A stretch of 64,000 nt of DNA from assembly GCF_009193185.1 (NCBI RefSeq), contig NZ_VUKF01000019.1, positions 1-64,000 on the forward strand, read 5' to 3'. A model generated the notes under the pieces. It saw only the letters and a program-made list of their open reading frames with translations, was not told the origin of the DNA and made no database searches. The translations under genes and the position numbers were made by a program. Source of the stretch: Georgenia thermotolerans (lineage in GTDB: Bacteria; Actinomycetota; Actinomycetes; Actinomycetales; Actinomycetaceae). Shown one piece after another: positions 1-64,000 of the stretch. Within the stretch, counting starts at the first letter, position 1. Every line of letters starts with the position of its first letter.

Positions 1-904
1 GGTCCCGGGGGCGGGCCAGGCCGCCGCGCACGACCGCACCCCGGCAGCGGCCCCCGCGCCGGCGCCGGGCGGGACGCTGCTGGGCGCGGCCGGCGTGCAC
101 GTGCGCCACGGCGCGGTCCACGCGGTGCGCGGGCTGGACCTGGAGCTGCGCGCGGGCGAGGTGGTCGCCCTCATGGGCCGCAACGGCGCCGGGAAGTCCT
201 CCTTGCTGTGGGCCCTGCAGGGGCAGGGCCCGCGCGCGGCCGGCACGGTGCGGCTGGCCCTCACCGCCGCCGGCCCCGGGCCCCGGGGCCCCGACGCCCC
301 CGCGCACCGCGGCTCGGACCCGGGCCCGGTGGACCCCGCCCGGCTGAGCCCCGGCGAGGCCCGCCGGCACGTCGTCCTGGTGCCGCAGACGCCGTCGGAC
401 CTGCTCTACCTGCCGACCGTGGCGGCCGAGTGCGCCGCCGCGGACGCCCAGGCCGGCGCCGCACCGGGCACGGCGGCCGGCGTGCTCGAGGCCCTCGCGC
501 CCGGGGTCGCGCCGGGGGGCCACCCTCGCGACCTGTCCGAGGGGCAGCGCCTCGCGCTCGCCCTCGCCGTCCAGCTCACCGGCGACCCGGCCGTCGTCCT
601 GCTCGACGAGCCCACCCGCGGCCTGGACTACGCCGCCAAGGCGGCGCTGGCCCGGGCGCTCGGCGCGCTCGCCGCCGAGGGGCGGGCGGTGCTGCTGGCC
701 ACCCACGACGTCGAGTTCGCCGCCGGGTGCGCCCACCGGGTGGTGGTCCTCGCCGAGGGCGAGGTCATCGCCGACGGCCCGGCCCGCGCCGTCCTGGCCG
801 GCTCGGCCGCGTTCGCCCCCCAGGTCGCGAAGATCCTGCGCCCGCTGCCGCTGCTCACCGTCGACGACGTGCGCGCCCGGCTGGCCCGGGCGGGCCGGTC
901 ATGA
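1..904 (+). CDS. ECF-type ABC transporter ATPase, C-terminal half (partial at window edge)
   Basis: The reading frame is open from base 2, so the gene begins before the window; about 300 residues are visible. An Ala/Pro-rich linker (residues ~1-25 of the visible part) leads into a complete ABC ATPase domain with Walker A GRNGAGKSS, a degenerate signature LSEGQRLALA, Walker B VVLLDEPTRGLD and switch His in ATHD. A linker before this domain suggests the usual fused double ATPase of energy-coupling-factor (ECF) importers. The stop overlaps the ATG of the next gene (ATGA), so the two are translationally coupled. The other ATPase half and the EcfT membrane subunit are presumably upstream, outside the window. 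Confidence 0.85.
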   Translation, partial: VPGAGQAAAHDRTPAAAPAPAPGGTLLGAAGVHVRHGAVHAVRGLDLELRAGEVVALMGRNGAGKSSLLWALQGQGPRAAGTVRLALTAAGPGPRGPDAPAHRGSDPGPVDPARLSPGEARRHVVLVPQTPSDLLYLPTVAAECAAADAQAGAAPGTAAGVLEALAPGVAPGGHPRDLSEGQRLALALAVQLTGDPAVVLLDEPTRGLDYAAKAALARALGALAAEGRAVLLATHDVEFAAGCAHRVVVLAEGEVIADGPARAVLAGSAAFAPQVAKILRPLPLLTVDDVRARLARAGRS

Positions 905-1755
905 GCGCCCCGCGGCCCCCGCGCGCGCCGGCCGGGACCTCACCGCCGGCCGCGGGCGACGCGCCGCACCGCGCCGTCAGCGCGGTGCCGCTGAGCCGCC
1001 GCACGGTGGTGGCCCTCGTGCTCGCCTCGGCGGTGGGCGTGCTGGCCTTCGGCTGGCCGTTGCTCGTCGGCGCCGGCGCCCCGCTCGCCGGGACGGACGC
1101 GCCGCTCGTGCTCGCGCTCGTCCTCGCCGGGGTGCTCGCGGTGCTCTTCGTCGGCCTCGGCGCCGGGGACCTCGACGTCAAGGCCGTCGCCGTCCTCGGC
1201 CTGCTCGCGGCCGTCGGCGCGGTGCTGCGCCCCCTCGCCGCCGGCACCGCCGGGGTGGAGACGGTCTTCTTCCTGCTCGTCCTCGCCGGGCGCGTCTTCG
1301 GGCCGGGCTTCGGCTTCGTCCTGGGCGCGATCACCCTGTTCGCCTCCGCCCTGCTCACCGGCGGCGTGGGCCCCTGGCTGCCGTTCCAGATGCTCGGCGC
1401 CGCCTGGGTCGGTCTGGGCGCCGGGCTGCTGCCGCGCCGCCCGCGCGGGGCCGCCGAGCTCGCCCTGCTCGCCGGCTACGCCGTCGGCGCCGCGCTGGCC
1501 TTCGGGCTGGCGATGAACCTGTCGTTCTGGCCGTTCCAGCTGGGCCTGGGCACGCAGCTGTCCTTCGTGGCCGGCGACGCGGTGGCGGCGAACCTCCACC
1601 GGTTCCTGCTCTTCACCCTCACCACGTCGCTGGCGTGGGACCTCGGCCGGGCGGTGACGACGGCGCTGGGCGTGCTGCTGCTCGGGCGTCCGGTGCTCGC
1701 CACCCTGCGCCGGGCCGCGGCCCGGGCGGCGTTCGCCCCAGCGGCACGGGGCTGA
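901..1755 (+). CDS. ECF transporter S (substrate-binding) component
   Basis: A 284-residue integral membrane protein with about six hydrophobic segments after a 35-residue Pro/Ala-rich N-terminus. The central stretch with FGPGFGFVLGAITLFASALL and PWLPFQMLGAAWVGLGAGLL is typical of ECF S components, in which small helices form the vitamin-binding pocket. It would give the upstream ATPase its substrate specificity. Families of this type in actinobacteria have been proposed to carry cobalamin or related vitamins, but the substrate cannot be read from the sequence. The start ATG overlaps the preceding stop by four bases. Confidence 0.75.
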   Translation: MSAPRPPRAPAGTSPPAAGDAPHRAVSAVPLSRRTVVALVLASAVGVLAFGWPLLVGAGAPLAGTDAPLVLALVLAGVLAVLFVGLGAGDLDVKAVAVLGLLAAVGAVLRPLAAGTAGVETVFFLLVLAGRVFGPGFGFVLGAITLFASALLTGGVGPWLPFQMLGAAWVGLGAGLLPRRPRGAAELALLAGYAVGAALAFGLAMNLSFWPFQLGLGTQLSFVAGDAVAANLHRFLLFTLTTSLAWDLGRAVTTALGVLLLGRPVLATLRRAAARAAFAPAARG

Positions 1756-1795
1756 CGCGGCGCCCCGGACGCGGAGGTCGGTCGCCCGCGGCCCC

Positions 1796-2593
1796 TCAGC
1801 CCAGCGCCGCGTCGATGACCGGGCGCGCGGCCCCGGCGCGGTCGAGGAACGCCGTGCCGCCGTCGAGCAGCTCCCGCGCCGCCTCGACCAGCCCGGCGAG
1901 CGCGGTCCACGCGAAGGTGCCGCCCACCGAGATCCGGGCGACGCCCGCCTCGGCCAGCGCGGCGGGTGTCGGCCCGCCCCTGACGAGCAGCACGTTGACC
2001 GGCCGGTCGGTCTCGGCGCAGACCGTGCGGATGTCGTCGAGCTCGCGCATCCCCGGCGCGTAGAGGACGCCGGCGCCGGCCTCCTGGTAGGCCTGCAGCC
2101 GGGCGAGCGTCGCGCGCAGGTCCGGCCGGCCGTGCAGGTAGTTCTCGCACCGCGCCGTGAGCACCAGGGAGCCGGCCGCCCCGGCCGCGGCCTCGATGCG
2201 CTCCCGCGCCAGCCCGGCGTCATAGATCGGGTCGTCGTCGCGGCCCGTGTAGTCCTCGATGGAGCACCCGGCCAGCCCCAGCTCCCGCGCGGTGGTCACG
2301 ATCTCGGCGACGTCCCGCGGGGCATCGGCGTACCCGTTCTCCAGGTCGGCCGACACCGGCACGCCGACCGCGTGCACCAGCTGGGCCGCGTTCGTGAGCG
2401 CCTCCTCCCGGGTGACCTCGCCGTCGCGGCGCCCCAGCGTCGCGGCGAAGCCGCTGCTGGTCGTCGCGACCGCCGCGAACCCGAGCTCCTCGAGGACCTT
2501 CGCCGACCCGGCGTCCCAGGCGTTGGGCAGCAGCAGCGGTGACCCCGGACGGTGCAGCGCCCGGAACCGCTCGGCGAGGTGCTCGACGGACAT
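1796..2593 (-). CDS. Isocitrate lyase/PEP mutase family protein
   Basis: A 265-residue TIM-barrel enzyme of the isocitrate lyase/phosphoenolpyruvate mutase superfamily. Visible family features are LLPNAWDAGSA near residue 21, TTSSGFAATLG, the metal-site strand PVSADLENGYAD around residue 80, GCSIEDYTG and a late RISVGGTFAW. The length fits the short bacterial subgroup (2-methylisocitrate lyase-like or oxaloacetate/carboxyphosphonoenolpyruvate-type). The classical isocitrate lyase KKCGH loop is absent, so glyoxylate-shunt activity is unlikely; C-C or P-C bond lyase activity on a small oxo acid is the safest statement. It is transcribed divergently from nrdJ with no obvious functional link. Confidence 0.8.
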   Translation of the reverse strand: MSVEHLAERFRALHRPGSPLLLPNAWDAGSAKVLEELGFAAVATTSSGFAATLGRRDGEVTREEALTNAAQLVHAVGVPVSADLENGYADAPRDVAEIVTTARELGLAGCSIEDYTGRDDDPIYDAGLARERIEAAAGAAGSLVLTARCENYLHGRPDLRATLARLQAYQEAGAGVLYAPGMRELDDIRTVCAETDRPVNVLLVRGGPTPAALAEAGVARISVGGTFAWTALAGLVEAARELLDGGTAFLDRAGAARPVIDAALG

Positions 2594-2724
2594 GGCGCGA
2601 CGTTAGCGGCCCCGATGTCCGGGCGCACGCATCCGCCTCCCAGGCCTGTGACGTCCGCGCGCCGGTGCCGCCGGCACGGACGTCACGGCACGACACGCGA
2701 CCGAGGTCCTACACCCCGCGCCAA

Positions 2725-2775
2725 CCACAACATATGGTGTTCCGGCAATCACTCGAACCCCACATCTTGTGGTGA
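2725..2775 (+). promoter_or_regulatory. Probable NrdR boxes and promoter of nrdJ
   Basis: CCACAACATATGGTGT (2725-2740) matches the NrdR box consensus acaCwAtATaTwGtgt at about 13 of 16 positions. A second, weaker element with CCACA-TCT-TGTGG symmetry lies at 2760-2772. It overlaps a plausible -35 GTGACA (2772-2777), 17 bp before a -10-like GACAAT (2795-2800). NrdR represses ribonucleotide reductase genes when dATP/ATP is high. The 35-bp offset between boxes is slightly longer than the usual 31-32 bp, so the second box is tentative. Confidence 0.5.
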
Positions 2776-2849
2776 CACGACGTCAGAACAGGCGGACAAT
2801 GGGCGCGAAGACGCCCATTTCGGGTCCTGGGCGACGCGAAGGAGAGGAC

Positions 2850-5681
2850 ATGTCCGTGACCCCCGCCCCCAAGCGGTCGGCCCGCACCTCCGGCCGCAAG
2901 GGCCTGACGATCCCGCGCGTGTTCTCCACGGCGGGCACGCACCCGTACGACCAGGTCACGTGGGAACGCCGGGACATCGTCCAGACGAACTGGAAGACCG
3001 GGGAGACGATCTTCGAGCAGCGCGGCACCGAGTTCCCCGCGTCCTGGTCGGTCAACGCCTCGACCATCGTGGCGACGAAGTACTTCCGCGGCGCCGTGGG
3101 CTCTCCCGAGCGCGAGCACAGCCTGCGCCAGATCATCGACCGCGTCGTCGGCGCCTACACCGCCGCCGGCCGCGAGCACGGGTACTTCGCCACCGACGAC
3201 GACGCCGCGGTCTTCTCCGACGAGCTCACCTGGCTGCTGCTGCACCAGGTCTTCGCGTTCAACTCGCCGGTGTGGTTCAACGTCGGCACGCCCGCGCCCC
3301 AGCAGGTCAGCGCCTGCTTCATCCTCTCCGTCGACGACACCATGGAGTCGATCCTCAACTGGTACCGCGAGGAGGGGATGATCTTCAAGGGCGGGTCCGG
3401 GGCGGGCCTGAACCTCTCGCGCATCCGCTCCTCCAAGGAGCTGCTCTCCTCCGGCGGCAACGCCTCCGGCCCGGTGTCCTTCATGCGCGGGGCGGACGCC
3501 TCCGCCGGCACCATCAAGTCCGGCGGCGCCACCCGCCGCGCGGCGAAGATGGTCGTCCTGGACGTCGACCACCCCGACATCGAGGAGTTCGTGGAGACCA
3601 AGGCGCGCGAGGAGGACAAGATCCGCGCGCTGCGGGCGGCCGGGTTCGACATGGACCTCGGCGGCCGGGACATCACCTCGGTGCAGTACCAGAACGCCAA
3701 CAACTCCGTGCGCGTCACCGACGAGTTCATGCGCGCCGTCGAGACCGGCGGCACGTTCGACCTCAAGGCCCGCCAGGACGGCCACGTCGTCGAGACCGTC
3801 GACGCCAAGGCGCTGTTCCGCAAGATCGCCCAGGCCGCCTGGGAGTGCGCCGACCCCGGCATCCAGTACGACGACACCATCAACGACTGGCACACCTCGC
3901 CCGAGGCCGGCCGGATCACCGCGTCCAACCCGTGCAGCGAGTACATGCACCTGGACAACTCCTCGTGCAACCTCTCCTCGATCAACCTCCTGACGTTCCT
4001 GCGCGAGGACGACACCTTCGACGCCGAGCGGTTCACCGCCGCCGTCGAGCTGATCATCACGGCGATGGACATCTCCATCTCCTTCGCCGACTTTCCCACC
4101 GAGGCCATTGCCGCGACCACCCGCGCCTACCGCCAGCTGGGCATCGGCTACGCCAACCTCGGCGCCCTGCTCATGGCCACCGGCCACGGCTACGACTCCG
4201 ACGGCGGGCGCGCCCTCGCCGCCGCGATCACCTCCCTGATGACCGCCACGGCGTACCGCCGCTCGGCCGAGCTGGCCGCGGCCCTGGGCCCCTACGACGG
4301 CTACGCCCGCGACGCCGCCGCCCACCAGCGGGTGGTGCGCAAGCACGCCGCGGCCAACGACGACCTGCGCACCGTCAACGCCATGGACGCCGCGCTCCAC
4401 GCGGCCGCGACCGCCGAGTGGCAGCGCGGGCTGCGGCTGGGCGGCGAGGCCGGGTGGCGCAACGCCCAGGTCTCCCTGCTCGCCCCCACCGGGACGATCG
4501 GCTTCATGATGGACTGCGACACCACCGGCATCGAGCCGGACTTCTCGCTGGTGAAGTTCAAGAAGCTCGTCGGCGGCGGCTCCATGCAGATCGTCAACCA
4601 GACCGTGCCGCGCGCGCTGCGCCGCCTGGGCTACCCGGAGGAGACCGTCGAGGCGATCGTCGAGCACATCGCCACGAACGGCCACGTCGTCGACGCCCCG
4701 GGCTTGCGGCCCGAGCACTACGAGGTCTTCGACACCGCCATGGGCCGGCGCGCCATCGCCCCCATGGGGCACGTGAAGATGATGGCCGCCGTCCAGCCGT
4801 TCCTCTCCGGGGCCATCTCCAAGACGGTCAACCTCCCCGAGTCGGCGACGGTGGAGGACATCGAGCGGGTCTACTTCGACGGCTGGAAGCTCGGCCTCAA
4901 GGCGCTGGCGGTCTACCGCGACAACTGCAAGGTGGGCCAGCCGCTGTCCGACGGCAAGAGCGAGAAGCGGGGCGCCTCCGCCCCGGCCGCGGCCGCGAGC
5001 AGCGAGGCGCCCGCCGGCAACGAGCCGGCGCGCGCGGTGCGCCGCCGGCTGCCCAAGTCCCGGCCCTCGGTGACGACGTCGTTCCGCGTCGGCGGGGCGG
5101 AGGGGTACATGACCGCCGGGTCCTACCCCGACGACGGCCTGGGCGAGGTCTTCCTCAAGCTCGGCAAGCAGGGCTCGACCCTGGCCGGGGTCATGGACGC
5201 CTTCTCCATCGCCGTCTCGATCGGCCTGCAGCACGGCGTGCCCCTGGAGGTGTTCGTCCAGAAGTTCACCAACCTGCGCTTCGAGCCGGCCGGCATGACC
5301 GACGACCCCGACATCCGGATGGCGCAGTCGATCGTGGACTACATCTTCCGCCGCCTCGCCCTGGACTACCTGCCCTACGAGACCCGGGCCGGCATGGGCA
5401 TCCACACCACGGCCGAGCGCAAGCGCTACGCCGAGACCGGCTCCTACGAGGAGGCCACCGAGGACGCCGAGGACGTCGAGGCCGAGCTGGAGACCTTCAA
5501 CCAGACCGCCGGCGACGAGCCGCGGCTGCCCTCGCGGGCGCACTCGAGCGCCGAGCTCCTCGAGCTGCAGCAGGGCCAGGCCGCCGATGCCCCGCTGTGC
5601 ATGTCGTGCGGGACGAAGATGCGCCCGGCGGGCAGCTGCTACGTCTGCGAGAACTGCGGGTCGACGTCGGGCTGCAGCTGA
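2850..5681 (+). CDS. nrdJ: Vitamin B12-dependent (class II) ribonucleoside-diphosphate reductase
   Basis: A 943-residue adenosylcobalamin-dependent reductase making deoxyribonucleotides, independent of oxygen. The start at 2850 is preceded by AAGGAGAGG; an in-frame GTG at 2769 would lie inside the regulatory region. Visible features include a redox Cys at ~156 (SACFILSVDD), the catalytic NPCSE motif with the thiyl-radical Cys at ~362, the finger-loop region SSCNLSSINL, APTGTIGFMMDCDTTGIEPD, and a C-terminal zinc-like Cys cluster (CMSCGTKM...CYVCENCG...GCS) that re-reduces the active site. No nrdR gene and no recognisable cobalamin riboswitch lie beside it. Control by NrdR is inferred from the upstream boxes. 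A hairpin terminator follows. Confidence 0.97.
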   Translation: MSVTPAPKRSARTSGRKGLTIPRVFSTAGTHPYDQVTWERRDIVQTNWKTGETIFEQRGTEFPASWSVNASTIVATKYFRGAVGSPEREHSLRQIIDRVVGAYTAAGREHGYFATDDDAAVFSDELTWLLLHQVFAFNSPVWFNVGTPAPQQVSACFILSVDDTMESILNWYREEGMIFKGGSGAGLNLSRIRSSKELLSSGGNASGPVSFMRGADASAGTIKSGGATRRAAKMVVLDVDHPDIEEFVETKAREEDKIRALRAAGFDMDLGGRDITSVQYQNANNSVRVTDEFMRAVETGGTFDLKARQDGHVVETVDAKALFRKIAQAAWECADPGIQYDDTINDWHTSPEAGRITASNPCSEYMHLDNSSCNLSSINLLTFLREDDTFDAERFTAAVELIITAMDISISFADFPTEAIAATTRAYRQLGIGYANLGALLMATGHGYDSDGGRALAAAITSLMTATAYRRSAELAAALGPYDGYARDAAAHQRVVRKHAAANDDLRTVNAMDAALHAAATAEWQRGLRLGGEAGWRNAQVSLLAPTGTIGFMMDCDTTGIEPDFSLVKFKKLVGGGSMQIVNQTVPRALRRLGYPEETVEAIVEHIATNGHVVDAPGLRPEHYEVFDTAMGRRAIAPMGHVKMMAAVQPFLSGAISKTVNLPESATVEDIERVYFDGWKLGLKALAVYRDNCKVGQPLSDGKSEKRGASAPAAAASSEAPAGNEPARAVRRRLPKSRPSVTTSFRVGGAEGYMTAGSYPDDGLGEVFLKLGKQGSTLAGVMDAFSIAVSIGLQHGVPLEVFVQKFTNLRFEPAGMTDDPDIRMAQSIVDYIFRRLALDYLPYETRAGMGIHTTAERKRYAETGSYEEATEDAEDVEAELETFNQTAGDEPRLPSRAHSSAELLELQQGQAADAPLCMSCGTKMRPAGSCYVCENCGSTSGCS

Positions 5682-5714
5682 CCCCGACGGGGCTTGCCGC
5701 CGACCACCCCACGC

Positions 5715-5754
5715 CCAGGACGCCATCCCGGCTGCGGCCAGAATGGCGTCCTGG
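5715..5754 (+). terminator. Terminator after nrdJ
   Basis: Twelve-base perfect arms CCAGGACGCCAT (5715-5726) and ATGGCGTCCTGG (5743-5754) enclose a 16-nt loop, 34 bases after the nrdJ stop. There is no T-run, as is common in high-GC actinobacteria. Confidence 0.7.
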
Positions 5755-5894
5755 CTGCTGGGAGGGCAGGACCTGACAGATCGGTCAGGTTTACCAGCGT
5801 GCCTCCAGGTCTTCTCAGCGTGCTTGCAGCGACCGCTCGCAGCGTGAGGCGTGCCAGAAGCAGTACCGCCAGAAGTTCAGGGAAAGGACCTGAT

Positions 5895-6128
5895 ATGCGT
5901 CGCAAGATCCTCAGCGCGCTGGCAGCGGCGGTCGTCGGTGTGACCGCCCTCGGGGGCGCGGGCACCGCCTTCGCCTCGACCACGGCCACCGGCCCGCACG
6001 AGGGCACCCACCACGAGTTCCGGCACCACGTGCGGCACCACGTGGTCCACCGGCACCACTTCAAGCACCACGTGCGTCACCACGTGCGGCACCACGTCAT
6101 GCACCACAAGTTCCACGACCGGGTCTGA
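5895..6128 (+). CDS. Secreted histidine-rich peptide
   Basis: A 77-residue precursor. Residues 1-27 form a clear Sec signal peptide (MRRKILSALA, a hydrophobic Ala/Val/Gly core, cleavage after TAFA). The mature ~50 residues contain 19 histidines, mostly as HH pairs in a repeating pattern HHVRHHV, separated by Arg, Val, Lys or Phe, and no Cys. The start follows GGAAAGGACC. A terminator hairpin follows at once, so it is a monocistron. Such composition suggests extracellular Zn/Cu/Ni/haem binding or a pH-dependent cationic peptide with antimicrobial character; no known family is recognised. The export signal is clear; the function is inference. Confidence 0.8.
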   Translation: MRRKILSALAAAVVGVTALGGAGTAFASTTATGPHEGTHHEFRHHVRHHVVHRHHFKHHVRHHVRHHVMHHKFHDRV

Positions 6129-6144
6129 TGGCCCGTGCGACGAC

Positions 6145-6172
6145 AGGGCGGCCGGGGCTCCCCGGCCGCCCT
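6145..6172 (+). terminator. Terminator after the His-rich peptide gene
   Basis: Arms AGGGCGGCCGGGG (6145-6157) and CCCCGGCCGCCCT (6160-6172) form a near-perfect GC hairpin followed by CTTCTGTGTG. It lies between the His-rich peptide gene and the convergent PIG-L gene and could serve both strands. Confidence 0.75.
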
Positions 6173-6198
6173 TCTGTGTGCCGTCCCGGGCTGGCCGT

Positions 6199-7116
6199 TC
6201 AGCCCGGGACGGCGGCGGTGTGCAGGTAGGACGTCAGGTGCCCGTCCGCGCTCAGCATCGCGAAGGACCAGGGCGTGCTGCGATAGCCGATCGCGTCGAG
6301 CCCCGCCGCCGGGTCGGCGTGCCGGTACGCCCGGATCGCGGCCCGGACCGCCCGCACGTCGGCAGGGGTGAGCGCCTGGAAGCGCCGGAGCTCCGGGCGC
6401 GGGATGACGAGCTTCTCGTACGGCCGCACCCAGAACAGCGCGTCGTGGACGAGCCCCGCGTCGGCCAGGTCCTTGAGGACCCGCCCGTTCGCGCGGTGCA
6501 AGGGGTTGGGGTCGTCGACGTAGGAGTGCGCCACGTGCGTCACCGATCGCCCGGCCCGCGCCTCGGACCGCTCCAGCCGCAGCGCCGTCGCCCGCATCTC
6601 GGCGAGGTTGTCGGCGGGCCCGGGCTGGAGGTCGGGCAGGACGACGACGTGGCCCGCCTCCACGCCGAGGGCGCGCATGGCCGCGCCGAGCTCGGAGACG
6701 CGCCGGGCGCCGATCTCGGCCAGGGTCATGCCGGCGAGGGACGGGCCCGGCAGGGCCGGGGCCACGCCCCGGCCCTGGGAGACGAGGACGACGTAGACGT
6801 TCCCGGCGCCCTTCTGGGCCAGGGCGGCGCGGATGGCGCTGGCCCCGAGGAGCGTCTCGTCGTCGGGGTGCTCGGGGTAGAACACGACGACGTCGCCGGC
6901 GAAGCGGGGGTTCTCGGTCACGGGTGGTTCGTCGAGGACCACGGGCACGACGAGCGCCAGGACGGCGATCGCGGCCAGTGCGCGCACCAGCCGCCCGCCC
7001 AGGCCCGGGCCGCCGCCCGGGGGTCGCGGCCGCGCCCGACCCTGCTCGGCCCGGACGGGTTCGGGGGCCCCGCGGGTGCCGGACCGGCGTGGCCGCGTCG
7101 ATGTCGCGCGCGCCAC
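6199..7116 (-). CDS. PIG-L (LmbE-like) deacetylase family protein, membrane-anchored
   Basis: A 305-residue protein. After a basic Pro-rich N-terminus (1-41) comes one hydrophobic segment (~43-61), then the PIG-L fold. The zinc motif PEHPDDE is at residues 81-87, and a second metal-ligand region is around VAHSYVDDPNPLH. Family members remove N-acetyl groups from GlcNAc-containing substrates (mycothiol, GPI or antibiotic precursors). The predicted topology places this one outside the membrane, so an envelope sugar is a more likely substrate than mycothiol. Start GTG at 7116; the exact start is uncertain. It is divergent from the esterase/MprF operon. Confidence 0.8.
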   Translation of the reverse strand: MARATSTRPRRSGTRGAPEPVRAEQGRARPRPPGGGPGLGGRLVRALAAIAVLALVVPVVLDEPPVTENPRFAGDVVVFYPEHPDDETLLGASAIRAALAQKGAGNVYVVLVSQGRGVAPALPGPSLAGMTLAEIGARRVSELGAAMRALGVEAGHVVVLPDLQPGPADNLAEMRATALRLERSEARAGRSVTHVAHSYVDDPNPLHRANGRVLKDLADAGLVHDALFWVRPYEKLVIPRPELRRFQALTPADVRAVRAAIRAYRHADPAAGLDAIGYRSTPWSFAMLSADGHLTSYLHTAAVPG

Positions 7117-7273
7117 GTCAGCGCCCCCCGCAACGGTGCGGCGGGGCCGCGAGCGGGTGACACCCGGGGGTCACAGGACAAGGATGGACCCGAGCACCCG
7201 TGGAGCGGGAGCGTTCAGCCCGGCCTCAGGTGCGCCCCAGCAACGTCCCAGGTCCGTGCGGCTCAATGGAGAG

Positions 7274-8416
7274 ATGCGAGTGGGACTCATGCCGTCGAGC
7301 TCGGTCGCACCGCACGAGCTGCTGGCGCGCCTCGCGCACGAGCACGGGCTCTTCACCTCGCCCCTGGTGGGCACCGTCCTCGCCGTGGTCGCCGCGGTCC
7401 TGGCCCTGCTGCTCCTGCGCCGGGTGCGCCGGGCCGGCGGACCGGCCGGGATGGGCCGGGCCCGCTTCGCCGCCCGCACGGTCTCGGTCCTGGGCGTGGT
7501 CGCGCTGGCCACCGCCGCCTACGTCAACGCCTACGCCGGCTACCTGCCCACGCCCGACGCGCTGGCGCAGGCGGCCGGGCTCTCCACGGTCGCCGCGGCC
7601 GGGGTGAGCCGGCCGCCGCGCACGGGCGACCCGGGACAGGTCACCGCCGTCCGGATCACCGCGCCGGACCTGGGCGTCACCGGCGGCAGGACGTACATCT
7701 ACACGCCCGCCGGCTACGACCGCTCGCCCACCCGCCGATACCCCGTCATCTACCTCATCCCGGGCTCGCCGGGCACCCCCAGCGACTGGTTCCGCACCGG
7801 CCGCGTCGACCAGCTGGTGGAGTCGCTCGTCCGGGCCCACGCCATGCCGCCCGCCATCGTCGTGGCGATGAACCCCTGCGCCGGGATCACCGGGGACACC
7901 GAGAGCCTCGACGTCGTCCGCGGCCCGCGGGTGGAGACCTACTACACGCAGGTGGTCCTGCCCTACGTGGACGCGCACTACCGCACCGTCCCCGACCGGG
8001 CCCACCGGGTCATCGGCGGGATGTCCTCGGGCGGCTTCGGCGCGCTCAACGTCGGGCTGCACCACCTCGGCCTGTACGGGACCGTCCTCGCCTTCGAGCC
8101 CTACGGCGACCCCGGGGCCGCCAACCTCCGCCACCTGCTCGGCGGCGACGTCGCCCGGTTCCGGGCCAACTCGCCGCGCCACTACATCCCCACCATGGCC
8201 TTCCCCCAGCGGGTCGGCGTCTTCCTCGACGTCGGCGGGGCCACCGGGCGCGACGTGACCGACGTGCAGACCCTGGCCGCCGAGCTGACCGCCCGGGGCC
8301 AGCAGGTCGAGCTGCGCGTCGAGCCCGGCCAGCACCACACCTGGACCGAGACGGTCGCCGGCCTGCCGTACGGGCTGGCCTTCGCCGGCTCCCGCCTCTC
8401 CGGCGCGTCCGGGTGA
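7274..8416 (+). CDS. Membrane-anchored esterase (esterase D/Ag85-like alpha/beta hydrolase)
   Basis: About 380 residues from the ATG at 7274 (an ATG at 7289 is also possible). Two N-terminal membrane segments (~26-48 and ~66-88) are followed by a putative-esterase domain. It has YTPAGYDRSPTRRYPVIYLI, the oxyanion region PGSPGT, the nucleophile elbow GMSSGG with Ser ~251, VFLDVGG (acid region) and the C-terminal catalytic His in QHHTW. The stop overlaps the GTG start of the aminoacyl-phosphatidylglycerol synthase-like gene (GTGA). Paired genes of this kind (for example PA0919/PA0920 in Pseudomonas) encode an aminoacyl-PG hydrolase and synthase. That role is inferred here from context. Confidence 0.8.
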   Translation: MRVGLMPSSSVAPHELLARLAHEHGLFTSPLVGTVLAVVAAVLALLLLRRVRRAGGPAGMGRARFAARTVSVLGVVALATAAYVNAYAGYLPTPDALAQAAGLSTVAAAGVSRPPRTGDPGQVTAVRITAPDLGVTGGRTYIYTPAGYDRSPTRRYPVIYLIPGSPGTPSDWFRTGRVDQLVESLVRAHAMPPAIVVAMNPCAGITGDTESLDVVRGPRVETYYTQVVLPYVDAHYRTVPDRAHRVIGGMSSGGFGALNVGLHHLGLYGTVLAFEPYGDPGAANLRHLLGGDVARFRANSPRHYIPTMAFPQRVGVFLDVGGATGRDVTDVQTLAAELTARGQQVELRVEPGQHHTWTETVAGLPYGLAFAGSRLSGASG

Positions 8417-10134
8417 CGGCGGTCGAGACCCGCCCGCGCGCGGCCGCCGGCCAGGCGGGCGCGTGGGCGCGGCGGGAGCGCGCGCGCCGGTGGGCGGCGT
8501 ACGTGGCGGCCGGCCTCGGGATCGTCGGCCTGCTCTCCGCGCTGTCGCGGCCGCTGCGCGGCCGGGTGGCGGCGCTGCTGGAGCTCATGCCGATCGTCGT
8601 GCCCCGGACGGCGGTGCTCACGCTCGTGTTCGTCTCCGTCGCGCTGGTGCTCACCGCCCGCGGGCTGCGCCGCGGGCACCGCCTCGCGTGGATGGCGGCC
8701 GAGGGCCTGATGGTCGCCTCCGTGGTGCTCCACCTCACCAAGGGCCTGGACGTCGAGGAGGCGCTCCTGGCCGCGGCCGGCGCGGTGTGGCTGGCCACCC
8801 AGCACCGCGCCTTCCCGGTGCTGCCCACGCGGGTCGCCGCGAGGAGGGCCGCGGTCGCGGCCGCCGGTGGGGCCGTCGTCGTGCTGGGCGTGTCCCTGGC
8901 CCTCGCCGCCCAGGCCCGCCGCGGCGGCGTGCGGGAGCTGGACGACCTCGTCGGCGTCGTCGTCCGGGACCTCACCGGGCAGGGGCCGCCGATGACGGTG
9001 CTGCACCTGCACTTCACCGGCACCGTCCTCGCCGCCGCCGGGGCGGCGCTGCTGGCCAGCGTGGCCTGGCTGCTGCTCAGCCCCCGGCAGCCCGAGCCGC
9101 TGGTGGGGGAGGCGCACCGGCGCGAGCGGGAGCGGGCCCGGGCGGTCGTGACCCGCTACGGCGGGGACACCCTCGACTTCTTCGCCCTGCGCGACGACAA
9201 GCAGTGGTTCTTCACCGGGCGCAGCGTGGTGGCCCACGCCGTGCGCGGCACCGTCTGCCTCGTCTCGCCGGACCCCATCGGCCCGGCGGAGGAGCGCGAG
9301 GACGTGTGGGCGGAGTTCATGGCCTACGCCGAGAGCTGCGGCTGGTCCGTGGCGGTGGTGGGCGCCGCCCCGGACTGGCTGCCCCTCTACGAGGCCAGCG
9401 GGCTGCGCAGCGTCTACCTCGGGGACGAGGGCGTGGTGGACTGCCAGACGTTCACCCTCAACGGGCACGAGATGCAGAGCGTGCGCCGGGCGCACCGCCG
9501 TGTCGGCGCCGCCGGCTACACCGTCACCTTCCACGACCCCGCCCACCTCGACGACGCCACCCGGCAGGCCCTGCTCGCCCTGTCCGAGCAGGGCCGGCGC
9601 GGCGGGGAGGAGCGCGGCTTCTCCATGACCCTGTCCCGGCTGTTCGACCCGGCCGACGCCGGGGTGCTCGTCGCGGTGGCCCGCGACCCGATGGGCCGCC
9701 CGGCGGCGTTCATCCAGTGGGTGCCCGCGCCCCGGCTGCCCGGCTGGTCCCTCGACGTCATGCGCCGCGGCACCGCCCAGATGCCCAACGGGGTGATCGA
9801 CTTCCTCATCGTCGAGACCATCCGGCACGTGCGCGAGCTCGGCGGGACGGCGCTGGGCCTGAACTTCGCCGTGTGGCGCCGCATCGTCGCCGGCGAGCAG
9901 GACGCCACGGCCGGCGGGCGACTGGCACGCCGGGTGCTGCGCCGCGCCTCGGCCAGCGCGCAGATCGAGTCGCTGTGGCGGTTCAACGCCAAGTACGCCC
10001 CGCGCTGGGTGCCCCGCTACGCCGCGGTCGGCACCGTGGACGTCCTGGCCGCCCAGGGCGTGGCCATCGCCGGCGCCGAGGGGGTGACCGACGTGCCGGT
10101 CATCGGGCGCCTGGTCGCCCGGAGCGGGTCGTGA
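8413..10134 (+). CDS. MprF-like phosphatidylglycerol lysyltransferase/aminoacyl-PG synthase (DUF2156)
   Basis: A 573-residue protein with about five N-terminal membrane helices (to residue ~230), then a cytosolic dual-GNAT DUF2156 domain. Supporting stretches are VTRYGGDTLDFFALRDDKQW, GRSVVAHAVRGTVCLVSPDPIG, LGDEGVVDCQTFTLNGHEM, KYAPRWVPRY and the LWRFNAKY region typical of MprF C-termini. It would transfer an amino acid from aminoacyl-tRNA to phosphatidylglycerol, lowering the negative charge of the membrane and giving resistance to cationic peptides. The start GTG overlaps the upstream stop and its own stop overlaps the next GTG. No lysyl-tRNA synthetase domain is fused. Confidence 0.85.
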   Translation: MTAVETRPRAAAGQAGAWARRERARRWAAYVAAGLGIVGLLSALSRPLRGRVAALLELMPIVVPRTAVLTLVFVSVALVLTARGLRRGHRLAWMAAEGLMVASVVLHLTKGLDVEEALLAAAGAVWLATQHRAFPVLPTRVAARRAAVAAAGGAVVVLGVSLALAAQARRGGVRELDDLVGVVVRDLTGQGPPMTVLHLHFTGTVLAAAGAALLASVAWLLLSPRQPEPLVGEAHRRERERARAVVTRYGGDTLDFFALRDDKQWFFTGRSVVAHAVRGTVCLVSPDPIGPAEEREDVWAEFMAYAESCGWSVAVVGAAPDWLPLYEASGLRSVYLGDEGVVDCQTFTLNGHEMQSVRRAHRRVGAAGYTVTFHDPAHLDDATRQALLALSEQGRRGGEERGFSMTLSRLFDPADAGVLVAVARDPMGRPAAFIQWVPAPRLPGWSLDVMRRGTAQMPNGVIDFLIVETIRHVRELGGTALGLNFAVWRRIVAGEQDATAGGRLARRVLRRASASAQIESLWRFNAKYAPRWVPRYAAVGTVDVLAAQGVAIAGAEGVTDVPVIGRLVARSGS

Positions 10135-10982
10135 CGCTCGCCCTGCTCGCCGCCCTGGTCGGCACCGTCGGGTACGGCGCCGGCTCGGTCCTCCAGGCCG
10201 CCGCCACCTCCCGCGCCAGCGGCCCCGCCGCCCTGCGCCATCCCCTCTACCTCGCCGGGCTGGGCTGCGACCTGGTCGCCTGGCTGGCCTCCCTCGTCGC
10301 CCTGCGCCACCTGCCCCTCTTCGCCGTCCAGGCCCTGCTCGCCGGCTCCCTCGTGGTCACCGCCGTGCTGGGGCGGGTGTTCCTCGACGCCCGGCTGCGC
10401 CGCCGCGACGTCGCCGCGATCGGGGTGGTCACCGTCGCGCTCGTCGCGGTCGCCGCCTCCGCCGGGGAGCAGGCGGCCCACCGCCCGCCGAGCCCGTTCA
10501 CCGCCGCGGTCCTCGGCGGCCTCGCGCTGTGCGCGCTGGCCCTGCTCGCCCTGTACCCCCGGGGCCGGTCGGCGGCGCTCGCGGTGGTGGCCGGGGCGGC
10601 GTTCTCCGGGGCGGCGCTGAGCGCCCGCGTCGTCCGCGTGCCGGCGGCGGGCACGCCGGCCACCCGGGTGGTGGTGGACCTGCTCACCGACCCGCTGCTG
10701 TGGGTCATCCCGGTCTTCGGGCTCCTCGGGCTGCTGGCCTACGCCCGCTCGCTCGAGCGCGGGGCCGTCGGTCCCGCCACGGCCGTGATGTGGACGGTGG
10801 AGGTGGTCGTGCCGGCCGTCGTCGGGGTCGCGCTGCTCGGCGACGGCGTGCGGCCGGGCTGGGCGGGAGTGGCCGTGGCGGCGGTGCTGCCCGCCGTGGC
10901 GGGCTGTGCGGTGCTGGCGCTGGGCCCGGCCGACGCCCCGCACCCCGCCACGGGGCCGGCGCACGGGGTGGGGCTGTCATGA
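10131..10982 (+). CDS. DMT/EamA-like integral membrane protein
   Basis: A 283-residue protein that is almost entirely hydrophobic, with nine or ten predicted helices in two similar halves. The start VTLALLAALVGTVGYGAGSVLQAA and the segment LPLFAVQALLAGSLVVTAVLG resemble magnesium transporter NIPA/DMT-superfamily proteins of actinobacteria. It overlaps its neighbours on both sides by four bases, so it is co-expressed with the MprF-like enzyme. A flippase or exporter role for the modified lipid is possible but is inference only. Confidence 0.7.
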   Translation: MTLALLAALVGTVGYGAGSVLQAAATSRASGPAALRHPLYLAGLGCDLVAWLASLVALRHLPLFAVQALLAGSLVVTAVLGRVFLDARLRRRDVAAIGVVTVALVAVAASAGEQAAHRPPSPFTAAVLGGLALCALALLALYPRGRSAALAVVAGAAFSGAALSARVVRVPAAGTPATRVVVDLLTDPLLWVIPVFGLLGLLAYARSLERGAVGPATAVMWTVEVVVPAVVGVALLGDGVRPGWAGVAVAAVLPAVAGCAVLALGPADAPHPATGPAHGVGLS

Positions 10983-11638
10983 CGCCGGACCGGCGCGGGG
11001 CGGACGCCGAGCTGGGCCCGGGCGCCACCACCCGGCTCGTGGTCTCCGGGGTGCTCGGGGCGGCGAGCGGCGTCGCCGCCGGCACGGTCGTCGACTGGCC
11101 GGTCGGGCTGCTGCTCGGCTGGATCGTCGCCGCCGGCGTCTACGTGGGCTGGTTGTGGGTGACGGTCGCGCACATGGACGGGGTCGCGACGGCCACCCAC
11201 GCCGCCCGCGAGGACCCCGGTCGGCGCCCGGTGCACCTCCTCGTCAACGGCGCGGCGCTGGTCAGCCTCGGGGCGGTGGCGCTGCTGCTCGTGGGCCGCT
11301 CGGGCGGGGCCGCCGCGGAGGTGGGGAGGGCCGTGCTGAGCGTCGCGAGCGTGGCGCTGGCGTGGGTGACCGTCCACACCGCGTTCACCACCCGCTACGC
11401 CCACCTGTACTACACCAGCCCGGTCCCGGTCGTGGACTTCGGTGACGTCACGCAGCCGTCGTACACGGACTTCGCCTACCTGGCCTTCACGATCGGCATG
11501 ACGTTCCAGGTCAGCGACACTCAGCTGAAGACCACCGCCATGCGCCGCGCCGTGCTCGAGCACGCCCTCTTCTCCTACGTGATCGGCGTGGTCGCCATCG
11601 CCGCTACCGTCAACCTCCTCGCCGGCCTCAGAGGCTGA
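10979..11638 (+). CDS. DUF1345 membrane protein
   Basis: A 219-residue protein with about five membrane helices. The C-terminal stretch YYTSPVPVVDFGD, followed by PSYTDFAYLAFTIGMTFQVS, is diagnostic of DUF1345. Function is unknown for the family. It is the last gene of a four-gene run joined by start-stop overlaps, and is convergent with the glycosyltransferase gene 10 bp away. Confidence 0.85.
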   Translation: MTPDRRGADAELGPGATTRLVVSGVLGAASGVAAGTVVDWPVGLLLGWIVAAGVYVGWLWVTVAHMDGVATATHAAREDPGRRPVHLLVNGAALVSLGAVALLLVGRSGGAAAEVGRAVLSVASVALAWVTVHTAFTTRYAHLYYTSPVPVVDFGDVTQPSYTDFAYLAFTIGMTFQVSDTQLKTTAMRRAVLEHALFSYVIGVVAIAATVNLLAGLRG

Positions 11639-11648
11639 CCGCTGCGGG

Positions 11649-13151
11649 TCACGGACCCGGCGCGCGGAGCCGGTACCCGTCGGCCTGGGCGAGCACCGGC
11701 CAGCCCGCCACGGTCTCCCGCGACGCCGCGTCCAGGCCGGTGGCGTCGCGGTGCACCAGCGTCGCCGCCCCCGAGGCGAGGTATTCGAGCACCTCGTGCT
11801 GCCACGGCCGGTCCTGGCGCCGCGGGGTGCCGTGGGTGGGGCGCGCCGGGTCGTACGTGAGACCGGAGACGTCGACCCAGACCCGGCACCCGCGGGCCAG
11901 GTCCCGGGCGAGGGTGTCCATGAGCACCAGCGCGGTGGGGTCGTCGGCGGTGACGCACCCGTCCACGCGCCGCGCGGCGGCGGCGAGGACCCGCGGGAAC
12001 GGGCCGTTCACGGGCCCCAGCGACATCACGGCCCCGGCGACCACCACCGCCGCGCCGCCCGCGACCAGCGCCTGCCCGGCGCGCCGGTGACGCACGGGGC
12101 CGTCGCGCACCCGCTGCACCGCCAGGCCCAGCACGACGCTGACGGGCACGGCCGCCAGCGCGCCGTAGTGGCGGAAGGTCGTGGGGCTGGCGAGCAGCGT
12201 CAGCACGGCCGCGGCCGTGAGCGCGAGGAACAGGCGGGCCGGCCGGTCGCTGCGCAGCGACCACGCGGCCAGGGCCACCGCCGCGCAGCCGCCCGCCACC
12301 AGCGCCACCTCCGCGGGCGTCGGCGCCGCCGCGGGGCCGAGGGCCGGGCCCACCACCCCGGCCAGCCGCTCGGTCCAGCCGACCGCCATGCGGACGCGGC
12401 CGAGCTGGGCGAGCACGACATAGCGCGTCATCTGGTCGGGGGCGGCGAGGAAGAAGGGCAGGCACAGCGCCGTCAGAGCCGCCGCGGCACCGGTCAGCAG
12501 CTCCCCGAGCCGGCGCGGCCCGGCCCGCGCCCCCACCCACCCGGCGACCACGGCGAGCGGGACGACGCCCCAGATCTTCACGCCCGTCCCCAGCCCGAGG
12601 AGCGCGCCCGCCGCCAGCGCCGGCCGCGCGGTGAGGACGGGCCGGGCGAGCAGCACGACCAGCGCGGCGGCGAGGCAGAGGTTGGCCGGGCCCTCGAGCA
12701 TCGTCGTCCGCTCGGCGTAGGCCGCCGCCGGGGCGACGGCGTACGCCAGCCCCGCCGTCAGCGCCGCCGCCCGGCCGCCGGCCAGGCTCCCCAGCCGGGC
12801 GACGAGGACGGCGGTGAGGGTCCCCAGGGCCACGAAGGCCACGCGCGCGAGGGCGAACGCGACGCTGTCGGGCACCCACCGCGTCAGCGCGGCGAACGGG
12901 GCGAGCACGAGGGCGATCCCGGGCGGGTGGAGGAGGACGAAGGCGGCGTAGGGCATCCGGCCGTGCACCAGCGCCGTCGCCGCGGTGAAGTAGACGCCGT
13001 CGTCGTAGCCTCCCGCCCCCCGCAGCCCGCCGCCGGCGAGCACGGGCAGGAGGCGGACGGCGGCGGCCACCGTGGCCACCAGCGCCGCGACCGGTGGGTC
13101 GCGCCGCCGGCTGGGAGGGGCCGGCCTGAGCGCGGTGTCAGACCTGGTCAT
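11649..13151 (-). CDS. GT-C glycosyltransferase (GT39/DUF2029-like), polyprenyl-phosphate-sugar dependent
   Basis: A 500-residue polytopic protein with about ten helices. The first extracytoplasmic loop has a di-acidic motif in GGYDDGVYF, followed by ALVHGRMPYAAFVLLHPPG, as in GT-C mannosyl/arabinosyltransferases (GT39/GT83/GT87). The C-terminal soluble tail contains VWVDVSGLTYDP. It probably adds a sugar from a lipid-linked donor to a cell-envelope acceptor. It is the last gene of a three-gene minus-strand run and overlaps the rhomboid-like gene by 14 bp. Confidence 0.75.
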   Translation of the reverse strand: MTRSDTALRPAPPSRRRDPPVAALVATVAAAVRLLPVLAGGGLRGAGGYDDGVYFTAATALVHGRMPYAAFVLLHPPGIALVLAPFAALTRWVPDSVAFALARVAFVALGTLTAVLVARLGSLAGGRAAALTAGLAYAVAPAAAYAERTTMLEGPANLCLAAALVVLLARPVLTARPALAAGALLGLGTGVKIWGVVPLAVVAGWVGARAGPRRLGELLTGAAAALTALCLPFFLAAPDQMTRYVVLAQLGRVRMAVGWTERLAGVVGPALGPAAAPTPAEVALVAGGCAAVALAAWSLRSDRPARLFLALTAAAVLTLLASPTTFRHYGALAAVPVSVVLGLAVQRVRDGPVRHRRAGQALVAGGAAVVVAGAVMSLGPVNGPFPRVLAAAARRVDGCVTADDPTALVLMDTLARDLARGCRVWVDVSGLTYDPARPTHGTPRRQDRPWQHEVLEYLASGAATLVHRDATGLDAASRETVAGWPVLAQADGYRLRAPGP

Positions 13152-13839
13152 GGGGCCCGGTGGCCAGGGCGGCCCGCGCCACCCGCGCGGCGAGGAGCGC
13201 CAGGGCCAGCCCGAGCAGGAGCGCGGTCACGTGCCCGACGTCGGTGAAGGTCTGGTGGCGCAGCAGCGGTCCCGCGTAAAAGCCCGCCAGCGCGGCGACG
13301 TACACCCCGCGCCAACGCGGCGGCACCCGCGAGACGACGAAGCCCGCCAGGCAGGCGACGCCGTAGCTCACGCCGACGTCGGATGCCTGCGCGACGCTCT
13401 CGGCCAGGCGGCCGTGGGTGATGCCCGAGGCGATGAGCGTGGCGACGAGCAGGGTGGCTCCGACGTGCCCGAACCCGGCCGCCAGCACCGTGCCGGCGCG
13501 GCCGACCCAGCGCTGCCCCGTGGCGTAGACGAGCATGAGCACCGGCAGCTGGAGCAGGCCCGCGAGGTTGGGCACCACGAAGGCGCTGACCACGAGCACG
13601 AACACGGGTCGGTCCCGCAGGTTGGCGATGTTGGTGCTGCAGCGGGCCACGACGTCGGCGCGCACCTCGGCGGGGACGAGCTGGAGCACGATCGTCACGG
13701 CGGCGACCACGGCCGCGTAGCCGAGCGCCAGGTCGCTCGAGAGCACCAGCTGCACGGCCGCGCGGGCGGTGCGGCGAGCATCGTGCCACGCCCGGGCCAC
13801 GGCCGGGCCGGCTCGCGCCCGCCAGGGCTCGCCCGCCAT
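13138..13839 (-). CDS. Rhomboid-like integral membrane protein
   Basis: A 233-residue protein with about six helices. The topology and the stretch CSTNIANLRDRPVFVLVVSA resemble actinobacterial rhomboid-like proteins. I do not see the GxSG serine protease motif: the equivalent membrane helix reads VGVSYGVACLAGF, so proteolytic activity is uncertain. Start ATG at 13839; the frame stays open upstream but without a good start. It lies between a DedA-PAP2 gene and a GT-C glycosyltransferase gene in one likely envelope operon. Confidence 0.7.
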   Translation of the reverse strand: MAGEPWRARAGPAVARAWHDARRTARAAVQLVLSSDLALGYAAVVAAVTIVLQLVPAEVRADVVARCSTNIANLRDRPVFVLVVSAFVVPNLAGLLQLPVLMLVYATGQRWVGRAGTVLAAGFGHVGATLLVATLIASGITHGRLAESVAQASDVGVSYGVACLAGFVVSRVPPRWRGVYVAALAGFYAGPLLRHQTFTDVGHVTALLLGLALALLAARVARAALATGPHDQV

Positions 13840-13934
13840 GCGCCGCGTCGAGGCACCCACGGCGGCGATGGTGCGCGCCGAACCTCGACGCCGCCACCCG
13901 GACGGCAGGGAGACGGCTGGATGCTTCGGTCCGC

Positions 13935-15314
13935 TCAGCGCGGCCGGCCCGCCGCACCGGGCGCGGTGCCCCAGCGGCGCGGCAGGTCCCGCCGCCCCTC
14001 CAGCGCCAGGTGGGCCACCGCCCACGCGGCGAGCCAGGCCGCACCCAGGGCGAGGCCGCCGGTGACGTCGGTGAGCCAGTGGGTGCCCAGGTACAGGTCC
14101 GTCGCGGCCACGGCGGCCACGAGGACCGCGGCGGCCGGCACCAGCCGGGCCGGCGCGGCGGCGGGCACGTGACGCAGCAGGACGTGGACCAGGGCCGCCG
14201 CCGCCACCAGGGCCTGGACGGTGTGGGCCGCGGGGTAGGTGGACAGCGCCGGGACCGGGCCGCCGCCGGGGGAGGGCTGGTTGACGAGCGCGGCCACGAG
14301 GTCGCGCACCGCGACCGCGCCCAGGTACACGGCCAGCGGCTCCACGGCCGGCGCCCACCGCCCGGTGCGCCACCGGACCAGGGCGCCGGTCACGAGGAGC
14401 ACCGGGACGAGCACCACCGAGCTGCCCAGCCAGGCGAGTACCTCGGCGGGCGCGGTCAGCCAGGGGTACTGGTGGGCCTCCACCCAGGTCCGCACCACCG
14501 GGTCGAGCAGGGCGAACTCCTCGTGCGCCACGACGTCCTGCGTGGTGCCCACGAAGAGCCACACCGCCCCGGCGCCGACCGCCACGGCCAGCGTCATCGG
14601 CAGCCCGGTGGGCTGCCGGGCCACCCGGCGGCCCAGCCACGCCGCCTGCCGGGGGAAGCGCCGGCGCGGCCGCTGCAGCCGCGGGCTCGAGCGGACACGG
14701 TCCGCGAGCCGCTCGCGCCCCTCGGGGCGCAGCACCCGGCCGAGGACGAGGGCCAGCACGACGAGGACGAGGATCCCCAGGCCGACCCGGGAGGCGATGT
14801 GCTCGACGTGCTGCCAGCTGCGGCCGCCGAGGTAGCCCAGGAGGACGGCGGCGACGGCCCACAGCGTGCCGCCGGCGATGTTGTAGGCCGCGAAGGTGCC
14901 GTAGGGCAGGCGCGCCATCCCGGCCAGGCCCGGGATGAGCACCCGCAGGGCGGCGGTGAACCGCCCGACGAACACCGCCTTGCCCCCGCGCTCGGCGAGG
15001 AAGTGCTCGGCGCGGTCGAGGTGGTCGTGCCGGACCCACCGGCCCACCGTGCCGGTGAGCAGCCGGCGTCCCCAGCGGCGCCCGATCGCGTAGCCGACGC
15101 TGTCCCCGATGACCGCGCCGAGCACCCCGGCGACGAGCACCGCGGGGAGGCTGACCCGCTGCTCGTACGCGAGCACCCCGCCGAGGATGAGCGCCACCTC
15201 GCCCGGGAAGACGAACCCGACGAACGCCGAGGCCTCCAGCGCCGGGACGAGGAACACCACGGCGAGGGCCACCCACCCCGGCAGGTCGAGCATGTGCGCG
15301 GCCACCGCCTGCAT
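13935..15314 (-). CDS. DedA family / PAP2-like fusion membrane protein
   Basis: A 459-residue fusion. Residues ~1-200 are a DedA (SNARE-associated, VTT) domain with EASAFVGFVFPGEVALILGG and the GRFTAALRVLIPGLAGM signature of these lipid scramblase/transport proteins. Residues ~235-440 are a PAP2-type domain. Its phosphatase motifs are degenerate: the expected KX6RP becomes LVNQPSP, PSGH becomes YPAAHT, and SRX5H becomes TDLYLGTH. The His of motif 3 and the following Asp remain. DedA-PAP2 fusions usually act on undecaprenyl or phosphatidyl phosphates; this copy may bind without normal hydrolysis. First gene of the minus-strand trio. Confidence 0.85.
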   Translation of the reverse strand: MQAVAAHMLDLPGWVALAVVFLVPALEASAFVGFVFPGEVALILGGVLAYEQRVSLPAVLVAGVLGAVIGDSVGYAIGRRWGRRLLTGTVGRWVRHDHLDRAEHFLAERGGKAVFVGRFTAALRVLIPGLAGMARLPYGTFAAYNIAGGTLWAVAAVLLGYLGGRSWQHVEHIASRVGLGILVLVVLALVLGRVLRPEGRERLADRVRSSPRLQRPRRRFPRQAAWLGRRVARQPTGLPMTLAVAVGAGAVWLFVGTTQDVVAHEEFALLDPVVRTWVEAHQYPWLTAPAEVLAWLGSSVVLVPVLLVTGALVRWRTGRWAPAVEPLAVYLGAVAVRDLVAALVNQPSPGGGPVPALSTYPAAHTVQALVAAAALVHVLLRHVPAAAPARLVPAAAVLVAAVAATDLYLGTHWLTDVTGGLALGAAWLAAWAVAHLALEGRRDLPRRWGTAPGAAGRPR

Positions 15315-15556
15315 CGATCGCTCCGCGGGTCAGGGCCGTCCGGGTGGGCGGCGTGCGCGCCGGACTCTACGCGCCCGCCCTGGGGACCGCCCCGGCGCGA
15401 GGGCGCGGCCGGTCGCCGGAGCGACGGGCGTCAGGGATCCGTCAAGATCCCCGGTCGCCACGCTAAGACGGCGTGAGCCTCGCCTCCGCGCGGGCGGTCA
15501 GCGGCGAGCATGGATCGTGATGCCGGCTGCGGGGCCGGCGAACGGGGCACACCGTC

Positions 15557-17560
15557 ATGAGCGCACCGAGCGTCCCAGACCTCCTCAAGCGGGCCCTGGT
15601 CGGGCGGCCCGTGCGCAGCGAGAGCATGGCGGCCACGCTGCTGCCCAAGCGCATCGCCCTGCCGGTGTTCGCCTCCGACGCCCTCTCGTCCGTCGCGTAC
15701 GCCCCCGACGAGATCCTGCTGACCCTGTCCCTGGCGGGCATGGCCGCGGTGACCCTCGCCCCGTGGGTGGGCCTCGCCGTCGTCGTGGTGATGATGGCGG
15801 TGGTGGCCTCCTACCGTCAGACGGTGCACGCCTACCCCTCGGGCGGCGGCGGGTACGCCGTCGTCCGGGAGAACCTGGGGCACCGGGCGGGCATGGTGGT
15901 GGCGAGCGCGCTGCTCGTCGACTACGTGCTCACCGTCGCCGTCTCGGTCTCCTCGGGCGCGCAGTACCTGGCCGCGGCCCTCCCGGCCGCCCGCGGCCAC
16001 GAGGTGGTCCTCGCCGTGGCGATCGTCGCGGTGCTGATGGTGCTCAACCTCCGGGGGGTGCGCGAGTCCGGCACCGCCTTCGCCATCCCCACCTACGCCT
16101 TCATCGGGGCGATCGGCCTGATGATCCTCGTCGGGCTCTGGCAGGTGCTCACCGGCCGGCTCGAGCCCGCGGCCTCCGCCGGGCTCACGCTCGTCCCCGA
16201 CCCGGCGTTCACCCAGGGACTCACCGGGCTGGCCGGCGGCTTCCTCGTGCTGCGCGCGTTCTCGTCCGGGTCGGCCGCCCTGACCGGCATCGAGGCCGTG
16301 AGCAACGGCGTGCCGGCCTTCCGCCGTCCCAAGGCCCGCAACGCGGCGACGACGCTGCTCCTGCTCGGCCTCATCGCCGTGACGATGTTCATGTCGATCC
16401 TGCTGCTGGCCGGGGCGACGGGGCTGCGGATCGCTCAGGACCCGGCCACCCAGCTGCTCGACCACGGTCGGCCGGTGGGCCCGGGCTACGCGCAGGACCC
16501 GGTGATCAGCCAGATCGCCGCCACCGTCTTCCGCGGTGCGCCGGCGCTGTTCGTCCTGGTCACCGTCACGACCGGGTTCATCCTCGTCCTGGCCGCCAAC
16601 ACCGCCTTCAACGGCTTCCCCAGCCTGGGCTCGGTGCTCGCCCGCGACGGCTACCTGCCGCGGCAGATGCACACCCGGGGCGACCGCCTGGCCTTCTCCA
16701 ACGGCATCGTCCTGCTGGCCGCCGTCGCCTGCGCCTTCATCGTCGCCTTCGGCGCCGAGGTCACCCGGCTCATCCAGCTCTACATCGTCGGCGTCTTCGT
16801 CACCTTCACCCTCAGCCAGCTCGGGATGGTGCGGCACTGGGGCCGGCTCCTGCCCGACGAGCAGGACCGTCGCGTCCGGATGCGCATGCGCCGCGCCCGC
16901 GCGATCAACGCCTTCGGCGCCGTCCTCACCGCTGTCGTGCTCGGCATCGTGCTCGCCACCAAGTTCACCCACGGCGCGTGGATCACCGTCCTCCTCATGG
17001 GCCTGGTGTTCCTCGGCATGCGGGGCATCGCCCGGCACTACGACACCGTGGCCCGCGACATCACGGTCCTCGACCCGTCCGCCTCCCGCGCCCTGCCGCC
17101 GCGGGTGCACGGCATCGTCCTCGTCTCGAAGCTGCACGAGCCGGCCATGCGCGCCATCGCCTACGCCCGTGCCACGCGGCCGACGACGCTCGAGGCCGTG
17201 ACCGTGAACATCGACGACGACGACACCGCCGCCCTGCGCCGCGCCTGGCAGGAGTTCGAGATCCCGGTGCCGCTGACCGTCCTCGACTCGCCCTTCCGGG
17301 AGATCACCCGGCCGGTGGTCAACCACGTCCGGGCCGTGCGGTGGGAGTCCCCACGCGACCTGGTCGTCGTCTTCGTGCCCGAGTACGTCGTCAGTCACTG
17401 GTGGGAGCAGCTGCTGCACAACCAGAGCGCCCTGCGCCTGAAGGCTCGACTGCTGTTCACCCCCGGGGTGATCATGGCGTCGGTGCCGTTCCAGCTGCAC
17501 GAGGCGGACCACCCCGACCGGCTGGCGCGCCCCCCGCTCCCGCGCCGGGCCGCGCGATGA
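15557..17560 (+). CDS. KimA-type potassium uptake permease (APC/KUP superfamily)
   Basis: A 667-residue protein: twelve membrane helices followed by a ~170-residue cytosolic domain. The N-terminal signatures ASDALSSVAYAPDEIL, YPSGGGGYAVVRENLG and LLVDYVLTVAVSVSSGAQY match KimA (B. subtilis YdaO), a high-affinity K+/H+ symporter. The tail (RAIAYARATRPTTLEAVTVN onward) resembles the universal-stress-like regulatory domain of that family, where KimA binds c-di-AMP. Its stop overlaps the start of a KdpD-like sensor kinase gene (ATGA), which strongly supports a K+ role. It is often annotated simply as an amino-acid permease. Confidence 0.85.
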   Translation: MSAPSVPDLLKRALVGRPVRSESMAATLLPKRIALPVFASDALSSVAYAPDEILLTLSLAGMAAVTLAPWVGLAVVVVMMAVVASYRQTVHAYPSGGGGYAVVRENLGHRAGMVVASALLVDYVLTVAVSVSSGAQYLAAALPAARGHEVVLAVAIVAVLMVLNLRGVRESGTAFAIPTYAFIGAIGLMILVGLWQVLTGRLEPAASAGLTLVPDPAFTQGLTGLAGGFLVLRAFSSGSAALTGIEAVSNGVPAFRRPKARNAATTLLLLGLIAVTMFMSILLLAGATGLRIAQDPATQLLDHGRPVGPGYAQDPVISQIAATVFRGAPALFVLVTVTTGFILVLAANTAFNGFPSLGSVLARDGYLPRQMHTRGDRLAFSNGIVLLAAVACAFIVAFGAEVTRLIQLYIVGVFVTFTLSQLGMVRHWGRLLPDEQDRRVRMRMRRARAINAFGAVLTAVVLGIVLATKFTHGAWITVLLMGLVFLGMRGIARHYDTVARDITVLDPSASRALPPRVHGIVLVSKLHEPAMRAIAYARATRPTTLEAVTVNIDDDDTAALRRAWQEFEIPVPLTVLDSPFREITRPVVNHVRAVRWESPRDLVVVFVPEYVVSHWWEQLLHNQSALRLKARLLFTPGVIMASVPFQLHEADHPDRLARPPLPRRAAR

Positions 17561-19461
17561 GGGACGGCGGTGCGCCGGGCCCGGGCAGGGCGGTGGGGTC
17601 CGGCCCGGTGACGGCCCCGGGCAGGGCGGTGGGGTCCGGCCCGGTGACGGCCCCGGGATCCGCGCCGACGCGCGACAATGGCGTCGTGCAGGCGCGCGTC
17701 GTCGTCGCGGTCGCCGGTGACCCGGACAGCGTGGCCCTCGTCCGCCGGGGGGCGCAGCTGGCCGGCGCCCCCGCGAGCATGCAGGTGGTGCACGTGCTCG
17801 CGCAGGATGGCCGGCCGGGGGCGCCGGCAGCCGCGCTCGCCACGCTCCGGCGCGAGGTGGAGCGGCTCGGCGGCAGCTTCCACACCGTGCTCGGGGCCGA
17901 CGTCGTCACCGCGGTGGCCGACTTCGCCACCGCGGTGGGGGCCGGGGTCGTCGTCGTCGGGCTGCCGACCGGCCGGCTGCGGCAGGCCGTCGCACCGGCC
18001 ACCGGGCTGGCGCTGGCGCGACGAGCGGCGGGCTTCGACGTCGTGCTCGTCCCGCTCCCGCGCCACGCCAGTCGGCGCCGCGTGGGCCGGGAGCGCCCGA
18101 TCTCGCCGGCGCGCACGGCCGCCGGCTGGCTCCTGGCCGTGCTCGGCCCCGTCGTGCTCATCGCGGCGCTGCGCCTGGTCCACGCCGGCGCGGGGCTGCC
18201 GAGCGAGATGCTCCTCTTCCTCGCCCTCACCGTGGCGGTGGCCATCGTTGGCGGCCTGGTGCCGGCCGTGGTGAGCGCGCTGCTCGGCTTTCTCACACTC
18301 AACTACTTCTTCACCCCGCCCACCGGGCAGCTGCTCGTCGCCGACGGCGCGAACCTCCTGGCCCTCGCCGTGTTCGTCGCGGTGGCGGTGGCCGTGGCCC
18401 TCGTCGTCGACCTGGCGGCACGGCGCAGCCTCCAAGCCACCCGTGCCGGCGCGGAGGCCGCCGCCCTCGCCGAGCTCGCGCGCGCGGCGCTCGGTGAGGA
18501 CGCCGCGGCGGCGCTGGTGAGCCGGCTGCGCGAGACCTTCGGCCTCGCCGGCGTCGCGCTGCTCGAGACGCGGGACGGGCGCTGGCTCACCCTGGCGGCG
18601 GCCGGCGCCGCCGTCGGCGACCCGGAGGCGGCCGACACCGTGCTCGGTGTCGACGACGACCGGGTCCTCGCCCTGACGGGGCGGGTCCTGGCCCGTGACC
18701 GCCGGGTGCTCGAGGCCTTCGCCGCCCAGGCCGGCGGGGTGCTGGAGCACCGCCGGCTGCGCGAGCAGGCCGAGCAGGCCCGGCTGCTCGAGCAGGCCGA
18801 GGCGACCCGGACCGCCCTGCTCGCCGCGGTCTCCCACGACCTGCGCACGCCGCTGGCCACGATCCGCGCCGCCCTGGACGGGCTGGTCTCCCACGAGGTC
18901 CGCCTCGCCCCCGCGGACACCGACGCGCTGGTGGCCACCGTGGCCGCGGCCACCGCCCGCCTCGAGCGGCTCATCGACAACCTCCTGGACCTCTCCCGGC
19001 TGCAGACCGGCAGCGTCCGGCCGGTCCTGCGTCCCACCAGCCTCGACGAGATCGTGCCGCTGGCCACCGAGGGGTTCGACGCGGTGCGCACCGACATGCC
19101 CGACACGCTCCCGCTGGTGCGCACCGACCCAGGCCTGCTCGAGCGGGTGATCGCCAACGTCGTCTCCAACGCCGTCAGGCACGGCGGCGGCGCACCGGTG
19201 GCCGTCACCGCCGCACCCGCCGACGGGCGGATGGAGCTGCGGGTGGTCGACCACGGCCCCGGGCTGAGCGCAGACCGCAAGGCCCGCATGTTCCAGCCGT
19301 TCCAGCGCCTCGGTGACACCTCGAGCGACGGGCTCGGGCTCGGCCTCGCCGTCGCGGAGGGCCTGGCCACCGCAGTCGGCGCCCAGGTCCGCGCCGAGGA
19401 CACCCCCGGTGGTGGACTGACCATGGTGCTGACGGTCCCGCTGGCCCGGGAGGAGCCATGA
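17557..19461 (+). CDS. KdpD-like sensor histidine kinase (without the N-terminal KdpD domain)
   Basis: Up to 634 residues from the ATG overlapping the permease stop; a GTG at 17686 is an alternative start. Order: a low-complexity N-terminus with two copies of a 12-residue repeat, a universal-stress-protein-like domain (~45-165), DUF4118 membrane helices (~190-290) with the KdpD hallmark LNYFFTPPTG, a GAF-like stretch, the H-box SHDLRTPLATI with His ~427, the N-box NVVSNAVRHGGG and G-boxes DHGPGLS and GLGLGLAVAEGL. The large N-terminal Walker-containing KdpD domain is missing. It probably senses K+ or c-di-AMP status and phosphorylates the next gene product. Confidence 0.88.
   Translation: MRDGGAPGPGRAVGSGPVTAPGRAVGSGPVTAPGSAPTRDNGVVQARVVVAVAGDPDSVALVRRGAQLAGAPASMQVVHVLAQDGRPGAPAAALATLRREVERLGGSFHTVLGADVVTAVADFATAVGAGVVVVGLPTGRLRQAVAPATGLALARRAAGFDVVLVPLPRHASRRRVGRERPISPARTAAGWLLAVLGPVVLIAALRLVHAGAGLPSEMLLFLALTVAVAIVGGLVPAVVSALLGFLTLNYFFTPPTGQLLVADGANLLALAVFVAVAVAVALVVDLAARRSLQATRAGAEAAALAELARAALGEDAAAALVSRLRETFGLAGVALLETRDGRWLTLAAAGAAVGDPEAADTVLGVDDDRVLALTGRVLARDRRVLEAFAAQAGGVLEHRRLREQAEQARLLEQAEATRTALLAAVSHDLRTPLATIRAALDGLVSHEVRLAPADTDALVATVAAATARLERLIDNLLDLSRLQTGSVRPVLRPTSLDEIVPLATEGFDAVRTDMPDTLPLVRTDPGLLERVIANVVSNAVRHGGGAPVAVTAAPADGRMELRVVDHGPGLSADRKARMFQPFQRLGDTSSDGLGLGLAVAEGLATAVGAQVRAEDTPGGGLTMVLTVPLAREEP
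17581..17657 (+). repeat. Perfect 36-bp tandem duplication
   Basis: A 36-bp unit beginning CCGGGCAGGG occurs twice without mismatch (17581-17616 and 17617-17652), plus five further bases. It keeps the frame and encodes two copies of a Gly/Ala/Val/Pro peptide at the very N-terminus of the kinase, if translation starts at 17557. If the real start is GTG 17686, it lies in the leader instead. Confidence 0.9.
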
Positions 19462-20144
19462 CCGGCCCGCGCGTGCTCGTCGTGGATGACGAACCCGGCC
19501 TCGTCCACGCCCTCGCGATCAACCTGCGCGCGCACGACTGGGAGGTCGCCACCGCCCTGGACGGGCGGCACGCCCTCGACCTCGCGGCGAGCTGGCACCC
19601 CGACGTCGTCCTGCTCGACCTGGGCCTGCCCGACGTCAGCGGCATGGAGGTCCTCGCGGGCATCCGCGGCTGGAGCCGGATGCCGATCGTCGTCCTCTCC
19701 GCCCGCCAGCACGGCGAGGACAAGGTCGAGGCCCTCGACGCCGGCGCCGACGACTACGTGACCAAGCCGTTCGCGATGAACGAGCTGCTCGCACGGCTGC
19801 GGGCGGCGGTGCGCCGGGCGGCGCCGTCGGACGGCTCCGAGGCGGTGGTCCAGGCTGGCGACCTGACCATCGACCTGGCCCGGCGGCGGGTGCTGCGCGC
19901 CGGCGCGGAGGTACGCCTGACGCCCACCGAGTGGGCCATCGTGGAGGTCCTCGTGCGCAACCGGGGCAGGCTCGTCGGGCGGCGCCAGCTGCTGCAGGAG
20001 GTGTGGGGGCCGGCGTACGGCACCGAGACCGGGTACCTGCGGGTCTACACCGCCCAGCTGCGCCGCAAGCTGGAGCCCGACCCCGCCCACCCCCGGCACA
20101 TCCTCACCCAGCCGGGGATGGGGTACGTCTTCGAGACGACGTGA
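19458..20144 (+). CDS. KdpE-like OmpR-family response regulator
   Basis: A 228-residue regulator. The receiver domain has the acidic pair DD at residues 10-11, phosphorylatable Asp54 in VLLDLGLPD, and Lys103 in DDYVTKPF. The C-terminal winged helix has LTPTEWAIVEVLVRNRGRLV and YLRVYTAQLRRKLEPDP, typical of KdpE. It overlaps the kinase gene by four bases. kdpFABC is not in the window, so the nearest target is probably the permease operon itself. A strong hairpin follows. Confidence 0.93.
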   Translation: MTGPRVLVVDDEPGLVHALAINLRAHDWEVATALDGRHALDLAASWHPDVVLLDLGLPDVSGMEVLAGIRGWSRMPIVVLSARQHGEDKVEALDAGADDYVTKPFAMNELLARLRAAVRRAAPSDGSEAVVQAGDLTIDLARRRVLRAGAEVRLTPTEWAIVEVLVRNRGRLVGRRQLLQEVWGPAYGTETGYLRVYTAQLRRKLEPDPAHPRHILTQPGMGYVFETT

Positions 20145-20189
20145 GCGGCCCCGGGCGGCGGGTGCGCCGTCCGGGGCGATGACGCCGTC

Positions 20190-20228
20190 CCGGCCGGGTG
20201 ACGGAGGCCGCCTCCGCCACCCGGCCGG
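20190..20228. terminator. Bidirectional terminator between kdpE-like and phoX-like genes
   Basis: Arms CCGGCCGGGTG (20190-20200) and CACCCGGCCGG (20218-20228) are perfect inverted repeats, and the inner CGGAGGC/GCCTCCG extends the stem after one mismatch. The hairpin sits between convergent genes and can serve both. Confidence 0.8.
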
Positions 20229-20238
20229 CTCGCCGCCG

Positions 20239-21471
20239 TCAGCGCCGGGTGATCGTCCAGGTCCCGTCGGCCAGGGCCTTGTCCGGGTGCTGGACGTTGA
20301 AGAACAGCGTCTTGGGGTCCTTGCCGAAGTAGATGCCGCTGATCTCGGCGCCCGAGTCCTTCAGCGAGGCGAAGTGCTCGACCGTGTCGGCGGCGCCGTC
20401 GTGGTCGTTGTCCTTGCCTGCGACGAAGATGTCCGAGGGGGAGTTGTCCTCGACGACCCACAGGCGCCCGTCCGGGCCCGCGGCGAGGTTGTCGGGGCTG
20501 TTGAAGCCGGTGACACCGGCGCGGGCGTTCTCCACCGGGACGTTGACGCCCGCCTCGACGAAGCTGCTGAGCTCGAGGGCCTTGAGGTCGATGGCGACGA
20601 CGCGGTCCTCGGAGGTGTTGGCGACGTAGAGGGTCTGCCCGATGAGCTCGACGTCCTCGGGGCGGCCGAACTCGGTGGCACCGACGGCGTCCGCGGCGGC
20701 GTCGGCGTCGACGACGACCTGGTCCATGTCGAGGGCGACCCACTCGAAGGCGCCGACCTTCTCCTGGTAGGAGGCCTGGCTCCACTTCTGCTGCGCGTCG
20801 CTCAGGCCGGTGAGCTTGAGGGCGTAGAGCTGCCCGTCCGAGAGGTCGCCGCGCACCGTGGGCACGAAGCGGTAGATCGACCCGCCGTTGAGCTCGTCGA
20901 TGACGTACACGGAGCCGTCGGCCGCCGCACCGATGCCCTCGTGGCGCAGGATCCCCACCTCGGGGCGCTGCTGGACGTCGAGCGGGGCGAAGGGGTTCTT
21001 GGCGTCGAAGCGCGCCTCGAAGAGGCGGCCGCCGGCGGTCTCCTCGGCGAAGAGAACGGTGCCCCACGGGGTCCACTCGATCCCGTCGAGGCGGCTGAAG
21101 CTCGGGTCCTGCGCGACGACGCGTGCCTCGCCCGTCTTGAGGTCCACCACGGAGACCGCGCCGTTGGCGCCGACCTCGTGCGTGCGGAGGAGGTAGCGGC
21201 CGGCGTGCGGGCCGGTCTCGTTGACGGTGTTCATGTCGGTCAGGTCGTCGGTCGAGCCGCCGTAGATGTTGAGCACGGTCTCGTCGGCCACGAGGGACTG
21301 CGTGAACCCGGCCGGGGCGAGCAGCGGCTCCTCCCAGCTGTCGCTCTGCTGGCCGTACGCCGAGCCCGGGATCGGGTCGAAGCTCATCGGGCCGTCGGCG
21401 GCGGCGGCCTGCGAGGCCAGGGCGACCAGGAGCGCGGCCGTGGCCGTGCCGGTGAGGACGTGCTTGCGCAT
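20239..21471 (-). CDS. Secreted PhoX-like phosphatase family protein (DUF839)
   Basis: About 410 residues from the ATG at 21471, chosen because GGAG lies seven bases upstream; an in-frame ATG at 21483 lacks one. Signal peptide residues 1-25 (MRKHVLTGTATAALLVALA, cleavage near QAAAADG). The body is a beta-propeller-type PhoX/DUF839 protein with LLRTHEVGANGAVSVVDL, FSRLDGIEWTPWGTVLFAEE, ILRHEGIGAAADGSVYVIDE and FGRPEDVELIG, containing acidic Ca/Fe ligands. It is half the length of classical Tat-exported PhoX and carries a Sec-like signal without twin Arg. Likely an extracellular phosphatase or an esterase-like paralogue. Confidence 0.8.
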   Translation of the reverse strand: MRKHVLTGTATAALLVALASQAAAADGPMSFDPIPGSAYGQQSDSWEEPLLAPAGFTQSLVADETVLNIYGGSTDDLTDMNTVNETGPHAGRYLLRTHEVGANGAVSVVDLKTGEARVVAQDPSFSRLDGIEWTPWGTVLFAEETAGGRLFEARFDAKNPFAPLDVQQRPEVGILRHEGIGAAADGSVYVIDELNGGSIYRFVPTVRGDLSDGQLYALKLTGLSDAQQKWSQASYQEKVGAFEWVALDMDQVVVDADAAADAVGATEFGRPEDVELIGQTLYVANTSEDRVVAIDLKALELSSFVEAGVNVPVENARAGVTGFNSPDNLAAGPDGRLWVVEDNSPSDIFVAGKDNDHDGAADTVEHFASLKDSGAEISGIYFGKDPKTLFFNVQHPDKALADGTWTITRR

Positions 21472-21637
21472 CACTGTCTCCATCGTTCGTGGGGTGGTGC
21501 TTGCGAACGTAGGAGCGCCCGGTGACCGACTGGCGAACGGCGGCCCCACGGGGGGTGGCGCGTCGGGAAACGTCTGCGGCGGAGCGTCATGGGCCGGCTC
21601 GACGTGCCGGGAGGAACGCCGGGTGCCGGCGGAGGAC

Positions 21638-22063
21638 TCAGTCGTTGATCGCCTCGACGCCGAGCCGCCGGAGCTCGTCGAGGTGGTCGCGCATGGCCTG
21701 GAGGACGTGCGGAGGATGGCCCTCCCAGTCCCGCACCTCGCTCAGAACCCTGATGGGCTCGCGGGTGCGGTAGGACCTCGTCGGGTTGCCCGGGAACTTC
21801 TTGTCGGTGAGGTTCGGGTCGTCCTCGATGGGGCCGGTGGGCTCGACCACGTAGATCCTGCCGGGCTCCGCGCCCACGGCCAGCTCGGCGCCCCAGGTGG
21901 CCGCGTCCAGGGTGGCGGTGAGGTAGACGAAGTTCGCCGTCCTCCGCTCGCCGAAGTTGGAGCTGTAGCCGGGCTCCAGGAGGTCTCCGGGCCGCAGGTC
22001 GGCCTTCGTGCCGTGGTAGAAGGGGCCGGGGTCCTGGCTGCCGGCGGCATCCGCAGAGGTCAT
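21638..22063 (-). CDS. arr: NAD+-rifampin ADP-ribosyltransferase
   Basis: A 141-residue enzyme of the Arr family, which inactivates rifamycins by ADP-ribosylation of the C23 hydroxyl. Near-canonical family stretches are FYHGTKADLRPGDLLEPGYS, YLTATLDAATWGAELA, RIYVVEPTGPIEDDPNLTDK and FPGNPTRSYRTREP; the catalytic His, Tyr and Asp positions lie in these. The length equals that of known chromosomal Arr enzymes. The start at 22063 has only a weak Shine-Dalgarno sequence. It stands alone with no mobile-element sequence beside it, so it is probably an intrinsic actinobacterial resistance gene. Confidence 0.95.
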   Translation of the reverse strand: MTSADAAGSQDPGPFYHGTKADLRPGDLLEPGYSSNFGERRTANFVYLTATLDAATWGAELAVGAEPGRIYVVEPTGPIEDDPNLTDKKFPGNPTRSYRTREPIRVLSEVRDWEGHPPHVLQAMRDHLDELRRLGVEAIND

Positions 22064-22352
22064 CTGCCGAGGGTGCCCGATCGCAGGGATCTCGCGCACC
22101 CCTACGCCGTCCCGACACGGGGCGTTGCCGGATCTGGACCAAGATCGCCGTGCCGGGCCCGACTGCTGTGTCGTGGCCACGGCGGCGGATACCGGACCTG
22201 GCCGGCCGGGCCTGGGCCGGCACCCGCTTCGACATCGTCCTGGCTCCCGCCACGGGCTTGTCTTCCTGAACCGTCCGTCAGGAGCACTCAGGCGCTTGTC
22301 AGCCGCAGGTCTCACCATGTGGCTCATAGCCCGATGCGGAAGAGAGCGTCCT

Positions 22353-22595
22353 ATGTACCGCCGGATCGTCCGTGGCCTGGCCGCCGTCGGCCTGGGCGTG
22401 GCGGCGCTGGGCGCCGTGTGCGGCGCGCTCGCCCCCGCGGCCTCGGCCGCGCCGGCCGCGCCGCCGGCCGCCGCCTCCGCTCAGCGCCCGGCGGACAGCC
22501 CGAGCCGCGACAGCACCGACCACCCGAAGAAGAACCCGCTCGACACCGGCCACGGCCACGAGCCGAGGTTCAAGGACTGGTGGGACTACCTGTGA
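22353..22595 (+). CDS. Small secreted protein of unknown function
   Basis: An 80-residue precursor. Residues 1-32 are a Sec signal peptide (MYRRIVRGLAAVGLGVAALG, ending APAASA). The mature part is Ala/Pro-rich, then charged, and ends in an aromatic tail KDWWDYL. AGAGAG lies upstream. It resembles the His-rich peptide gene at 5895 in size and signal but not in composition. No family is recognised. Confidence 0.65.
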   Translation: MYRRIVRGLAAVGLGVAALGAVCGALAPAASAAPAAPPAAASAQRPADSPSRDSTDHPKKNPLDTGHGHEPRFKDWWDYL

Positions 22596-22634
22596 CCTGC
22601 TGCCAGCCGGCTGCCGGGCGGCCGTGACCCGGGC

Positions 22635-24140
22635 TCACCCCGTCGGCGCCACGACCGCCTCGTACAGCTGCTGGTATCGCGCCCGCCGGGCGGCGTAGTA
22701 CTCCGCGCGCCCGGCGACCGGCTCGTAGGTCCGGCCCGTCTCGACCGGCGCGCGTGGCACGTCCGGGGCGAGCACCTCGAGCGCGATGAGCGCCGTGCCG
22801 TGCAGGGTCGTGCGCTTCATCGTCACGTGCTCCACGGGGGCGTCGAGCGCGTCGGCGAGCACCTGCAGCCACCCCGGGTGGTCGGCCGTCACCCGGCCGC
22901 TGGCGGCGATGCGGTGGGCGCGTCCGGCGGCCTGCTGGAGCTGCTCGGCCACCCGGGCGTAGGTCAGCGCCACGCCTTCCAGCGCCCCGCGGTAGAGCAG
23001 GGTCGGCGTCGTGGCGGCCGTGACGTCGGCGAACAGTGCCCGGGCGCCGCCCGCCCAGCCGGTGCTGCGCTCGCCGGTGAGGTAGGGCAGGACCACCGGG
23101 GCGCCCTCGTCCGGCGCGGCGAGCAGGGCGGCCTCGCGGTCGACGGGGAGGCCGTCGCCGTCCAGCCGGAGGGTGTCCTCGAGCCAGGTGACCACCCGGC
23201 CGACGTCGTTGAGCGCCCCGCCGAGCAGGGTCCGCGCGGCGTCGACCCGGTAGCACCACAGCCCCGGCGGGATGGTCTCCGGGTGCTCGTGCAGCACTAC
23301 CCGCATCGCCCCGCTGGTGGCGGCGGCCGCCGCGATGGCGGACTCGTCGGCGGCCCCGGCGCCGATGTTGCTGGCGAAGCCGTCGGTGATCACCGGGAAC
23401 CAGGCGGCGCCGGCCAGCGCCGGCCAGCGGCGCCCGGTGCGCCCGTCGTCGCGCAGCGGGCGGTCGGGGTCGCGGATCTCCGAGAGGTTCCCGGCGTCGA
23501 TGCCGGCGGCGGCGAGCATCTCGGCGTCCCAGGCGCCGGTGCGCCGGTCGAGCATCCCGGTCCACGCCGCCGTCGACGTGCCCACCGCGGTGGCGCCCAG
23601 CAGCCGCAGGTGCACGTACTCACCCAGGGACAGCCAGCGCGCCGTCCGGGCGACGGTGTCCGGCGCGGTCTCGCGCAGCCAGCGCAGGCGCGGGGGCAGG
23701 TAGCTCGTGTGCAGCCGGGTGCCGGTGCGCTGCTGGACGGCCGCCTCGTCGAGCTCGCCCCGCAGCTGCCGCAGCTGCGGGGCGCAGCGGGAGTCGGCGT
23801 AGGTGTAGCAGGGGGTGAGTGCGGCGCCGTCGGCGTCGACGCCCACGAGCGAGGAGGCGAAGGTGTCCAGGGCGACGCCGGCGACCCGGCGCCGGCCCGG
23901 CAGGTGGTCCGTGACCTCGGTGAGGATCTCGGCGATCTCGGCGACGACGGCGTCGGGGTCGATCTCGGAGGTGCCGTCCGCGGCGGTGCGGAACTGGTGG
24001 GGCACCTTGTGGCGCAGGCCGCGCACCGGCCGGCCCGCGGCGTCGTACAGGCCGCCGCGCGACGCCGTCGACCCGACGTCCAGGGCGAGCACGAACGGCT
24101 CGAGCGCGTGGTCCAGCTCGACGGTGACGGTCTTCGGCAT
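22635..24140 (-). CDS. FGGY-family carbohydrate kinase (gluconokinase-like)
   Basis: A 501-residue two-domain sugar kinase. FVLALDVGSTASRGGLYDAAG holds the N-terminal phosphate-binding loop. SLGEYVHLRLLG, YRGALEGVALTYARV and RIAASGRVTADHPGWLQVLA (ATP-binding, normally GGGA/S) follow. Gluconate is the most likely substrate by overall similarity, but xylulose or another sugar cannot be excluded. The catalytic Asp would be in ALDTFASS. Start ATG with a good GAGGGA upstream. There is no transporter or sugar regulator beside it. Confidence 0.85.
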   Translation of the reverse strand: MPKTVTVELDHALEPFVLALDVGSTASRGGLYDAAGRPVRGLRHKVPHQFRTAADGTSEIDPDAVVAEIAEILTEVTDHLPGRRRVAGVALDTFASSLVGVDADGAALTPCYTYADSRCAPQLRQLRGELDEAAVQQRTGTRLHTSYLPPRLRWLRETAPDTVARTARWLSLGEYVHLRLLGATAVGTSTAAWTGMLDRRTGAWDAEMLAAAGIDAGNLSEIRDPDRPLRDDGRTGRRWPALAGAAWFPVITDGFASNIGAGAADESAIAAAAATSGAMRVVLHEHPETIPPGLWCYRVDAARTLLGGALNDVGRVVTWLEDTLRLDGDGLPVDREAALLAAPDEGAPVVLPYLTGERSTGWAGGARALFADVTAATTPTLLYRGALEGVALTYARVAEQLQQAAGRAHRIAASGRVTADHPGWLQVLADALDAPVEHVTMKRTTLHGTALIALEVLAPDVPRAPVETGRTYEPVAGRAEYYAARRARYQQLYEAVVAPTG

Positions 24141-24219
24141 GGGGCTCCCTCGCAGGTCGGGGGCCCCATCGTACGGACGCCGCCCGGCGTTGCGCGGGGC
24201 GAGGGCGGCGCCGGGAGGC

Positions 24220-24780
24220 TCAGTGCCCGTCGAGGCCGGCGACGAAGTCCGACATCGCGGCGACGACGTTGGCCAGCGCGGCGACCGAGCGGCGCGGGTC
24301 GCCGGGGAACTCCAGGCTGTGGTTCGCGCCCTCGATCTCCAGGACCTGGTGGCCGGTGCCGCGGGCGGCGTCGCCGTCCCACAGCGGGTCCGCGGTGCCG
24401 CCGATGAGCAGGCTGGGGGCCTCCTGACGGCCCAGGCCCGCCAGGACGTCGGGGTTGCGCATGAGCGGCGTCAGCCAGATACCCGGGACACGCATGTCGG
24501 CGGCCAGGGGCGCGATGAGGCTGCCCATCGACTTGCCGATGACCAGCCGCTGGGTCGCCCCGGCGTCGGAGTGCAGCTCGCGCCAGGCGATGTCGCGCAC
24601 CATCGTGCCCAGTGCGTCGGTGCCGTCCGGCGGCAGCTCGGGCCACCACACGTCGCGGCCGGACCAGCCGTCGTCGCGGACGATCATGCGCGCGTAGTGG
24701 AGCAATGGTCGGTCGGGCGTGTAACCGCTGCCGGGGAAGATGATGGCCACCTTGCCGGCGTCCCCGTCGAAGATCCTCAC
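24220..24780 (-). CDS. Small alpha/beta hydrolase
   Basis: A 186-residue single-domain hydrolase without a lid. The nucleophile elbow is VIGKSMGS, the oxyanion region IIFPGSGYT, the acid IGGTADPLWD and the His EGANHSLEFPG. It lacks a signal peptide and is probably cytosolic. Start GTG at 24780. The substrate is unknown; the family includes small esterases and dienelactone hydrolase-like proteins. Confidence 0.8.
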   Translation of the reverse strand: MRIFDGDAGKVAIIFPGSGYTPDRPLLHYARMIVRDDGWSGRDVWWPELPPDGTDALGTMVRDIAWRELHSDAGATQRLVIGKSMGSLIAPLAADMRVPGIWLTPLMRNPDVLAGLGRQEAPSLLIGGTADPLWDGDAARGTGHQVLEIEGANHSLEFPGDPRRSVAALANVVAAMSDFVAGLDGH

Positions 24781-24855
24781 TGCCTGAGGCTATCGTCCGC
24801 GACGCGCCCAGGCGTGCGCCGCGCACGAGGGGCTGGCCACATCTCGCGGCGGCGA

Positions 24856-25260
24856 TCAGCCCGGGCCGGGCCTTCCGCCGTCGCGCAGCGGCCGGAAGAG
24901 CAGCGCCGACCACGTCTCGTCCAGGTCGACGTGCAGGGCCGGGCGCAGCCCGAAGGTGGTCAGCATGGGCCACAGGGTGTCGCGGTTGATGTCCGCCTCG
25001 TTGCCCGAGGGGTAGGCGACCCACACCGCGGCCGGGGCGGTGAGCTCCGCGCCGTGCTCGTCGAGCAGCGCCCGGGCGGCGGCGCCGCTGTCGGCGAAGA
25101 GCAGCGCCGTCCTGGCGTCCTCGATGCCGCGCACGGTGCGCACGCCCTCCGGCAGCGGGCCGAGCACCGCGAGGTGCTCGGCGTCGGAGCACCACAGGGT
25201 GCTCCCCGGGGCGATGGCCAGCCGCTCCGCCGTCGTCCGGGTCTGCTCCTTCTCCGGCAT
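24856..25260 (-). CDS. DUF3052-like protein
   Basis: A 134-residue cytosolic protein. The C-terminal stretch AVWVAYPSGNEADINRDTLW, followed by PMLTTFGLRPALHVDLDETW and SALLFRPL, is the mark of the actinobacterial DUF3052 family of unknown function. The N-terminus (LAIAPGSTLWCSDAEHLAVL) also fits. Start ATG 25260 has GGAAG upstream. It runs in the same direction as the hydrolase gene at 24220. Confidence 0.8.
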   Translation of the reverse strand: MPEKEQTRTTAERLAIAPGSTLWCSDAEHLAVLGPLPEGVRTVRGIEDARTALLFADSGAAARALLDEHGAELTAPAAVWVAYPSGNEADINRDTLWPMLTTFGLRPALHVDLDETWSALLFRPLRDGGRPGPG

Positions 25261-25368
25261 GGCCGCTTCCCTTCCCCTCGGTGCTGCCCAGCATGGTCGA
25301 CGGCGCACCACGCGTCAGCGGCTTCGGCACCACGACTCCCCGGGGCCTTCCCGCCCCGGGGCGCGGGC

Positions 25369-26295
25369 TCAGGGGTGGACCGGTCCCTCCTGCGGCCGGT
25401 GCGTGACCGGCTCGAGCTGGAAGGTGGAGTGGGCGACGCTGACCGGGAAGTGGTCCGCCACGCACTGCTGCAGCGCGGCGAGCAGGCCGGGGGCGCGCCC
25501 GTCGTGGAAGCAGGAGTCGTCGACCACCACGTGCGCAGAGAGCACCGGCAGGCCGGAGGCGATCTGGGAGGCGTGCAGGTCGTGCACCTCGCGGACGTGC
25601 GGCAGCTCCAGGAGGTGGGCGCGGACGTCGTCGAGGTCGAGCCCACGCGGGGTGGACTCGAGCAGCACGCTGCCGGTCTCGCGCAGCAGCATGATCGTGC
25701 GCGGCACGATGAGCGCGCTGATGACCATGCCGGCGACGGCGTCGGCCCGGGCCCACCCGGTCGTGGCGATGACGATGGCGGAGACGATGACGGCGGCCGA
25801 GCCCAGCGCGTCGTTGACGACCTCGAGGAAGGCCGCGCGCAGGTTGAGCGTGGACGAGCGGCCCCCGGCGAGCACCGCGATGGCGACGAGGTTGGCGGCG
25901 AGGCCGATGATGCCGAAGACGAGCAGCCCGTCGGCGGGGATCTCCGGCGGCGCCATGAGCCGCCGGACGCCCTCGACGAGGGCGTAGACGCCGACGGCGA
26001 GCAGCACGGCCGCCTGCGCGGCGGCGGCGAGCACCTCAGCCCGGCGGAACCCCCAGGTGCGGCGGGGCGTGGGCGGACGGAGCGTGAGGGACGCGGCGAC
26101 CAGCGCGAGCAGGAGGCCCGCGGCGTCGGTGAGCATGTGCGCGGCGTCGACGAGCAGCGCCAGGCTGCCGGTCCACACCGCGCCGACGATCTCCGCCACC
26201 AGGACCGTCGCGGTGATGCCGAAGGCCACGGCGAGGCGGCGCTGGCCCGTGTCCTCGGGCCCGTATCCGTGTGCGTGGCCCGCGTGCCCGTCCAA
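25369..26295 (-). CDS. Cation diffusion facilitator metal efflux protein (CzcD/ZitB-like)
   Basis: About 308 residues from a TTG at 26295, chosen because AAGGAG lies five bases upstream; the frame is open further upstream without a ribosome-binding site. A His/Gly-rich N-terminus (GHAGHAHGYG) precedes six helices. Metal-site motifs are VDAAHMLTDAAG (HxxxD in helix 2) and EVVNDALGSAAVI (ND...D in helix 5). A C-terminal cytosolic ferredoxin-like domain with VREVHDLHASQIASGLPVLS follows. It probably exports Zn2+ or another divalent cation in exchange for protons. Confidence 0.92.
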   Translation of the reverse strand: MDGHAGHAHGYGPEDTGQRRLAVAFGITATVLVAEIVGAVWTGSLALLVDAAHMLTDAAGLLLALVAASLTLRPPTPRRTWGFRRAEVLAAAAQAAVLLAVGVYALVEGVRRLMAPPEIPADGLLVFGIIGLAANLVAIAVLAGGRSSTLNLRAAFLEVVNDALGSAAVIVSAIVIATTGWARADAVAGMVISALIVPRTIMLLRETGSVLLESTPRGLDLDDVRAHLLELPHVREVHDLHASQIASGLPVLSAHVVVDDSCFHDGRAPGLLAALQQCVADHFPVSVAHSTFQLEPVTHRPQEGPVHP

Positions 26296-26410
26296 CCCGG
26301 CTCCTTCCGACGTCCTGGCGCCATCATCCCCCGCCGGGGCGATCCCCTGGGAGAGCACCCGCCGGGGCCCCGGCGGCGGGCCGGGGGGCCGGGTGCTGCA
26401 GGATGGGCGT

Positions 26411-26497
26411 GAGGCGTCAAGTGGTGCGCGAGACGTCACTTGGTGCGCGAGGCGTCACGTGGTGCGCGAGACGTCAAGTGGTGCGCGGGCCGTCAGG
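26411..26497. repeat. Four tandem copies of a 19-bp unit
   Basis: Units GAGGCGTCAAGTGGTGCGC (26411-26429), then 26430-26448, 26449-26467 and 26468-26486, differ at one to three positions each. A partial fifth copy reaches into the stop codon of the cytidine deaminase gene. The array lies between that gene and the CDF gene (both minus strand), 116-190 bp before the CDF start. It could be an operator array, a recombination hot spot or a variable-number repeat. Confidence 0.9.
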
Positions 26498-26915
26498 CCG
26501 GCGGCTCCTGGTCGGCGCGGACGAACGCGTGCGGCAGCAGGTCCGCCACCGGCACCGTGCGCGGCCCGTCGGCGGTGGGCACGACGACCCGGATGCCCGG
26601 GTGGAGGTCGAGCAGCACCTGCCGGTCCCGGCCGCACGGGGCGAGCGGCCCGCGCCCGCGGTCGCCCACCGCGACGATGGTGGTGAGCCGGCGCGCCCCG
26701 GCCGCCCGCGCCGCCCCGAGGGCGACCAGCTCGGCGCACGGCCCGCCGGTGAAGTGGTAGACGTTCACGCCGCTGAAGACGCGGCCGTCGGCGTCGCGCA
26801 CCGCCGCCGCCACGGTGTGCACCTCGCCGTCGGAGTGGGCGTCGACGACGCGGCGGGCGTGCGCGACGAGCTCCTCGTCGGCGGGGGTCAGGGGCGCGGG
26901 ATCCACGGGCGGCAC
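26493..26915 (-). CDS. Cytidine deaminase-like protein with an altered zinc site
   Basis: A 140-residue protein of the cytidine deaminase fold. The first catalytic motif GPCAEL gives ligand Cys60 and catalytic Glu62. The second motif, normally PCGxCRQ, reads [10 protein letters not shown]: Cys94 is present but the usual second Cys ligand is Asp97. VNVYHFTGG and [17 protein letters not shown] support the family. It may be a divergent nucleoside or blasticidin-type deaminase with a C-C-D site, or a non-catalytic relative. It runs in the same direction as the CDF gene, with the 19-bp repeats between. Confidence 0.8.
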
Positions 26916-27000
26916 CCTACGGGTTCGCCGGTCCCGGCAGGCGCGGCCTCACGAACGTGTCGGTGCCGGCGTCTACCGTCGTGACCACGAAGGAGGCGCC

Positions 27001-27486
27001 ATGACGTACGCACTGGTGGACTCGCCCGTCGGCACCCTGACCGTCGTGGCCGACGGCGAGGCGGTGACCGGCCTGTACATGGAGCACGGCAAGCACGTCC
27101 CGGACGCCGCGGTCTTCGGGCCCCGCGACGACGGCGCCCTCGCCGGCGTCGCCGGACAGCTGGGCGAGTACTTCGCCGGCCGGCGGCGCGCGTTCGACGT
27201 CCCGCTGCGGCTGGCCGGCAGCCCGTTCCAGCAACGGGTCTGGGAGGCGCTCACCCGCATCCCGTACGGCACCACCTGCTCCTACGGGGAGCTGACGGCG
27301 GAGCTGGGCCTCACCGCGCAGGCCGTGCGGGCGGTGGCCGGCGCGAACGGCCGCAACCCGGTCTCCATCATCGTGCCGTGCCACCGCGTCGTCGGCGCCG
27401 ACGGCAGCCTCACCGGCTACGCCGGGGGCGTCGAGCGCAAGCGGTACCTGCTCGACCTCGAGCGCGCGGACGCCACCCTCTTCTGA
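27001..27486 (+). CDS. ogt: Methylated-DNA--[protein]-cysteine S-methyltransferase
   Basis: A 161-residue suicide repair enzyme that removes alkyl groups from O6-alkylguanine. The active-site motif IIVPCHRVVG puts the acceptor at Cys127. The helix-turn-helix with arginine finger lies in LTAQAVRAVAGANGRNP, and GYAGGVERKRYLLDLE closes the domain. AAGGAGG sits just before the ATG. There is no Ada N-terminal domain, so this is a stand-alone Ogt-type enzyme. Confidence 0.96.
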   Translation: MTYALVDSPVGTLTVVADGEAVTGLYMEHGKHVPDAAVFGPRDDGALAGVAGQLGEYFAGRRRAFDVPLRLAGSPFQQRVWEALTRIPYGTTCSYGELTAELGLTAQAVRAVAGANGRNPVSIIVPCHRVVGADGSLTGYAGGVERKRYLLDLERADATLF

Positions 27487-27574
27487 TCCGTCGCCGGCCG
27501 ATCGGCGTGCCCGGCGGGCGGGGGCTTCCGGGCGGAGAATGCCGGGAGGAGCCCGCGGCCCAGCGAGGTGGTCG

Positions 27575-28309
27575 GTGAGCGAGATCGACGACGGCGCGCG
27601 GCTGCTCGGTGGCCTGGTGCCCGACGTGGTCGTGGTCGAGACCTTCACGAGCGACCCGGCCGCCGCCGTCCTTCCCGAGGAGGCGGCCCTGGTCGCCGCG
27701 GCCCCGCCGGAGCGGCGACGCGCGTTCGCCGCGGCGCGGTCGTGCGCGCGCCGCGCGCTGGTGCAGCTGGGCGTGGCGCCGGGACCGATCCTCCTGGACC
27801 CGGACGCTCCGGCCTGGGCGTACCGCGCCCCGCGGTGGCCCGCGGGCGTGGTGGGGAGCATGACCCACTGCGACGGCTACCACGCGGCGGCCGTCGCCCG
27901 ATCGGCGACGGTCGCCGCCGTCGGCATCGATGCCGAGCCGAACGCGCCGCTCCCCGCCGTCGTCCGCGACCTCGTCACGCTCGACGAGGAACGCGCCGCG
28001 CTGGCCCGGCTGTCCGGCGCGCGGCCGGACGTGGCCTGGGACCGGCTCGTGTTCAGCGCGAAGGAGAGCGTGTACAAGGCCTGGTTCCCGCTCACCCGGC
28101 GCTGGCTGGACTTCGGCGACTGCCTCGTCCGGCCGGGGCTGGACGGCACCTTCACCGCGGAGCTGCGGGTGCGTCCACCGGTGTTCGCCGGCGTCGCCGG
28201 GCGCCGCCTGACCGGCCGCTGGCGGACCACCACCCGTGGCGGGCGGGCGTACGTGGCGACGGCGCTCACCGTGCCCGCGTTCGGCGCGGGCGGGGGTGCC
28301 GTCCGGTAG
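27575..28309 (+). CDS. 4'-phosphopantetheinyl transferase (Sfp/EntD type)
   Basis: About 244 residues from the GTG at 27575. The family motifs are VGSMTHCDGY (P1), AAVGIDAEPN with the Mg-binding Asp/Glu (P2), and FSAKESVYKAWFP (P3). These enzymes transfer phosphopantetheine from CoA to a carrier-protein Ser. EntD-like proteins commonly serve siderophore or NRPS carrier domains. The only carrier protein in the window is the T domain of the Pls-type synthetase 3 kb downstream, on the same strand, so that is the likely partner (inference). A 219-bp gap separates it from the aspartate kinase. Confidence 0.92.
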   Translation: MSEIDDGARLLGGLVPDVVVVETFTSDPAAAVLPEEAALVAAAPPERRRAFAAARSCARRALVQLGVAPGPILLDPDAPAWAYRAPRWPAGVVGSMTHCDGYHAAAVARSATVAAVGIDAEPNAPLPAVVRDLVTLDEERAALARLSGARPDVAWDRLVFSAKESVYKAWFPLTRRWLDFGDCLVRPGLDGTFTAELRVRPPVFAGVAGRRLTGRWRTTTRGGRAYVATALTVPAFGAGGGAVR

Positions 28310-28528
28310 GTCCGCTTGCTGACGAATTGTTCAGATTCCTCAGGTTTCACTCAGCCAGGCGTTTCAGAGTTCATCGATCGATCGCCACGAGGCCGAACAA
28401 CCGAGGAGCCGCCGGACTCTCACCACCGGACGTGCGCTGCCCTCCAGCGGCGGGGGGCCGGTGTCCGCACCACGAGCCCAAACCACCCGGCAACCACACC
28501 CGTACTCCGTGAGAGCAAAGGAGGGGCC
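28310..28528 (+). promoter_or_regulatory. Leader region of the putative polymer cluster
   Basis: 219 bp of visibly lower G+C than the surroundings, between the PPTase and the aspartate kinase. It contains AATTGTTCAGATTCCTCAGG, a second TTCAGA 42 bp later, and ATCGATCGATCG (28375-28386). It probably holds the cluster promoter and regulator sites, but I cannot assign a -35/-10 pair with confidence. It ends with a strong ribosome-binding site AAAGGAGGGG (28518-28526). Confidence 0.45.
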
Positions 28529-29878
28529 GTGTACGGTCGCTCACCAGGATTTGCGCCAGACATCGGGACGGAGACCTGGATTCCCGACGCGGCGGTGCGG
28601 CGGCGCCCGCGGGAATCCCTCGTCGTCCAGAAGTTCGGCGGGTCCTCGGTCGCCGACCCCGTCAGCATCCGGCGCGTGGCGCAGAGGATCCTCGAGGCGC
28701 GCGCCGCGGGGCGCCGGGTCGTGGTCGTGGTCTCCGCCATGGGCGACACCACCGACGAGCTGCTGGACCTGGCGAACGGGGTGACGTCGTTCCCGTCCGC
28801 ACGCGAGCTCGACGTGCTGCTCTCCGCCGGTGAGCGCATCTCCACCGCCCTGCTCGCCCTGGCCCTGACCGACCTCGGGGTGACCGCGCGGGCCTTCACC
28901 GGTCCGGAGGCGGGCCTCGTGACCGACGGCACCCACGGCCGGGCGCATCTCGTGGACGTCAACCCGCGCCGTGTCAGGAGCTTCCTGCGCCAGGACGGGA
29001 TCGCCGTCGTCGCCGGGTTCCAGGGACAGAGCCTGACGACGAAGGAGGTCACCACGCTCGGGCGCGGCGGGTCCGACATCACCGCGGTCGCGCTCGCTGC
29101 GGCGCTGGGTGCCGCCGAGTGCGAGATCTACACGGACGTCGCGGGCGTCTATACCGCGGACCCGCGGGTCGTGCCCGCCGCCCGGAAGATCCCGTCCCTG
29201 ACGAGCGGGGAGATGCTCGAGCTGGCGGCCGCCGGGGCCAAGGTGCTGCACCCGCGGTGCGTGGAGTACGCCCGCCGGTTCGGCGTCGTCCTGCACGTCC
29301 GCTCGTCCTTCACCCAGCAGCCGGGCACCCTCGTCCTGCCCGATCCCGCGAACGGTCCCGGGGAGCCCCCGCCGCTGGAGCGACCCATCGTCACCGGCGT
29401 GACGGCCGACGCGAACCAGGCCAAGGTCACCCTCGCCGGCGTGCCGGACGCGGCCGGTGCCGCGGCCCGGATCTTCCGGCTGGTGGCCCGGGCCGGGGCC
29501 CGCGTGGAGATGATCGTGCAGAACGCCGCCACCGTCGGGTCGGGGCGCACCGACATCTCCTTCACCGTGCCCGCCGAGGACGTGCCCGCCGTCGTGGAGC
29601 GGCTGCGCGCGGCGCGCGGGCAGGTCGGGTTCCTCGAGGTGGACCATGACGAGGACGTCGCCCTGCTGTCGGTGCGCGGCTTCGGCATGCGGCAGGGCCA
29701 CCAGGTCTTCCCCCGCGTGCTCGCGGCGCTGGGCCGGGCCGGCGTGAACGTGGAGATGATCTCGGCGTCCGAGTTCCGCATCTCCGTGGTGGTCCGGGCG
29801 GACGCCCTGGCCCGCGCCGAGGACGCGGTCAGCGAGGCCTTCTCCGCGGCGTGGGCGGAGGTGCCCGCGCTCGTGTGA
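28529..29878 (+). CDS. Aspartate kinase, probably dedicated to diaminobutyrate supply
   Basis: A 449-residue monofunctional aspartokinase with ~28 extra N-terminal residues before LVVQKFGGSSVADP. Kinase motifs are VVVVSAMGDTTDELL, GRGGSDITAVALAAALGA and EIYTDVAGVYTADPR. Two C-terminal ACT domains follow (VTLAGVPDAAGAAARIF and LLSVRGFGMRQGH). By alignment from memory with C. glutamicum LysC, the effector-site Ser301 is Ala here (Ala334, in IVQNAATVG) and Thr311 is Ser. Residue 301 is a known position for feedback-resistant mutants. Start GTG with AAAGGAGGGG. It makes aspartyl phosphate, the first step to 2,4-diaminobutyrate. No Asd gene is adjacent. Confidence 0.95.
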   Translation: MYGRSPGFAPDIGTETWIPDAAVRRRPRESLVVQKFGGSSVADPVSIRRVAQRILEARAAGRRVVVVVSAMGDTTDELLDLANGVTSFPSARELDVLLSAGERISTALLALALTDLGVTARAFTGPEAGLVTDGTHGRAHLVDVNPRRVRSFLRQDGIAVVAGFQGQSLTTKEVTTLGRGGSDITAVALAAALGAAECEIYTDVAGVYTADPRVVPAARKIPSLTSGEMLELAAAGAKVLHPRCVEYARRFGVVLHVRSSFTQQPGTLVLPDPANGPGEPPPLERPIVTGVTADANQAKVTLAGVPDAAGAAARIFRLVARAGARVEMIVQNAATVGSGRTDISFTVPAEDVPAVVERLRAARGQVGFLEVDHDEDVALLSVRGFGMRQGHQVFPRVLAALGRAGVNVEMISASEFRISVVVRADALARAEDAVSEAFSAAWAEVPALV

Positions 29879-29963
29879 CCCAGCACCTTTCCGCCCGGGC
29901 GGCGCGTGTCCCCCCGGCGGGTGCCCGAGCATCCCGCCCCCTCGACGACGGAGGTCGATCCGC

Positions 29964-35445
<5,482 letters not shown>

Positions 35446-35446
<1 letters not shown>

Positions 35447-36075
35447 TGCTCCGCCGCGGGCTGCTGGCCGCCGTGGTGCTCCTCGGCGCCGCGGCCCTGT
35501 GCCGCTGCACGCCGTCGCCGTCGGAGCGCCCCTGGACGGACACGGCCCCGACCGCCTGCGCCGCGCCCAGGGACGCGTCCCTGACGGACGTGGACCCCCA
35601 GGACTCGCCCGAGACGCCATGGCGACGCCACGGTGACGCCAAGGTCCGGGTGGTCTTCGAGACCCACGCGCTCTCCGACCGCTACCGGCAGATGGTGGTC
35701 CGGGCCACGGAGATCTGGTCCGCGTCGCCGTGCGTCGAGGCCGTCGCCGCCGACCGGTGCGCCGCGGGCGACAACTGCGTCCGCGTGGTCGAGCAGAAGG
35801 CCGACGGGCGCGACACGGACGGCGAGTTCAGCGGGAAGGACGGGAAGAGGTACCGGCACGGCGGCACGATCACCCTCTACACCGCCCTGCTGGACCGGAA
35901 CACCGATCGCGGCGCCCTCGCGACGGTCGTCCACGAGATGGGCCACGCCCTGGGGCTGGTGCACCGCCTCGACCCCGCGTCGGTGATGAACTCGCACACG
36001 GACCACCTCACCAACCCCATCCCGGACGCCACCGACTTCGCCAACCTCGCCGTCATCTACGGGCAAGAGTCGTGA
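35446..36075 (+). CDS. Exported matrixin-like zinc metalloprotease of the cluster
   Basis: 209 residues. An N-terminal signal (MLRRGLLAAVVLLGAAALC) is followed by CRC; the lipobox is poor, so it may be secreted rather than lipidated. The catalytic motif VVHEMGHALGLVHR (HExxHxxGxxH) is complete, with the Met-turn in PASVMNSH. Cys pairs in the middle may form disulfides. The ATG shares one base with the synthetase stop, so the genes are coupled. Known poly-epsilon-lysine producers carry polymer-degrading metallopeptidases, though of other families. Trimming, recycling or self-protection is therefore inferred from position. Confidence 0.88.
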
Positions 36076-36131
36076 GCGCCCTCCGGGCTGCGGCCGGGCC
36101 CAGGGCTGCGGCCCCGCCCGCAGAACTCGGG

Positions 36132-36575
36132 TCAGAGCGCCTTGGCGTAGCAGAGGCTGAGCGGGTTGCCCGCGTGCGAGCCGTAGGCCTCGACCGGGTG
36201 GAAGCCGAGCTTCTCGTACAGCGCGACCGCCTCCGGCTGCCGCACGCCCGTCTCCAGCACCAGCGTGCGGACCTCCGCGGCGCGAGCCCGCTCCTCCAGG
36301 GCGGCGAGCAGGTGCGTCGCGACGCCCCGGCCGCGGTGGGCGGGATCGACGAACATGCGCTTGATCTCCCCGACGCCCGGCTCCAGGGGCACCAGCGCGA
36401 CGCAACCGGCCGGCTCGCCGTCGAGGTCGGCGAGGAGGAACCGGGCGCGCGGGTCGAGCACGTGGTCGGTCGGGTCCTCGGGGTACCGGGCGTTGAGCTC
36501 GTCCACCGCGGCCACCAGCAGGCGTGCCAGTCCCGGGTCCTGCGGCGGGGGTGAGACGATGTGCACGGCCTCCAT
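36132..36575 (-). CDS. GNAT family N-acetyltransferase
   Basis: 147 residues from the ATG at 36575. GNAT motifs: GCVALVPLEPGVGEIKRMFV, the acetyl-CoA loop DPAHRGRGVATHLL, then TLVLETGVRQPEAVALYEKL and GFHPVEAYG. The substrate is unknown; the sequence resembles general amino-acid/amine acetyltransferases. It ends 57 bp from the metalloprotease gene on the opposite strand and marks the end of the cluster. Acetylation of diaminobutyrate or polymer ends is conceivable but unsupported. Confidence 0.88.
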   Translation of the reverse strand: MEAVHIVSPPPQDPGLARLLVAAVDELNARYPEDPTDHVLDPRARFLLADLDGEPAGCVALVPLEPGVGEIKRMFVDPAHRGRGVATHLLAALEERARAAEVRTLVLETGVRQPEAVALYEKLGFHPVEAYGSHAGNPLSLCYAKAL

Positions 36576-36817
36576 CGTAGGAGCGACCCGGCGCGGCCCC
36601 CCGTCCGCCGGCCGGGACCGGCCGCGGAACGTGGGGAAAACCATTAGCGCCCGCGGGCCCGATGCCGTAGGCTCCAAGCCACAGTTACAGTGCACTCAGA
36701 GTTTGTACGGCCCCCGCATCCAGCTGGGTTGCTCTTCCTTCAGGGAGCAGACGACGAACACCGTGACAAGCAGGGCCGAATCCCCGGCACTGTTTGAGCT
36801 TCTTTGAAGGAGACACC
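36576..36817 (+). promoter_or_regulatory. Long 5' leader of the cold-shock gene
   Basis: 242 bp of moderate G+C between the GNAT start and cspA. CspA genes typically have long structured leaders that act as RNA thermosensors, and the spacing here fits that. It ends in GAAGGAGA just before the start. I cannot place the promoter with confidence. Confidence 0.4.
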
Positions 36818-37021
36818 ATGGCTACCGGAACCGTGAAGTGGTTCAACGCTGAGAAGGGGTTCGGCTTCATCGCCCCCGACGACAACTCCGCCGACGTGTT
36901 CGTGCACTACTCGGCCATCAACTCGAGCGGCTACCGCTCGCTCGACGAGAACCAGAAGGTCGAGTTCGACATCACGCAGGGCCCCAAGGGCCCGCAGGCC
37001 GAGAACGTCCGCCCGCTCTGA
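36818..37021 (+). CDS. cspA: CspA-family cold shock protein
   Basis: A 67-residue single cold-shock domain. It begins [20 protein letters not shown] with RNP1 (KGFGFI), followed by RNP2 (VFVHYSAI) and the C-terminal [14 protein letters not shown]. It is a single-stranded RNA/DNA-binding RNA chaperone. Strong GAAGGAGA upstream, a long leader and a perfect terminator downstream make it a monocistronic, highly expressed gene. Confidence 0.98.
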
Positions 37022-37051
37022 TCCAGGGCGTGGACTGACCTCCACCTGATC

Positions 37052-37084
37052 GAAGGCCCCGGCACCGTGCGTGCCGGGGCCTTC
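37052..37084 (+). terminator. Terminator of cspA
   Basis: A perfect 14-bp stem: GAAGGCCCCGGCAC (37052-37065) and GTGCCGGGGCCTTC (37071-37084) around loop CGTGC, 30 bases past the stop. Confidence 0.9.
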
Positions 37085-37148
37085 GTGCGCCCCCGGCCGG
37101 CTCCGCCACCCCCTGGTTCGACCCGGTCGGCGGACGTACCGTGAAGGC

Positions 37149-37961
37149 GTGACCGAGGGCGTCACCGCGGTCGAGTGCGTCGACCTCACCTACCGCTTCG
37201 GCGAGCACCGGGCCGTCGACGGCGTCTCCCTCGCCGTCCGCCCCGGGGAGGTCTTCGGCCTGCTCGGGCCCAACGGCGCCGGCAAGACGACCGCGATCCG
37301 GCTCATCGTCACCCTCCTGCCCGTCCAGCAGGGTGCCGTCCGGGTGTTCGGCGTCGACGTCCGCCGCGACCCGCTGCGGGCCCGCCGCATGCTCGGCTAC
37401 GTCCCCCAGCAGCTCTCCGCCGACCCGGCCCTCACCGGCCTGGAGAACGTCACCCTCTTCGCGCGGCTCTACGACGTCCCGCGCCGGGAGCGGCGCCGCC
37501 GGGTGACGGAGGTGCTCGACAAGGTCGGGCTGGGCCCGCAGGCGCGCCGTCTGGTCGCCACCTACTCCGGCGGCATGGTGCGCCGCCTCGAGCTCGCCCA
37601 GGCGCTGGTCAACCGTCCGCGCCTGCTCGTGCTCGACGAACCGACCATCGGGTTGGACCCGGTGGCCCGCGACGAGGTCTGGGACCACATCGGCGGGCTC
37701 GTCGCCACCGAGGGCACCACGGTGCTGGTGACCACCCACTACATGGAGGAGGCCGAGCAGCACTGCGACCGTGTCGCCCTCATGCACCTGGGCCGGCTGC
37801 GGGCCGCCGGGACGCCCGGCCAGCTGCGGGCCGCCGAGGGGGAGGGGGCCACGCTCGAGGACGTGTTCCGGCACTGGGCCGGGACGCACCTGGCCACCGA
37901 CACCGGGGAGGACTTCCGTGCGATCCGCAGCACGCGCCGCGCCGCCAGCGGTCGCGGCTGA
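37149..37961 (+). CDS. ABC-2 type exporter, ATP-binding subunit (DrrA-like)
   Basis: 270 residues from GTG 37149 with GAAGG upstream. Walker A GPNGAGKTTAIRL, Q-loop YVPQQLSADPALTG, signature TYSGGMVRRLELAQALVNRP (the YSGGM form of drug-export ATPases), Walker B LLVLDEPTIGLDP, switch TTHYMEEAE. The C-terminal tail ATLEDVFRHWAG is typical of this subfamily. Partner permease overlaps by 44 bp. Exporters of this class move drugs, lipids or polysaccharides; the substrate is unknown. Confidence 0.94.
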   Translation: MTEGVTAVECVDLTYRFGEHRAVDGVSLAVRPGEVFGLLGPNGAGKTTAIRLIVTLLPVQQGAVRVFGVDVRRDPLRARRMLGYVPQQLSADPALTGLENVTLFARLYDVPRRERRRRVTEVLDKVGLGPQARRLVATYSGGMVRRLELAQALVNRPRLLVLDEPTIGLDPVARDEVWDHIGGLVATEGTTVLVTTHYMEEAEQHCDRVALMHLGRLRAAGTPGQLRAAEGEGATLEDVFRHWAGTHLATDTGEDFRAIRSTRRAASGRG

Positions 37962-38745
37962 GGCGACGCCCGGCCCGCCGGGATGGCAGGTGCTGCCCTC
38001 CCGGGTCGTGACCTTCTGCCTCGTGGAGCTGGAGAAGCTCCGCCACGACCGCACCGAGCTGTTCACCCGGGCGGTCCAGCCGGCGCTGTGGCTGCTCGTG
38101 TTCGGCCAGACCTTCACCCACCTGCACGCCATCCCGACCGGGAACGTGCCCTACCTCGACTTCCTCGCGCCGGGCATCATCGCCCAGTCCGCGCTCTTCG
38201 TCGCCATCTTCTACGGCATCCAGATCATCTGGGACCGCGACGCCGGCGTGCTCGCCAAGCTGCTCGTCACCCCCACGCCCCGAGCCGCCCTGGTGACGGG
38301 CAAGGCCTTCGCCGCCGGCGTTCGCGCCCTCGCCCAGGCGGTCGTGGTGCTCGTGCTGGCGGCCCTCCTCGGGGTGGCCCTGTCCCACAACCCCCTCGAC
38401 CTGCTCGGCATGGTCGTCGTGGTCATGCTCGGCTCGGCCTTCTTCGCCTGCCTGTCCATCACCATCGCCGGTGTCGTGCTGCGCCGGGACCGCCTCATGG
38501 GCATCGGCCAGGCCATCACCATGCCGCTGTTCTTCGCCTCCAACGCGCTGTACCCGCTGGCGATCATGCCCGTCTGGCTGCAGGCGATCAGCCGGGTCAA
38601 CCCGCTCTCCTACGAGGTCGACGCCCTGCGGGGGCTGCTCATCGGCACCCCGGCGCACCTCCCGCTCGATCTCGGGGTGCTCGTGGTCGCCGCGGTGGCA
38701 GCCATCGCGGCCGCCGCCGCGCTGCTCGGTCGGCTCGCCCGGTAG
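37918..38745 (+). CDS. ABC-2 type exporter, permease subunit
   Basis: 275 residues from GTG 37918, chosen because GGGGAGG lies seven bases upstream inside the ATPase gene. Six helices in ABC-2 arrangement, with LAPGIIAQSALFVAIFYGIQ, WDRDAGVLAKLLVTPTPRAA (coupling loop) and MPLFFASNALYPLAIMPVWL. It forms the channel for the preceding ATPase. The 44-bp overlap means tightly coupled translation. Confidence 0.93.
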   Translation: MRSAARAAPPAVAAEATPGPPGWQVLPSRVVTFCLVELEKLRHDRTELFTRAVQPALWLLVFGQTFTHLHAIPTGNVPYLDFLAPGIIAQSALFVAIFYGIQIIWDRDAGVLAKLLVTPTPRAALVTGKAFAAGVRALAQAVVVLVLAALLGVALSHNPLDLLGMVVVVMLGSAFFACLSITIAGVVLRRDRLMGIGQAITMPLFFASNALYPLAIMPVWLQAISRVNPLSYEVDALRGLLIGTPAHLPLDLGVLVVAAVAAIAAAAALLGRLAR

Positions 38746-38785
38746 GCCGGCGCCCCGGTCGGCACGCCCCGGGGCAGGGCAGCCC

Positions 38786-39388
38786 TCAGTGCGCGGCGGT
38801 GTCGCGCGGGTCGGCTGACTCGTCGCTCAGCCGCGGCTCGGTGCCGAGCTCGGGCCTGACCCCGGTCTTGCCGGCGTAGAACGCCCGGATGCGGTCCATG
38901 TCCGCCGCGACGTCGCCCGTGAGGTGGAACGTCGGCCCCAGCCCGGCGGTCATCGTCGTGCGGTCGACGTAGCCGAGGGTGACCGGCAGGTCCGTCGCGC
39001 GGGCGATGCGGTAGAAGCCGGACTTCCACACCGACCCGGCGCCGCGCGTGCCCTCGGGCGTGATGACGAGGTAGAAGCGCTCCCCGGCCGCCACCCGCCC
39101 GACCAGCTCCTCGACCAGCCCGCCGGGACGGCGCCGGTCCACCGGGATCCCGCCGAGCGCCCGCATGAGCACGCCCAGCGGCGGGCGGAAGAGCTGGTGC
39201 TTGCCGAGGAAGCGCACCGAGATGCCGGTACGCCACGCGATGGCCAGCATGAGGACGAAGTCCCAGTTCGACGTGTGCGGGGCCCCGATGAGGATGCCCG
39301 CGCCGTCGTCGGGCAGCGGCTCCGCCCGGTACCGCCAGCGGCTCACGGCCCAGTAGGCGCGCGCCAGCGCACGCCGGATTCTCCCCAT
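38786..39388 (-). CDS. 1-acyl-sn-glycerol-3-phosphate acyltransferase-like protein
   Basis: A 200-residue PlsC-superfamily acyltransferase. Motif I is APHTSNWDF, a HxxxxD variant (HTSNWD); motif II lies around GKHQLFRPPLG; motif III is TPEGTRG. Such short forms in bacteria acylate lysophosphatidate or other glycerolipids at the membrane. No transmembrane segment is obvious; a basic N-terminus could bind the membrane. It is convergent with the ABC exporter. Confidence 0.88.
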   Translation of the reverse strand: MGRIRRALARAYWAVSRWRYRAEPLPDDGAGILIGAPHTSNWDFVLMLAIAWRTGISVRFLGKHQLFRPPLGVLMRALGGIPVDRRRPGGLVEELVGRVAAGERFYLVITPEGTRGAGSVWKSGFYRIARATDLPVTLGYVDRTTMTAGLGPTFHLTGDVAADMDRIRAFYAGKTGVRPELGTEPRLSDESADPRDTAAH

Positions 39389-39437
39389 ACGGCGCCCCTA
39401 TGGCAGGGCGAGGGGCCGGGAGGACGAGGGCCGGCCC

Positions 39438-39977
39438 TCAGCCGCCGAGCCACCGGAGCAGCGGGAGCCCCGAGCGGCCGCGCTCGCGCTCACCGGTCCG
39501 CCCGCTGGGAGCGTCCGTCGGGTCCTCCTGCGCTCCGGCCTCGCCGGCGGTCGTGGGACCGGCGGGCCTGTCGGCGCCGGCGGTGGTGGGGCGGGGTGCG
39601 GGGGCCGGGGCGGGCGTGGGGGTCGCCGTCTCCGCGGGCCCGGCGGCCGGCGCCTCGGCCGGGGTGGCGGTCGGGAGCGGCCGGGGCTCGCGGGCCGGCT
39701 GGCCGGACGGCTCGGGGGACGACTCGGGCACCGGCGCGCCGGGCGACGGCGCGACCGGCGACGGCGCTTCCGGTGCCTCCGCGGGCGAGGGCGCGCCGGC
39801 GGGGACGGCGGTCGGGTCCATCGCCGGCGCGGGCTCGCCGACGAGCTCCGTGCGCGGCGCGTGCGCGTCGGTGCCCCCGGCCGAGAGGCCCGCGGCGGTC
39901 CCGAGGCCGATCCCGAGGCCGACGGCCACCGCCGCCCCCTCCGCCCACGTGCGGCGGCGGAGTCTCGGTGCACGCAT
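39438..39977 (-). CDS. Secreted or anchored Pro/Ala-rich protein
   Basis: 179 residues: a basic start, one hydrophobic segment (~13-33, AVAVGLGIGLGTAAGLSAGG), then a long disordered region rich in Pro, Ala, Thr, Glu and Gly with PAPAP-type runs, ending in a basic tail RERGRSGLPLLRWLGG. No enzymatic motif. Low complexity suggests a cell-wall-spanning spacer. The start at 39977 is preceded by GGAGCGGAC. Confidence 0.55.
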   Translation of the reverse strand: MRAPRLRRRTWAEGAAVAVGLGIGLGTAAGLSAGGTDAHAPRTELVGEPAPAMDPTAVPAGAPSPAEAPEAPSPVAPSPGAPVPESSPEPSGQPAREPRPLPTATPAEAPAAGPAETATPTPAPAPAPRPTTAGADRPAGPTTAGEAGAQEDPTDAPSGRTGERERGRSGLPLLRWLGG

Positions 39978-40136
39978 GTGTCCGCTCCTTCGCTCTGCGC
40001 GGGACCGGGGAGGTGCTGGGATCCCCTGCCCACCGCCCGGCCTCCGTCCGGCCACGGCCCGTTCCTGCCCCCGCGAGGGTAACGCTTGTGTAACGTCCGC
40101 AATACCGGAGATGCCGTCGCGGGGCATGGTGGAGGC

Positions 40137-40769
40137 ATGGCGGATCGACTCACCCGGCGCCTGCTCGGGGCCGGCGTCGCCGCCGGGCCGGTGTTCGTGG
40201 CCGTCACGGCCGCCCAGATGCTCACCCGCGAGGGCTTCGACGTGCTGCGCCACCCCCTCAGCCTGCTCAGCCGGGGCGGCGCGGGCTGGGTCCAGGTGAC
40301 CAACTTCGTCGTCGCCGGCGTCCTCGTGGGCGGCTTCGCCGTCGGCGTCCGCCGGCTCCTGCGCCCCGGCCCGGCGGCCACGGCGGCGCCGGTCGCGCTC
40401 GCCGTGCTGGGCGGCGGGCTCGTCGGCGCGGGCGTGTTCGTCACCGATCCGGGCGGGCTGGGGTTCCCGCGCCAGGACGCCGGGACGGGGACCACCTGGC
40501 ACGGCCTCGCGCACGCCGCCGCGACGGCGGTGGGGCTCAACGCCGGGATCGTCGCCGCGGTGGTCCTCGCCCGCCGGTTCGCCCGCGCCGGCGCGCCCGG
40601 GTGGGCCGCCTACTGCCTGGCCACCGCCGTGCCCCTGGCCGTGCTGGCCTGGTGGCGCGGCCCGGGGCTGGTGAGCGTGCGGCTCGCCGCCGACGTCGTC
40701 CTGCTCGCCGCCTGCGTCTCGCTCGTCGCGGCGCGCCTGTACCGGGAGGCCGCGGCTCCACCTCGTTGA
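40137..40769 (+). CDS. DUF998 membrane protein
   Basis: 210 residues, six helices. The stretch REGFDVLRHPLSLLSRGGAG, followed by WVQVTNFVVAGVLV, is diagnostic of DUF998. Function is unknown. GGTGGAGG lies upstream of ATG 40137. Actinobacterial members are often near stress or regulatory genes; nothing specific can be concluded here. Confidence 0.85.
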   Translation: MADRLTRRLLGAGVAAGPVFVAVTAAQMLTREGFDVLRHPLSLLSRGGAGWVQVTNFVVAGVLVGGFAVGVRRLLRPGPAATAAPVALAVLGGGLVGAGVFVTDPGGLGFPRQDAGTGTTWHGLAHAAATAVGLNAGIVAAVVLARRFARAGAPGWAAYCLATAVPLAVLAWWRGPGLVSVRLAADVVLLAACVSLVAARLYREAAAPPR

Positions 40770-40876
40770 TGACGGACGCCAGTACGAGCGAGCAGCAGCG
40801 GCGAGGGCCCGACGAGATCGAGATTATGGCTGTCACAACGACCAGAACCTCGACCTGGCTGCGGCGAGGGCGGCCC

Positions 40877-42523
40877 TCACACGGCCGCGGCCGCCGCCCG
40901 CCCGGCCCGCCGCCCGGAGAACAGGCACCCGCCGAGGAACGTGCCCTCCAGCGCGCGGTAGCCGTGCATCCCGCCGCCCCCGAAGCCGGCGACCTCCCCG
41001 GCGGCGTACAGGCCGGGCAACGGCGCGCCGTCCGGGCGCAGCACCCGCCCGTCCAGGTCGGTCTCGAGCCCGCCGAGCGTCTTGCGCGTGAGCACGTGCA
41101 GCTTGACGGCGATCAGCGGCCCGGCCGCCGGGTCGAGCAGCCGGTGCGGCGCGGCGACCCGGATGAGCCGGTCGCCGCGGTAGGCGCGGGCCTGGCGCAG
41201 CGCGGCCACCTGCAGGTCCTTGGTGAACGGGTTGAGCATCTCCCGGTCCCGGGCCACCACCTCGCCCTCGACCCGCGCCGGGTCCAGCAGCGGCGCCGGC
41301 GTCAGGGCGTTCATCCCGGCGACCAGCTCGGCGAGCGTGCCGGCGACGACGAAGTCGGCCCCGCGCTCCTTGAACGCCTCGACCGGTCCGGGCGCGCCGG
41401 GGCGCAGCCGCTGGGCGAGCAGGCGCAGGTCCTTGCCGGTCAGGTCGGGGTTCTGCTCCGAGCCGGAGAGGGCGAACTCCTTCTCGATGATGCGCTGGGT
41501 GAGCACGAACCAGCTGTGGTCGTGCCCGGTGCGGCGCAGGTGCGCCAGGGTCCCGAGGGTGTCGAAGCCGGGGAACAGCGGGACGGGCAGCCGCCGCCCG
41601 GTGGCGTCGAGCCACAGCGACGAGGGCCCCGGCAGGATCCGGATGCCGTGACCGGGCCAGACCGGCGCGTAGTTGGTGATGCCCTCGGTGTAGTGCCACA
41701 TCCGGTCCCGGTTGACGGCGCTGGCGCCGGTGGCCACCGCGGTCTCGAGCATGCGCCCGTCGACGTAGGCCGGCACCCCGGTGAGCAGGTGCTCCGGCGG
41801 CGTGCCGAGCCGGGCGGGCCAGTGGCGGCGCACCAGCTCGGGGTTGCCACCGATGCCGCCGGAGGTGACGACGACGGCGCCGGCGTGCCGCTCGAACCGG
41901 CCCACCGCGGTGCGGGAGGACGGCGCGCCGCGCGGGGCGGGGCTGGGCTCGAGCACCGTGCCGTGCACGCCGTCGACGACGCCGTCGGTGACCGTCAGGC
42001 CGTCCACCCGGTGCCGGAAGGCCACCTGGACGAGGCCGGCGTCGACGGCGGCGCGGACCTGACGGACGAACGGCTCGAGCAGCCCCGGCCCGGTGCCCCA
42101 GGTGATGTGGAAACGCGGGACGGAGTTGCCCGGCCCGGCCGCCTCGCCGCCGCGCTCCGCCCAGCCCACCACCGGGAAGAACCGCACGCCGAGCCGGCGC
42201 AGCCAGGCGCGCTTCTCCCCGGCGGCGAACTCCACGTACGCCCGCGCCCACTCCCGCGGCCACCGGTCCTCCCGCTCCCGGTCGAACCCGGCGGTGCCCG
42301 CCCAGTCCTGCCGGGCGAGGTCGAGGCTGTCGCGCACGCCCATGCGGCGCTGCTCGGGGGAGTCCACGAGGAAGAGGCCGCCGAAGGACCAGTACGCCTG
42401 GCCGCCGAGATTGGCCGCGTTCTCCTGGTCCAGGAGGAGCACGCGCCGGCCCGCCGCGGCCAGCTCGGCGGTGGCGACGAGCCCGGCCAGGCCGGCTCCC
42501 ACCACGATGACGTCGGCGTCCAT
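40877..42523 (-). CDS. FAD-binding dehydrogenase (fumarate reductase/KstD-like flavoprotein)
   Basis: 548 residues. N-terminal dinucleotide site VIVVGAGLAGLVATAELAAA with ADP-binding LLLDQE, flavin region NLGGQAYWSFGG, and a C-terminal FAD-binding segment PGLYAAGEVAGFGGGGMHGY. It is the group of large single-chain FAD dehydrogenases that reduce or oxidise C=C bonds (fumarate reductase, 3-ketosteroid dehydrogenase relatives). The substrate is unknown; it has no signal sequence and acts in the cytosol. GAGGGAG lies before ATG 42523. Confidence 0.9.
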   Translation of the reverse strand: MDADVIVVGAGLAGLVATAELAAAGRRVLLLDQENAANLGGQAYWSFGGLFLVDSPEQRRMGVRDSLDLARQDWAGTAGFDREREDRWPREWARAYVEFAAGEKRAWLRRLGVRFFPVVGWAERGGEAAGPGNSVPRFHITWGTGPGLLEPFVRQVRAAVDAGLVQVAFRHRVDGLTVTDGVVDGVHGTVLEPSPAPRGAPSSRTAVGRFERHAGAVVVTSGGIGGNPELVRRHWPARLGTPPEHLLTGVPAYVDGRMLETAVATGASAVNRDRMWHYTEGITNYAPVWPGHGIRILPGPSSLWLDATGRRLPVPLFPGFDTLGTLAHLRRTGHDHSWFVLTQRIIEKEFALSGSEQNPDLTGKDLRLLAQRLRPGAPGPVEAFKERGADFVVAGTLAELVAGMNALTPAPLLDPARVEGEVVARDREMLNPFTKDLQVAALRQARAYRGDRLIRVAAPHRLLDPAAGPLIAVKLHVLTRKTLGGLETDLDGRVLRPDGAPLPGLYAAGEVAGFGGGGMHGYRALEGTFLGGCLFSGRRAGRAAAAAV

Positions 42524-42645
42524 CGGCGCTCCCTCGTGCTCGGCTGGGCGCCAGCGTAAGGGACGCGTCCCGACAGGTACGGCGGCTTGGCCGCGCGCCG
42601 GGCGGGGCCGCCGTGGACGGCGGTCCTCCCGGGGCCGCGGCCCTG

Positions 42646-43977
42646 TCAGCCGCTCACGGGCGGGCGCGGGTCGTTCGCGGGACCGCCGGGCGGCTGCCCG
42701 GCCGTCGGCGGCGACCCCGGAGGCGGGGCCGCAGGGGCGGGATCAGGCTCTCCGGCGGGATCAGCCTCCCCTGCATGTCGATTCCTGCCCGTCCGCTCGG
42801 GAGCGGCCAGCACCGCGGCCCGCGCGCGGTTCGCCCCCGCGGCCACGAACCGCTCCAGCGGGCCCTGCCCGAAGTACTTGTGCCAGAGGACGGCGAAGGG
42901 CAGGGCCACGCCGATGATGAGGAGGTAGCGGGCGGCGAGGTTGTCGCCCATGAGGTCGGAGGCCGCGACGGGCGTGTGGGCGGAGTAGATGGTCAGGGTC
43001 ATCGCCCCGGCGACCCCGATCGGCCAGAGCAGGCGCCGCGCGGCGGGCAGCCTGGTCACCAGCAGGACCGCGCCGAGCACGGCCATCGCGCAGCCCAGGG
43101 TGTGCACCATGTCGGTCGGCGTGCCGGAGTGATGCTCGGGCGGCACGAGCCACCACCACGACGACACGTCGTTGGGGTCCCAGACGACCTGGTCGGGCGT
43201 CGTCCCCGCTCCCGCGGCGAGGAGGTGCTGCACCCCGCCGAGCTCGAACAGCAGCAGCCGTGACGCGAACCAGGCGACGAGCGCCATCGCCGTGCCGCCG
43301 ACGAGCAGCCGGACCGCCACCTTGGTGGAGGACAGGTTGAGCCGGCCGATGGCCATGCCGGCGCAGATGTAGGCCATGTTCGTCACGGCCGGGAAGTCCC
43401 CGGTGACGAGCAGCTGCTGGACGAAGCCGATCGGGTCGGTGAAGGGGGAGGTGAGCGTGAGCGGGTCGAACGCCGGGTGCCAGCCCAGGGCGTACGACCC
43501 GAGTATCACCAGCGGGCTGACCACGACCAGGCCGCCGGCGATGGCGGCCAGCGTGCGCGGGCGCAGGCCGATCAGCGGGACGGCGAGGAGGAAGAACGCG
43601 CCGTAGTAGGCCAGGATCACCGAGATCGTCGCGACGTAGCCGAGGGCCAGGCCGATGGCGCCGATCAGCAGCGCACGCACGGCGATGTTGGCCCGGGCGG
43701 CGCGGCGGGCCCGCCCTTCCATGGGGTGCCGGCCGCCGCTGATGAAGGCCAGGCTGATGCCCGCCACCATGACGAACAAGGTCGCGGACCGGCCGATCAC
43801 GGTCATGCCCGCCAGCGAGGGTCCGCCGTCGTCCCCCAGCGGGTCCCAGACGTTCGCGGCGAGCATCGCCACCAGCGCCACCCCGCGGGTGACGTCGACG
43901 CCGAGGAACCGCGCCTTGCCCGGCGCACCGGTCGTCCGGGCCGGCGCCGCGACGGCGGCACCGGGAGCGGCGCCCAT
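42646..43977 (-). CDS. Polytopic acyltransferase-like protein (DUF418 / heparan-alpha-glucosaminide N-acetyltransferase-like)
   Basis: About 443 residues, ten or more helices, beginning with FLGVDVTRGVALVAMLAANV, the typical first helix of this superfamily, and GRSATLFVMVAGISLAFISG. The later region MTLTIYSAHTPVAASDLMGD matches the C-terminal DUF418 part. Members acetylate sugars or lipids from inside to outside. A ~70-residue Pro-rich cytosolic tail is added. ATG 43977 is preferred over the adjacent GTG because GGAGG is four bases away. Confidence 0.82.
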   Translation of the reverse strand: MGAAPGAAVAAPARTTGAPGKARFLGVDVTRGVALVAMLAANVWDPLGDDGGPSLAGMTVIGRSATLFVMVAGISLAFISGGRHPMEGRARRAARANIAVRALLIGAIGLALGYVATISVILAYYGAFFLLAVPLIGLRPRTLAAIAGGLVVVSPLVILGSYALGWHPAFDPLTLTSPFTDPIGFVQQLLVTGDFPAVTNMAYICAGMAIGRLNLSSTKVAVRLLVGGTAMALVAWFASRLLLFELGGVQHLLAAGAGTTPDQVVWDPNDVSSWWWLVPPEHHSGTPTDMVHTLGCAMAVLGAVLLVTRLPAARRLLWPIGVAGAMTLTIYSAHTPVAASDLMGDNLAARYLLIIGVALPFAVLWHKYFGQGPLERFVAAGANRARAAVLAAPERTGRNRHAGEADPAGEPDPAPAAPPPGSPPTAGQPPGGPANDPRPPVSG

Positions 43978-44283
43978 CACGCCTCCGTCCGGGGGAGGCC
44001 CCGGGGCCGAAGCGCCCGGTGATGCACCTCAGGTCGTTGCACCGCAGGTCGTACGGGCATCCTCGTCACCTCGTTCTCTCGCGCGTGGGCACATGAGCGC
44101 GCACGGTCCCGCTCCTTCGGACGGCACCCGGGCGCTGCGCTTGCGGTGCCCAGCCGGGTGGACGACCAGCGGGCTGCCGTGCCGGCGTCTGGGGGTGGCG
44201 ACCACTTAACGGCGGGAACCTGAGAAGGGGCCGGGAACCTGTCGGACCGTTCAGGGAACAAACAGACGGCCTGCTCTTCGCTC
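43978..44283. other. Intergenic region with a short direct repeat
   Basis: Region between the divergent acyltransferase-like gene and the hydrolase promoter. Two direct copies of GCACCTCAGGTCGT/GCACCGCAGGTCGT (44024-44037 and 44039-44052, period 15) could bind a regulator of either gene. No small gene with a convincing start is seen in the rest. Confidence 0.4.
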
Positions 44284-44340
44284 TTGACACCGCCGCCGGT
44301 ATGGCTAATCATATTAGCCATACCGGCTAAGGAGGTTAGC
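44284..44340 (+). promoter_or_regulatory. Promoter with perfect palindromic operator for the hydrolase-TetR operon
   Basis: A consensus -35 TTGACA (44284-44289) is followed by a 31-bp palindrome: arms CCGGTATGGCTAAT (44296-44309) and ATTAGCCATACCGG (44313-44326) around CAT. Any -10 lies inside it. A second short symmetry, GCTAA-GGAGG-TTAGC (44326-44340), repeats the half-site core. The TetR-family gene at the end of the operon is the obvious ligand, giving autoregulated repression. Confidence 0.8.
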
Positions 44341-44361
44341 CGCTAGGACGGAGGTATCAAG

Positions 44362-45186
44362 ATGGGAACCACCCAGTGGATCGAGCGGCCCGGCGGCCGC
44401 GTCGCCTACGACGTCGAGGGCAGCGGTCCGCTCGTCGTCCTCGTCCCGGGCATGGGAGACCTGCGCCAGGAGTACCGCTACCTCGGCCCGCAGCTCCTGG
44501 CCGCGGGATACCGCGTGGCCACGACCGACCTGCGCGGCCACGGCGACTCCGACGCGGGCTTCGACGCCTACGGCGACGTCCCCACCGCCGGGGACGTGCT
44601 GGCGCTGGCCGACGCCCTCTCGCCGGAGGCGCCGGTGGTGCTCGTCGGCAACTCCATGGGCGCCGCCGCCGTGTGCTGGGCGGCCGCCGAGCGGCCCGAT
44701 CGCGTCGCGGGCCTGGTGCTCCTCGGCCCCGTCGTCCGCGACGTCCCGATGTCCCCGGTCCTGGCCTGGCTCATGCGCGCGGCCCTGACCCGCCCGTGGG
44801 GGCCCGCGGTCTGGCCCGCCTACCAGCAGTCGCTCTTCGCCGGGCGGCCCCCGGCGGACCACGCCGCGCACCGCGCCCGCATCCGGGCCTCGCTGCGCGA
44901 CCCCGCGCGCTGGCGCGCGTTCCGGACCACCGTCACGACGCTGACCCACGCCGCGGTCGCGGCCCGCCTGGGCGAGGTTCGCGCGCCGGCCCTGGTGGTC
45001 ATGGGCGGGAAGGACCCGGACTTCAAGGACCCCGCGGCCGAGGCGGCGTGGCTGGGGGAGACCCTCGGCGCCGAGGTGCTCGTGCGCCCCGCCTCCGGCC
45101 ACTACCCCCACACCGACGACCCGACGGCGGTCGGCCCCGCCGTCACCGCCTTCCTCGCCCGGCTGGGGCTGCGCGCCGATGCCTAG
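44362..45186 (+). CDS. Alpha/beta hydrolase under TetR control
   Basis: 274 residues. Oxyanion region VVLVPGMGDLRQEYRYL, TTDLRGHGDSD, nucleophile elbow LVGNSMGAAAV, acid VVMGGKDPDFKD, His PASGHYPHTDDP. A cytosolic hydrolase, lactonase- or haloperoxidase-like in style. CGGAGG lies eight bases before ATG 44362. Its last eight bases overlap the TetR gene. The clear operator suggests that it is induced by, and acts on, a small-molecule ligand of that repressor. Confidence 0.9.
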   Translation: MGTTQWIERPGGRVAYDVEGSGPLVVLVPGMGDLRQEYRYLGPQLLAAGYRVATTDLRGHGDSDAGFDAYGDVPTAGDVLALADALSPEAPVVLVGNSMGAAAVCWAAAERPDRVAGLVLLGPVVRDVPMSPVLAWLMRAALTRPWGPAVWPAYQQSLFAGRPPADHAAHRARIRASLRDPARWRAFRTTVTTLTHAAVAARLGEVRAPALVVMGGKDPDFKDPAAEAAWLGETLGAEVLVRPASGHYPHTDDPTAVGPAVTAFLARLGLRADA

Positions 45187-45733
45187 GGCGGGGCTGACCC
45201 CCGAGCGGGTGGTCGAGCTCGGCTGCGCGGTGGCCGACGACGTCGGCTGGGACGGCCTGACCCTCGCGGCGGTGGCGCAGCGCGCCGGCGTGCGGCTGCC
45301 CTCGCTGTACAAGCACGTCGCCAACGTCGAGGACCTGCGCGACCGGATCGCGGCGCGCACCCTCGACGAGCTGCGCGTGGCCCTCGTCCCCGCCCTCGAG
45401 CGCGGGGAGGGGCTGGCCGGGCTGGCGCACGCGTACCTGGCGTTCGCCCGCGCCCATCCGGGCCGGTACCCGGCCGTGATCCGGGCGGCCGGGCCGGACG
45501 AGCCCGAGCTCGCCGCCGCCGGCGGCGCCCTGCTCGAGGTCATCAACGGCGCGATGGCCGCTTACGGCCTCAAGGGGGACGACCTCGTCGACGCCGTGCG
45601 GATCGTGCGCAGCGCCCTGCACGGCTTCGTCACCCTGGACGCCGGGGGCGGGTTTCGCATGGCCCGCGACGTCGGGCGGACCTTCGAGCGCATGGTCACC
45701 GGGCTCGACGCCGCGCTGCGGGCGCTTGTCTGA
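45179..45733 (+). CDS. TetR-family repressor
   Basis: 184 residues. Helix-turn-helix ~24-50 in LTLAAVAQRAGVRLPSLYKH, followed by VANVEDLRDRIA. The C-terminal ligand domain has AGPDEPELAAAGGALLEVIN and VRSALHGFVTLDAGGGF, the WHG/TetR_C_33 type. It overlaps the hydrolase gene by eight bases. It almost certainly binds the palindrome at 44296-44326. Confidence 0.92.
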   Translation: MPRAGLTPERVVELGCAVADDVGWDGLTLAAVAQRAGVRLPSLYKHVANVEDLRDRIAARTLDELRVALVPALERGEGLAGLAHAYLAFARAHPGRYPAVIRAAGPDEPELAAAGGALLEVINGAMAAYGLKGDDLVDAVRIVRSALHGFVTLDAGGGFRMARDVGRTFERMVTGLDAALRALV

Positions 45734-45833
45734 GCCTGACGCGCATGCTGTGGCCGGTGGCCGTGCGGGCGCGACGCCCGCCCGGCCCGCGCGCCCGGCC
45801 CCCTGAGGTGGTGGGCGCGGGTACGTTCGTGCC

Positions 45834-46481
45834 ATGAGCGACACCGGTTACGGCGACTTCGAGTTCGAGCGGAAGTTCTTCGTCCGCCAGCTCCCCGCGG
45901 TGGTGCACACCGAGCCCGAGCCCGTCCTCATCGTGCAGAGCTACTTCCTCGCCGCCGAGGGGTACGCGCTGCGGATCCGGGTCGAGGCGCCGGCCGGCGA
46001 GCTCGACCGGGCCGCCGCCGCGGCGGCGGACGACGCGCTGCTCACGGCGCTCGCCGGCAAGGTGAGCTTCTGCGAGCTCACGGCCAAGGGGCCGTACATC
46101 GGTGGCACGCGCTACGAGGCCGAGCGCGAGCTCGACCCCAACGTCGGCCTGCAGATGGTCCGGCTCGGCGGTCAGCGGGTGGTGAAGTACCGGCACTCGG
46201 TGTGGCTGGGCAGCGACGGATGGGTGCTCGACGAGTTCCTCGGTGCCAACGCCCCGCTCGTCGTCGCCGAGTGCGAGCGCGGCGGGCCCGTGACCGACCT
46301 GGCGATCCCCGACTTCTGCGTCACCGAGGTCACGGACGACCCCCGCTTCGCCAACGACGCCCTCGCCGGGGCGCCGTTCGCGACCTGGCGGGAACGGTTC
46401 GACGCCGAGCTCGCCGCGCGCGGGCCGCGCTTCCTCGAGGAGTTCGGCCACAACGAGATGGGCCTGTCCTCGGACGCCTGA
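45834..46481 (+). CDS. CYTH-domain (triphosphate tunnel) protein
   Basis: 215 residues. The signature ExExK is present as FEFERKFFV near the N-terminus. Strands with acidic and basic residues follow (YALRIRVEAP, RYEAERELDP, RVVKYRHSVW, WVLDEFLGAN, LVVAECERG), as in the beta-tunnel of CYTH proteins that hydrolyse inorganic triphosphate or make cyclic/thiamine nucleotides. It stands alone; tripolyphosphatase is the default assignment. Confidence 0.85.
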   Translation: MSDTGYGDFEFERKFFVRQLPAVVHTEPEPVLIVQSYFLAAEGYALRIRVEAPAGELDRAAAAAADDALLTALAGKVSFCELTAKGPYIGGTRYEAERELDPNVGLQMVRLGGQRVVKYRHSVWLGSDGWVLDEFLGANAPLVVAECERGGPVTDLAIPDFCVTEVTDDPRFANDALAGAPFATWRERFDAELAARGPRFLEEFGHNEMGLSSDA

Positions 46482-46490
46482 GCCGCGCCG

Positions 46491-46859
46491 TCAGGCGCTC
46501 GCGCCGCCGCCGCTGCTGCCGCCGGCCGGGACGAAGCTCCACAGCTCGGCGGCGAGGCCGACCGGGCGGGGGTGCTCCGCGCCGCCGTGCGCGTGGCCGC
46601 CGCCGTGCGCGTGCTCGCTCCCGCCGTGCGCGTGCCCGTGGCCGAAGCTCTCCGAGTGCACCCACGCGTCGTAGGCGTCCTCGTCGCGCCAGCGAGTCAC
46701 TACCAGCCACGTGGTGCGCCCGTCGGTGGGCTGGAGCAGCTCGAAGCCCTCGAAGCCGTCCACGCCGTCCACCGCGCCGGCGCGGTGCGCGAAGCGACGG
46801 GCGAGCTCGTCCCCGCTGTCCGCCGGGACGGTGATGGCGTTGATCTTGACGATGCTCAT
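46491..46859 (-). CDS. MhuD-like haem-degrading monooxygenase with a His-rich insert
   Basis: 122 residues of the ABM/IsdG fold. It begins SIVKINAITVP with Asn7, and DAYDAW puts Trp66 at the MhuD position, so Asn7 and Trp66 of mycobacterial MhuD are conserved. Where MhuD has the haem ligand His75, this protein has a Gly/His-rich insert (~74-96: GHGHAHGG, EHAHGGGHAHGG) before the last strand LAAELWSFV. It probably degrades haem to release iron; the insert may bind extra metal or haem. Stand-alone gene. Confidence 0.85.
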   Translation of the reverse strand: MSIVKINAITVPADSGDELARRFAHRAGAVDGVDGFEGFELLQPTDGRTTWLVVTRWRDEDAYDAWVHSESFGHGHAHGGSEHAHGGGHAHGGAEHPRPVGLAAELWSFVPAGGSSGGGASA

Positions 46860-46987
46860 GACGCCATCATCGCCCCACCGCCGCCGCGGCCGCTCCCCGG
46901 CCGGCGCGGGCCCCGGGGCGCTTATTGCCGACGTCGTTCGTCCGGCTTGTCGTGCGGCGCGGGCGCGGCGCCCCTACGTTTTTCCTC

Positions 46988-47329
46988 ATGCTGAGCCTCG
47001 AGACCCTGATGGCCTCCGAGCGGGAGCTCGCGCACGGCGACGGCGCCACCTACCGGCGGATCCTCACCGAGGACGCCCTCGTCGTCGTCCCCGGCATGGT
47101 GCTCGACGTCGAGGCGTGCGCGCGGGCCATGGACGCCAGCCCGGGGTGGGAGCGGGTCGACTTCACCGACGCCACCCTCGTGCCCGTGGGCGACGGCGCG
47201 GCCGCCGTCGTCTACACCTTCGAGGGGGTGCGGTCCGGCACGACCTACCGAGCCGTGCTCGCGAGCACCTACGTGCTGCGGGACGGCGTCCCGCGCCTCG
47301 CGCTGCACCAGCAGACGCCGGTCACCTGA
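46988..47329 (+). CDS. DUF4440/SnoaL-like (NTF2-fold) protein
   Basis: 113 residues. LETLMASERELAHGDGATYR and ILTEDALVVVPGMVLD, then VDFTDATLVPVGDGAAAVVY and RASTYVLRDG-type strands, fit the NTF2-like DUF4440 fold. No catalytic residues can be assigned. Probably cytosolic. Confidence 0.7.
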   Translation: MLSLETLMASERELAHGDGATYRRILTEDALVVVPGMVLDVEACARAMDASPGWERVDFTDATLVPVGDGAAAVVYTFEGVRSGTTYRAVLASTYVLRDGVPRLALHQQTPVT

Positions 47330-47423
47330 GCGCTGCGGGGGCGGCGCCCGCCGAGCCGCACTCCGCGGGCGCGGCGTCGGCCGACCCGCACCCCGCGATC
47401 CGGCGTCCTGGCACCATGGCGCC

Positions 47424-47909
47424 ATGGACGTGACCGTCAGCGCCGCCGACGTCGCCGAATGGCGCGCGGTCAGGGAGGTGCGCCTGCGCGCGCTCGCCGC
47501 CGACCCGGGGGCCTTCGGCTCCACCCTCGCCCGCGAGCTGGCCTTCGACGACGGCGTGTGGCGTGAGCGCGTCGCAGCCGGCCGGACCTTCCTCGCCCGG
47601 CGCGACGGCGTCGTCGTGGGGATCGCCTCCTTCTACGCCGAGCCCGGCCGCCAGGACGAGCGCGAGCTGGTCGGCATGTGGGTGACGCCGGAGGCGCGCC
47701 GGACCGGGGTGGCGCCCGCTCTCGTCGAGGCGGTGCGCCGGGCGGCCGCGGCCGAAGGGGCCGCCCGGCTGACCCTGTTCATCGCCGAGGGCAACGAGCC
47801 GGCCCGCCGGCTCTACGAGCGCCTCGGCTTCCGGTCCACCGGGGAGGTGCAGGAGCTGCAGTCCGACCCCTGCCGGGGGCAGGAGCGCTACGCCCTCGCG
47901 CTCAGCTGA
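47424..47909 (+). CDS. GNAT family N-acetyltransferase
   Basis: 161 residues. N-terminal RAVREVRLRALAADPGAFGS is typical of a large actinobacterial GNAT group. The acetyl-CoA loop is TPEARRTGVAPALVEAV, followed by LTLFIAEGNEPARRLYERLG. The substrate is unknown. It ends just before the small-gene region. Confidence 0.92.
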   Translation: MDVTVSAADVAEWRAVREVRLRALAADPGAFGSTLARELAFDDGVWRERVAAGRTFLARRDGVVVGIASFYAEPGRQDERELVGMWVTPEARRTGVAPALVEAVRRAAAAEGAARLTLFIAEGNEPARRLYERLGFRSTGEVQELQSDPCRGQERYALALS

Positions 47910-47966
47910 CCTCCCCGATACACCGGGACGTCGCTCTCGCTCGCCGCGGGCGCCGTCCCGCCGCCG

Positions 47967-48113
47967 TCACCGCCCCCGAGCGCCCTGGCGCGCGCGAGGC
48001 AGGAACCGCGTCCCCTCCGGTCGCCGGCCCAGGCGGCGGACCCGGGCGGCGTCGAGCGCCTCACGGATGAGCTCGGCGCTGCGGTACTCGTGCAGCCGGA
48101 GCCAGTGCTCCAT
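47967..48113 (-). CDS. Small WLxLH-LIREA family protein, copy 1
   Basis: 48 residues, beginning MEHWLRLHEYRSAELIREAL, with a basic tail. The start has an excellent Shine-Dalgarno sequence (GAAGGAGAACGAC before ATG). It is a clear paralogue of the 45-residue protein at 49095: both share W-L-x-L-H-[DE]-x-R-x-x-[DE]-L-I-R-E-A and a basic C-terminus. The conserved part would form an amphipathic helix. No known family is recognised. It lies 37 bases past the 48151-48414 reading frame and is probably transcribed from the SoxR-controlled promoter. Confidence 0.65.
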   Translation of the reverse strand: MEHWLRLHEYRSAELIREALDAARVRRLGRRPEGTRFLPRARQGARGR

Positions 48114-48150
48114 GTCGTTCTCCTTCGAATGTGGGTCGATGCCCGGCCGG

Positions 48151-48414
48151 TCAGCGGGCGGTGCGGTGCCGGGCGCGGTTCGCGGCCACCGCGGGCTGGT
48201 CGTCGCGCCGAGGGTGGCTCACAGGCGCCGAGGGCGGGTCGTCGCGCCGAGTGCGCCCGTTCGCGTCATGGGCGTGTGGTGCAACACCCGCGCGTGACGC
48301 GAACGGGCGCGGTCGCGGACGATCGGCCGTCGGCTCGGCCACCCGGGCGTGGAAGTCGCCCTCGCGGCGGTGGGTCAGGGTCGCGGCCGGGCCGGCGGCG
48401 TCGTCGGTCATCAT
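48151..48414 (-). CDS. Possible small protein directly downstream of the SoxR box
   Basis: 87 residues if translated in full. It starts 43 bases after the predicted SoxR-dependent start site, with GGGAGAACGAC before ATG ATG, the same leader as the next small gene. The first ~30 codons have good G/C third positions (MMTDDAAGPAATLTHRREGD). The rest crosses the inverted repeat at 48253-48310 and has poorer codon use, so the C-terminal half may be eroded or not coding. Confidence 0.4.
   Translation of the reverse strand: MMTDDAAGPAATLTHRREGDFHARVAEPTADRPRPRPFASRAGVAPHAHDANGRTRRDDPPSAPVSHPRRDDQPAVAANRARHRTAR
48253..48310. repeat. 58-bp inverted repeat
   Basis: Perfect 16-bp arms GCGCCCGTTCGCGTCA (48253-48268) and TGACGCGAACGGGCGC (48295-48310). 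The 26-bp loop contains its own weaker symmetry. Nearby GTCGTCGCGCCGAG occurs twice (around 48204 and 48240). This is a REP- or MITE-like palindrome, or an internal attenuator in the transcript from the SoxR promoter. Confidence 0.85.
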
Positions 48415-48463
48415 GTCGTTCTCCCAGGTCAGGTGGCGTGCCGCGGCGGCGGCACCTGAGAGG

Positions 48464-48494
48464 ACGATGCAAGCTCAAGTCGACTTGAGGTCAA
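48464..48494 (-). promoter_or_regulatory. SoxR box in a MerR-type promoter
   Basis: CTCAAGTCGACTTGAG (48474-48489) is a perfect 16-bp palindrome nearly identical to the core of the E. coli soxS operator. On the minus strand it lies between -35 TTGACC (48494-48489) and a -10 CATCGT (48469-48464) with a 19-bp spacer, the long spacing expected for MerR-family activation. It would drive the small genes at 48414 and 48113. Confidence 0.88.
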
Positions 48495-48566
48495 GCCGGC
48501 GCGGCCCGCGCCGGGCCGACCCGTCGCCGGCACCGACGACGGGGCCACGCCCGCTACGGTGGGCCG

Positions 48567-49001
48567 GTGCCCCCGACCGCGACGCTGACCATCGGCGAGC
48601 TCGCCGCGCGGTCCGGCGCCGCGCCGTCGGCGCTGCGGTACTACGAGTCGCGCGGGCTCATCTCCTCCGAGCGCACCGCCGGCAACCAGCGCCGCTACCC
48701 CCGGGCGATGCTGCGCCGGGTGGCCTTCATCCGCACCGCCCAGCGGGTCGGGCTCTCCCTCGAGGAGATCGCCGAGGCGCTCGCCGGGCTGCCCGAGGGC
48801 CGCGCCCCGGCGCGGGCGGACTGGGCCCGGCTCTCGGCCACCTGGCGCCCCCGCATCGACGCGCAGATCGCCCGGCTCGAGCGGCTGCGGGACAAGCTCG
48901 ACGGCTGCATCGGGTGCGGCTGCCTCAGCCTGGACCGGTGCGCGCTGAGCAACCCCGACGACGAGGTCGCCGCCCGGGGCCCGGGCGCCGTCTTCCTCTG
49001 A
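48567..49001 (+). CDS. soxR: Redox-sensing MerR-family activator SoxR
   Basis: 144 residues. N-terminal MerR helix-turn-helix (LTIGELAARSGAAPSALRYY), dimer helix, and the [2Fe-2S] cluster motif CIGCGCLSLDRC with Cys114, 117, 119 and 125, as in SoxR. Oxidation of the cluster by redox-cycling compounds switches on target promoters. A SoxR box lies 78 bases upstream on the divergent promoter. A -10-like TACGGT six bases before GTG 48567 suggests a leaderless own transcript. Confidence 0.95.
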   Translation: MPPTATLTIGELAARSGAAPSALRYYESRGLISSERTAGNQRRYPRAMLRRVAFIRTAQRVGLSLEEIAEALAGLPEGRAPARADWARLSATWRPRIDAQIARLERLRDKLDGCIGCGCLSLDRCALSNPDDEVAARGPGAVFL

Positions 49002-49048
49002 GACCGGTTCAGCGGCACAGCGGTGCCGCCGCCGGCACATGGGCAAGC

Positions 49049-49086
49049 GACAGGACCGCCGACCCGTGCGGGTCGACGGTCCTGTC
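49049..49086. terminator. Bidirectional terminator after soxR
   Basis: GACAGGACCG-C-CGACCC pairs with GGGTCG-A-CGGTCCTGTC around GTGC: a 16-bp stem with one mismatch. It lies between soxR and the convergent small gene ending at 49095. Confidence 0.85.
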
Positions 49087-49094
49087 GGTCCGGC

Positions 49095-49232
49095 TCACAG
49101 GCCGGCGTTGCGGTGACGCCGCAAGTAGATGGTCGAGCGTCGCTCGCGCGAGGCGCCACGGCGCCGGTGCGCCGCCTCTGCCTCGCGGATGAGGTCGAGC
49201 GCCCGAAGGTCGTGCAGCTCCAGCCAGTTCAT
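49095..49232 (-). CDS. Small WLxLH-LIREA family protein, copy 2
   Basis: 45 residues, beginning MNWLELHDLRALDLIREAEA, then an Arg-rich tail. CGGAGAAG precedes the ATG. It overlaps the stop of the 37-codon gene upstream (ATGA), so translation is coupled. Paralogue of the protein at 47967. The predicted amphipathic helix plus basic tail could bind nucleic acid, membrane or a protein partner; function unknown. Confidence 0.65.
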   Translation of the reverse strand: MNWLELHDLRALDLIREAEAAHRRRGASRERRSTIYLRRHRNAGL

Positions 49233-49342
49233 CTGCTTCTCCGTCTCATGTACTGCTGCTTGGTCACGGGAGCGCGGTACGGGGTGGGCATCTTGGCCAC
49301 CGGCGCGCCCCGCCGGGTGGTGCGAGCGGTGCGAGGATCCAT
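49229..49342 (-). CDS. Very small basic protein coupled to the WLxLH gene
   Basis: 37 residues, strongly basic, beginning MDPRTARTTRRGAPVAKMPT and ending in MRRRSR. A strong Shine-Dalgarno sequence (GAGGAAGGA) lies six bases before the ATG at 49342. Its TGA overlaps the next ATG. The last codons use rare AGA three times because they also form the ribosome-binding site of the next gene. It may be a leader peptide controlling that gene rather than a functional protein. Confidence 0.5.
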   Translation of the reverse strand: MDPRTARTTRRGAPVAKMPTPYRAPVTKQQYMRRRSR

Positions 49343-49507
49343 GGGTGTCCTTCCTCCGGTGGGACCCAGCGCCGGGCGGTCGCTGGGAGAGCGGGGCGCG
49401 TCGATGCGCGCGCGGTCGCGGCCCGCGGGGGGTGCGGGGCGTGATCGAGGGGGTGCGGTGGAGGCCGCGTGGCGGGACGTCGGCGGAGGCGTCCCCCGCC
49501 GGATGCG

Positions 49508-49624
49508 TCAGGCGGTCGTCATGCGGGCGCTGCCCGCGATGCCGGCGGGGGCGACCCCGCGGACGGCGCAGCCGACGACCTCGCTGCCGGTGCGGCACAC
49601 GATCTCGAGGTGGTCGGTGAACAT
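49508..49624 (-). CDS. Possible 38-residue protein
   Basis: A short frame beginning MFTDHLEIVCRTGSEVVGCA with almost all third positions G or C. The ribosome-binding site is weak (GAGG three bases upstream). It lies 73 bp from the divergent threonine dehydratase start and 166 bp before the small-gene pair. It contains two Cys; no family recognised. Confidence 0.4.
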   Translation of the reverse strand: MFTDHLEIVCRTGSEVVGCAVRGVAPAGIAGSARMTTA

Positions 49625-49696
49625 GACCTCATCCCACCAGGGGGCCGCCGCGGGCCGCAACGTATTTTCCGGCGTCGTCGGTGGTTGACTCCTCGC

Positions 49697-50671
49697 ATGG
49701 CCGACCTGCCCACCTACGACGACGTCCGCGCGGCCGCCGACCGCCTGCGCGGCCATGCCCACCGCACCCCGGTGCTCACCTCCCGCCGGCTGGACGCCGA
49801 GCTCGGGCTGCGGGTGTTCGTCAAGGCCGAGAACTTCCAGCGGGTCGGCGCCTTCAAGTTCCGCGGCGCGTTCAACGCGCTCTCGTGCTTCACCCCCGAG
49901 CAGCGCCGCGCCGGGGTGGTGGCCTACTCCTCGGGCAACCACGCCCAGGCGGTCGCCCTCGCCGCCCGGCTGCTCGACGTCCCGGCCACGATCGTCATGC
50001 CGCTGGACTCCCCGGCGAGCAAGCTCGCCGCCACCCGCGGCTACGGCGCGGAGGTGGTCACCTACGACCGCTACACCGAGGACCGCGAGGAGATCGGCCG
50101 GGTGCTGGCCGCCGAGCGAGGCCTGACCCTCGTCCCGCCCTACGACCACCCCGACGTCATCGCCGGGCAGGGCACCGCCGCCCAGGAGCTGCTCGAGGAG
50201 GTCGGCGCGCTCGACGCCGTCGTCGCCCCGCTCGGCGGCGGCGGGCTGCTCGCCGGCACCGCGCTGGCCACCCGGGCGCTGAGCCCGGGCGCCCGCGTGT
50301 ACGGGGTGGAGCCGGCGGCCGGCGACGACGGCCGGCGCTCGCTGGCCGAGGGGCGCATCGTCCACATCGACGCGCCGCGCACGATCGCCGACGGCGCGCA
50401 GACGCAGCACCTCGGCGAGCTGACCTTCCCCATCCTGCGCCGCGAGGTCACCGCCGTCCTGACCGCCACCGACGCCGAGCTGGTCGCGGGCATGCGCACG
50501 TTCGCCGCGACGCTCAAGATCGTCGTCGAACCCACCGGCGCCCTCGGCCTGGCGGGGCTGCGCCAGCTCGCCCCCGAGCTGGCCGGCAAGCGCGTGGGCG
50601 TCATCGTCACCGGCGGCAACGTCGACCTCGACCGCTACGCCGCCCTGCTCGGCGGGTCGCTTCCGGCCTGA
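49697..50671 (+). CDS. Threonine/serine dehydratase-like PLP enzyme (or serine racemase)
   Basis: 324 residues, fold-type II PLP enzyme. PLP lysine in VGAFKFRGAFNA, phosphate-binding loop PLGGGGLLAG, YSSGNHAQAVALAARLLDVP, and C-terminal VIVTGGNVDLDRY. There is no regulatory ACT domain, so it is the short catabolic/racemase form (TdcB or serine racemase-like). It deaminates threonine/serine to 2-oxo acids or interconverts D/L-serine. Start ATG 49697. Confidence 0.92.
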   Translation: MADLPTYDDVRAAADRLRGHAHRTPVLTSRRLDAELGLRVFVKAENFQRVGAFKFRGAFNALSCFTPEQRRAGVVAYSSGNHAQAVALAARLLDVPATIVMPLDSPASKLAATRGYGAEVVTYDRYTEDREEIGRVLAAERGLTLVPPYDHPDVIAGQGTAAQELLEEVGALDAVVAPLGGGGLLAGTALATRALSPGARVYGVEPAAGDDGRRSLAEGRIVHIDAPRTIADGAQTQHLGELTFPILRREVTAVLTATDAELVAGMRTFAATLKIVVEPTGALGLAGLRQLAPELAGKRVGVIVTGGNVDLDRYAALLGGSLPA

Positions 50672-50695
50672 GCGCACCGCCCGTACCGTGCGGGC

Positions 50696-51028
50696 ATGAG
50701 CCTCACCCCGCACTGCGTCACCTTCGACGCCGAGGACGCCCTGCGCCTCGCCCGGTTCTGGTCCGCCGCCCTCGGCAAGCCGGTGCGCGACGGCGGGACG
50801 GTCGACTTCGCCGTCGTCGACGACGGCGCGTACCTGTTCATCAAGGTGCCCGAGGCCAAGACCGCCAAGAACCGCATGCACCTCGACCTCGACGCCGAGG
50901 ACCGCGAGGCCGAGGTCCAGCGCCTGGTGGCACTGGGCGCCACCCGCCTGGGCGACCACGACGACGGCACCCGGTGGACCGTCATGGCCGACCCCGAGGG
51001 CAACGAGTTCTGCATCCTGCAGAGCTGA
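50696..51028 (+). CDS. VOC/glyoxalase-like protein
   Basis: 110 residues, single vicinal-oxygen-chelate unit of the actinobacterial glyoxalase-like (DUF-type) group: VTFDAEDALRLARFWSAALG, VPEAKTAKNRMHLDL and WTVMADPEGNEFCIL. Metal ligands would be His near residue 5, Glu/His in the middle and Glu at EGNEF. Function unknown. Confidence 0.88.
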   Translation: MSLTPHCVTFDAEDALRLARFWSAALGKPVRDGGTVDFAVVDDGAYLFIKVPEAKTAKNRMHLDLDAEDREAEVQRLVALGATRLGDHDDGTRWTVMADPEGNEFCILQS

Positions 51029-51056
51029 GGCGCCGCGCCTGGCGCGGGCGCACCGA

Positions 51057-51079
51057 CCCGCCGGGCGCGGCCCGGCGGG
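51057..51079 (+). terminator. Hairpin after the VOC gene
   Basis: CCCGCCGGGC (51057-51066) and GCCCGGCGGG (51070-51079) around GCG, 29 bases past the stop. Confidence 0.6.
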
Positions 51080-51097
51080 CGATGGTAGGCAGGGGAC

Positions 51098-51319
51098 ATG
51101 TCCCAGGCACAGCCGTTCCAGCCGAACCTGCACCCCGACCGCGAGGGCGTCCCCGCCGCCGACCTCGGCCCCGGCGCGCCCGACGCCGCCCCCGGCTTCG
51201 GCATCGGGGGCGAGGACCCCGACGTGATCGAGGAGGCCGAGCGCGGCAAGCCGGCCGACGACGCGCCCGCCGACGACGCCGAACGGGACGGCGACCAGGA
51301 CGATATCCCCGCCTCCTGA
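51098..51319 (+). CDS. Small acidic disordered protein
   Basis: 73 residues, rich in Asp, Pro, Ala and Gly with no predicted fold. It starts MSQAQPFQPNLHPDREGVPA and ends DGDQDDIPAS. GGCAGGGGAC lies upstream of ATG 51098. Codon use is normal for the genome. No family recognised. Confidence 0.6.
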   Translation: MSQAQPFQPNLHPDREGVPAADLGPGAPDAAPGFGIGGEDPDVIEEAERGKPADDAPADDAERDGDQDDIPAS

Positions 51320-51354
51320 CCCATCCGAGGCGGGACGACCGAGAGGACGCAGCC

Positions 51355-52200
51355 GTGCCGAGCCCCACGATCGCCGTCACCGGCGCGACCGGCCGGCTCG
51401 GCGGACGGGTCGCCCGCCGGCTCGCCGCCGCCGGGGTGCCGCAGCGGCTGCTGGTGCGCGACCCCGCGCGGGCCCCGCGGCTGCCCGGCGCCGACGTGGC
51501 GGTCGCCGGCTACGACGACGGCCCGGCCGTCGAGGCGGCCCTGCGCGGGGTGCCGACCGTGCTCCTGGTCTCCGCGAGCGAGTCGCCCGACCGGCTGCGC
51601 CAGCACGAGACCTTCATCGACGCCGCGGCCGCCGCCGGGGTCGAGCGGATCGTCTACATCTCCTTCTACGGCGCCGCGCCGGACGCGACGTTCACCCACG
51701 CCCGCCTGCACTGGGCCACCGAGCAGCACCTGCGCGCCTCCGGCCTGGCCTTCGTGGCCCTGCGCGACAACCTCTACCTCGACTTCATGCCCGCGCTCAT
51801 GGGCGACGACGACGTCATCCGCGGCCCCGCCGGCGACGGCCGCGTCTCCGCCGTCGCCCAGGACGACATCGCCGACGTCGCCGCCGCCGTCCTGCGCGAC
51901 CCGGCCCCGCACGACGGTCAGGTCTACGACCTCACCGGCCCCGAGGAGCTGACCCTCACCGAGGCCGCGGCCATCCTCTCCGCCCACCTGGGCCGCGAGA
52001 TCCGCTTCCACGACGAGACCGTGGAGGAGGCCTACGCCTCCCGCGCGGGCTACGGCGCCCCCGCCTGGGAGGTGGACGGCTGGGTGAGCACCTACACCGC
52101 CATCGCGGCGGGGGAGATGGCCGGCGTCTCCGACGTCGTCCCGCGGCTGACCGGCCACCCCGCCACCGCGCTCGCCGAGCTCCTGGCCCGCGCGGGCTAG
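51355..52200 (+). CDS. NmrA-like NAD(P)-binding protein (quinone oxidoreductase 2-like)
   Basis: 281 residues from GTG 51355 with GAGAGGA upstream. Atypical SDR: nucleotide site IAVTGATGRLGGRVARRLAA, VSASESPDRLRQHETFIDAA, VERIVYISFYGA. It resembles QorB/NmrA proteins that reduce quinones or sense NADP+. SoxR regulons in actinomycetes include such reductases, but no SoxR box is seen here. Confidence 0.88.
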   Translation: MPSPTIAVTGATGRLGGRVARRLAAAGVPQRLLVRDPARAPRLPGADVAVAGYDDGPAVEAALRGVPTVLLVSASESPDRLRQHETFIDAAAAAGVERIVYISFYGAAPDATFTHARLHWATEQHLRASGLAFVALRDNLYLDFMPALMGDDDVIRGPAGDGRVSAVAQDDIADVAAAVLRDPAPHDGQVYDLTGPEELTLTEAAAILSAHLGREIRFHDETVEEAYASRAGYGAPAWEVDGWVSTYTAIAAGEMAGVSDVVPRLTGHPATALAELLARAG

Positions 52201-52201
52201 G

Positions 52202-52990
52202 TCAGCCGCGCTTGCGGAGCAGGGCCTGCAGCTCGGCGAGCGTGGCACGCTGCTGGTCGAGCAGCTGGGACATCTGGTCGATCCGCTGCTGCGCCTCGCG
52301 CAGCGTCGCAGGCGTCTCCGCCGTGGGCTGCGTTCGGTGCGGGGTCAGGAAGAAGTTCGCCAGCCAGCCGGTCAGGGTGCCGAAGATGCCGACGCCGACC
52401 ACGATGATGCCGACGCCGAGCGCCCGGGCCGAGTTGCCGACCGGATACGTGTCGCCGTAGCCGACGGTCGACATCGTGACGATCGTGTACCACAGGGCAT
52501 CCGAGGCCGTGGTGATGTTGGCGGCGGGCTGGGCGTGCTCCAGGCGCAGCATGCCCAGGCTGCCGAACTCCAGCACGAGGACGCCGATGAACAGCACGGT
52601 GAACAGGGCGCTGCCGGCGCGGTCGGAGAGCAGGCTGCGGCCGATGTTGACAGCTCCGTAGCGGCGCAACAGCCGGATCACGCGGACCAGCCGGAACACC
52701 CGCAGGACCTTGACCTGGGGGAAGGGCAGGCTCGCGAGGAGGTCGGCCCAGCCGAACTGGCGCAGGAAGTATCCCGAGCGCGAGGGGGCTCGGCGCAGGC
52801 GGGCCGCGAAGTCGACCAGGAAGACGATGCTGAGCAGCAGGTCGATGGCTTCGACGACCGTCTGGGTCGCACGATCCCGGAGCAGGACCACCAGCACGAG
52901 GTTGACCAGCGACAGGATCGACAGCGCCCCGACGAAGATCTCGTACCCGGTGTTCCCCAGCTCGCGGTGGGCCGCGGTGGTGCCGGTCAT
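52202..52990 (-). CDS. Voltage-gated potassium channel
   Basis: 262 residues from ATG 52990, chosen for AGGAGGG six bases upstream. Six helices: S4 carries regularly spaced Arg (RVFRLVRVIRLLRRYG), the pore has selectivity filter TMSTVGYGD, and a C-terminal coiled coil (LREAQQRIDQMSQLLDQQRA) should tetramerise the channel. A Kv-type K+ channel in the cell membrane. Together with the KimA-like gene it shows K+ handling in the window, but the two are 35 kb apart. Confidence 0.94.
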   Translation of the reverse strand: MTGTTAAHRELGNTGYEIFVGALSILSLVNLVLVVLLRDRATQTVVEAIDLLLSIVFLVDFAARLRRAPSRSGYFLRQFGWADLLASLPFPQVKVLRVFRLVRVIRLLRRYGAVNIGRSLLSDRAGSALFTVLFIGVLVLEFGSLGMLRLEHAQPAANITTASDALWYTIVTMSTVGYGDTYPVGNSARALGVGIIVVGVGIFGTLTGWLANFFLTPHRTQPTAETPATLREAQQRIDQMSQLLDQQRATLAELQALLRKRG

Positions 52991-53162
52991 TCTCATCCCT
53001 CCTCGCCGCGCCTGTCGGAGACCGGTCGCCACCAACCCGACCGAGAGGGGCTCGGTCGGGCCGGGGTGCGGGAACGGGCATGGACTTCCGCGGTCTCCCG
53101 CCCCTGCGCCACCGGCCACGCCGATCGTCCTGCGCGAGGACTCCCTTGGCGAGGGACGGGGG

Positions 53163-54035
53163 TCAGGACCGCGGAGCGGCGGGCAGCTCCCGGCGGGCGG
53201 GGAGGCGCCGTCCGAGGAGGCCGTGGCGCGGGCTGAACAGGTAGACGAGGGCGAAGATGGCGCCCTGGACGACGATGACGAGCGGGCCGGAGGCGGCGTC
53301 GACCCAGTAGCTGAGGTAGATCCCGGTCACCGCGCACAGGGCGGAGATGACGGGGGCGATGAGGAGCATGCGGCCGAAGCGGTTGGTGAGCAGGTGGGCG
53401 GTGGCGCCGGGGATGATGAGCATGGCGACGACCAGGATGACGCCGACGACCTGGAGCGCGGCGGTGGCGACCAGGGCGAGGAGCCCGAGGAGCAGGGCGC
53501 CGAGGAGGCGGGGGCTGAGGCCGATCGCGTGGGCGTGGCTGGGGTCGAAGGCGTAGAGGGTGAGGTCGCGGCGCTTGAGCATCAGGACGGCGAAGGCGAC
53601 GGCGGCGAGGATGGTGATCTGGAGCATGTCGGCGCGGGAGACGCCGAGGATGTTGCCGAAGATGATGTGGACCAGGTCGGTCTGGCTGGGCGTGACGGAG
53701 ATGAGCACGAGCCCGGCGGCGAAGAACGTGGTGAACACGATCCCGATCGCGGCGTCCTCCTTGACCCGGCTGGTGCCGCGGATCGCGCCGATGAGGGCGA
53801 CGGCGAGCAGGCCGGACACGAGCGCGCCGAGGGCGAACGGCGCGCCGAGGACGTAGGCGATGGCGACCCCGGGCAGGACGGCGTGGGAGACGGCGTCGCC
53901 CATGAGGGACCAGCCGACCAGGACGAGCCAGCACGACAGCACGGCGCAGACGATCGCGGCGATGATCGTGGTGGCCAGGGCGCGGACCATGAAGTCGTAC
54001 TGCAGGGGTTCGAGGAGGAGGTCGAGGGCGTTCAT
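53163..54035 (-). CDS. Mn/Zn ABC transporter permease (ABC-3 family)
   Basis: 290 residues, eight helices. LVGWSLMGDAVSHAVLPGVA and VGVILVVAMLIIPGATAHLL are diagnostic for ZnuB/MntB/TroC permeases. It overlaps the ATPase gene by four bases. Last gene of the importer operon. Confidence 0.95.
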   Translation of the reverse strand: MNALDLLLEPLQYDFMVRALATTIIAAIVCAVLSCWLVLVGWSLMGDAVSHAVLPGVAIAYVLGAPFALGALVSGLLAVALIGAIRGTSRVKEDAAIGIVFTTFFAAGLVLISVTPSQTDLVHIIFGNILGVSRADMLQITILAAVAFAVLMLKRRDLTLYAFDPSHAHAIGLSPRLLGALLLGLLALVATAALQVVGVILVVAMLIIPGATAHLLTNRFGRMLLIAPVISALCAVTGIYLSYWVDAASGPLVIVVQGAIFALVYLFSPRHGLLGRRLPARRELPAAPRS

Positions 54036-54772
54036 GCGATGTGCGCCTGGTCGAGGACGTCGAGCCCGAAGGTGAGGGCGAGATGGTCCGGGCGCAGGGC
54101 CTCGCCCACGGGGCCGTGGAAGAGGACGCGGCGCAGCAGGAGGACGGCCTCGTCCGCGAGCTGCGGGAGGGCCTGGAGGTCGTGGGTGGAGACCAGGACG
54201 GTCCGCCCGTCGGCCGCCAGCTCGCGCAGGAGCCGGACGAGGGTGGCCTCGGAGCGCTTGTCGACGCCGGCGAAGGGCTCGTCCAGCAGGAGGATCTGGG
54301 CGCCCTGGGCGATGGCGCGGGCTAGGAAGGCCCGCTTGCGCTGGCCACCGGAGAGCTGACCGATCTGCCGGTTCGCGTAGTCGGTCAGCTCCACCCGCTC
54401 CAGCGCCTGGTCGACGGCGGCTTGGTCGGCGGGACGGGCGCGCCGGGTCAGGCCCTGGCGTCCGTAGCGGCCCATCATGACCACGTCGCGCACGGAGACG
54501 GGGAAGTCCCAGTCGACGTCCTCGCTCTGGGGCACGTACCCGACCAGGCCGCGCCGGCGGGCGGTTGCGGGGTCCGCCCCCTCGAGCAGGACCCGGCCGC
54601 GGTCGGGGCGCACCAGGCCCATGACCGTCTTGAACAGGGTGGACTTGCCCGAGCCGTTCATGCCGATCAGCCCGGTCACGCGGCCCGGTGCGACGTCGAG
54701 GGTGACGCCGCCCAGGGCGAGGACCTCCCCGTAGCGGACGACGACGTCGCGCACCTGGATGGCGGCGGTCAC
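54032..54772 (-). CDS. Mn/Zn ABC transporter ATP-binding protein
   Basis: 246 residues from GTG 54772. Walker A GMNGSGKSTLFKTV, Q-loop YVPQSEDVDWDFPVSVRDVV (typical of Mn/Zn importers), signature LSGGQRKRAFLARAIAQ, Walker B ILLLDEPFAGVD, switch STHD. It overlaps both neighbours by four bases. Confidence 0.96.
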   Translation of the reverse strand: MTAAIQVRDVVVRYGEVLALGGVTLDVAPGRVTGLIGMNGSGKSTLFKTVMGLVRPDRGRVLLEGADPATARRRGLVGYVPQSEDVDWDFPVSVRDVVMMGRYGRQGLTRRARPADQAAVDQALERVELTDYANRQIGQLSGGQRKRAFLARAIAQGAQILLLDEPFAGVDKRSEATLVRLLRELAADGRTVLVSTHDLQALPQLADEAVLLLRRVLFHGPVGEALRPDHLALTFGLDVLDQAHIA

Positions 54773-55701
54773 GATGCCCGCCCCGTGAGGCCGTCGATGA
54801 TGGCGCGCGCGTCGTAGCGGATCAGGTCCAGGTAGGTCGGGACCGGGCCGCTGGCCTCGGAGAGGGAGTCGACGTAGAGGGTCCCGCCGAAGACGGCGTC
54901 GGTGGCCTCGACGACCTGGCGCATCGGCTTGTCGGACACCGTGGACTCGCAGAAAACCGCGGGCACGTCGTTCGCCCGCACGAACTCGATCGCCGCGGCG
55001 ATCTGCTGCGGGGTGGCCTGCTGCTCGGCGTTGACCGCCCAGATGTAGCGCTCGGTCAGCCCGGTGTCGCGGGCGAGGTAGGAGAAGGCGCCCTCGCAGG
55101 TGACCAGCGCCCGCTCGTTCTCCGGCAGCGCCGACAGCTCGGCGACCAGCTCGTCGTGAACCTCCTGGAGCTCGGCCTTGTACGCCTGGGCGTTGGCGGT
55201 GAAGTCCGCGGCGTGCGCGGGGGCGAGGTCGCTCAGCGCCGCGGCGATGTTGTCGACGTAGACCTGGACGTTGAGCGGGCTCATCCAGGCGTGCGGGTTC
55301 GGCTTGCCGGCGTAGGCGTCCTCGGTGATGTCCATCGCCTCGACCCCCTCGGAGACGACGACGTGCGGGATGTCGACCTCCTCGACGAACTTCTCGAACC
55401 ACGATTCAAGGTTCAGCCCGTTGTCGAGGATCAGGTCCGCGTCCGAGGCCTTGGCGATGTCGCCCGGGGTGGGCTCGTAGTGGTGAATCTCCGCCCCGAC
55501 CTTCGTGATCGACTCCACGCTCGCGTGCTCGCCGGCGACGTTGCGGGCGATGTCCGCCAGCACCGTGAACGTGGTCAGCACGACGGGGGTGTCCTCGCCG
55601 TCGAGTGCCTCCGAGGCCGGGGACTGGCTGCACCCCGCCAGTGCGAGGGCGGCCGTCGCCAGTGCGATCCTTCCGGCCCAAGGTCTGACGGATCTCGACA
55701 T
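54769..55701 (-). CDS. Mn/Zn-binding lipoprotein of ABC importer
   Basis: 310 residues from ATG 55701. Lipobox LALAGC makes it a lipoprotein. Cluster A-I fold: TTFTVLADIARNVAG, metal His in AEIHHYEPTPGD, second His in KPNPHAWMSP, Glu in VTCEGAFSYLA and a late Asp in YVDSL. The ligand pattern fits Mn2+ (or Zn2+/Fe2+); the lack of a His-rich loop argues for Mn2+. First gene of the operon behind a DtxR-type operator. Confidence 0.94.
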   Translation of the reverse strand: MSRSVRPWAGRIALATAALALAGCSQSPASEALDGEDTPVVLTTFTVLADIARNVAGEHASVESITKVGAEIHHYEPTPGDIAKASDADLILDNGLNLESWFEKFVEEVDIPHVVVSEGVEAMDITEDAYAGKPNPHAWMSPLNVQVYVDNIAAALSDLAPAHAADFTANAQAYKAELQEVHDELVAELSALPENERALVTCEGAFSYLARDTGLTERYIWAVNAEQQATPQQIAAAIEFVRANDVPAVFCESTVSDKPMRQVVEATDAVFGGTLYVDSLSEASGPVPTYLDLIRYDARAIIDGLTGRAS

Positions 55702-55732
55702 CACAGCCCTTTCTGCGGTGCAACGAAATAAG

Positions 55733-55752
55733 AGTTTCGGCTAGCCGAAACT
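55733..55752 (-). promoter_or_regulatory. DtxR/MntR-type operator of the metal importer
   Basis: AGTTTCGGCTAGCCGAAACT (55733-55752) is a perfect 20-bp palindrome, 31 bases before the ATG of the binding-protein gene. Its layout matches metal-dependent DtxR-family (MntR/IdeR) operators, with TCGG in place of the TAGG of the iron box, which favours an Mn regulator. Repression when Mn is sufficient is inferred. Confidence 0.75.
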
Positions 55753-55906
55753 TTTGGAAGCCTAGCGGCAACCCGTTGTCCGCACCACCACTGCGCCGTC
55801 CCGGTCTCGGTGTGCGGGCTGTTACGAGGCACCCGACGCGTAGCCCAGCGGGCCGTGCTGGGGGGAGCCGTCACCGGCCAGGGGGCGACGCCGTCATCGG
55901 AGCGGC

Positions 55907-57613
55907 TCAGGCCCAGGCCGCGGGGACCGCCGGCTCCCAGGGGTGGGCCTCGAAGGTGCGCCACCAGTCGTGCGCGCCGGGCGGCAGCCAGTCCTGGGGC
56001 GCCTGGTCCACCAGCGCCCGCAGCCGGTGCTTGAGGGCCACGAGCTCGGTGAGGTCCGGTGCGTCCGCGTCGGCGTCGGCGTCGGCGTCGGTCCGGTCCC
56101 GCCCCGCGCCGCTTCGCTCGCGATCCTCGTGCCGGCCCGCGCGCACCGCCCCGTCGCCGGAGGCCTGCACCACCGGCGCGAGCAGCTCGGCCTCGTGGTG
56201 CCAGATCTGCCGGCGCAGCGCCACGATGTCGCGGACCAGCTGCGCCTGCTCGGCGGTCGCGCCCTCGCACACCTCCGCCGCCCGCAGGTAGCCGTAGTCG
56301 ATGGCGATCGCCACCAGGCCCGGGTCGATGGTCAGCGCGTCGTGGACGTCGAGCTCGGGCGCGACGACGACGCAGCCGCCCGCCCGGGCGTAGGCCACCT
56401 CGTCGCGCAGCGCCTCGTCGGACATGATGCCGGCGGTGCTGCGCAGCACGATCGAGAGCATGTCCTTCTCGGCGTAGCTCTCCTGGCGCGGCACCCCGGG
56501 CGGGGAGGAGACGACGGCGTAGCACCGGGTCACCCCGAGGTGCTCGAGCGCGATCTCCGCCGGCAGCGACTCGCGCACCCCGCCGTCGACGTAGTGCTCC
56601 TCGCCCAGGCGCACCGGCGGGAAGACCGCGGGGATGGCGCACGAGGCGACGATTCCGTCGACGAGCGGCAGGGGCTCCACGCCGGGCACGGGCGCGTCGG
56701 ACCGGTCCACCAGCCGCCCCGTCTCGGTGACGTAGCGCAGCTCGCCGGACTCCAGCGCGACGACGGCGACGCGCAGCTTCACTCCCGAGGTCGCCACCCG
56801 CTGTGGATGGAACACCTCGGGGTCGAGGAGCCGCTCGACGATCGGGCCGGGGCGGTACATCGACCGCTCGCGGCGGGCCCCGCGGACGATGACCTCGAGG
56901 TCCGGGCGCGCCCGGCCGGCCTCGCGCAGGGCGGTGAGGATCTCGACGACGTTGATGGGGTTCCAGCTGCTCCCCGCCGTCGGCCGGTCGGCCTCGACCG
57001 CCTCCCGGGCGGCGCCGGCGGCGAGGGCGTGCGCGGGCGACGTCGCCGTGGCCGGGCTCGGCGCCGACGGGCTCGCTGGGCTGTCGGGGGTGAGGGCCGA
57101 GGGCAGGGCCGCGCCGGGGGAGGTGGGCGCCGCGCCGTCCGGGATGGCTGCTGCCGCGCCGTCCGGGACGACCGCGGCCGCCGCGCCGCGGCGGAAGGGC
57201 GGCCCGGCGTAGTGGGTGGCGCGGTTCGCCACCCGCGAGAAGGTCCGCCCGAGGGAGCCCTGCCGGCGCTGCTGCCGGGAGAAGGCCTTGACCCACTCCG
57301 GGCCGCGCTCGCCCAGCCGGCGGTACCACTCCTGCTCGGTGAACATGTCGGCGTCCTCGCGCATGGCGCGCCAGATGCGCTCGAGGTGGTCCAGGGCCCG
57401 GCGCTGGCCGTCGTGCTCGCCCGACTGGGCCAGCACCGAGCCGAGGATCGCGCCGGCCGACGTGCCCGCGATGACCTGGGGGGTGATGCCGGCGCGGTCG
57501 TAGAGGTAGCGCAGCGCGCCGATCTGGAAGTCCGACCGCGACCCGCCGCCGCTGAGCACGAGGCCGACCACCTCGGGGCGGACGGGCCGGCGCCGCCAGG
57601 GCTTCCACCTCAT
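55907..57613 (-). CDS. Patatin-like phospholipase
   Basis: 568 residues. Oxyanion motif VGLVLSGGGSRSDFQIGAL, nucleophile IAGTSAGAILGS, catalytic Asp in YVDGGVRESLPAE. Between the Ser and Asp parts sits a ~100-residue Ala/Pro-rich insert, and the C-terminal 180 residues are helical and charged. No signal peptide. It probably hydrolyses phospholipids or lipid esters at the membrane inner face. Confidence 0.9.
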   Translation of the reverse strand: MRWKPWRRRPVRPEVVGLVLSGGGSRSDFQIGALRYLYDRAGITPQVIAGTSAGAILGSVLAQSGEHDGQRRALDHLERIWRAMREDADMFTEQEWYRRLGERGPEWVKAFSRQQRRQGSLGRTFSRVANRATHYAGPPFRRGAAAAVVPDGAAAAIPDGAAPTSPGAALPSALTPDSPASPSAPSPATATSPAHALAAGAAREAVEADRPTAGSSWNPINVVEILTALREAGRARPDLEVIVRGARRERSMYRPGPIVERLLDPEVFHPQRVATSGVKLRVAVVALESGELRYVTETGRLVDRSDAPVPGVEPLPLVDGIVASCAIPAVFPPVRLGEEHYVDGGVRESLPAEIALEHLGVTRCYAVVSSPPGVPRQESYAEKDMLSIVLRSTAGIMSDEALRDEVAYARAGGCVVVAPELDVHDALTIDPGLVAIAIDYGYLRAAEVCEGATAEQAQLVRDIVALRRQIWHHEAELLAPVVQASGDGAVRAGRHEDRERSGAGRDRTDADADADADAPDLTELVALKHRLRALVDQAPQDWLPPGAHDWWRTFEAHPWEPAVPAAWA

Positions 57614-57751
57614 GGGCCCAGGCTATCGGCCCCCTCCCCGGGCCGGCCGCCGGGTCGGTCCGGCGCGCGGCGTCCCGCCAGCCGTGCTTGTCTGGGCACC
57701 GGCGGCGTCGCCGCACGGCCGGCCGCGCCACCGCCTGAGGAGGAGGGCGAG

Positions 57752-58894
57752 ATGCCGCAGGACGTCGGCTACCCGGGCCCGCCGCTGCGCCGGGTGGAGC
57801 CCGCCGTGCCCGGCCGGCGCCCCTCGCCCCGCTTCATGCTCGGCAAGGCCGTGCGCGACTTCTTCTCCCACGACTGCTGGGACCGCGCGGCCGGCCTGAC
57901 GTACTTCGGCGTCCTGTCCCTCCCGCCACTGGCCGTCGCCCTCGCCTCCGTGCTCGCCGTCCTCGGCCAGGGCGCGAGCACCGAGGCGATCCTCGACGTC
58001 CTGCGCATCCTCGTGCCCGACGACCAGGCCCTCGCCACCGTCAGCGAGCCCGTGCTCGCCGTCCTGCGCCACCCGGGGGCGGGCTGGTCGCTGGTCATCG
58101 GGCTCGCCACCGCGCTGTGGATGGCGTCGGGCTACGTCGGTTCCTTCGGCCGGGCGATGAACCAGATCTACGGGGTGGCCGAGGGCCGGCCGCTGTGGAA
58201 GCTGACCCTGTGGCACCTGGTCACCACGGTCATCCTCGTGGCCTTCGCCGCGCTGGTCGCCGTCCTGCTCTTCGTCTCCGGCCCCGTGGCCCGGGCCGTC
58301 GGGCAGGTGCTCGGCCTGCAGGAGATCACCCTCGTCGTCTGGGAGGTCGCCCGGTGGCCGGCGCTGCTCGTCGCGGCGATCCTCGTGGTGGCCCTGCTCT
58401 ACTTCGCCACGCCGAACGTGCGCCACCCCCGCTTCCGGTGGATCTCCCCGGGGGCCGTGCTTGCCCTCGGCCTCGGCGCGGCGGCGTCCTACGCGTTCAA
58501 CTTCTACATCGAGACCTTCGGGCGGCTGAGCATCACCTACGGGCGCGCGCTGGCCGGCGTCGTCGTCTTCTTCGTCTGGCTGTGGATCATCAACATGTCC
58601 CTGCTGCTCGGGGCCGAGCTCGACGCCGAGATTGAGCGCGGCCGCCAGCTGCGGTCCGGCATCCACGCCGACCGGGGCGTGCGCGTGCCGGTGCGCGACG
58701 CCCGCGCCATCGAGCGCTCCGCGCGCCGGCGCGAGGCCGACGAGGCGCGCTCGCGCAGCCTCCGCGAGTCCCACGGCTGGTTCCACCACGACGACGACGA
58801 CGGCGTCCCGTCCCGCGCGGGGGAGGACACCTCGGCCCCGGACGCGCCACAGGACGGCGTCTCACGCCGCGACGGCTCGCCTCACGGCACGTAG
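57752..58894 (+). CDS. YihY/BrkB-family membrane protein
   Basis: 380 residues, six helices. DCWDRAAGLTYFGVLSLPPL, TALWMASGYVGSFGRAMNQI and VRHPRFRWISPGAVLALGLG are the family signature; YGRALAGVVVFFVWLWIINM follows. The charged C-terminal 100 residues are cytosolic, with a His/Asp run. AGGAGGAGGG before ATG. Function uncertain (formerly called ribonuclease BN). Convergent with the DUF4383 gene, overlapping by 13 bp. Confidence 0.93.
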   Translation: MPQDVGYPGPPLRRVEPAVPGRRPSPRFMLGKAVRDFFSHDCWDRAAGLTYFGVLSLPPLAVALASVLAVLGQGASTEAILDVLRILVPDDQALATVSEPVLAVLRHPGAGWSLVIGLATALWMASGYVGSFGRAMNQIYGVAEGRPLWKLTLWHLVTTVILVAFAALVAVLLFVSGPVARAVGQVLGLQEITLVVWEVARWPALLVAAILVVALLYFATPNVRHPRFRWISPGAVLALGLGAAASYAFNFYIETFGRLSITYGRALAGVVVFFVWLWIINMSLLLGAELDAEIERGRQLRSGIHADRGVRVPVRDARAIERSARRREADEARSRSLRESHGWFHHDDDDGVPSRAGEDTSAPDAPQDGVSRRDGSPHGT

Positions 58895-59352
58895 CCGGCG
58901 GCGCCCGGGGCGGCCTTGCGGCGGGTGAGCGAGACGCCGAGGACGATCATCACGACGCCGAGCACGAAGTGCAGCCAGTTGTCGGCGGTGTTGACCGGCA
59001 CGAAGTTGGCCGCGGTCGCCTGGTCGATGACGAGCCCGTAGAGCCACAGCACCAGGTAGATCACGCCGCCCCAGATGAGGTAGCCGCGCGCGGCGGGGGC
59101 CGAGCGCGACAGGGCGATGCCGACGATGCCGAACAGCAGGTGGACGATGTTGTGCAGGATCGAGACCTGGAAGACCCCGAGCAGCAGGGCCGAGGACTCC
59201 TGCCCCGCGATGGCGAGGAGGCTGTAGTGGGTGGTGATCCCGGGGATGAAGCCGAGGATGCCGACCACGAGGAAGACGATCCCGAAGACGAGTGCCGCGG
59301 TCTGGACGGCGGTGCGGGTGGGCTGACCGGCGAGCGAGGGGTTGGTGGACAT
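58882..59352 (-). CDS. DUF4383 membrane protein
   Basis: 156 residues, four helices. FLVVGILGFIPG, followed by SILHNIVHLLFGIVGIALSR and NTADNWLHFVLGVVMIVLGV, is diagnostic of this actinobacterial family of unknown function. GGAGGTCCTG lies upstream of ATG 59352. Confidence 0.9.
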   Translation of the reverse strand: MSTNPSLAGQPTRTAVQTAALVFGIVFLVVGILGFIPGITTHYSLLAIAGQESSALLLGVFQVSILHNIVHLLFGIVGIALSRSAPAARGYLIWGGVIYLVLWLYGLVIDQATAANFVPVNTADNWLHFVLGVVMIVLGVSLTRRKAAPGAAGYVP

Positions 59353-59472
59353 CAGGACCTCCGGTTGACCGACCTCGGCGGGCGGGACGCGCCCGCCGTG
59401 CGACTGGCGGGCCCCCGCGGGCGGTACCCGGCGCCGTCGTCCTCGGCGGCCCACCGATGCTGTCCTCCTTGA

Positions 59473-59512
59473 GCATGCGGGTCGCTCCCAGGCTAGGGAG
59501 CGGCCCGCATGC
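59473..59512 (-). terminator. Strong stem-loop between hydrolase and DUF4383 genes
   Basis: Arms of 17 bases (GCATGCGGGTCGCTCCC and GGGAGCGGCCCGCATGC) with one mismatch and a six-base loop. It lies 88 bp after the minus-strand hydrolase stop and probably ends that transcript. Confidence 0.7.
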
Positions 59513-59599
59513 GTGCATCGGGACGTGAGCGGGCCGATGTCCCGGCGGGGGCGGCGCAGATCGGCGGCCGCGCACCGGGCACCGGGCCACGACCACGAC

Positions 59600-60523
59600 T
59601 CAGGCGGGCGAGGCAACCCGGCGAGTGACCCAGGACGTCAGCAGCTCGTTCACCCGCGGGTCCACCGGATGGCGCACGTCCGTCTTGTAGGTCTTCAGGG
59701 TGGGGGTTCCGGTCTGGTGCCGCAGGATGTGGTTGAGGTCCGGCACGAGGACGGTCTCGACGTCGCCGGGGACCAGGGCCGCGAGAGTCTCGAGGTCCTC
59801 GGGCGGGACCTGGACGTCGTGGTCGCCGGTGGCGGCCAGCACCGGGGCGGTGATCGTGGCGAGGTCGGCGCGCGGGTCGTAGGCGAGGAACTCGCGGAAC
59901 CAGCGGGCGTTGAGCCGCTGGCCACCGACCCAGGCCACGTCGGTGCGGGTGGCCTTGATCTTGCGGTGGTTCTTGCTCACCTGGGCGACGAAGTCGGTGC
60001 GCATGAGCCGGAAGACGCCCCGCAGCACGGCCGGCAGGCTCGGTTCGAGGGCGTGCGCCTGCCAGCGCAGGGTCTCCTCGCCCGGCCGGGCGGCGGGGGA
60101 GAGCAGCACGAGCCCGGCGAGCGGTGTGCCGCGGCCGGCGAGGGCCGTGGCCACGAGCGCGCCCTCGCTGTGCCCGACGACGAGGACCCGGTCGGCGTCG
60201 ACGCCGGCCTGGCTCCGCAGCGCCGCGAGGGCCGCTGCGGCGTCGTCGACGTTGTCCCAGAACCCGGTGGCCAGGAACGACCCGCCGCTCTGGCCCGCGC
60301 CGCGCTTGTCGTAGCGCAGGGTCGCGGCGCCGGCGTCGGCCAGCGCGGCGGCGAGCTGGCGCTGGATGTCCAGGCGCAGGCGCTTGTGGTTGCCGTCCCG
60401 GTCGATCGGGCCGCTGCCGCTGACCAGGAGCGCGGCGGGCCACGGGCCCGCGCCCTCGGGCACTGCCACGGTCCCGGCGAGGGTGAGGTCGCCGGAGGGG
60501 AAGGTCAGGGTGGTCTCGCGCAT
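59600..60523 (-). CDS. Alpha/beta hydrolase (acyl esterase-like)
   Basis: 307 residues from ATG 60523, chosen for GGAGG six bases upstream. SGSGPIDRDGNHKRL, TLRYDKRGAGQS, nucleophile VVGHSEGALVA, acid ATGDHDVQVPPED, His DLNHILRH. It belongs to the YhfR/EstA-like family (dienelactone hydrolase-like esterases). Divergent from an ArsR-type regulator with a symmetric element between them, so it is probably that regulator's target. Confidence 0.9.
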   Translation of the reverse strand: MRETTLTFPSGDLTLAGTVAVPEGAGPWPAALLVSGSGPIDRDGNHKRLRLDIQRQLAAALADAGAATLRYDKRGAGQSGGSFLATGFWDNVDDAAAALAALRSQAGVDADRVLVVGHSEGALVATALAGRGTPLAGLVLLSPAARPGEETLRWQAHALEPSLPAVLRGVFRLMRTDFVAQVSKNHRKIKATRTDVAWVGGQRLNARWFREFLAYDPRADLATITAPVLAATGDHDVQVPPEDLETLAALVPGDVETVLVPDLNHILRHQTGTPTLKTYKTDVRHPVDPRVNELLTSWVTRRVASPA

Positions 60524-60555
60524 CGGGGCCTCCATGGTCGGGCTGTTGACGCCAT

Positions 60556-60575
60556 CATTCCCAGAAGTGAGAATG
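60556..60575. promoter_or_regulatory. Candidate operator between hydrolase and regulator
   Basis: CATTCCCA-GAAG-TGAGAATG has 7 of 8 symmetric positions and is flanked by GACGCCAT/ATGGTGTC half-sites. It is centred between the two divergent genes and near the start of both. Confidence 0.45.
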
Positions 60576-60614
60576 GTGTCAAGCATGAGAGGGTTGAGGG
60601 CGGAGGGAGTCCAC

Positions 60615-61214
60615 ATGGGAAGCGCTGAGCTGTTGCTGCACCCGGTGCGTCTGCGCATCGTCCAGGCGTTCCTCGGCGAGGGGGAGCTGACCACGGCGGA
60701 CCTGCGGGCCCGGCTCACCGACGTCTCGCCGGCCACGCTGTACCGCCAGGTGGCGGCGCTCGCGGCGGGCGGGGTGCTGGAGGTGGCGGCGGAGCGCCGG
60801 GTGCGCGGGGCCGTCGAGCGGACCTACCGGCTGCGGCCGGAGCGGGCCGCGGTGGGCCCGGAGGAGGCGGCTCGGCTCGGCCCGGACGAGCACCGGGCGG
60901 CCTTCACGACCTTCGTCGCCGGGCTGCTGGGGGACTTCGACCGCTACCTGGCCCGCGGGGACGTCGACCTCGGACGGGACCAGGTCGGCTACCGCCACGC
61001 GGGCTTCTACGCCACGGACGAGGAGGTCGTCGCCCTGCTCACCGCGGTCCGCGACGCGGTCCGCCCGCTGCAGGAGAACCGTCCGGGCGCGGGGCGCACC
61101 CGGCGGCTGCTCACCACCGTGCTGCTGCCCGCCGACGATCAGGGCGCCAGGTCCAGCGCCTCCTCGGCCACCGCCAGCACGGACCAGGTCCCGTCGTCGG
61201 ACGTCAGCTCGTAG
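60615..61214 (+). CDS. ArsR/PadR-type winged-helix regulator
   Basis: 199 residues from ATG 60615 with GGAGGGAG upstream. Winged helix ~8-75: LLLHPVRLRIVQAFLGEGEL and SPATLYRQVAALAAGGVLEV, then a helical C-terminal domain with a conserved YRHAGFYATDEEVVALL. Probable repressor of the divergent hydrolase. Its 3' end overlaps the convergent 61139 gene by 76 bp. Confidence 0.88.
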   Translation: MGSAELLLHPVRLRIVQAFLGEGELTTADLRARLTDVSPATLYRQVAALAAGGVLEVAAERRVRGAVERTYRLRPERAAVGPEEAARLGPDEHRAAFTTFVAGLLGDFDRYLARGDVDLGRDQVGYRHAGFYATDEEVVALLTAVRDAVRPLQENRPGAGRTRRLLTTVLLPADDQGARSSASSATASTDQVPSSDVSS

Positions 61215-62524
61215 GCCGGCACGAGCAGGGCGGTGCCGTCGGGGTCGGTGTACGCGGTGAGCCCGAGGCGCGCTCCGGTCACGGTCACCTCGCGCACCGG
61301 CCAGGCCACCGGCGCGCCGGGCCGGGCGGTCGCCGGGGGCGGGGCCGACGAGGGGCCGACGAGGGTGTCCGGGGCCGACGCGGAGCCGACGGGGGAGTCC
61401 GGGGCGCGTTGCGGTTCCACCGCCGCGCCGGCCGGCAGCATCGAGATGCCGCCGAGGGGACCGAAGCGCGGGTCCATGAGCCGCTCCACCGCCGCCGCCG
61501 GGGCGACCACGGGGTAGTCGCCGAGGCCCACGAGGGGTGCGAGCGACCCCGAGGCGGACACCACCCCGGCGCCGCTGAGCCCCAGGTGCCACTGGACGCC
61601 GGTCCGCTGACCGGCCACCACCTGGTGCGCCAGCACGGTCGTGACCGGCTCGGTGGCGCCCGGCACCTCGTACTCGAACCCGTCGGGGTCGAGGTCCATC
61701 GCGGCGAGCAGGTCGCGCGCCCGGGCGGTGGCGGCCGCGGCGTCCGGACCGGCTTCCGTCTCCGTCCGGCAGCCGCCGACCGAGCCGGAGGTGCCCGCGC
61801 CGTCGGCCGGCGCGGGTCCCGCCCCGCCGTCCGCCGGCGCGGGCTCCGTCCCGCCGGGGACGGGCATGGCGGGCTCCGTCCCGCCCGGGCACCGGTACGG
61901 GTCCGCCGCCGGGTCGTGGTAGCTCAGTCCGGCCTGCCCGTCGGGGAAGACGCTGAGGGAGGCGCCCGTGCCGTCCGTGGGCCCGACCTGCCACACCCCG
62001 TCGCGCACCTGCGGGTCGCCGGTCACGCCGAGCGCGGCCGCGACCGCTCCCACCCGCTCGGCGGTGAGCACCGCCGGGGCGTCGAAGGCCCAGGCCGCCG
62101 CGCGCCCGTCCGCGGTCGGCAGGCCCTCGCCGCGGAACACCGTGCGGCCGGTCGCCGGCGGCCACAGCATCGTCGCGGCGTCCGCGGCGGCGCCCCGCTC
62201 GTGGGCGGGCCCTGCCGAGGACGAGCCGATCGCCGGCAGCGCGATCGGCGGCGCCGCGGGCTCCGACCGCCCGAGCAGGAAGCCGCCGGCTCCCACGACG
62301 GCCGCGCCGGCCACCGCGGCGGCCAGCCGGACCCATCCCGCACGGCGCGTGCGGGCGGCGGGCAGGGGCACGACGGCGCCGGGAGGGGCGCCGGCCTGGC
62401 GGTCGCCGCCGAGGCGGGCGTCGACCGCCTCGCGGAGGCGCGCCAGGTCCGTCGGGGCGCTCGCGGCCGGGTCGGCCGCGCGCAGTCTGGCGAGCGGGTC
62501 GTCGGTGTTCTCGCGGTGGGTCAC
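61139..62524 (-). CDS. Single-pass membrane protein, partner of the sigma factor
   Basis: 461 residues from GTG 62524 with AGGAGG upstream. A cytosolic ~70-residue N-terminus (DDPLARLRAADPAASAPTDL) precedes one helix (~71-90, LAAAVAGAAVVGAGGFLLG) and a large extracytoplasmic part with GGTEPA repeats, two Cys and a final SDDGTWSVLAVAEEALDL. The layout fits proteins encoded next to ECF sigma factors in actinobacteria (CU044_5270-like). It may sequester the sigma factor, but no ZAS motif is seen. Confidence 0.7.
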   Translation of the reverse strand: MTHRENTDDPLARLRAADPAASAPTDLARLREAVDARLGGDRQAGAPPGAVVPLPAARTRRAGWVRLAAAVAGAAVVGAGGFLLGRSEPAAPPIALPAIGSSSAGPAHERGAAADAATMLWPPATGRTVFRGEGLPTADGRAAAWAFDAPAVLTAERVGAVAAALGVTGDPQVRDGVWQVGPTDGTGASLSVFPDGQAGLSYHDPAADPYRCPGGTEPAMPVPGGTEPAPADGGAGPAPADGAGTSGSVGGCRTETEAGPDAAAATARARDLLAAMDLDPDGFEYEVPGATEPVTTVLAHQVVAGQRTGVQWHLGLSGAGVVSASGSLAPLVGLGDYPVVAPAAAVERLMDPRFGPLGGISMLPAGAAVEPQRAPDSPVGSASAPDTLVGPSSAPPPATARPGAPVAWPVREVTVTGARLGLTAYTDPDGTALLVPAYELTSDDGTWSVLAVAEEALDLAP

Positions 62525-62637
62525 GTCGGCCTCCTGCGGGTCGCGCCCGGCAGGCGCCGGACCGTCTACCCCGCATATGTGCCGTGACCCGCGAATCTTG
62601 CACCGGCGTCTTCCGTATGTGGGCCGGCCCGGCTTCC

Positions 62638-63102
62638 TCAGGCGTCCCAAGCGGCCGCCAGCCGGGCCCGCGCCCGGGACAGGGCGGCGTCGGCGCCGCC
62701 ACGGCTGATGCCGAGCACCGCCGCGAGGTCCTCCGCGGTCAGCCCCTCCCAGGCGTGCAGCAGCAGGACCTGGCGGTCTCGTGGGGAGAGCGCGGCGAGG
62801 ACGGCGCGCACGGCCTGGTCCGCGATGACCAGCTCGGCGGGGTCGACGTCGTGGGCCTCCGGCGGGGGCTGGCCGCTGGGCGTGGCGTGCCGGCGGCGGC
62901 GGTGGTTGGCCAGCACGTGTCCGGCCGTGCGGTACAGCCAGGGCAGCTCCGCGCCGGTCGGCACGTCCGCACGACGTCGCCAGGCGATGGCCATGACCTC
63001 GGCGGCCAGGTCCTCAGCGTCCGACGGCGCACGGCGCAGGAGGTAGCGGTGCACGCGCGGGGCGTGCGCGCGGAACAGACGCTCGAACCACTCCTCGTCC
63101 AT
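62638..63102 (-). CDS. ECF-type RNA polymerase sigma factor
   Basis: 154 residues from ATG 63102. Region 2: WFERLFRAHAPRVHRYLLRR, DAEDLAAEVMAIAWRRR (core binding), LPWLYRTAGHVLANHRR. Region 4: ALSPRDRQVLLLHAWEGLTA, EDLAAVLGISRGGADAALSR. GAGGGAG lies before the start. It is co-directional with the membrane protein gene 114 bp downstream. The stimulus is unknown. Confidence 0.93.
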   Translation of the reverse strand: MDEEWFERLFRAHAPRVHRYLLRRAPSDAEDLAAEVMAIAWRRRADVPTGAELPWLYRTAGHVLANHRRRRHATPSGQPPPEAHDVDPAELVIADQAVRAVLAALSPRDRQVLLLHAWEGLTAEDLAAVLGISRGGADAALSRARARLAAAWDA

Positions 63103-63410
63103 CGCGGCTCCCTCGGTCCCGGTCCTCCGGCTGGCGCCGCCGCTGGCGACGGCGTGGGGCGCCGCGCGCCGTCGTCGGCGGTACTGGTCATCTTGCCGGG
63201 GCGCGCCCCTCATGAGCCGCGAACCGCCCGAAGAATCGGACGGCCAGCGCGCAACGGGGGTGGTGTGAGACCCGCCGCGCTCCGGGACGGCGCGGCGGCC
63301 GGGCCCGTGAGGTGCGAAGATGCGCAGGGCCCGGCTACCGCCGGGGCTCTTGCGCGGCACGCCCGAACTCCGGGTGCGGCCGCACCGCTTGTCCATGGAG
63401 GGGGACGGAC

Positions 63411-63782
63411 ATGTCCGAAGTGAGCAACCCGGTGCGCGATCGCAGCGACCGGCTCCCGCTGAGCCTGGGTGACCAGCTCGTCGGGACCTGGACCTTGGTG
63501 GGGCCGGACGACGGCGCCGAGGGGCTGCTGCTCGTCACCCCGGACGGGTACGCCGCCGTCCAGCTGGCCGACACCGACGCCGCCGCGCCGCTGGCGTCCG
63601 CCGGCCCCGTCCGCCTCGACGAGGGCGCCGGCACCCTCACCTTCGACCTGCCCGCCGCCGCGCTGACGGAGCGCCTGGGCGCCGAGCACCAGGTCACGAT
63701 CGAGGGCGACGAGCTGCGGCTGCAGCGTGACGGTGCGGCGCTGACGTGGCGCCGTGCGGAGGGCGCCGACCGCGCGGCCTGA
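63411..63782 (+). CDS. Lipocalin-like domain protein
   Basis: 123 residues. LVGTWTLVGPDDGAEGLLLV, TPDGYAAVQLADTD and the strand pattern to LRLQRDGAALTWRRA match the lipocalin-like (lipocalin_5) group of small beta-barrel proteins. No signal sequence. Ligand unknown. GGAGGGGGACGGAC upstream. Confidence 0.65.
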   Translation: MSEVSNPVRDRSDRLPLSLGDQLVGTWTLVGPDDGAEGLLLVTPDGYAAVQLADTDAAAPLASAGPVRLDEGAGTLTFDLPAAALTERLGAEHQVTIEGDELRLQRDGAALTWRRAEGADRAA

Positions 63783-63794
63783 GCCGCGACACGC

Positions 63795-64000
63795 TCAGTC
63801 CGTGGCGCCCGCGGTGACCTGGACGGCGTCGTCGATGACGGCGGCGAGGTTCCCGGTGCGCCGCAGGACCTCCCGCTGGCGCCGGGCGCCGGTGCCCCGC
63901 CGCAGCACCGTGGCCATCCGCGCCTCGACCAGGGCCTCGTCGCCCAGGCCGCGCAGCGCGGGGCGGACGTGCTCGAGGAGGGCGGTGACCACCTCGGTGG
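63795..64000 (-). CDS. Carboxylate-amine ligase (GCS2/YbdK-type), C-terminal end (partial)
   Basis: About 68 residues are visible; the gene starts beyond the window. The C-terminal pattern LRRGTGARRQREVLRRTGNL, then AAVIDDAVQVTA, is typical of glutamate-cysteine ligase family 2 enzymes. In actinobacteria these ATP-dependent ligases couple glutamate to cysteine or other amines (EgtA-like or YbdK-like). The catalytic core is not in the window. Confidence 0.75.
   Translation of the reverse strand, partial: TEVVTALLEHVRPALRGLGDEALVEARMATVLRRGTGARRQREVLRRTGNLAAVIDDAVQVTAGATD

Follow-up and report, generated by a model that had tools for sequence, protein, structure and literature searches.

In Escherichia coli, soxR and soxS form a divergent pair with the SoxR box inside a 19-bp promoter spacer, and SoxS is an AraC-type transcription factor. 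To our knowledge, what SoxR switches on is either a second regulator, an efflux pump or a redox enzyme. In Streptomyces coelicolor, six direct targets are bound by SoxR and soxR itself is not autoregulated (PMC4146615). These targets comprise oxidoreductases, a monooxygenase, an NAD-dependent epimerase/dehydratase, a flavoprotein reductase and an ABC transporter, and none of the six is described as a small protein in the available part of that report (PMC4146615). Among the listed titles and abstract openings of the open-licence SoxR literature, none mentions a SoxR-driven small protein.

Here we describe a locus that shares with the E. coli pair a soxR gene divergent from a single small target and a box set in a 19-bp spacer, and with the S. 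coelicolor regulon an actinobacterial SoxR, whose direct binding to its targets is established there and predicted here from sequence. Unlike SoxS, its 48-aa product has no match in Pfam or NCBIfam at E values up to 1, hence no AraC-type helix-turn-helix domain, and is predicted to form one helix followed by a tail. The locus lies within the 64,000-nucleotide stretch of DNA that was analysed (the window) and comprises the following features:

48567..49001, plus strand: soxR, MerR-family redox sensor of 144 aa with a GTG start (TIGR01950, cysteine cluster CIGCGCLSLDRC)
48489..48494, minus strand: -35 hexamer TTGACC, five of six positions as in TTGACA; identical hexamer in G002 and G003
48474..48489, minus strand: SoxR box, perfect 16-bp palindrome CTCAAGTCGACTTGAG, exact match
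48464..48469, minus strand: -10 hexamer CATCGT at 19-bp spacing, read from the sequence; spacing kept in G002 and G003
48151..48414, minus strand: 87-aa ORF between the promoter and the 48-aa ORF, a doubtful gene of poor conservation
48248..48315, no strand assigned: inverted repeat (arms of 34 nt) within the 87-aa ORF; similar copies on C28, C64 and C105
47967..48113, minus strand: 48-aa small protein, predicted helix 2-29 plus basic tail (alignment A1, identity to G002, dN/dS, AlphaFold2)
49095..49232, minus strand: paralogue of 45 aa located beyond soxR and not downstream of the box; 98% identical in G002, dN/dS 0.04

The plus-strand gene product matches TIGR01950 over its full length (E 5.2e-63, 211.1 bits, above the curated equivalog cut-off of 116.9), and CIGCGCLSLDRC fits the C-x2-C-x-C-x5-C spacing of the cluster motif that SoxR proteins carry near the C-terminus; by these sequence features, the product is SoxR. 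Since the adjoining gene is soxR, the reading of 48474-48489 as a SoxR box becomes much stronger. On the minus strand, TTGACC (48494-48489) is followed by a 19-nt spacer (48488-48470) and by CATCGT (48469-48464), which bears out the earlier note, where a perfect box between these two hexamers had been claimed with no mention of the soxR neighbour. Within the window, CTCAAGTCGACTTGAG is the sole match at up to three mismatches (chance mean 0.11; at least one match in 11 of 100 shuffles), and the single exact match to CTCAAGTNNACTTGAG in the 4.64-Mb genome is the soxR-adjacent box. A scan for sigma-70 promoters and terminators between 47800 and 49300 returned none of either, the 19-bp promoter lying outside the 16-18 range of the scan.

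Among the nine genomes of the genus, three encode a SoxR above the TIGR01950 cut-off: the window genome (G000), G002 and G003. All three present the over-long 19-bp spacer with its palindromic box, a layout typical of promoters activated by SoxR, and all three combine box and promoter with a divergent small ORF of one and the same family. The hexamer TTGACC and the 19-nt spacing recur in G002 and G003, with -10 elements CATCGT and CATGCT, respectively, and the soxR-adjacent box carries 0, 1 and 2 mismatches in G000, G002 and G003. We consider the regulatory part of our reading, as predicted from these sites, well supported. The G002 locus is syntenic; the neighbourhood in G003 differs, with a Ku gene (PF02735) on one side and a convergent helix-turn-helix gene on the other. 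No gene other than the small ORF was found behind the G003 box; this ORF has 52 codons if read from a GTG and 50 if read from the ATG that lies two codons further. The distance from the -10 hexamer to the start of the small ORF is 350 nt in the window, 212 nt in G002 and 47 nt in G003.

The 48-aa protein is 83% identical to its G002 counterpart. Between these two genomes, dN/dS is 0.38 in the coding frame, as against 1.95 and 1.21 in the two remaining forward frames; an antisense frame, at 0.20, falls below the sense value, in a comparison that counts only 17 substitutions. AlphaFold2, run on the family alignment A1, predicts a single helix at residues 2-29 (mean pLDDT 85-97 in the first three ten-residue blocks) and a low-confidence tail, with a pTM of 0.45. 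A profile search of the PDB yielded just four kinase entries, none with an E value better than 0.42, and Foldseek found no PDB match for the model, a single helix being a poor query. The small ORFs of the window gave no match to known Pfam or NCBIfam families; the one NCBIfam hit, for the 87-aa ORF, was at chance level (E 0.17).

The latter ORF had been put forward in the earlier note, together with the 48-aa one, as a second small target. In G002, the correspondence is limited to the first dozen codons or so and to RHRTAR, a stretch close to the end, and does not extend to the stop; the middle is a stretch missing from G002, which holds the inverted repeat 48248-48315, and no counterpart was seen in G003. 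The G002 mismatch, the G003 absence and the inserted repeat lead us to reject the 87-aa ORF as a conserved product, and it is doubtful as a gene; it may be a leader ORF or an untranslated leader. As G002 and G003 keep the family of the 48-aa ORF and not the 87-aa ORF, we take the former as the output, so that one of the two proposed targets stands. Both ORFs do carry the claimed leader GGAGAACGACATG in the window, but its identity is not conserved, since GGAGACCCGCATG precedes the 48-aa ORF of G002. The inverted repeat itself, with similar copies on contigs C28, C64 and C105, resembles a small dispersed repeat.

The family to which the 48-aa ORF belongs, which we call WLxLH, was defined on the best 20 matches (alignment A1; E 0.0072 or better), drawn from the nine genomes of the genus and from G015, of another genus of the same taxonomic family; the window ORF is one of the defining rows, and the rows L151 and L152 contribute 35 residues each from full ORFs of 86 and 89 aa. 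All 20 rows have W4, L7, H8, R11, L15, E18 and A19, giving the motif W-x2-L-H-x2-R-x3-L-x2-E-A, followed by a tail that, as aligned in A1, is basic throughout (net charge +2 to +7). Most members are preceded by purine-rich leaders resembling ribosome-binding sites. One member matched UPF0561 (E 0.0082), which we take as chance. Two short basic proteins from actinobacterial genomes of 9-10 Mb, L166 (59 aa) and L167 (65 aa), match the profile weakly (E 1.5e-4 and 3.3e-4) with LH-x2-R-S-x-(D/E)-L-I-R-E-A; they lack W4, and the kinship is insecure. A class-wide search gave matches at E 0.01 or better in 11 of 296 genomes, our own included, and seven of the ten outside it are probably due to chance, being located within long open frames; as at most 24 candidates were scored per genome, absence elsewhere in the class is weak evidence.

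The genomic contexts of the paralogues are diverse. The resident 45-aa copy adjoins a GNAT gene and a gene for a PLP-dependent enzyme (PF00291), which we read as threonine dehydratase. In G000c and G002c, the paralogue overlaps the 3' part of a methyltransferase gene, from which a gene for an ArsR-type regulator diverges; we take the methyltransferase gene for arsM, Pfam showing the methyltransferase domain alone. Three others (G000d, G002d and G007c) stand after an ORF with an HMA domain, and the first two also precede an ABC-transporter ATPase gene, which looks shortened in G002. A DUF4097 gene follows the paralogue in G003b and G005 (by Pfam) and in G007 (by its gene start). The HMA domains of the G000 and G002 neighbours score over the Pfam cut-off with no cysteine at all, which weakens the metal link of the HMA-side paralogues as a whole; the G007 one keeps its CxxC. 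Thus, cysteine-free HMA-domain proteins directly preceding a WLxLH paralogue are found at L153:2141-2368 and L154:2159-2386, the G007 counterpart with CxxC being L157. Very small ORFs, a WLxLH member among them, recur in the genus near shared flanking genes (window 49095-49700, L043, L047, L048 and L049), among them the PLP-dependent enzyme and GNAT genes, and several of the small-ORF starts overlap the stop of the preceding ORF.

These contexts render a stress link suggestive for six of the 20 members (three SoxR-linked, two arsenic-type and one beside an HMA domain with cysteines), doubtful for two and unsupported for the rest. The paralogues beside presumed arsM/ArsR and HMA genes would agree with a role in toxicant stress; for most other paralogues, a redox or metal context is unsupported. 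In a free tree of the family, the three soxR-linked small ORFs are split, which suggests that SoxR may have recruited the family twice independently; a single clade is not rejected (AU test, p 0.29), and the G003 ORF sits on a long branch.

The SoxR-driven transcript may also work as an RNA, either as a leader or as a small regulatory RNA, the ORFs being incidental. Between the -35 hexamer and about the twelfth codon of the 87-aa ORF, G002 has almost the same DNA, which does not apply to the remainder of that ORF, and the minus strand has no larger credited gene from the box up to the GNAT gene, which is convergent; both observations would suit such a role. We regard this explanation as rather improbable: the 48-aa family occurs at unrelated loci with its invariant residues, mostly after leaders of ribosome-binding type, the leader sequence differs in G003 while the protein motif is kept, and Rfam gave no match at E up to 1 over 47400-49800.

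The direction of the promoter was examined at a broader scale. In a search of the order, 100 of the 297 genomes gave a total of 113 SoxR matches above the cut-off, 112 of these loci lying outside our own genome; a script oriented 109 of the 112, leaving out L222, L240 and L268, and L280 ends at a contig end. A box within four mismatches lies near soxR in 83 of the 109 oriented loci, the best box being worse in the other 26. At these 83 boxes, a -35 hexamer with at least five of six positions of TTGACA faces the divergent gene in 62 cases and soxR in none, and a -10 hexamer having A as its second and T as its sixth base was counted 56 times in the divergent direction and once towards soxR; the commonest -35 is TTGACC (48 of 83). 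In the window, the hexamers score 5 and 3 of 6 in the divergent direction and 1 and 0 of 6 towards soxR. From the order-level counts and the window scores together, it follows that the promoter faces the small genes. The earlier claim that it reads into very small genes is therefore supported as regards its orientation, both by this geometry and by the presence of small genes only behind the box.

These same counts bear on the idea that the box chiefly regulates soxR itself, with the small ORF as a passenger. The distances from box to GTG (77 nt for the window, 99 nt for G002 and, provided that the GTG is the start, 19 nt for G003) would allow it, and a potential upstream soxbox accompanies about 13% of the soxR genes in 55 Streptomyces surveyed, according to the part of the survey available (PMC4146615). 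Nevertheless, autoregulation is quite improbable here, given the poor soxR-facing hexamers of the window and the lack of a soxR-facing -35 at all 83 order-level loci, as counted at the box geometry only; moreover, a passenger would not be expected to survive a change of neighbourhood such as that of G003.

As regards further sites at up to two mismatches, G000, G002 and G003 have 1, 0 and 1, respectively, apart from the box next to soxR (1, 1 and 0 for a reversed-pattern control), and the six genomes of the genus without soxR hold one site in all (control, six). At three mismatches, our own genome has 15 sites and the control 22. With counts near the control level, no second SoxR site stands out; more targets may exist elsewhere in the genome, since the best box exceeds four mismatches at 26 of the 109 order-level loci.

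What soxR faces in other genera is of a different nature. We inspected the nearest upstream genes at 30 actinobacterial loci from another set of 80 soxR loci, where the readable divergent genes encode short-chain dehydrogenases, transketolase, MFS pumps and a quinone-oxidoreductase-like protein. At the order level, a rough script classing, from which L300-L302 were excluded, assigned the 109 loci to MFS (12) and transketolase (5), both by motif, other (83) and none found (9), and the protein starts of the third class, some rows of which are possibly spurious ORFs, point to more MFS pumps, dehydrogenases and ferredoxins, as well as VOC and DsbA-like proteins and one superoxide-dismutase-like protein. 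The WLxLH model found no convincing member at the order-level loci (best E 0.22) and none at the other 80 (best E 0.76). That SoxR usually drives pumps and enzymes, as had been stated beforehand, agrees with what these promoters face, and the small-protein output would therefore be particular to this genus.

Several of these loci deserve mention in their own right. At L230 and L238, both of one genus, the first listed ORF behind the box belongs to the WhiB family (PF02467, E 2.6e-14 and 4.1e-14 over the first 60 residues), a possible SoxR-to-WhiB relay by analogy with soxR-soxS. At L249, L252, L263, L264, L267, L275, L276, L300 and L302, a box-like site (0-4 mismatches) precedes a gene read as ferredoxin-like from protein starts such as MTYVIALPCVDVKD, and a redox partner of this kind is a possible SoxR output there. 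At L193, a SoxR-like box is followed by an 80-aa basic small ORF and then by an aldo/keto-reductase-like gene, as read by eye; this ORF, a further small basic one within a likely SoxR transcript, has no match to the WLxLH model at E up to 1. Finally, a box-like site precedes a transketolase N-terminal gene at L071, L077, L080, L198, L203, L205, L206 and L220, in several actinobacterial families.

These transketolase pairs have in common with our locus the nearest SoxR sequence and a box shortly upstream of soxR, and they differ in the divergent gene, which encodes the N-terminal part of a transketolase (Pfam was run on the L071 start only). In the SoxR tree, which includes 34 of the 47 intended rows, the proteins of G000, G002 and G003 form one clade (support 98/93), and the nearest SoxR outside the genus by tree path is L071 (81% identical), at a fork without resolution. 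The simplest history compatible with these sequences would be one SoxR lineage whose output turned into a small protein inside the genus. A decayed locus, where the loss of a former enzyme gene left an orphan promoter with a small gene behind it by chance, would suit the transketolase gene facing L071, the patchy presence of soxR in the genus and the resident paralogue next door, but is hardly probable, because box, promoter and small ORF are kept in two different neighbourhoods and the closest grouping of the 48-aa ORF is with the paralogues linked to the methyltransferase gene rather than with the 45-aa resident (support 94/78, on few columns).

The likely reading, in our view, is that of a two-gene redox switch, in which oxidised SoxR would activate a short mRNA, with the 48-aa helical protein as its conserved product. 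A redox-cycling compound would oxidise the [2Fe-2S] cluster of SoxR, which, bound at the box, would remodel the 19-bp-spaced minus-strand promoter; the induced mRNA, starting near 48457 on the minus strand, would presumably be translated into the 48-residue protein, with its N-terminal helix, an invariant face made up of W4, L7-H8, R11, L15 and E18-A19, and an arginine-rich tail. This face may dock on a cellular partner, be it a protein, a nucleoprotein or a membrane surface, as a stress accessory factor, a role that we put forward tentatively beside membrane, nucleic-acid and other functions. A bolder version, in which the entire SoxR response of the genus would consist of this one target, acting alone or via RNA polymerase, the ribosome or the membrane, and in which the sister copies would likewise serve arsenic- or metal-type operons, seems doubtful.

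If true, a conserved small protein behind a SoxR promoter would represent a kind of output different from a regulator, a pump or an enzyme. Furthermore, since the inducers of SoxR form a defined class, it would open a way into a family of tiny proteins present in several operons of one genus.
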